Shown one piece after another: positions 1-22,161 of a DNA stretch of 22,161 nucleotides. The position numbers and the translations under genes were made by a program. The stretch is from a virus, in IMG/VR virus record IMGVR_UViG_3300038701_000315, positions 1-22,161 of that record. One strand, given 5' to 3'. Numbering within the stretch: the first letter of the stretch is position 1; each line of letters begins with the position of its first letter. The notes under the pieces were generated by a model. It saw only the letters and a program-made list of their open reading frames with translations. It made no database searches and was not told where the DNA came from.

Positions 1-1
1 A

Positions 2-244
2 TTTAAATTAACTGAATTGAAAAGCTCTGCAAGAAAAGCGGACATAGCCCTAGTTCGGCAAGTTGCAATGTATATTTGCCGCGAGCTTTTGCAAAAATCT
101 CTCCCAACAATTGGTTATTATTTTGGCGGTCGCGATCACACAACCGTTCTTCATGGGCATCGGAAAGTCAAAAATATGATTTTGTCGCGTCAACTTCTGA
201 TGAACGGCAAACCCTTTAACCTAGACCGGATAGGAGAAATCTAA
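2..244 (+). CDS. DnaA domain IV-like DNA-binding protein (5' end cut off)
   Basis: The reading frame is open from base 2 and runs off the left edge, so the true start is outside the window; a TTG at 17 is the first start-like codon inside. The visible 80 residues match the C-terminal DnaA domain (Bac_DnaA_C): an arginine-rich start, then RQVAMYICRELLQKSLPTIG and the DnaA signature GGRDHTTVLHGHRKV, which in DnaA contacts the DnaA box. The AAA+ domain cannot be judged because the gene is cut; in phages this domain usually stands alone. It likely binds DnaA-box-like DNA at a phage origin or promoter; this role is inferred. Its stop overlaps the next start (TAATG). Confidence 0.8.
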   Translation, partial: FKLTELKSSARKADIALVRQVAMYICRELLQKSLPTIGYYFGGRDHTTVLHGHRKVKNMILSRQLLMNGKPFNLDRIGEI

Positions 245-408
245 TGTTCATTCTTGTCATCTTAGTCAATGTATCAGCGTTTCAAGCACCAGCAGAAGGC
301 CAACGATTATTTGACACGATGGCAAAATGCGAAGCAACGCAAAAGCGTATAGCCGTGCTCTACAAGGAACACGTCAAGATTAAAATCAAATGCACACGGA
401 TTGCTTAG
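244..408 (+). CDS. Small probably exported protein of 54 residues
   Basis: This short ORF starts with ATG in the TAATG junction with the DnaA-like gene and has a strong Shine-Dalgarno (AGGAG at 232-236). Residues 1-18 are hydrophobic (MFILVILVNVSAFQAPA) and look like a signal peptide with a possible Ala-x-Ala-like cleavage region. The mature part would be about 37 residues, basic, with two cysteines (C29 and C50) that could form a disulfide in the periplasm. The function is unknown. Support comes from the RBS, the tight coupling and the fact that it fills the space before the next gene. Confidence 0.6.
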   Translation: MFILVILVNVSAFQAPAEGQRLFDTMAKCEATQKRIAVLYKEHVKIKIKCTRIA

Positions 409-418
409 AGGGTAACAC

Positions 419-1057
419 ATGCCAAAAAACAAAGACCGCTACGAAATACACTTAAACGGTGAGTTTCATTCTGCAAAGAAAACACGCAGATCCGCAAATA
501 TGGTCGCAGCTACGTTATCCGGCAATGTTGAGATAAAAGACACAGACCCACCAAAGGCAAAAGTCAAGGGTGAGGGATTTGTTATGGAGCAAGAGGTGGT
601 TGATCCTCATGAGACACAGAAGACCACCAAAGTTAAACGGGCTAAACATCAAGCACCTATTGAGCGTATGCACCAACGTGGGTTTATAACGCTTCAGCAG
701 TACCATGCAGCGCAGAAATACTATCATGCTCACATTGTATCATCTGGACAGACAAACCTAGCCATAGACTACGCAAAAGAACGTGTGGACACATTCGGCA
801 ATGGCGAGAGTATCCAAATATCAGAACTAAACGCCAAGCAGGATCTACAGGACGCAAACAAGCAGCTATCGAAAATCGAGGTGTATCGTTTGGAGGCTAT
901 TCTTGTTCAAGAGCAAACACTGCGTAGATATTGTCTTGCTACATTCCGAACAGATAACACCCGCCGGCAACAGAAAGAATCTGCATCTCTAAAGCAGTCT
1001 CTTACGACATTGGCGGTACTTTGGGGATATGAGAGCAGAGGAAGGAAAGTAGCATGA
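419..1057 (+). CDS. DUF6456-like protein
   Basis: This is a 212-residue protein with ATG start and Shine-Dalgarno GAGGG 7 bases upstream. Residues 1-75 are basic and low in complexity. From about residue 78 it resembles the DUF6456 pattern: APIERMHQRGFITLQQYHAA, then a helical segment ending in a YAKERVD-like stretch, a helical middle (residues 140-170) and a C-terminal LKQSLTTLAVLWGY that matches the conserved end of that family. The biochemical role of DUF6456 is not established. A DNA-binding or regulatory role is my inference from its place between a DnaA-like gene and the late promoter. The next gene overlaps it by ATGA. Confidence 0.6.
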   Translation: MPKNKDRYEIHLNGEFHSAKKTRRSANMVAATLSGNVEIKDTDPPKAKVKGEGFVMEQEVVDPHETQKTTKVKRAKHQAPIERMHQRGFITLQQYHAAQKYYHAHIVSSGQTNLAIDYAKERVDTFGNGESIQISELNAKQDLQDANKQLSKIEVYRLEAILVQEQTLRRYCLATFRTDNTRRQQKESASLKQSLTTLAVLWGYESRGRKVA

Positions 1058-1248
1058 TTGATGCGTTAATGTTGGCTTGGAATACATGGCGAAGCATTCG
1101 GCGAGCTGCATGTGAATTAACAGGTGGGCATAAGTTCAGAGAAACGGCTGGCATCAAAAAAGGCGACAAGTGGATTTCTTGCTACATTGAATGCAGTAGA
1201 TGTGGGCGTTTGGTTGATATTGATAAACCAAATGCATCGGATAAATAA
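1054..1248 (+). CDS. Small zinc-ribbon-like protein
   Basis: This 64-residue ORF starts in an ATGA overlap with the previous gene and has a very strong Shine-Dalgarno (AGGAAGGA). The N-terminus (residues 1-16) is an amphipathic or hydrophobic helix. Possible zinc ligands are C20, H26, C43, C47 and C50; the end reads CYIECSRCGRLVDI, similar to a zinc knuckle. Small phage proteins of this shape occur often, but I do not recognise a named family or function. Confidence 0.6.
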   Translation: MIDALMLAWNTWRSIRRAACELTGGHKFRETAGIKKGDKWISCYIECSRCGRLVDIDKPNASDK

Positions 1249-1259
1249 TAGGATCGGAC

Positions 1260-1499
1260 ATGGTTAGTATTCCAGAGAAAGTACGCAGGACAGCTCAAGA
1301 TGGTGATGGTTATTTTGCACAAAAAGATATTAGCTTGCTTAACCTTGCGGCTGACGAGATTGAACGAATGCACTTAGCCCTTAGCGAGATACTTGAATCG
1401 GATGATTTGAGTTACATAAAAACGCGGGCATTAGTGGCCTTGCCAGACAACGATGATGGGAATCATACAAATAGGGGGATAACCCCGACCGCCGCTTGA
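1260..1499 (+). CDS. Hypothetical protein, 79 residues
   Basis: The ATG start at 1260 has a Shine-Dalgarno (TAGGA at 1249-1253). The protein is acidic and helical (LLNLAADEIERMHLALSEIL), with a polar low-complexity tail after residue 60. I do not recognise a family. It is the last gene before the gene-free region, and its final codons overlap a TTGACA promoter element that begins at 1496. A G-rich/C-rich small hairpin near 1474-1486 lies in its end but has no T-tract. Confidence 0.5.
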   Translation: MVSIPEKVRRTAQDGDGYFAQKDISLLNLAADEIERMHLALSEILESDDLSYIKTRALVALPDNDDGNHTNRGITPTAA

Positions 1500-1523
1500 C
1501 ATCTGCAAACCATAAGGTAGCAT
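1496..1523 (+). promoter_or_regulatory. Candidate sigma70-type promoter of the late region
   Basis: A perfect TTGACA (-35) at 1496-1501 is followed after 16 bases by TAGCAT (-10, four of six consensus bases) at 1518-1523. Transcription would start near 1530, giving a leader of about 330 nt before the gene at 1861. It sits at the boundary between the small early genes and the late genes. The -10 region lies inside one arm of an inverted repeat (1511-1518 with 1576-1583), so a regulator could bind there. This is inferred from sequence only. Confidence 0.5.
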
Positions 1524-1583
1524 GTGATTTAACATGGCGATTTGCGTTTAACGGCGGGTCACCTTTTTGATTCAGACCTTATG
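1511..1583. repeat. Inverted repeat CATAAGGT ... ACCTTATG
   Basis: The 8-base arms at 1511-1518 and 1576-1583 are perfect reverse complements and extend after one mismatch with CAAA (1506-1509) against TTTG (1585-1588). The left arm touches the -10 element. Between the arms lie a small palindrome (1521-1525 with 1532-1536) and two similar elements TTTAAC-GGCG at 1528 and 1547, 19 bases apart. It may be a split operator or, in read-through RNA, a long hairpin. Confidence 0.45.
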
Positions 1584-1860
1584 TTTTGTGAGATATAGGC
1601 TCCAAAGGGTAAGGGGAGAAAGCTAAGGTTTTCTCATAAATACGCATGATACTAGAACGGTATCGTTAATATGGCTAACGTCCCTGCAATTTGTATACGT
1701 TAGCCCTCCTCATTTCATACCGTGCACTCCTTACCTCAAGGCCATAACCCAAGGGTCTAGCTTGAGTATGCTCACGCCTAAGAAGCACACTGGCGCGGAC
1801 CGAATGTTGTGCAAAGCACTCGGGTTATAGGAACAGTGTAAGCAGCTAAGAGGGTGATTC
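1530..1860 (+). ncRNA. Candidate structured RNA or long structured 5' leader
   Basis: No ORF longer than about 20 codons is found, but helices are unusually dense. Seen helices: 1608-1616 with 1727-1735 (GGTAAGG/CCTTACC core); inside it the hairpin 1616-1623/1628-1635 (GAGAAAGC-TAAG-GTTTTCTC, which competes for base 1616); 1657-1663 with 1717-1723 (ACGGTAT/ATACCGT); nested in that, 1673-1681 with 1697-1705 (GGCTAACGT/ACGTTAGCC, nine perfect pairs, 15-nt loop). A second domain is closed by 1742-1750 with 1822-1831 (CCATAACCC/GGGTTATAGG, one bulge). It does not match tmRNA, SRP, RNase P, 6S or tRNA as I know them. It could be a free ncRNA or a cis-acting leader for control or antitermination of the late operon. 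Confidence 0.45.
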
Positions 1861-2124
1861 ATGTCTGAGCTAAAAGATCAATTACGAACTGCAAAAGAAA
1901 TAATTGATAAACATTTCCCCGAAGACGATGCACCTCAAGGGCTTTTGTTAGATGTTGTTAGGTCAATTAGAGAAAGCGAAACTAAAGGTTATAACGAGGG
2001 CGTAGAATCGTATTGTGAAGAAATCGTGGAAGATCTTCTTAGATACGGTCCTCATGCTCCTGTGGGCATTCTACCAAATTTTCGAGGCATTTTCACCAAT
2101 GACAACATTGCTATCAATGACTAA
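1861..2124 (+). CDS. Hypothetical protein, 87 residues
   Basis: This is the first gene after the structured leader. ATG at 1861 has a Shine-Dalgarno (GAGGG) about 6 bases upstream. The N-terminal half is helical and charged (residues 1-60); the rest has no recognisable motif. No family recognised. Its last codons overlap the start of a smaller ORF in another frame. Confidence 0.55.
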   Translation: MSELKDQLRTAKEIIDKHFPEDDAPQGLLLDVVRSIRESETKGYNEGVESYCEEIVEDLLRYGPHAPVGILPNFRGIFTNDNIAIND

Positions 2125-2218
2125 AGAAAATGCCCCAGGCTTTAAACCAGTATCAGCACAAGACCTTATTGAAGAGGCAAGAAAAGCACGAGAGCTAGAT
2201 GAACGACAAGAAGCTTGA
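2099..2218 (+). CDS. Very small hypothetical protein (39 or 33 residues)
   Basis: An ORF overlaps the end of the previous gene. Candidate starts are ATG 2099 (weak AGG about 11 bases upstream) and ATG 2117 (overlapping the previous stop region). The common part is ENAPGFKPVSAQDLIEEARK followed by a charged helix. The frame is open further upstream to an ATG at 2015, but that part is the shadow of the neighbouring gene. Evidence is limited to coupling and plausible composition, so it may not be real. Confidence 0.35.
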   Translation: MTTLLSMTKENAPGFKPVSAQDLIEEARKARELDERQEA

Positions 2219-2381
2219 AGGCATCAAAGGGATAACCAACGAAACAATCCATGAAGTGCTGATAGCTCGCAATAACCTAATGCTTGAAGCTGTCATTGCC
2301 GCTTACATGGATACAAGTACACCAGAAGAAACAGCGGCAATACTCGAAGAACACGCAAGGCAGTTAAGAGAATATGGCTGA
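2199..2381 (+). CDS. Hypothetical protein, 60 residues
   Basis: The ORF starts with ATG at 2199 inside the end of the preceding small ORF and ends 8 bases inside terS. It is a helical, acidic protein (TNETIHEVLIARNNLMLEAV and EETAAILEEHARQLREYG). No family recognised. Small helical proteins just before terS are common in phage genomes; nothing shows its role. Confidence 0.5.
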   Translation: MNDKKLEGIKGITNETIHEVLIARNNLMLEAVIAAYMDTSTPEETAAILEEHARQLREYG

Positions 2382-2805
2382 TAAGCTAACACCAAAGCAA
2401 GAGGCATTTGCTCAAAAGTACGTTGAGTGCAGCAACGCTTCGGAAGCTTATAGATTTGCTTATAATGTAGGTGAAGGGGCAAAGCCTGAAACTATTTGGA
2501 AAGAGGCTTATTCGTTGCTTGGAAACCCCAAGGTTGCCCCTATGGTCGAAAAGCTGCAACAAGAACACCGTGAAAGGCATTCAGTAACCGTTGATAGCCT
2601 TACTCAAGAGCTAGAAGAAGCAAGACTAGTAGCAACAGCCGAAAAGCAAGGCGCAGCTATGACAAGCGCAACAATGGGCAAAGCTAAACTTCATGGTCTT
2701 CTCGTTGATAAGAACGAACACACCGGCAAAGACGGTGGCCCAATCGAAACAACAGGTATAGCGATTTACCAGCTACCAGATAATGGCAGATCATCAACCG
2801 ATTAG
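2374..2805 (+). CDS. terS: Terminase small subunit
   Basis: This 143-residue protein begins with the typical Terminase_2 pattern LTPKQEAFAQKYVECSNASEAY, a helix-turn-helix DNA-binding region in residues 5-60, followed by a helical oligomerisation region (about 65-115, SLTQELEEARLVATAEKQ). The length fits the family. The protein would recognise the packaging site of the phage DNA and load the large subunit. The C-terminal tail overlaps the terL start by 23 bases. The packaging (cos or pac) site itself was not identified. Confidence 0.85.
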   Translation: MADKLTPKQEAFAQKYVECSNASEAYRFAYNVGEGAKPETIWKEAYSLLGNPKVAPMVEKLQQEHRERHSVTVDSLTQELEEARLVATAEKQGAAMTSATMGKAKLHGLLVDKNEHTGKDGGPIETTGIAIYQLPDNGRSSTD

Positions 2806-4174
2806 TCCGCAGGAAGGTCCACAAGAGACTTTTCTAGCAAGTGCCGCTGATATAGCAATTTACGGCGGTGCAGCGGGTGGCGGGAAGTCTTGGGCAATCT
2901 TGCTAGAGGCTTTACGCAATACGGGGAACAAGGAATTTGGCGCTACAATATTTCGGCGCAATTCAGTCCAAATTAGAAACGAGGGCGGTTTATGGGATGA
3001 AAGCGAAAAGCTTTACCCTGCCGTTGGCGCAAGTCCTAAGTCGCATGTTTTAGAGTGGTCGTTTCCATCTGGCTCAAAGATTAGTTTTGCTCATCTAGAG
3101 CACGACAAAACAGTATTGAACTATCAAGGGTCACAAATACCTTTGATTTGCTTTGACGAGCTAACACATTTTAGTGCCAAGCAGTTTTGGTACATGCTTT
3201 CACGTAATCGCTCGATGTGTGGTGTTAAGCCATATGTGAGGGCAACTTGTAACCCTGATGCTGATAGCTGGGTTGCTAAATTTATCGAATGGTGGATTGA
3301 CCAAGACACAGGCTTAGCCATTCCAGAGCGTTCCGGCGTTATTCGTTGGTTTGTCCGTTCAGGTGAAACGATTGTATGGGCTGATAACCCTGAAGAATTA
3401 GAACAATACAAAATGAAGGATGAGAACGGCAAAGACGTTCCTATTCCTCCTAAGTCGGTAACGTTTGTTAGTTCAAAGCTAACCGATAATAAAGCGCTTA
3501 TGGCTGCTGATCCTAGCTACATGGCTAACTTGATGGCCTTGAGTGTGGTTGATCGCGAAAGATTGTTAGGCGGCAACTGGAAGATTAGACCTTCGTCGGG
3601 CTTATATTTCAAGCGAGATTGGGTCGAAGTTGTTGATGTTGTTCCAGCAGGCTTACAGGTCGTAAGAGGTTGGGATTTAGCGGCAACGCCTGAAGATGGC
3701 AACAACGATCCAGATTGGACTTGCGGCACAAAGATGGGTGTTGATCAATCTGGCACATATTACGTTTTAGACCACAAATATGAGAGATTTAGTCCTAGCG
3801 GTGTTGAGCGCCTTGTCAAGAACACAGCAACGCAAGACGGGCGCGGGACAATGATTAGTTTGCCTCAAGATCCTGGGCAGGCTGGCAAGTCTCAGAAGTC
3901 AACATATTTAAAATTGTTAGCTGGTTACAATATTCGATCAAACACAGTCACGGGCGATAAAGTCACTCGTTTTTCTGGTTTTTCAGCGCAGGCAGAAGGC
4001 GGCAACGTCAAAGTATTGCGCGGTTCTTGGAATGATAGATGGTTCATAGAGCTTGAAAACTTTCCACCAGAGGAAGGCCATGACGATGATGCGGATTCAA
4101 CAGCACAGGCTTTTAATGAATTGGCTAAACCTAAACCAAGCACAAAAACAAAAACCGTAGCAGGGGCTTATTAA
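2783..4174 (+). CDS. terL: Terminase large subunit
   Basis: This 463-residue protein is the packaging motor ATPase and nuclease. The N-terminal ATPase has Walker A YGGAAGGGKS (K35), Walker B LICFDELTHF (D125, E126) and a TCNP-type coupling segment (about 155-158). The C-terminal RNase H-like nuclease has acidic residues at RGWDLAAT (D298), LPQDPG (D363) and HDDDADS (434-438). Length and order match full-length terminases. The start lies within terS; the Shine-Dalgarno is weak, which suggests coupling. Its stop overlaps the portal start. Confidence 0.95.
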   Translation: MADHQPISPQEGPQETFLASAADIAIYGGAAGGGKSWAILLEALRNTGNKEFGATIFRRNSVQIRNEGGLWDESEKLYPAVGASPKSHVLEWSFPSGSKISFAHLEHDKTVLNYQGSQIPLICFDELTHFSAKQFWYMLSRNRSMCGVKPYVRATCNPDADSWVAKFIEWWIDQDTGLAIPERSGVIRWFVRSGETIVWADNPEELEQYKMKDENGKDVPIPPKSVTFVSSKLTDNKALMAADPSYMANLMALSVVDRERLLGGNWKIRPSSGLYFKRDWVEVVDVVPAGLQVVRGWDLAATPEDGNNDPDWTCGTKMGVDQSGTYYVLDHKYERFSPSGVERLVKNTATQDGRGTMISLPQDPGQAGKSQKSTYLKLLAGYNIRSNTVTGDKVTRFSGFSAQAEGGNVKVLRGSWNDRWFIELENFPPEEGHDDDADSTAQAFNELAKPKPSTKTKTVAGAY

Positions 4175-5538
4175 TGACAGTTGAAACAAAGCACCCCGCT
4201 TTTAATACGTCGAGGGTGAGTGAATACAAGCTTATGGCTGCATCAGCTGAAGGTGAGAGCGCTATTAAGCTAGCTGCTGAGACTTACCTTCCCAAGCCTA
4301 GCGGGTTTAGAACTGACAACAATAACGCAATGTACGCGGCTTATAAGAACCGTGCTCAATTCCCCGATATTGTATCGCCTACTGTTTCGGCAATGGTTGG
4401 CATTATTCATGGCAAAGAGATTGCTATCGAAAAGCCTGATAGCATGGCTTACGTTGATGAAAAGGCCACATTAGAGGGGCTAAGCCTTGAAGCATTCCAT
4501 AGGCGCATTACATCAGCATTACTTAAAAAAGGTCGTTACGGTGTTCTTGTAGATGCACCTGAAAGCGGTGGCGATCCGTATATGTGCGGTTATGACGGTG
4601 ATCGGATTATCAATTGGGAGAGCGATGGCTCGTTTTACGTCATCGATGATAGCGGTTCTGTTCGCACCGGTTATGATTGGACGGATGAAAACAAGCATAT
4701 TGTTCTTGAGATGCTTGAAGGATCATACACCCAGAAAGAAGTTAAAGACGCTGGTGAGCTGGAAATAACGCCAGGTATGAGGGGCGGCGGTGCTCTTGAA
4801 AGAATACCTTTCGTCGTTGCTAATGCTCGCGACATCTCAACAGATATGTTGCCTCCTCCATTAATCGGTGTTGCTCGTGCTGCATTGGCTATTTATCAGT
4901 TATCAGCAGATTACAGACATCAATTATTTATGTCAGGTCAAGAAACGCTTGTAATCATCAATGGTGACGCTCCTACCGCGATTGGTGCGGGTGTTGTTCA
5001 TGAGTTGCGCGGGTCTGAAGGTATGGAGCCGGATGCTAAGTATGTAGGCCCTGATTGCGCAGGTATTGAAGCCCACGAACGTGCAATGGAAAGCAATAAA
5101 CAGGCTGCTATTCTTGCCGGTGCAAAGCTTCTTGAGCAAGACGATAAAGGCGTAAACGAAAGCGGTAAGGCTCGTAAGCTTAGATTTGCATCTGAGACAG
5201 CTACGCTATCGGATATTGCTAAGGTATCATGTGAGGTTCTTGAAAAGTCATTGCGTAACGTAGCGATGATGCAAGGGCTATCAGAAGCAGAACAAGAGAA
5301 AATCACGGTAACACCACCAAAAGACTTGATGGACACAACGATCACACCGCAAGACGCAAAAGCGCTTGTGGAAGCGTGGCAAGCTGGTGGGTTTAGCTAC
5401 CGAACACTTCACGAGAACCTAATCAGGGGAGGCATTGCCAATCCAGAGCGGGAACTTGAAGACGAATTGCTAGAGATGGACGACGATCCAGAGGCAATAC
5501 GACAAGCACAGCTAGAGGCTATTACTCCTGCTAAATAA
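4174..5538 (+). CDS. Portal protein (DUF4055 family)
   Basis: This 454-residue protein follows terL directly with an overlapping start. The pattern YKNRAQFPDIVSPTVSAMVG, then a KKGRYGVLVDAPESGGDPY segment and a DRIINWE segment (about residues 110-150), is typical of DUF4055 portal proteins. The portal forms the dodecameric ring at one capsid vertex through which terminase pumps DNA and to which the neck attaches. The C-terminus is acidic. Function is assigned from family resemblance and position. Confidence 0.85.
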   Translation: MTVETKHPAFNTSRVSEYKLMAASAEGESAIKLAAETYLPKPSGFRTDNNNAMYAAYKNRAQFPDIVSPTVSAMVGIIHGKEIAIEKPDSMAYVDEKATLEGLSLEAFHRRITSALLKKGRYGVLVDAPESGGDPYMCGYDGDRIINWESDGSFYVIDDSGSVRTGYDWTDENKHIVLEMLEGSYTQKEVKDAGELEITPGMRGGGALERIPFVVANARDISTDMLPPPLIGVARAALAIYQLSADYRHQLFMSGQETLVIINGDAPTAIGAGVVHELRGSEGMEPDAKYVGPDCAGIEAHERAMESNKQAAILAGAKLLEQDDKGVNESGKARKLRFASETATLSDIAKVSCEVLEKSLRNVAMMQGLSEAEQEKITVTPPKDLMDTTITPQDAKALVEAWQAGGFSYRTLHENLIRGGIANPERELEDELLEMDDDPEAIRQAQLEAITPAK

Positions 5539-5578
5539 GACTGTCGATGACAGAAATCAAACATAAGGATAATGAGCG

Positions 5579-6304
5579 ATGCTCAAGACCGTACTTGAAA
5601 CCATGGATGGCATCGATGATGCGTTCAAATCACTATACACTGAAACAGATGGCAAGTTCGTACTTCAGATTGAAGGCGTTGACCATCATCCAGACGTTGC
5701 AAACCTCAAAAGCGCTTACGAGCGTGTAAAGCAAGACAAAGCTGCTGTTATGGCTGAGCGTGATACGTTCAAAGCCAAGGCTGAAACAATGCCAGAAGAT
5801 TTCGATCTTTCCGCATGGGAAAAAGCTAAATCAGGCAAAGCAGACGAGGCGGCATTGATTAAAATGCGCGCTGAATTAGAGGCTGACCGCGATAGCTGGA
5901 AAAACAAAGCCGGTGAAGCTGAAGGAAAACTTAGCCGTTTTGCGGTTGAGCGTGACTTAGGCGATGCACTGTTGGCGGCTGGCATTACAGACCCTGGTTT
6001 ATCTCAAGGTGCAAGAGCAATCTTAGCATCTCAGGTAAAAACAGGTGATGACGGTAAAGCAATTGTTGAGAGTGATATGGGGCCTTTAGGCGTTGGCGAT
6101 TATGTCAAACGTTGGGCTGCAGGTGATGGCAAGGCTTTTGTAACCCCTCCAAGTGGTGGTGGTCGCAAAGGTGGTGACGGTTCTGGTCAAACAAGTGACA
6201 ATCCTTGGAAAACAGAAACCCGCAACCTGACAAAGCAAGCGGAAATCATGAAATCAAATCCAGAAGAAGCCGCCCGATTAAAGGCCGCTGCTGGTATTAC
6301 ATAG
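5579..6304 (+). CDS. Capsid scaffolding protein
   Basis: This 241-residue protein lies between portal and capsid genes. Residues 40-125 form a charged coiled coil (LKSAYERVKQDKAAVMAERD and onward), followed by a globular part and a Gly/Ser-rich linker (about 190-210), then a helical C-terminal end (residues 215-241) that may bind the coat protein. This is the usual build of a phage internal scaffold. ATG 5579 has Shine-Dalgarno AAGGA; an ATG at 5572 in another frame stops quickly. No maturation protease domain is visible. Confidence 0.75.
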   Translation: MLKTVLETMDGIDDAFKSLYTETDGKFVLQIEGVDHHPDVANLKSAYERVKQDKAAVMAERDTFKAKAETMPEDFDLSAWEKAKSGKADEAALIKMRAELEADRDSWKNKAGEAEGKLSRFAVERDLGDALLAAGITDPGLSQGARAILASQVKTGDDGKAIVESDMGPLGVGDYVKRWAAGDGKAFVTPPSGGGRKGGDGSGQTSDNPWKTETRNLTKQAEIMKSNPEEAARLKAAAGIT

Positions 6305-6316
6305 GAACCATAAAAA

Positions 6317-7321
6317 ATGGCTGTTACAAAAATCGCGGACGTAATCGTCCCTGAAGTATTTAACCCTTATGTCACTGAGCGAACATCTGATCTTGCTCGT
6401 TTTTATCTAGGTGGCATTGTTTCTACAAACCCTGAACTTGATCGCTTGGCAACTGCTGGCGGTAAGCTCATCAATATGCCTTTTTGGTCTGATCTTTCAG
6501 GCGATGATGAGGTGTTGTCTGATAGTTCAGCGCTAACTCCTGCTAAAATCACAGCTTCACAAGACGTTGCTGCGTTGCTTATGCGTGGTAAAGCATGGTC
6601 GGTAAACGATTTGGCTGTTGCTCTATCTGGTGACGATCCAATGGGCGCTGTTGGTGATCTTGTTGCTGCATATTGGGCGCGTAAGCGTTCTGCTGTTGCA
6701 TTGGCTGCTTTAAAGGGTGCTATTGCTGACAACGTTGCAAACGATAGCGGTGATATGGTTGCAAATGTTGCCGGCGCAACAAACGATGATGTTGCCGCAA
6801 CGACAAAGTTCTCAGGCGATGTATTCATTGATGGTCAAGCCACATTTGGCGATGCTATCGGCGGCTTGTCTGGCGTTGCATTCCACCCAACAGTTTATCA
6901 CAATCTTAAAAAGCTCGATAACATCAGCTTCGAAAAAGAAAGCCAAGGCGATCTTGAAGTTGAAACATATCGCGGCCTTCGTGTGATTGTTGACCGCAAT
7001 ATGCCGTTTACGGCTGCTGCTGGTACTGGTGGTACGGATGCGGCTGCATCTTACACAACTTACCTATTCGGCCAAGGCGCTCTTGGTATGGGTAACGGTG
7101 GCGCGCCTGTCCCAACAGAAACAGATCGCGATAGCCTTGCTGGTGAAGACATCCTGGTGACACGTGATCACTTCATCATGCACCCACGCGGCATCAAGTT
7201 TACAAGCTCAAGTGTTGCGGGTGCTTCTCCAACAAATGCAGAGCTTGGCGCTGCTGCAAACTGGGATCGTGTGTATGAGCGTGAAAACGTTCGTGTCGCA
7301 TCGATCGTAACCAACGGTTAA
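6317..7321 (+). CDS. Major capsid protein (Gp13-like, HK97 fold)
   Basis: This 334-residue protein begins with the typical MAVTKIADVIVPEVFNPYV, followed by GGKLINMPFWSDLSGDDEVL and LLMRGKAWSVNDLAVALSGD, a pattern I recognise from Gp13-like phage capsid proteins. It would form the icosahedral shell. A good Shine-Dalgarno (AGGA) precedes ATG 6317. The gene is followed directly by a strong intrinsic terminator, as expected for a gene that must be made in excess. Confidence 0.9.
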   Translation: MAVTKIADVIVPEVFNPYVTERTSDLARFYLGGIVSTNPELDRLATAGGKLINMPFWSDLSGDDEVLSDSSALTPAKITASQDVAALLMRGKAWSVNDLAVALSGDDPMGAVGDLVAAYWARKRSAVALAALKGAIADNVANDSGDMVANVAGATNDDVAATTKFSGDVFIDGQATFGDAIGGLSGVAFHPTVYHNLKKLDNISFEKESQGDLEVETYRGLRVIVDRNMPFTAAAGTGGTDAAASYTTYLFGQGALGMGNGGAPVPTETDRDSLAGEDILVTRDHFIMHPRGIKFTSSSVAGASPTNAELGAAANWDRVYERENVRVASIVTNG

Positions 7322-7331
7322 TCGAAGCTTT

Positions 7332-7361
7332 GAGAGGGGTAATCGAGCCCCTCTCTTTTTT
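7332..7361 (+). terminator. Intrinsic terminator after the capsid gene
   Basis: Perfect 8-bp stem GAGAGGGG (7332-7339) and CCCCTCTC (7348-7355), 8-nt loop, then six T (7356-7361). It begins 11 bases after the capsid stop and ends 14 bases before the next gene. It should end part of the transcripts here, lowering expression of downstream neck and tail genes unless an antiterminator acts. Confidence 0.9.
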
Positions 7362-7374
7362 AAAGGATAAGTAA

Positions 7375-7575
7375 ATGTCTGCAACAGCATTTCAACGTAT
7401 GCGCCGTGAGGCTGCTAAAAAAGAAAATAAGATTGAACTTGGCACTGATAGTGGTGATCAGCTTTCAGATAAGCAACTACGCGCTGCAATCAAAGACGTG
7501 ACAGGCGAAAGTCCAGCGGGTCGTACAAGCCGTGAAACGCTTATCAAAACATACAACGAATTGAACGCGGAATAA
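7375..7575 (+). CDS. Small SAP/HeH-like protein
   Basis: This 66-residue protein follows the terminator and has Shine-Dalgarno AAAGGA. The basic N-terminus (FQRMRREAAKKENK) is followed by LSDKQLRAAIKDVTGESPAG and RTSRETLIKTYNEL, a helix-extended loop-helix pattern like SAP/LEM/HeH domains. Such small proteins are frequent right after capsid genes in phages. The role is unknown; it may be a minor head or connector-associated protein. Confidence 0.6.
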   Translation: MSATAFQRMRREAAKKENKIELGTDSGDQLSDKQLRAAIKDVTGESPAGRTSRETLIKTYNELNAE

Positions 7576-7581
7576 TAGATT

Positions 7582-8103
7582 ATGGCTCTAACTGTTGAAG
7601 ATGGCTCAAGCGTTGCTAATGCAGATGCGTTTGTCTCAATTGTTGATTGTGATGCTTATCACACGTCCAAGGGCAATACTACTTGGACTGGTGACGACAC
7701 AACAGTAAAAGAGCCAGCTATTCGACGTGCTACGAGCTATTTAAACGGCCTAAACTGGCTTGGATCACGTGTTAACGGTCGTTCACAAGCCCTTTCATGG
7801 CCCCGTAAAGATGTAACGGACGCTGAAGGCAACGAGATTGCAACAGATGAATTGCCGCAAGAGGTGATTGACGCGTGTTGTGAGCTTGCCTTGCGCGAAT
7901 TGGTAGAAGCTAATTCGATTAGTCCTGATTTTACACCATCTGATAAGATTTCACGTGAAAAGATTGGGGATCTTGAAGTCGAATATGCGGGGACATCAAA
8001 TTCCGTTCGTTCGGTAACGCCTGTCATACCTGTTGTTGATAGCCTGATTAACCAATTCTTGGTTTCTGGTGGCTCTTCTACAAAGTTTCTCAATAGATCA
8101 TGA
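7582..8103 (+). CDS. Head-tail connector, DnaT-like family
   Basis: This 173-residue protein starts MALTVEDGSSVANADAFVSI, with later motifs YLNGLNWLGSRVNGRSQALS and WPRKDVTDAEG (about residues 50-80) and LPQEVIDACCELALREL. It matches the phage family annotated as DnaT-like single-stranded DNA-binding protein, whose members sit at the connector position. I infer an adaptor role between portal and neck rather than a replication role. It overlaps the next start by ATGA. Confidence 0.7.
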   Translation: MALTVEDGSSVANADAFVSIVDCDAYHTSKGNTTWTGDDTTVKEPAIRRATSYLNGLNWLGSRVNGRSQALSWPRKDVTDAEGNEIATDELPQEVIDACCELALRELVEANSISPDFTPSDKISREKIGDLEVEYAGTSNSVRSVTPVIPVVDSLINQFLVSGGSSTKFLNRS

Positions 8104-8459
8104 GTACATTCGATTATACAAAGGCACAGGCAACAGCCAAACGCCTTATTAAGCGTTTTGGGAAGAATGCCACGCTGAAAGTATTGGCTGGCTCTGGTGA
8201 TGCTTGGAACCCTACGCAAACGCCATCAGAACAGTCAGTGATTATTGCAATATCTAAGTATAACAACTCACAAATTGACGGGACGCTCGTTAAACAAGGC
8301 GATAAAAAGATTTATATCTCAACGGAAGGCGCAACAATCGCTCCTGATGTTGGTCACAAACTCGCGATAACAGGCTCTCCAGATCATTCAATTGTTAACG
8401 TTATGCCGCTTTCTCCTGCTGGTACGGTTGTTTATTGGGAAGTGCAAGCTAGATCATGA
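8100..8459 (+). CDS. Head closure / neck protein
   Basis: This 119-residue protein begins with TKAQATAKRLIKRFGKNATL and continues with a beta-rich body (IDGTLVKQGDKKIYIS, VNVMPLSPAGTVVYWEVQ). This pattern, helix then small beta barrel with a PL-PAGTVV-Y end, fits phage neck proteins placed after the connector. Both neighbours overlap it (ATGA). Function is inferred from position and fold-like pattern. Confidence 0.6.
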   Translation: MSTFDYTKAQATAKRLIKRFGKNATLKVLAGSGDAWNPTQTPSEQSVIIAISKYNNSQIDGTLVKQGDKKIYISTEGATIAPDVGHKLAITGSPDHSIVNVMPLSPAGTVVYWEVQARS

Positions 8460-9451
8460 CATTTGACCAGCTTCTTAGCCAATATGACAAGGAACTCAAT
8501 CAAGCCTTTCTTGCTAGTATCGATGAGATTAAATCTAAGATACGCATAAAGGAAATCATTGAGGCTCTTGATAGAGGCGATAAACGCGCCGCGCTTGATG
8601 TGTTGTTTCTTGAACGTGAGGCGTATGCAGAATTTGAACGTGTTCTGGAACAAGCTTTCGAGGATGGTGGGGACCATATCATTCAAGAGCTTGGTGAGTT
8701 GCGCGACCAAGAGGCAAATAGATTTGTATTTCGGTTTAACGCTCGTAACTTGGCTGCTGAGAGAATTATCCGTGAGCATTCATCAAATCTAATTACACGG
8801 ATTGTTGATGACCAAAAAGAAGCGGTTAGAACGGCGTTAGAGCAGGGCTTGCAAGAGGGTAACAATCCTAGAACTGTTGCACTTGATATCGTTGGCCGTA
8901 TTGATCAGCGTACAGGTCGTAGAACAGGCGGCATACTTGGCCTCACAACGGCGCAAGAGAAAGCGATGGCAAAAGCTAAGCTGGAACTGCAAAACGGTGA
9001 CTACGGTTCGTTTATGACGCGCTCAAGACGTGATCGACGCTTTGATGCGATGCTAACAAAGGCAAAACAAGAAGATAAGGCTTTATCTAAGGCTCAAATC
9101 AGCAAGCTATTGTCTCGTTACTCTGACAGGCTTCTAAAATTACGCGGTGACACAATCGGGCGAACTGAAGCGCTAACGGCTTTGAGCACGGCTGAATACA
9201 CAGCTATGGAGCAGTTAGTTGCTACGGGCAAGATAAGCGCAAACCAAATAACGGGCCTTTGGGACGCTTCAAGAGATATAAAAACACGTATTGATCATAT
9301 GATTGCCAATGGGCAGCTTATTAAATTTGGCGAACGGTTTAAAGTTGGTGGCAAACTAATGAAGCATCCGGGTGACCCAAATGGCGGCGCGGATCAAGTT
9401 GTAAATTGTAGATGCAGAGCAAGATGGCGAATAAATTATTTTGCTAACTAG
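8456..9451 (+). CDS. MuF-like minor head protein
   Basis: This 331-residue protein has an N-terminal helical half and a C-terminal Phage_Mu_F domain: GDTIGRTEALTALSTAEYTA, then a tryptophan-containing GLWDASRDIKTRIDH segment, LMKHPGDPNGGADQVV and the final VVNCRCRARW with C318 and C320. MuF-type proteins bind portal and capsid and are needed for head assembly or DNA ejection. It usually follows the portal gene directly; here it is placed after the connector and neck genes. The HNH gene follows after 11 bases. Confidence 0.8.
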   Translation: MTFDQLLSQYDKELNQAFLASIDEIKSKIRIKEIIEALDRGDKRAALDVLFLEREAYAEFERVLEQAFEDGGDHIIQELGELRDQEANRFVFRFNARNLAAERIIREHSSNLITRIVDDQKEAVRTALEQGLQEGNNPRTVALDIVGRIDQRTGRRTGGILGLTTAQEKAMAKAKLELQNGDYGSFMTRSRRDRRFDAMLTKAKQEDKALSKAQISKLLSRYSDRLLKLRGDTIGRTEALTALSTAEYTAMEQLVATGKISANQITGLWDASRDIKTRIDHMIANGQLIKFGERFKVGGKLMKHPGDPNGGADQVVNCRCRARWRINYFAN

Positions 9452-9490
9452 GAACGAGATACGTGAAATATAGATCGAATGTAAATTGTA
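9400..9490 (+). repeat. 11-bp direct repeat across the MuF/HNH boundary
   Basis: TGTAAATTGTA occurs at 9400-9410 (MuF codons V-N-C) and again at 9480-9490 (HNH codons V-N-C), exactly 80 bases apart. It may be a trace of duplication when the endonuclease gene was inserted, or chance similarity. Confidence 0.3.
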
Positions 9491-9954
9491 AAACCAGGAA
9501 TGGTGAAGTTCCTTCATGGCTTTTTAAAAAGTCAAAATCAAAAGAAAAACATGAATGTATTATATGGCCTTTTTCAAAAACGGGAAACGGCTATGGTAAG
9601 TTAAGATATAATGGAAAATTTTATTTAGCTCACAGGCTTATGTGTGAGTTAAAGCATGGCAAACCTAAGAATGAAAAACTAGAGGCTTCTCATTCATGTG
9701 GGAATAAATATTGTGTCAATCCAAATCATTTAACATGGAAAACACATAAACAAAATGAAGCTGATAAAATCAAGCATGGAACTTTAGTCTTAACAGCCAT
9801 CAAAAATTCATCTGTTTGTAATCCTGAAATGGTTAGGCAGATAAGGAAAATAGGTAAATCTCAAACTGGAAGAGAACTAGCTAAAAAATTCGGTATTAGC
9901 CCTCAACAAATTTCTTCGATACTGGCTAGAAAAACATGGGCTTGGCTTGATTAA
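9463..9954 (+). CDS. HNH homing endonuclease
   Basis: This 163-residue protein is a free-standing HNH endonuclease. The HNH_3-type core is seen as AHRLMCELKHGKPKNEKLEA (H57), SHSCGNKYC (H77, C79, C84) and VNPNHL (N86, H89). Residues 121-162 form a helix-turn-helix DNA-binding end (QTGRELAKKFGISPQQISSI). The gene is visibly richer in A+T than its neighbours and splits the head block from the tail block, as expected of a mobile gene. GTG 9463 is used as start, with AGGAACGAG upstream. Its stop abuts the next ATG directly. Confidence 0.88.
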   Translation: MKYRSNVNCKTRNGEVPSWLFKKSKSKEKHECIIWPFSKTGNGYGKLRYNGKFYLAHRLMCELKHGKPKNEKLEASHSCGNKYCVNPNHLTWKTHKQNEADKIKHGTLVLTAIKNSSVCNPEMVRQIRKIGKSQTGRELAKKFGISPQQISSILARKTWAWLD

Positions 9955-10341
9955 ATGGCAACGTTTAGCGCAACAGTTGATAAGTGGATATCTGACTCGG
10001 AAGAAAAAATGGAAGCTGTGTTTAAAACGGCTGTTCAATTCACAATTGACGATGCGCTAGACAGAACGCCAGTTGATACGGGGTTTCTTAAATCATCAAT
10101 GACGGTTTCGTTATCTGGATTTACGCCGCTACGTGAGAAGGGTTTTAGCCTAAACAATTCAGCATATGAGATGATCATAGCAGGCGCTGATTTAGGCGAT
10201 ACGATTTACGCTAACTATGTGGCAAATTATGCGCAGCATGTCGAGCATGGTGCAAAAGGCCGTGCAGGGCGGCACATGGTCAAATTAAGCGCGCAGGCAT
10301 GGCAATCACATGTTAATCGGGCTGTTTCTTTAGCGACTTAG
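9955..10341 (+). CDS. HK97 gp10-like neck/tail completion protein
   Basis: This 128-residue protein has the typical ALDRTPVDTGFLKSSMTVSL segment and a YANYVANYAQHVEHGAKGRA segment followed by a basic helical end. This matches the HK97 gp10 family, which joins the neck to the tail. The start directly follows the HNH stop (TAAATG) without a clear Shine-Dalgarno, so translation probably depends on ribosomes ending the HNH gene. Confidence 0.75.
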   Translation: MATFSATVDKWISDSEEKMEAVFKTAVQFTIDDALDRTPVDTGFLKSSMTVSLSGFTPLREKGFSLNNSAYEMIIAGADLGDTIYANYVANYAQHVEHGAKGRAGRHMVKLSAQAWQSHVNRAVSLAT

Positions 10342-10501
10342 CAATAGCCGCATCAATTGCATTATTCATGTTGTCGAACGCTTCGCGGTGAACACGCAAG
10401 GCGGTATCGATAGCGACATTATCACAGCTTTCATCGCCCAATATATCGCGGGCTTCTTTTAAGCGTCTTAACCCTTCATTGGGGGATATTTTTAATGGCA
10501 T
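10313..10501 (-). CDS. Candidate antisense small protein, 62 residues
   Basis: This reverse-strand ORF fills the only sizeable gap (10342-10494) in the tail gene block and overlaps both neighbours slightly. The product is charged and helical: SPNEGLRRLKEARDILGDES, then ALRVHREAFDNMNNAI and a lysine-rich end. It looks like a plausible small phage protein rather than noise, and no forward ORF with a good start fills the gap. Against it: no good Shine-Dalgarno (an AAGG is about 14 bases upstream) and no visible promoter. Function unknown. Confidence 0.38.
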   Translation of the reverse strand: MPLKISPNEGLRRLKEARDILGDESCDNVAIDTALRVHREAFDNMNNAIDAAIAKSLKKQPD

Positions 10502-10902
10502 TAACTGGCGAAGCCTTATTAGAGGATGCGTTATTTAGGCATTTAAGCACATTAGTAACAGATCCCGCAACAACCTTTGCATGGCCTAACATCAATCATG
10601 ATGGCAGCGTACCGCGTTTGGAAGTGGACCACGCGCCTAATACAACACAGTCAGCAACACTTGAGGGCGCTAAAAACCTTCAGGGGTTCATTATTGTTAC
10701 AGTCGTAACCGCTGCGCACATTGGCACGGCATACGGGCGAGATATAGCAACTCAGGTTATTGATCATTTCCCAGGCAATCTCAAACTACATACGACTGAT
10801 TATGTAATCCGGTTTAATCAACCGCCTTCTATTTCACAGAAGATAATTGACGGGGCTGAAGTTCGCTTCCCTGTCGCAATACCATACAACGCTAACGATT
10901 AG
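10495..10902 (+). CDS. Tail terminator protein (DUF4128-like)
   Basis: This 135-residue protein lies between the gp10-like and tube genes, the position of the tail terminator. The pattern FAWPNINHDGSVPRLEVDHA, a beta strand core LQGFIIVTVVTA, then a helix with IATQVIDHFPG and a final RFPVAIPYN fits DUF4128, a tail terminator-type fold. It would cap the growing tail tube and set the interface to the neck. A strong GGGGGA Shine-Dalgarno lies 8 bases before the start. Confidence 0.72.
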   Translation: MALTGEALLEDALFRHLSTLVTDPATTFAWPNINHDGSVPRLEVDHAPNTTQSATLEGAKNLQGFIIVTVVTAAHIGTAYGRDIATQVIDHFPGNLKLHTTDYVIRFNQPPSISQKIIDGAEVRFPVAIPYNAND

Positions 10903-10911
10903 GAAATTAAA

Positions 10912-11415
10912 ATGGCAAAACGTGGTGGCATGAAAAATGCAAAAGTGTATGTGTCTGTTACGGCTGCGGATGGTGACACACCTGAAGCGCAAAACTCAGA
11001 CCTAAATCAAACAGCTTTCGAGGCGCTTGACTGGCAGCAAGTCGGCAATGTGGGTGAGATTGGTGAATTTGGTACTGTTCAAGAAATGGCAACCTATTTC
11101 ACTCTTGATCGCGCTGTTGCGGATAAAATCAAAACAACGGCTAACGCTGGTGATCCGGTAATTGAATGTGCTGAAGATGTAACCGACAAAGGCCAGATTG
11201 CATTAAAAGCAGCAGGTGCAACATCATTCACTGATGCAATTGCAATTAAGTTTGAGTATGATGATATGCCTTCAGGCGGTTCGAATAACACAATCCGTTA
11301 TTCTCGCGCATTGATTGGCGGTCCTGTTTATCCAAACGGTCGTATTGAAGACTTCCAACTTATCCGCTTTACGGCTGGTATGGTTCAAGAAGTTCTTGAG
11401 GACCCTGCTGTATAA
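10912..11415 (+). CDS. Major tail tube protein
   Basis: This 167-residue protein follows the tail terminator and precedes the tail chaperone genes, the fixed place of the tube subunit. It is beta-rich with segments such as GNVGEIGEFGTVQEMATYFT, DPVIECAEDVTDKGQIALKA and FEYDDMPSGGSNNTIRYSRA. These fit phage tail tube proteins in general; no more precise family is claimed. Shine-Dalgarno AGGAA is present 7 bases upstream. It overlaps the chaperone start by one base. Confidence 0.75.
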   Translation: MAKRGGMKNAKVYVSVTAADGDTPEAQNSDLNQTAFEALDWQQVGNVGEIGEFGTVQEMATYFTLDRAVADKIKTTANAGDPVIECAEDVTDKGQIALKAAGATSFTDAIAIKFEYDDMPSGGSNNTIRYSRALIGGPVYPNGRIEDFQLIRFTAGMVQEVLEDPAV

Positions 11416-11807
11416 TGGATATTGCAAGCCTATATTCCGACACCACGACAATTGAGATTAAAGACCCAACAAATTCTAAGCCCATTGGAATTACTGTTGA
11501 GGTCCGATCTCCTGAGAGCGATGAAGTCAAAGCGGTGCAACGTGCATGGCAAGACAAGGTTCTCAAGTCGAAGGGTAAGGATATCACAGCAGAAGATGCT
11601 GACAATCAAGCAGTAGAAACACTTATTGCTGTTGTTGCATCTTGGGAATGGGATAAAGAATTAAAATGGTGTGATAAAACTCCTGATAATTCCGATGCTT
11701 TTAAGCGTGAAGTCCTATCAAGTAAAGCTGGCTCGTTTATCCTACGCCAAATTGATGCGGCTCATGGAGATGAAGCCCGTTTTTTCGCGAACTCGGTGAA
11801 GACTTAG
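11415..11807 (+). CDS. Tail assembly chaperone G
   Basis: This 130-residue protein is beta-rich at the start (IGITVEVRSPESDEVKAVQR) and helical afterwards, a usual build for lambda gpG-like chaperones. It would coat the tape measure during tail assembly and is not expected in the virion. Near its end it carries a slippery heptamer at 11780-11786 that lets part of the ribosomes move to frame -1 and add the T extension. Position between tube and tape measure supports the call. Confidence 0.78.
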   Translation: MDIASLYSDTTTIEIKDPTNSKPIGITVEVRSPESDEVKAVQRAWQDKVLKSKGKDITAEDADNQAVETLIAVVASWEWDKELKWCDKTPDNSDAFKREVLSSKAGSFILRQIDAAHGDEARFFANSVKT

Positions 11808-12157
11808 CGAAAGCCGTTTTCTCCGAGGTTAAATATAATACAAAAAATCAGCACGGCGAAACTAGATTAGAGCGTAATATGCGCTTTGGTCAAAAGACTG
11901 AAATATGTTCGGCGCCTGAATATGGCCTTCATATCTGGCATTGGTTTTGGCGCTTAAATACATACCGTAAAATAGATGGTGAGAGCGCGGAACCTATACC
12001 ACCGGAACGCATTGCCGAATGGTCTAGGTTAACGGGCGAAACAATTAATCGAAATGAATTTAACATTCTTGCCATGATGGATATGAAATTCCGTGAGGCA
12101 TGGGCGATTGAAGCTGCAAACAACGCGGCGATTGAAAAAGAAGAAAGCGAACGTTAA
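11415..12157 (+). CDS. Tail assembly chaperone G-T (programmed -1 frameshift product)
   Basis: The product is join(11415..11786, 11786..12157), about 247 residues. Frame -1 is open from the slip site to the stop at 12155-12157; the joined sequence reads EARFF then RELGEDLAKAVFSEVKYNTK. The T part contains EYGLHIWHWFWRLNTYRKI and a C-terminal helix. A separate ATG at 11879 exists, but no Shine-Dalgarno is clear and the open frame upstream argues for fusion. In lambda and many siphophages, gpGT links the tape measure to tube subunits. It ends at the tape measure start (TAATG). Confidence 0.8.
11780..11786 (+). promoter_or_regulatory. -1 ribosomal frameshift site T TTT TTC
   Basis: The heptamer is in the correct phase (zero-frame codons TTT at 11781 and TTC at 11784). 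GGAG at 11766-11769, 10 bases upstream, is placed like a stimulating internal Shine-Dalgarno. A possible downstream stem pairs 11790-11796 (AACTCGG) with 11823-11830 (CCGAGGTT, one bulge), starting 3-5 bases after the heptamer. Confidence 0.82.
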
Positions 12158-13893
12158 TGGACGTAGCTGTAATTGGGCTTAAAGCTCATTCTGAGACAAT
12201 CAAAGAGGCTACCAAAGACCTCAAAGGCATGTCCAGCGCTTCGAAACAGGCCGAGGCAGCTAATAGGTCTCGTGAAAAGTCGGATATTGCGGCAGCGGGT
12301 GCTGCTAAAGCAAATGCGATAGCAACAAAAGCCCTTGCGAGTGCATCGGGTGCGGCTGCATTTCGCCAACGTCAATTAGCCGTACAGTCTTTAGATGTTG
12401 CGCAGTCTCTTGCGCTTGGTATGCCCCCGATGATGGTTGCAATCCAACAAGGTGGTCAGTTAGCCGGCATCTATGCAGGGCAGGGCGGCATTAAAGGTGC
12501 ATTTCAAGAGGCGACAGCCTCAGTTATGCGGTTTACCCGTGCAAACCCTGCATTAATCGCTGTTGGTATCGCTACAGCAGCTTTGTTTTCTGGTATGACA
12601 TACGAAATCAACAAAACAACTGATGTTTCGGTCGGGTTTGGTGACGTGTTTAAAGCAACGATGCATGTTGCAAAAGACGCGATTAGCGGCGTTCTAAAGC
12701 CTGCTGTTGATGCAATTGCCCCATTTGTTCAAGCGGCATGGGATGCATCGGTTCAATACACCAAAAACAAAATGAATAGCATGATTGGTGTTGCGGTCGG
12801 TGCTTATAAATACATCATGGCTGAATGGTCTAATATGCCTGCTGCGTTTGCTGATATCTCTATCATGTCTGCAAATGCTTTAATCTCATGGGCCAAATAT
12901 GGCGCAAATGAGGTGATCGGCATTTATGGTGATATGCTCGCAAAGATTAATTCTATTGTAGGTACGTCATTTTCGCGCCCTGGCATGATTACGGATGATT
13001 TATCAATTGCCAATCCGTTTGCTGGCGCTGCAAGCTCTACGGCGGGTGTAGAAGCGTTTAGAGAGGCAATGAACTATGATTATCTTGGTTCTACGTTTGA
13101 CGCTATTCGTGACAAGGCTGTTGAACTTGCAATCGCAGGTCAAGATGCTGGTGACAAGTTATCTAATGCAGCTAAGAAGGCAATCGACCCTTGGGACGAT
13201 TTAAGAAGCGGAACAAACAAAGCTCTTGAAAAATTAAAAGAGGTCAAAGATTACGCTGCTGATCTAACCAAAGGTTTTGTATCTGAACTGCGAAGTGGTT
13301 TAGAGGCTGGTAAAGGTTTCTGGAACTCATTTGGCGATGCCGCAATGAACGTCCTGAATAAAATCATGGACACTATGGTTAGTAATTCTATCGATAGTTT
13401 CTTTGGTGGTATGACAGCAGGCAGCACAGGCGGTGGGATTTTAAGCTCTATTGGTAGCTTGCTAGGCTTTTCAGAAGGTGGATATACGGGCAACGGTGGT
13501 AAATATCAACCTGCTGGCGTTGTTCACGGCGGTGAGTATGTATTCAGCAAAGATCGAGTTAATCAACTAGGTTTAGGCTTCTTAGAGAACTTGCATGGTG
13601 GTTATGCTCAAGGCGGTTACGTTGGTGCATCCCCTGCAATGTCAGCGCCTACTATGCGAGCCTCATCACCGGCCAATCAGAATATTGTTGTAACAGGCCA
13701 AATCCAGGTCACAAGCGACGATGACAAGTTTAAAGCTGAAATGGTGGAAGTATCTGCGAGCGTGGTCCAATCTGCGGCTCCTAGCATTGTCTCACAATCA
13801 ACAGCGGACGCAAAAACGGCATTCTCAAAAGGTGGGTTTGATAGCGCGGCGGGTGGTCGCTTTGGTCTGGCTGCGAGGGCTAATTCACGATGA
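12157..13893 (+). CDS. Tail tape measure protein
   Basis: This 578-residue protein is the tail length ruler and chaperone client. It is Ala-rich and helical; residues 70-115 (FRQRQLAVQSLDVAQSLALG, then PPMMVAIQQGGQLAGIYAG) resemble the prophage tail-length tape measure family. A hydrophobic segment lies at 131-147. The C-terminus is Gly-rich (GFSEGGYTGNGGKYQPAGVV, then HGGEYVFSKDRVNQLG), common in these proteins. The short length suggests a short tail. It starts in the stop of the G-T frame. Confidence 0.88.
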   Translation: MDVAVIGLKAHSETIKEATKDLKGMSSASKQAEAANRSREKSDIAAAGAAKANAIATKALASASGAAAFRQRQLAVQSLDVAQSLALGMPPMMVAIQQGGQLAGIYAGQGGIKGAFQEATASVMRFTRANPALIAVGIATAALFSGMTYEINKTTDVSVGFGDVFKATMHVAKDAISGVLKPAVDAIAPFVQAAWDASVQYTKNKMNSMIGVAVGAYKYIMAEWSNMPAAFADISIMSANALISWAKYGANEVIGIYGDMLAKINSIVGTSFSRPGMITDDLSIANPFAGAASSTAGVEAFREAMNYDYLGSTFDAIRDKAVELAIAGQDAGDKLSNAAKKAIDPWDDLRSGTNKALEKLKEVKDYAADLTKGFVSELRSGLEAGKGFWNSFGDAAMNVLNKIMDTMVSNSIDSFFGGMTAGSTGGGILSSIGSLLGFSEGGYTGNGGKYQPAGVVHGGEYVFSKDRVNQLGLGFLENLHGGYAQGGYVGASPAMSAPTMRASSPANQNIVVTGQIQVTSDDDKFKAEMVEVSASVVQSAAPSIVSQSTADAKTAFSKGGFDSAAGGRFGLAARANSR

Positions 13894-14237
13894 CAAATAC
13901 ATGGCCCTCAACACTGCCTAGCCCATTATCAGGAACGCTTGAAAAGGGTGACGTGTCCCCCTGGGTTTCCGATGGTTCGGAAGTTGGCGCACCACGTAGA
14001 CGTAAGCGCTTTACTCGTAGCTTAGCGACATTCAAGTTTGATATGCTTTTAAGTGAGGCGCAGCTCGCAACACTTGAGACATTTTACACGACAACGCTAG
14101 ATCACGGTGTTGAGAACTTTGAATGGACACACCCTAAAACAAGCACGGTTTATACAGTCCAGTTCAATGCAAAGTTCAAAGAAAAGCATAGAGCAACGGA
14201 TTATTACGATATCACTGTTGAATTGAGTGAAATCTAA
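13890..14237 (+). CDS. Minor tail protein, gpM-like
   Basis: This 115-residue protein overlaps the tape measure stop (ATGA). It carries an arginine-rich patch (RRRKRFTRS), a FDMLLSEAQLATLETFYT segment and VENFEWTHPKT near the end, a pattern seen in lambda gpM-like minor tail proteins. Together with the next genes it would build the tail tip. Function is assigned by order and pattern. Confidence 0.65.
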   Translation: MTNTWPSTLPSPLSGTLEKGDVSPWVSDGSEVGAPRRRKRFTRSLATFKFDMLLSEAQLATLETFYTTTLDHGVENFEWTHPKTSTVYTVQFNAKFKEKHRATDYYDITVELSEI

Positions 14238-14710
14238 TGACTGTGACAACACAGCAACGTCATAAGGTTAACCGCGACCCTATTAGAGACCCACATATTA
14301 TCTTGTTGGAATTTCAAGAGGATGGGAACTCTATAGTTGAACGTGCTGCCATTAACACCGAAGATTTTACTTTTGAGAGTAACGTTTTTACAGCGGCGGG
14401 AATTACCGTGAAATTGCCAAGCGCTGAGAATAACGAGCCAACAGCAAGTTTGTCTGCTTCTAACGTTGAATTAGTTCTAGGCCGTGCACTTAACGCCGCA
14501 ACAAGGCGCATAAACGTCCGCATGATCTTGGTTGATACATCAGAGCCAGACACGGCAATTTTAGACACTGGCAACCTTCTCGTTGCAACATCTTCGACAA
14601 TTAGCGGCGTTATGGTTGAAATGAACCTTGCGGCCCGTGCGAGTATGCAAGAGCCTGTGCCGAATAGACGAACATCGCAAAACTCTTTTCCGGGGACATG
14701 GGTACGATGA
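14237..14710 (+). CDS. DUF1833-family tail tip protein (gpL-like position)
   Basis: This 157-residue protein has PHIILLEFQEDG near the start, then the beta segments AAINTEDFTFESNVFTAAGI and RRINVRMILVDTSEPD, and ends ARASMQEPVPNRRTSQNSFP, typical of DUF1833 phage proteins. The position between gpM-like and gpK-like genes equals lambda L, so a tail tip role is inferred. No iron-sulfur cysteines are present, unlike lambda gpL. Confidence 0.7.
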   Translation: MTVTTQQRHKVNRDPIRDPHIILLEFQEDGNSIVERAAINTEDFTFESNVFTAAGITVKLPSAENNEPTASLSASNVELVLGRALNAATRRINVRMILVDTSEPDTAILDTGNLLVATSSTISGVMVEMNLAARASMQEPVPNRRTSQNSFPGTWVR

Positions 14711-15096
14711 AAGTTAATGATTTTATCGATCAGGCTTTACTTATCCCATACGTTAAAGGCGGCATGAAAATGTCCGGCGCTGATTGTTGGGGCATTGTTG
14801 AGCTATATTATAAGCACGTTCTTGGAATTGAGCTAGATAATAGAGGCGATATCGAAGCGGGGCATATGGGCATTCAAGAGGGCTTTGACCAAGCAACAAA
14901 TTGGAAGCCAATTGATAAGCCTGAAAATCATTGTTTGGTTGCTCTAAGGGCAGGGCGCGTAAAGGTCGGTCACATTGGCGTTTATGTTGATGGTCACGTT
15001 TTACACAGCGCGGATGAAGAAACGGGTTGCGTTTTCCAACCTATTTCAGATCGATTTATTAAAACTAGAATTACTGCGTATTTGAGGTATCAATGA
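14707..15096 (+). CDS. NlpC/P60-type tail peptidase (gpK-like)
   Basis: This 129-residue protein has the NlpC/P60 catalytic layout: C27 in SGADCWGIVELY, H89 in VKVGHIGVYVDG, and a further polar residue near H97-H100. In tail tip complexes this cysteine peptidase probably opens peptidoglycan locally on infection or processes the tip. ATG 14707 is preferred because it makes an ATGA overlap and leaves a proper distance to the GGGGA; ATG 14698 in frame is too close to it. Confidence 0.8.
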   Translation: MKVNDFIDQALLIPYVKGGMKMSGADCWGIVELYYKHVLGIELDNRGDIEAGHMGIQEGFDQATNWKPIDKPENHCLVALRAGRVKVGHIGVYVDGHVLHSADEETGCVFQPISDRFIKTRITAYLRYQ

Positions 15097-17723
15097 ACCA
15101 GATCGCCGTTGAAAATTTTGCGCAGGACGTAGGCCTAGGGCATGTTCATAAAGTTCCGGCTGGTTATACCGTCGAACAAATTGCAGAACATTTCTTCGAG
15201 AGCTTAGACGGGTTAACTGCTTGGATTAAAGCACCTGAAGGCTATGTGACTGAATGGATCGAAGTTAACCGCGCAACATGGAAGCTGATGCGACCTAAGA
15301 TTAGTGGCGTTCTTAAATTTGGTTATAGAGTGCAAAAAAGCGCCCTTAAAACTGTATTTGCTATCGTTGCTGCTATTACGGTTGCGGTTGTTGCCCCTTG
15401 GCTGGCTGGTACGGCGTTGTTTTCAACATTTGGCGCGTTCGCTGGTACGGCGGCGGCTTTGGTTGTTTCTGCGGGTGTGTCGCTGCTTTCAAATGCTTTA
15501 TTCCCCGCTTCTACTGATAGCGGGATTGTAAGCGCTTCAGGTGGTTCAAATGAAAATTCTACCTATTCAAACGTAGAAAGCGACAATAATGTAATTGCAA
15601 AAGCTGCTTACCTTCCTGTTGTTGCTGGTATTCGTCGAATTTCGTTGCCTGAAATAGCACAACCTAGAATGTTCTTGAGTGCTGATACAGGCTTGCAAAC
15701 TGTTCATCGCATATTCGGGCTTCATGGTGAGCATGAAATAACAGACATTCAAGTTGATGGGGTTTCTATTGATGATAATGAAGCGTTTGAATATGAAGTA
15801 ATTAATGGCGCTGAAGACGACCCAACAGAAACATTTATTGATAAGGTGTCTTGGTCCGATAGTGTGCGATCTGAATTATCGAACTTTTCGCTAACTAACT
15901 TGCTTTTGGTTGATCAGGACGAGCCAAGCAACAGCCTCCCCTTGTGGGAGCGTTTCACAAGTCGATACGATAGCCAGATGGAAGCTATTAATATTCGCTT
16001 GCAATTGTCTGGCATGATACAAAGCTCTTCTGCTGGAACATCAGTGCGTGTTCCTGTCAGAGTAAGATTTCGTGAGGCTGATACCGACGATGATTGGACA
16101 AATCTGCCTGAAATTCATTTCGTCGGGAACTTGTCTTCTACAGCCATTCAAGAACTTACGATTAGATGGGATAATGATTTCGGCACGGCTGATACGACTG
16201 GCTATATTAGTCACCAATTTTTTCAAAATGTACCAGCGGCAACGGCAGGAACATTGTCACAAGGTACAACGGGCGATCAGTGGCAAGCGGATAGTCAATT
16301 TGTGGATGGTTCAGGACTGCGTGACGTGCAAAACATTACTGGTGGGCGAAACGGTGTTAGGATTCAACTAGACCCAACCGTTTCGCCAAAAGCTAAATAT
16401 GAAATTGAAATTCAGCGGGGTTACGCGACATCTCAAAGCGGCCTGAATACATCGACTTATGTCTATTCAGGCGCTGTTCATTCGTTCTTTGATGCTTATT
16501 CAACAACTTCGGGCTGGTCGGTAAAAACTGATCAATCAGACTATCTTGCACAGGCTCAAATTTCGTTTGTTTCGACAGTTTCAGATCGTCAACCTTGTCA
16601 ACGTCCAAACACGGCATTAGTTGCTATTAAAAGTCGGGGCCAGTCGATTAAAAATGTTACCGCATTATGCGGGGCTAAAGTTCTTGATTGGGACGGTAGC
16701 GCATGGGCGACAAAAACGACAAGCTCTAACCCTGCTACACATTATTATTCAATGCTGTCAAAGTTTTATGATTATCACGGTGTCTCGTTAGATTTGATTG
16801 ATGAAGATTCAATTTTAGCATTTAGACAAGAGTGTATTGATAAAGGTTATGAGGTTTCAACATCGGTTGCAGGTGCGACAACAGCAGAAACACTGTCTTC
16901 TATTGCGGTTGCGGGTTTTGCAAAGCCTGCCGTTTCCATTGGGGTTGGTGTTGATTATTTCAGGGACCGTTCAAATGATAGACCTGTTCAAACATTTAGC
17001 CCAAGAAATGCGACAATCGAATTAGCGCTCAATCATGGTGTTAAACCGATGGGTATTAGGGCCAAATTCCAAAACGAAGAAAACGGATATATTGATGATG
17101 AAATAGAGGTTAACAATCCTTTTTATTCATCTGATCGAGTTTATGAAGTCCAAGAATACCCAACAATTACAAACCCTGAATTAGTTCGTAAACGTGCTTA
17201 CTTTGATCTTATGCAGATACATGAGCAATCACGTAGAACATGGTTGATTGAAACTTCGCTTGAAGGCACAATTTGTAAGCCTGGGGATCTTGTCGGCGTT
17301 GTTACTGATTTGCTTGATGATCTTTCATTTGGTGCGCGTGTTTCTAGTGTTGAAAGCGGTTCTATATTTGAGATTGATCAAGACGTTCCGGTGCAATCGA
17401 CTGAAAGCATATATGACACTGATAACATTTTTTCAGAGGCCAATGTTTTCACAACTGGTGAACAAAGCGTAATATTTATATCTACGCCAACCGGCACACA
17501 TCAATCAGTAATCACAGGCTTAAGCGGTCGCACTATTCGGATTGCCGATCCATTAGATACGACTAATTTTAAAGGCGCTCACGTAACGATTGGGCCTCTT
17601 ACAAACTTTATGAACAGATGTATCGTGAAGCAAGTCAACAGGCTTGATGAAGAAAGATCAGAGCTGGTTCTCGTTGATGAAGCACCAAATATTTATAGCG
17701 CTATGGAGGCGAAATTTTCATGA
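15093..17723 (+). CDS. J-like tail hub / host specificity protein
   Basis: This 876-residue protein is the largest gene in the window and follows the gpK-like gene with an ATGA overlap. Residues 86-137 are strongly hydrophobic (two membrane-type segments), seen in many J-like hubs with a fused gpI-like N-terminal part. Later segments such as YLPVVAGIRRISLPEI and RIFGLHGEHEITDIQVDGV are typical of TipJ-type hubs, and PAVSIGVGVDYFRDRSNDRP and LEGTICKPGDLVGVVTDLL lie in the central domains. It would form the tail tip and carry the fibres. The C-terminus is short compared with lambda J, with host binding probably passed on to the following genes. Confidence 0.82.
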   Translation: MNQIAVENFAQDVGLGHVHKVPAGYTVEQIAEHFFESLDGLTAWIKAPEGYVTEWIEVNRATWKLMRPKISGVLKFGYRVQKSALKTVFAIVAAITVAVVAPWLAGTALFSTFGAFAGTAAALVVSAGVSLLSNALFPASTDSGIVSASGGSNENSTYSNVESDNNVIAKAAYLPVVAGIRRISLPEIAQPRMFLSADTGLQTVHRIFGLHGEHEITDIQVDGVSIDDNEAFEYEVINGAEDDPTETFIDKVSWSDSVRSELSNFSLTNLLLVDQDEPSNSLPLWERFTSRYDSQMEAINIRLQLSGMIQSSSAGTSVRVPVRVRFREADTDDDWTNLPEIHFVGNLSSTAIQELTIRWDNDFGTADTTGYISHQFFQNVPAATAGTLSQGTTGDQWQADSQFVDGSGLRDVQNITGGRNGVRIQLDPTVSPKAKYEIEIQRGYATSQSGLNTSTYVYSGAVHSFFDAYSTTSGWSVKTDQSDYLAQAQISFVSTVSDRQPCQRPNTALVAIKSRGQSIKNVTALCGAKVLDWDGSAWATKTTSSNPATHYYSMLSKFYDYHGVSLDLIDEDSILAFRQECIDKGYEVSTSVAGATTAETLSSIAVAGFAKPAVSIGVGVDYFRDRSNDRPVQTFSPRNATIELALNHGVKPMGIRAKFQNEENGYIDDEIEVNNPFYSSDRVYEVQEYPTITNPELVRKRAYFDLMQIHEQSRRTWLIETSLEGTICKPGDLVGVVTDLLDDLSFGARVSSVESGSIFEIDQDVPVQSTESIYDTDNIFSEANVFTTGEQSVIFISTPTGTHQSVITGLSGRTIRIADPLDTTNFKGAHVTIGPLTNFMNRCIVKQVNRLDEERSELVLVDEAPNIYSAMEAKFS

Positions 17724-18523
17724 CAGCAACTCGCGATATTGGTGACCTGACAACGGATGATGATGGTGAGCGCTCAGGTGCAGAATTTGTTGCAACAACA
17801 CGAGAAAGCATTCAAGAGCTTTGGGCTTTAAATGGCGGCACTCTTTCAAATGTTTCTGGCACTAATTCGATTACTGCGGATATTTTTGTAAGCGATGGTT
17901 TTGACGCGTTAACAAATGGCCTTAGAGTGGATTTTACCCCTGTGAACACTAACACGGGCGCGGTTGAAATTAATGTTGGTGATAAAGGGTTAAAGTCTCT
18001 TAAGTCCGCTTCTGGTGATGCACTTTCAGCGGGCGATTTAGTCGCCGGAACTCATGTTGAAATCATATTCAATAGTGATGATGATTATTGGTGGGTAAAT
18101 GGTTCGAGCGGTTCAACTAACGTTACTGTTGAGGGCGGGTTGCAAGTCAAGCGTTCTGAAGTAACTCGGTTGCTTTCAGAGCAGGGGCCAGATACGGCAG
18201 AAACATCAATTTTGTCACGTTCGTTTCAGTGCACTTATACCAACTCAATTGTTGCTATTAATGGCTCTATTTCAAGAATCACAAGCACAGGAACAAGCGA
18301 CAATGCAGGAGCTGATATAAAGCTTTATGTAGATAGTGTTTTAACCGAAACAATTACAGCGCCTTGTATCACAGATAGTTACGCGGACACATCGATATAT
18401 TTTACGTATTTACCAGCAGACACGGACGCTCATACTTATGAAATCCGTGTAGAATGCGATATCGAAACTACTTATCCAGTTTCTTCGAATTGGTTCTATA
18501 TCGCAGAAAATAGGCCAAATTAA
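17720..18523 (+). CDS. Tail fibre protein
   Basis: This 267-residue protein overlaps the hub gene (ATGA). Residues 50-110 show the fibre module GLRVDFTPVNTNTGAVEINV followed by KSASGDALSAGDLVAGTHV and an aromatic end (DDDYWWVNGSS), which recurs in phage tail fibres and collar proteins. The C-terminal part (from about 140) is beta-rich and may be a trimeric receptor-binding or decoration domain (SFQCTYTNSIVAINGSISRI). No enzyme motif is visible. Confidence 0.65.
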   Translation: MTATRDIGDLTTDDDGERSGAEFVATTRESIQELWALNGGTLSNVSGTNSITADIFVSDGFDALTNGLRVDFTPVNTNTGAVEINVGDKGLKSLKSASGDALSAGDLVAGTHVEIIFNSDDDYWWVNGSSGSTNVTVEGGLQVKRSEVTRLLSEQGPDTAETSILSRSFQCTYTNSIVAINGSISRITSTGTSDNAGADIKLYVDSVLTETITAPCITDSYADTSIYFTYLPADTDAHTYEIRVECDIETTYPVSSNWFYIAENRPN

Positions 18524-18525
18524 TA

Positions 18526-19515
18526 ATGGGTTATAATCCAAGAATATTTATCGATGGTTACACAGCCAGCGACTATAGAGTGCTGCTTTCTCCAATTGAA
18601 GTAGAACTTTCTAGCCTTGATATGTCAACCATTGTTGCCCGTAAGATAAATATTGACCCACCAATTGGTGATATTTTGCTCTCAGGTGATGCTCAATCAG
18701 GGCTTGATTATCTTTTATTATCTGGCGATGCGCAAACAGGTTCAGATCGCCTATCTCGCACATTTAACAGTGCTATAAAGGTCAAGACGGGAAGTATCCA
18801 GTTTCTTATTGGAAGTCAATTTGATGTTGGCGCGGGTCCTATATCTGTATCAACAAATGTAGTTAGAACTCTGAAAGGTTATAGAACAACAGTAACCGCT
18901 AATGATGATGCTATTGAAGGCCATGACGTAAGGTCTTTGGTCCAATATCTTACAGCAATTACGCCAGGTGAAATAAGTGCTTCAGGACAATCAATTAATT
19001 TCAATGATGGGTCTCTATTCTCAATTGATACAGCGCAAATCTCTGCAACAGGTGGCACGGTAGAGACGAGGGTTGATTTAGTCTCATCTGTTGCGAGCGC
19101 ACCATTACAAGTTACTGGTGGGAACATCGGTGCTCTTGTCCAGTACAAATCAAACGTTGCCCTTGGTGGTATTGAAGCAAATACGCAAGATATTGATCTA
19201 TTATATTCAAGACTTGTCAGTGCTGGAACATCTTCAATAACGGCAACAGGCAAGACGCTAAATACAATTTATGACAGATTATCAAGTGTTGAAGTTGAGG
19301 AATTGGTCGTAGATGGCCAAGTTGTTCAAACGCTAGCTGGCTTTAAAACAAGCATTCAGCTTTCAAACATCGAGGTCACTGGAAACACAATCAATCTAAG
19401 CCAAGCGGCTGATGCACTATTGCTATCAGGCGATGAGCAGTCAGGCGGCGATTATGTGCTGCTCTCAGGTGATGCTCAATCAGGATCAGACAAAATTCTA
19501 ACAAGCAAAGTATAA
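18526..19515 (+). CDS. 22-residue repeat virion protein with SGDAQSG modules
   Basis: This 329-residue protein has three parts. Residues 51-77 and 298-325 carry paired copies of LLSGDAQSG-x-D. Residues 84-303 consist of ten repeats with an exact 22-residue period; IxVTGxxI-like cores begin at 84, 106, 128, 150, 172, 194, 216, 238, 260 and 282 (for example ISATGGTV, LQVTGGNI, ITATGKTL, IEVTGNTI). The pattern suggests stacked beta strands in a fibre-like rod. Its position among tail fibre genes supports a virion surface role. Similar VTG repeats and SGD-QSG motifs occur in other phage tail proteins, but no function is known to me. Confidence 0.7.
   Translation: MGYNPRIFIDGYTASDYRVLLSPIEVELSSLDMSTIVARKINIDPPIGDILLSGDAQSGLDYLLLSGDAQTGSDRLSRTFNSAIKVKTGSIQFLIGSQFDVGAGPISVSTNVVRTLKGYRTTVTANDDAIEGHDVRSLVQYLTAITPGEISASGQSINFNDGSLFSIDTAQISATGGTVETRVDLVSSVASAPLQVTGGNIGALVQYKSNVALGGIEANTQDIDLLYSRLVSAGTSSITATGKTLNTIYDRLSSVEVEELVVDGQVVQTLAGFKTSIQLSNIEVTGNTINLSQAADALLLSGDEQSGGDYVLLSGDAQSGSDKILTSKV
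18677..19484 (+). repeat. 25-bp direct repeats encoding LLSGDAQSG
   Basis: Positions 18677-18701 and 19460-19484 are identical over 25 bases (both begin TGCTCTCAGG). Two diverged copies follow or precede them (18720-18740 and 19429-19445). Because synonymous positions are identical too, recent duplication or gene conversion is likely. Confidence 0.75.
18775..19434 (+). repeat. Ten 22-codon protein repeats
   Basis: The repeats are exact in length (66 bases each) but diverged in DNA sequence. Conserved positions are hydrophobic-x-(V/A)-(T/S)-G/T-x-x-(I/V/L), then a Leu or Val at about +10 and Ser/Thr near +15. Confidence 0.75.
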
Positions 19516-19526
19516 AGGAATAAAAC

Positions 19527-19958
19527 ATGCCTTCACTCGTAATTTATCAGCCATTTTATGAAGAGCTTCTTCAAGGCACACACGATTTTGATAACGACAC
19601 ATTTAAATGTCTATTTAGCAATACCACGCCAGATATAACCCACGACTTGTTCGCTGATCTAACAGACATTACAGCAGAAAACGGCTATACTGCTGGTGGC
19701 GTAACTCTTGACGGTGTTACTGTTTCAAGAACTGCTGGCGTTGCAAAAGTATCGATTACTGATGAGGTCTTTACGGCTTCAGGCGGTACTGTTGGGCCTT
19801 TTGAACACTTTATTGTTTACAATAGTTCAGCAACCGATAGCCCGCTAGTTGGTTATGTGACACGCACAGAAGGTGCGGTTACCTTATCAGACGGTGAAAG
19901 TATCACATTGGATTTTGATGGTACGAACGGTGCCATTACACTACAGGCTTCTGCATAA
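19527..19958 (+). CDS. Tail-associated virion protein
   Basis: This 143-residue protein has a good Shine-Dalgarno (AAAGGAATA). The start SLVIYQPFYEELLQGTHDFD and NDTFKCLFSNTTPD, followed by beta strands with YTAGGVTLDGVTVSRTAGVA and GPFEHFIVYNSSATDSPLVG, fits a group of small phage proteins often found among tail fibre genes. The exact role is unknown; a minor fibre or tail tip component is likely. Confidence 0.6.
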   Translation: MPSLVIYQPFYEELLQGTHDFDNDTFKCLFSNTTPDITHDLFADLTDITAENGYTAGGVTLDGVTVSRTAGVAKVSITDEVFTASGGTVGPFEHFIVYNSSATDSPLVGYVTRTEGAVTLSDGESITLDFDGTNGAITLQASA

Positions 19959-20599
19959 TGGCTGATAGTCAGGTTGGCGACCTTACAGCCGCAACAACGC
20001 CGCTTTCTGGATCTGAGGATATTCACGCTGTGCAATCTGGAAACAGTCGCAAGTTAACACCTAACAATATCTTGGAAAAAGGCGCTGTACGTTTTGATGG
20101 TGTGCAATCATTAACGGATGCACAAAAAGAGCAGGCCCGCTCAAACATTGGCGGTGTCATACCAAATGCTGTTATTGAAGACCAAAAAGCATATAACGTT
20201 GCAGGCGGGACGTTTACGGCTGCGGCTTGGCAAACTAGAGACTTCAATACAGAGGTTCGCGATCCAGACAGTTTAATCTCAGTGAGTTCAAATGCATTTA
20301 CAGTTACAGTCGATGGATGGGTAGAATGGAGTTGTCCTGCATTCATGACGGATCGACACACAACACGACTATATAATGTTACTGATAGTGCTGTTGTCGT
20401 ATATGGCACTACTGAGTATGCGCGAAATTCCTACACTGTTCAAAATAGATCATTTGGTGGAGGCGCGGTTGTTGCAGGTAAAACTTATAGAATAGAGCAT
20501 TACGCGGCGGTTACAAGATCAACTCAAGGCTTCGGCGTGGAGTCTGATAATTCGGGTGTGGCGAGTGTCTATTCTCGCCTAAAATTTTGGAGAGCTTAA
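19958..20599 (+). CDS. Receptor-binding tail fibre with jelly-roll-like C-terminus
   Basis: This 213-residue protein starts in the previous stop (TAATG). The N-terminal SQVGDLTAATTPLSGSEDIH and SLTDAQKEQARSNIGG are typical tail fibre segments for attachment and trimerisation. The C-terminal half (about 70-213) has FTAAAWQTRDFNTEV, TRLYNVTDSAVVVYGTTEYA and YRIEHYAAVTRSTQGFGV, which resembles C1q/TNF-like jelly-roll domains of phage receptor-binding proteins. It is the best candidate for host recognition at the tail tip. Confidence 0.7.
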   Translation: MADSQVGDLTAATTPLSGSEDIHAVQSGNSRKLTPNNILEKGAVRFDGVQSLTDAQKEQARSNIGGVIPNAVIEDQKAYNVAGGTFTAAAWQTRDFNTEVRDPDSLISVSSNAFTVTVDGWVEWSCPAFMTDRHTTRLYNVTDSAVVVYGTTEYARNSYTVQNRSFGGGAVVAGKTYRIEHYAAVTRSTQGFGVESDNSGVASVYSRLKFWRA

Positions 20600-20600
20600 A

Positions 20601-21005
20601 ATGAAGTATGCAAAAATTGTTAACGGTGTTGTTGATGCTGTTTCTCTTTTCCCGCAGCCAGATAGTTCTTTTGTAGAGGTAGACGAAGACGTTTTTGCCG
20701 GTTTCATTCAAAATAAAAATGGCTCGTTTTCTCAACCGGAAGCTATACCACCATCGCCTAGAAGATATGGTGAATTTCGAGAGTTTATGGATCTTTTTAC
20801 TGATAATGAACAGCTTGGCATTATTTTAGCTACGCAGAAAGACCCAATAATTAAACGCTGGTATGATAAGGCTATGGGTGGTTCTTCTTTCAGCCTGGAT
20901 CATTCACAAACGGAGTTGGGCTTATCTGCTTTAGTATCGAATGGACTATTAACTGCCGAGCGGAAGGTTGAGGTCTTATCAACGGATTTTGATGCCCGAT
21001 CTTGA
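20601..21005 (+). CDS. Tail fibre-associated or assembly protein
   Basis: This 134-residue protein follows the receptor-binding gene after one base. The N-terminus MKYAKIVNGVVDAVSLFPQP with FVEVDEDVFAGF resembles small tail fibre assembly domains. The second half is helical (FREFMDLFTDNEQLGIILAT, then DPIIKRWYDKAM and LGLSALVSNGLLTAER). I have seen similar helical parts near fibre genes in alphaproteobacterial phages. The role as fibre chaperone is an inference. Confidence 0.5.
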   Translation: MKYAKIVNGVVDAVSLFPQPDSSFVEVDEDVFAGFIQNKNGSFSQPEAIPPSPRRYGEFREFMDLFTDNEQLGIILATQKDPIIKRWYDKAMGGSSFSLDHSQTELGLSALVSNGLLTAERKVEVLSTDFDARS

Positions 21006-21201
21006 ATGTACATGGTGGCCTGATAATTGGTTCGGGCTAAACATAACTGATTGCTGTATAGAGCATGATTTAGGGTCTTCCGATTGGGAGCTTTTTTTAT
21101 GTGTGGGTGAGCAAGACCTGCGCTTATGGCCGGTCGCATTTGTGATGCTTGTTGGCCTGGCAACGCTTGGGAAAATTTACCGAAAATTCCAGCGTAAATA
21201 A
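20992..21201 (+). CDS. Short phospholipase A2-like motif membrane protein
   Basis: This 69-residue protein begins inside the end of the previous gene at ATG 20992 (an in-frame TTG at 20968 is less likely). ECTWWPDNWFGLNITDCCIE-HD holds the CC-x2-HD motif (C21, C22, H25, D26) known as the active-site signature of phospholipase A2-like proteins. A later C37 could form a disulfide. Residues 47-61 form a membrane segment (VAFVMLVGLATLG) followed by a basic end. The usual calcium loop is not seen, so activity is uncertain. Position before the endolysin suggests a role in lysis, perhaps at the outer membrane. Confidence 0.55.
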   Translation: MPDLECTWWPDNWFGLNITDCCIEHDLGSSDWELFLCVGEQDLRLWPVAFVMLVGLATLGKIYRKFQRK

Positions 21202-21217
21202 TCAAAGGAAATTAAAT

Positions 21218-21895
21218 ATGAAAGTCTCAGAACGAGGCCTTGCTGAAATTGCAGGCCACGAAGGAATTGTGCTGTCTCGATATAAAGATAGTGTGGGTGT
21301 CTGGACCATTGGAATAGGGCATACTGTCAATGCAGGCCAGCCAGACCCCTCTAAAGTAGCGCGAGAATTAAGCCTGAGAGAGGTTATGGAGATTTTCGCA
21401 CGTGATGTCCAGAAATTCGAAAGGCGCGTTAACAAGGCATTCTCAAAGCCATTAACACAAGCACAGTTTGATGCGGCTGTATCATTTGATTTCAATACCG
21501 GAGGTATTCATCGAGCATCTTGGGTTAAAAAGTTCAATGCTGGCGATATTAAAGGTGCTCGCAAATCGTTTATGGCATGGCGCAAACCAAAGGAAATCAT
21601 CCCTCGCAGACAAGCGGAGAGAGATTTGTTCTTTGATGGCAAATATTCGGGCAATGGTAAGGTAAACACCTACAAGGCTACTTCGACCGGTAAGGTCATG
21701 TGGTCGAGCGGTCAGCGTGTAACACTACCAAGCTTAAGTTCTGGCAATCTTGCTCGTCCAAATAACGACAACAAGTCAAAACAAAAGAAAAAAGCAAATA
21801 AAGCAGGGCCTTTAGTTGTCGGCGGTGGCTTGGTAGTGGGTGCTTTGTACAACTGGTGGGATAATGTCACAGCTTTCTTTGCGGGGTGGTTCTAA
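21218..21895 (+). CDS. GH24 endolysin with hydrophobic C-terminal tail
   Basis: This 225-residue lysozyme cuts host peptidoglycan at lysis. The catalytic triad has T4 lysozyme spacing: E15 (GHEGI), D24 (YKDSVG) and T30 (VWTIGIGHT). ATG 21218 is chosen because AAAGGA lies 8 bases upstream; the frame is open further 5' to 21149 but that part overlaps the previous gene. No N-terminal signal-anchor is present. The C-terminus carries a lysine-rich linker (SKQKKKANKAG) and a hydrophobic segment (about 197-225, PLVVGGGLVVGALYNWW) that may anchor it to a membrane. Confidence 0.9.
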   Translation: MKVSERGLAEIAGHEGIVLSRYKDSVGVWTIGIGHTVNAGQPDPSKVARELSLREVMEIFARDVQKFERRVNKAFSKPLTQAQFDAAVSFDFNTGGIHRASWVKKFNAGDIKGARKSFMAWRKPKEIIPRRQAERDLFFDGKYSGNGKVNTYKATSTGKVMWSSGQRVTLPSLSSGNLARPNNDNKSKQKKKANKAGPLVVGGGLVVGALYNWWDNVTAFFAGWF

Positions 21896-22095
21896 TGGAA
21901 TGGTTACGCAATAAGCTCAAAGGATATCGAACTATTCTTGTTAACGTCTTCATGTCGATTATGCCTATCTTGGAAATGTCAGAGTTGCTCCAGGTAATGC
22001 CTGATGGCTGGCAAAACTGGTACGCTATCGCAATGGCTGTGATTAACCTCTGGCTTCGCTCGATCACAACAACGCCGATGGGTAAGCGCTTATGA
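21895..22095 (+). CDS. Holin-like small membrane protein
   Basis: This 66-residue protein starts in the endolysin stop (TAATG). It has a basic N-terminus, two hydrophobic segments (about 13-28, TILVNVFMSIMPILEM, and 44-56, WYAIAMAVINLWL) and a SITTTPMGKRL end that I recognise from small membrane proteins in lysis cassettes of alphaproteobacterial phages. Placement next to the endolysin supports a holin-type role, which is inferred. Its stop overlaps the next ATG. Confidence 0.62.
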   Translation: MEWLRNKLKGYRTILVNVFMSIMPILEMSELLQVMPDGWQNWYAIAMAVINLWLRSITTTPMGKRL

Positions 22096-22161
22096 TAGGT
22101 AAAATTCTGTCATGGTTATCAGGTGGTGCGATTGAGGCTATCGGAAAGCAACTAACTCATG
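22092..22161 (+). CDS. Small protein cut by the right edge
   Basis: An ATGA overlap with the holin-like gene opens a frame that runs off the window (23 residues visible, starting MIGKILSWLSGGAIEA). The start is amphipathic to hydrophobic. Similar short proteins follow holin-like genes in related phages, perhaps as a further lysis or spanin-type protein; this cannot be tested from the fragment. Confidence 0.5.
   Translation, partial: MIGKILSWLSGGAIEAIGKQLTH

Follow-up and report, generated by a model that had tools for sequence, protein, structure and literature searches.

The window analysed here, meaning the whole stretch of DNA, is a virus record of 22,161 bases whose main genes all run forward. 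The gene order is a GafY-like gene, a GafZ-like gene, a promoter, a leader, and the terminase genes terS and terL; all window features given below lie on the + strand. The GafY-like gene is present with its 3' part only (2..244), since the record end truncates it, and the GafZ-like gene (419..1057) encodes 212 amino acids. The first gene after the leader (1861..2124) encodes 87 amino acids with no assigned family, and its position is held by different genes in relatives. It is followed by the terminase small subunit (2374..2805; PF03592, E 1.7e-13) and the large subunit (2783..4174), which represents one of the four TerL classes found downstream of the same promoter block.

Positions 1500-1860 contain no protein-coding frame of at least 50 amino acids and are the sole gap of this size between forward-strand genes. 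An earlier note on this DNA had described them as the only long non-coding stretch, which we confirmed, and had proposed that these 360 bp might be a new structured phage RNA, which it could not match to tmRNA, SRP, RNase P, 6S, group I intron or GOLLD/ROOL. In the Rfam covariance check, no match reached the gathering score, and at a loose threshold the best one had an E of 1.2, on the opposite strand. No tRNA or tmRNA was found, and the search for similar DNA in named phages or plasmids gave no match relevant to the leader. The complementary stretches listed in the note all exist in the sequence. The region also folds better than its dinucleotide shuffles, but the effect is modest (z -1.9 to -2.3; 2 of 100 shuffles equally good). 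Positions 1534-1863 gave the lowest value among the 68 windows of 330 nt of the record (z -2.6), with rival windows down to -2.56. With a fold about two standard deviations better than shuffles, other windows close to it and a negative Rfam result, the observation is real yet weak when taken alone.

GafY and GafZ are the activator and the antiterminator of the Caulobacter gene transfer agents, according to PMC9632790 and PMC11150451. GafY is homologous to DnaA domain IV (PMC9632790). GafZ antiterminates by way of a required element located between the -10 and the -35, and the promoter is followed by a UTR of 229 nt and by terminators (PMC11150451). The work in Caulobacter found no resemblance of GafZ to any antiterminator known so far, and the spacer site that it mapped is putative. 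DUF6456 is the family of the GafA homologues, whose smaller representatives in Hyphomicrobiales are usually encoded after a DnaA-like gene (PMC9638019).

The gene pair of the window has the composition and order described for GafY/GafZ. Its upstream member encodes a helix-turn-helix of the DnaA domain IV type (Bac_DnaA_C, PF08299, E 1.2e-23), and full-length homologues of 193-199 amino acids in L006 and L111 match the same family. The 212-aa protein is a distant member of the DUF6456/phrog_21451 family. It was placed there by phrog_21451 (E 7e-12) and by hhalign against DUF6456-like phage proteins (probability 98.8, E 5e-17), and a direct comparison to Pfam DUF6456 remained below the cut-off. 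A profile search also retrieved DUF6456-type phage proteins (E 1e-13 to 2e-6), and the L037 protein matched phrog_21451 with E 3e-48 and DUF6456 weakly. We suggest that the protein is a distant homologue of GafZ, by a transitive chain rather than by direct comparison to Caulobacter GafZ. The profile search of PDB sequences gave no match, and the AlphaFold model was too poor for use (pLDDT 54). As no Q-family homologue appeared in Pfam, PHROGs, NCBIfam or PDB sequences, the regulator is proposed to work like Q and not claimed as a Q.

Some relatives carry altered or relocated versions of this regulator. The GafZ-like gene of L109 (reverse strand, about 8746-8748) has an in-frame TAG mid-gene with the rest conserved, so it is either a pseudogene or a stop that is read. 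On three Sinorhizobium meliloti plasmids (L211-L213), the GafZ-like gene has a neighbour of the TlpA family, annotated as such in L212 and L213. Neither a terminase nor the late element was seen there, and the gene could represent a domesticated regulator.

Related contigs were gathered via the terS protein and two DNA patterns, and L111 (JABSPG010000088.1) via a profile of the 212-aa protein. Ten leaders were compared, the window's own included, with L005 from the element onward only. L111 is a phage contig binned in an Ekhidna (Bacteroidota) MAG; related GafZ-like systems are found in Alphaproteobacteria, and the binning may be wrong.

All leaders share a constant 5' block, composed of a -35 TTGACA, a spacer, a -10, a -10-like hexamer, GGYGATTTGCG and a hairpin. 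In the window, these are the -35 element at 1496..1501, a type I spacer at 1502..1517, the -10 element TAGCAT at 1518..1523, and the -10-like hexamer TAACAT at 1530..1535, a predicted sigma-dependent pause element in the initial transcribed region. The conserved element GGCGATTTGCG follows at 1536..1546 (+7 to +17) and is the predicted pause site; it fits the general elemental pause consensus, with G at -10, a pyrimidine at -1 and G at +1. In the window's group, all nine promoters with upstream sequence come after a GafZ-like gene, and all nine present NANNAT at the -10-like hexamer.

The spacer exists in two types that track the type of the GafZ-like protein in 9/9 promoters, which makes it a candidate regulator-specific binding element. 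Spacer identity was 0.79 and 0.72 within types and 0.39 between types, compared to 0.44 for shuffled pairs. The GafZ-like proteins of L003 and L111 are 36-38% identical to that of the window, and their spacer is unrelated to that of the other promoters. In L111, both regulator and spacer are type II, although a gene and the upstream DNA that separate the two look like those of the type I lineage. The -10 of type II promoters is weak and their gap is shorter. GGYGATTTGCG is unchanged across spacer and regulator types.

Upstream of the promoter, a conserved block (1467..1486) contains GGGGGATAA (reverse TTATCCCCC, DnaA-box-like). It is present in L002, L006, L008, L027 and L109, altered in L111, and lost or displaced in L003 and L025. 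As a speculation from its sequence, it may be a site for the GafY-like protein. In L025, an HNH_3 gene (688-1341) has been inserted after this block and separates it from the -35.

In more distant phages, the same 8-mer of the element was noticed right after the GafZ-like gene. A scan by pattern retrieved 18 contigs, and roughly every second match was a coincidence within coding sequence. A further test, not biased by the element, used the GafZ-like protein as the sole query; it retrieved 72 contigs with 64 distinct downstream regions. In a segment starting 30 bases ahead of the stop and ending 250 bases past it, the exact GATTTGCG was found in 46 of these 64 loci and in none of the controls (upstream 0/59, antisense 0/64, further downstream 0/64). 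Within two mismatches, GGTGATTTGCG was present in 55/64 loci and in 23 of 2065 other 100-nt windows; these locus counts are not independent events, because possession of the element was part of the reason for choosing the seven proteins aligned as query, and the loci are related. In 46 distant loci, a TATAGT-like hexamer (A 93%, T 100%) follows the -10 and is directly followed by GGTGATTTGCG. From a separate collection, prophage-like loci on Rhizobium and Pseudochrobactrum plasmids (L209, L210) both contained the element, and the Pseudochrobactrum one presented the full order of GafY-like gene, GafZ-like gene, element, terminator, terS and terL.

The element was absent, beyond two mismatches of GGTGATTTGCG, in nine of the 64 loci. 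It was also missing from a Bradyrhizobium phage, from three Sinorhizobium plasmids without evident prophage, and from the GafA-carrying phage RDJL Phi 1. Among GTDB contigs, the window-type pattern ATGGYGATTTGCGTTTANNNGCGG gave no exact element. A five-codon mini-ORF (ATG-GYG-ATT-TGC-GYN-TAR) is found in 9/10 sequences of the window's group, but distant loci read TAGTGG at that place; its ATG is thus better read as the end of the -10-like hexamer. In the literature searched, we found no description of the shared arrangement of -10-like hexamer and GGYGATTTGCG, nor of the mosaic leader.

The element and its downstream arm form a 5' stem-loop (1536..1563) followed by ACCTTTTTGA, which looks like a terminator. 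Across the nine distinct sequences of the window's group, 95% of cells are paired, with one-sided changes only. For 36 non-redundant loci, the hairpin had a mean z of -0.94 (s.e. 0.17) against shuffled downstream arms, and GGYGA pairs 5/5 in 15 loci, with 7.1 expected. The sequence of the 3' arm is variable, and in many loci a lower stem is impossible. Since the constant part is the sequence in the pause register, our preference is for a site of pausing and loading; the hairpin would then be secondary or serve as the first terminator stem.

Terminators are enriched in the leaders. The ten leaders of the window's group contain 16 terminator-like hairpins in sense, representing about seven kinds by our own grouping and repeated by descent, vs. 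2.6 expected from shuffles and one in antisense. Among distant loci, 21 of 55 have a strict terminator at most 122 nt after the element, compared to 2/55 in antisense, 2/55 far downstream and 0/54 upstream. The window's own leader has one terminator-like site only, the 5' stem-loop with TTTTT, and its modules A to C are devoid of U-tracts.

On the 3' side of the constant block, each of the ten leaders is a different patchwork of short hairpin modules. Module A1 (1567..1639) consists of adjacent hairpins at 1577-1614 and 1616-1635 and recurs in L002 and L109. Its consensus fold has a z of -5.6 against column shuffles, and two of its pairs are compensatory. The short helix of the earlier note at 1616-1623/1628-1635 is therein upheld by two compensatory double changes in L109 (window GGAGAAAGCTAAGGTTTTCTC, L109 GGAGGCAGCTAAGGTTGCCTC). 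Module A2 (1635..1668; hairpin GATAC...GTATC) recurs in L002 and L025. Module B (1668..1710; hairpin GGCTAACGT...ACGTTAGCC), which includes the putative helix 1673-1681/1697-1705, is 43/43 identical in L027, where it lies directly 3' of a 70-aa ORF.

Module C (1709..1863) is a structured domain that extends to the ribosome-binding site of the next gene and recurs in L003 and L111. Five of its pairs changed on both sides among three sequences, a result that 1/300 column shuffles equalled (2/500 in a second shuffle test), and it contains a run of 32 invariant columns. One of its helices may cover AAGAGGG, the ribosome-binding site. The boundary block around this site (TAAGCAGCTAAGAGGGTGATTC-ATG, 1839..1863) is joined to different genes among phages.

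The nested two-domain architecture of the earlier note was not confirmed by the relatives. Its long-range helices 1608-1616/1727-1735 and 1657-1663/1717-1723 each join a piece seen in L002, L109 and L025 to another seen in L003 and L111, and no relative has both. They pair A1 or A2 with C, modules that never occur together in relatives, and are therefore not conserved units. The helix 1742-1750/1822-1831 competes with the better supported fold of module C. Covariation in related phages was found for modules A1 and C. The region is a mosaic, and a single structured RNA is for this reason not supported.

Module borders avoid stems, with a mean enclosure of 5.97 vs. 7.95 expected (s.d. 0.56) and none of 5000 permutations as low; this statistic is supportive rather than exact, as borders repeat across leaders and alignment edges may favour variable linkers. 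Module junctions overlap by a few bases only, so assembly chimeras at shared words are unlikely. Inspecting the borders by eye for integron-like attC cassettes or dif-type recombination sites revealed no common border sequence. The hairpins on the downstream side are modules that can be exchanged; most likely, they represent terminators and structured ends that swapped accessory genes left behind.

The interval between promoter and terS looks like an exchange point of accessory genes that may carry anti-defence genes, and the leader stands out as a place of accessory-gene exchange in phages, including a likely anti-defence gene. In L027, a Tad2-like gene (3184-3471; Thoeris anti-defence, PF11195, E 3.7e-24) lies between the late promoter and terS. 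The window (2015-2218) and its relatives have a small gene with a conserved C-terminus, VSAQDLIEEARKARELDERQEA, and N-termini that differ between phages.

In L002 (1764-4061) and L008 (4392-6689), the TerL ORF has 765 amino acids and an intein splicing domain (PF14890, E 7.4e-12 in L002), with an HNH_3 ORF inside in another frame; the insertion is absent from L003 and L005. The window itself has an HNH_3 endonuclease gene (9463-9954, E 5.3e-10) between structural genes, in the stretch of lowest GC of the record (0.34).

Altogether, we consider it likely that 1496-1863 is a late promoter of the Q/GafYZ type with the untranslated leader of the packaging and structural operon, with a predicted sigma-dependent pause and, behind it, a leader rich in hairpins through which an antiterminator would have to take the polymerase. 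This reading builds on what the sequence itself offers: anatomy, linkage, conservation, mosaicism and terminator enrichment. RNA polymerase would start near 1530, and sigma, contacting the second, -10-like hexamer, would cause a promoter-proximal pause near 1545/1546, within GGCGATTTGCG. The GafZ-like protein, bound in the -35/-10 spacer and helped by the GafY-like DnaA-domain protein, would load on the paused polymerase; Q does so at lambda pR', and the same has been proposed for GafZ at gtaT in Caulobacter. Once modified, the polymerase would pass the hairpins and terminators and reach the late genes, and transcription would stop in the leader when the antiterminator is missing; module C would perhaps keep the first gene's ribosome-binding site covered. 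Pausing, loading and readthrough are what we infer from this anatomy. Several observations count against this reading: the 212-aa protein stays below the DUF6456 cut-off and has a poor structural model, the window's leader offers a single terminator-like site, type II promoters deviate in their -10 and gap, and some loci with GafZ-like or GafA genes are devoid of the element.

Among the roles guessed in the earlier note, a leader for late-operon antitermination agrees best with the GafY/GafZ-like genes, the terminators and the geometry of the promoter. This guess is supported in outline, and the put-like RNA that the note compared it to is less favoured than a promoter-loaded protein. A broader hypothesis, which we regard as unlikely, is that GGYGATTTGCG and its hairpin are a widespread cis element of GafZ-dependent antitermination in alphaproteobacterial phages, acting on the polymerase as RNA or RNA-DNA hybrid and ancestral to the control of gene transfer agents, with the leader modules as exchangeable RNA domains whose borders match domain borders.

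The main rival is that antitermination is due to the RNA of the 5' stem-loop, as with HK022 put: after its transcription it would bind and modify the polymerase, and the GafZ-like protein would merely activate the promoter. The predicted transcript begins with element and hairpin, which remain unaltered when spacer and GafZ-like protein switch type, and the greater stability than with shuffled downstream arms gives the hairpin moderate support. However, the conservation concerns the primary sequence of the 5' arm, in a lambda-type pause register and together with the -10-like hexamer, whereas the 3' arm is variable and the lower stem cannot form in many loci. All pair changes in the window's group are one-sided, and the window has a C-A mismatch. 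The evidence points to a promoter-loaded protein of the Q/GafZ type over a put-like RNA, and we hold the latter to be quite unlikely. The promoter-close terminators also predict short RNAs when the antiterminator is absent, and the leader might produce one or more small regulatory RNAs (a terminated leader RNA, cf. lambda 6S RNA) that act on phage or host targets, for which the covariation in A1 and C would speak. But a terminated leader RNA is an expected by-product of our preferred explanation too, and no module is common to all relatives, making a conserved target unlikely; we find this reading improbable.

It is unlikely, too, that most of the noncoding DNA past the promoter consists of accessory genes in decay and the 3' hairpins they left, serving no function today. 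The sense-only enrichment of terminators, the compensatory changes in A1 and C, and the module breakpoints that avoid stems speak against it, and decay would leave the constant promoter and pause element unexplained. Nonetheless, relatives have intact genes at the same site (Tad2-like in L027, gp49_66 family in L005) and module B comes after a gene in L027, and for part of the DNA such decay is compatible with the late-promoter explanation. The last reading, which we hold to be very improbable, sees in the region either one new structured phage RNA spanning the 360 nt or an element for packaging or of the cos type beside terS. Its place, two genes ahead of terS, and a fold somewhat better than that of shuffles speak for it, but its modules are never all together elsewhere, and relatives with near-identical terS or unrelated TerL retain the promoter and 5' element only. 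A cos site is likewise unsupported, as relatives with the same terS N-terminus retain the promoter block alone, and nothing here spoke for the packaging RNA or the RNA acting on the host that the note had considered.

The late-promoter explanation invokes a kind of mechanism that is already known, and phage homologues of GafA are also known (PMC6363796). Roseobacter phage RDJL Phi 1, like the Rhodobacterales GTA with GafA, shares a DUF6456 regulator with our phages (gp38, PF20057, E 9e-11). It differs in its larger protein, in a gene that is not beside terS, and in the intergenic regions, where no copy of the element was found.

Better-described regulators offer further parallels. In HK022, the put RNA, whose two stem-loops suffice for antitermination, folds close to the promoter where the phage transcript begins, and the 5' stem-loop here shares this location. 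In contrast to put, the primary sequence is conserved here in a pause register, and every member of the window's group has the gene of a protein regulator next to it.

For Caulobacter crescentus PgtaT with GafY/GafZ, compared by its published description (PMC11150451 and PMC9632790), the likeness includes a DnaA-domain-IV-like protein with a DUF6456-type one, a predicted recognition in the spacer between -35 and -10, and a long untranslated region with terminators to cross. Here, however, the system belongs to phages, the gene pair is beside the promoter, and the terminators are in the leader, whereas those of Caulobacter come after the first gene. The conserved -10-like hexamer and GGYGATTTGCG are a further difference, as the portions of PMC11150451 and PMC9632790 considered have no mention of them for gtaT.

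Q needs a -10-like sequence for its sigma-dependent pause and binds the QBE in the spacer (PMC6606751). Compared to lambda pR', our regulator has no detected sequence relation to Q, the spacer and element sequences differ, and the leader modules are swapped. The shared features are a regulator gene just upstream, a -35, a -10, six bases and a -10-like hexamer, G at +7 and C/G at +16/+17, and a terminator-bearing leader ahead of the late genes. The lambda pause position is +16/+17, and lambda pR' presents AACGAT at 44587 and then GGGTTAATTCG, in the same register as the hexamer and element of the window; the window thus has the -10-like sequence in register for a predicted pause near +16/+17. 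The conserved -10-like hexamer and GGYGATTTGCG beside most of the examined GafZ-like genes predict a lambda-like sigma-dependent pause as the loading point of GafZ. If true, phage late control and gene transfer agent control would be one mechanism.
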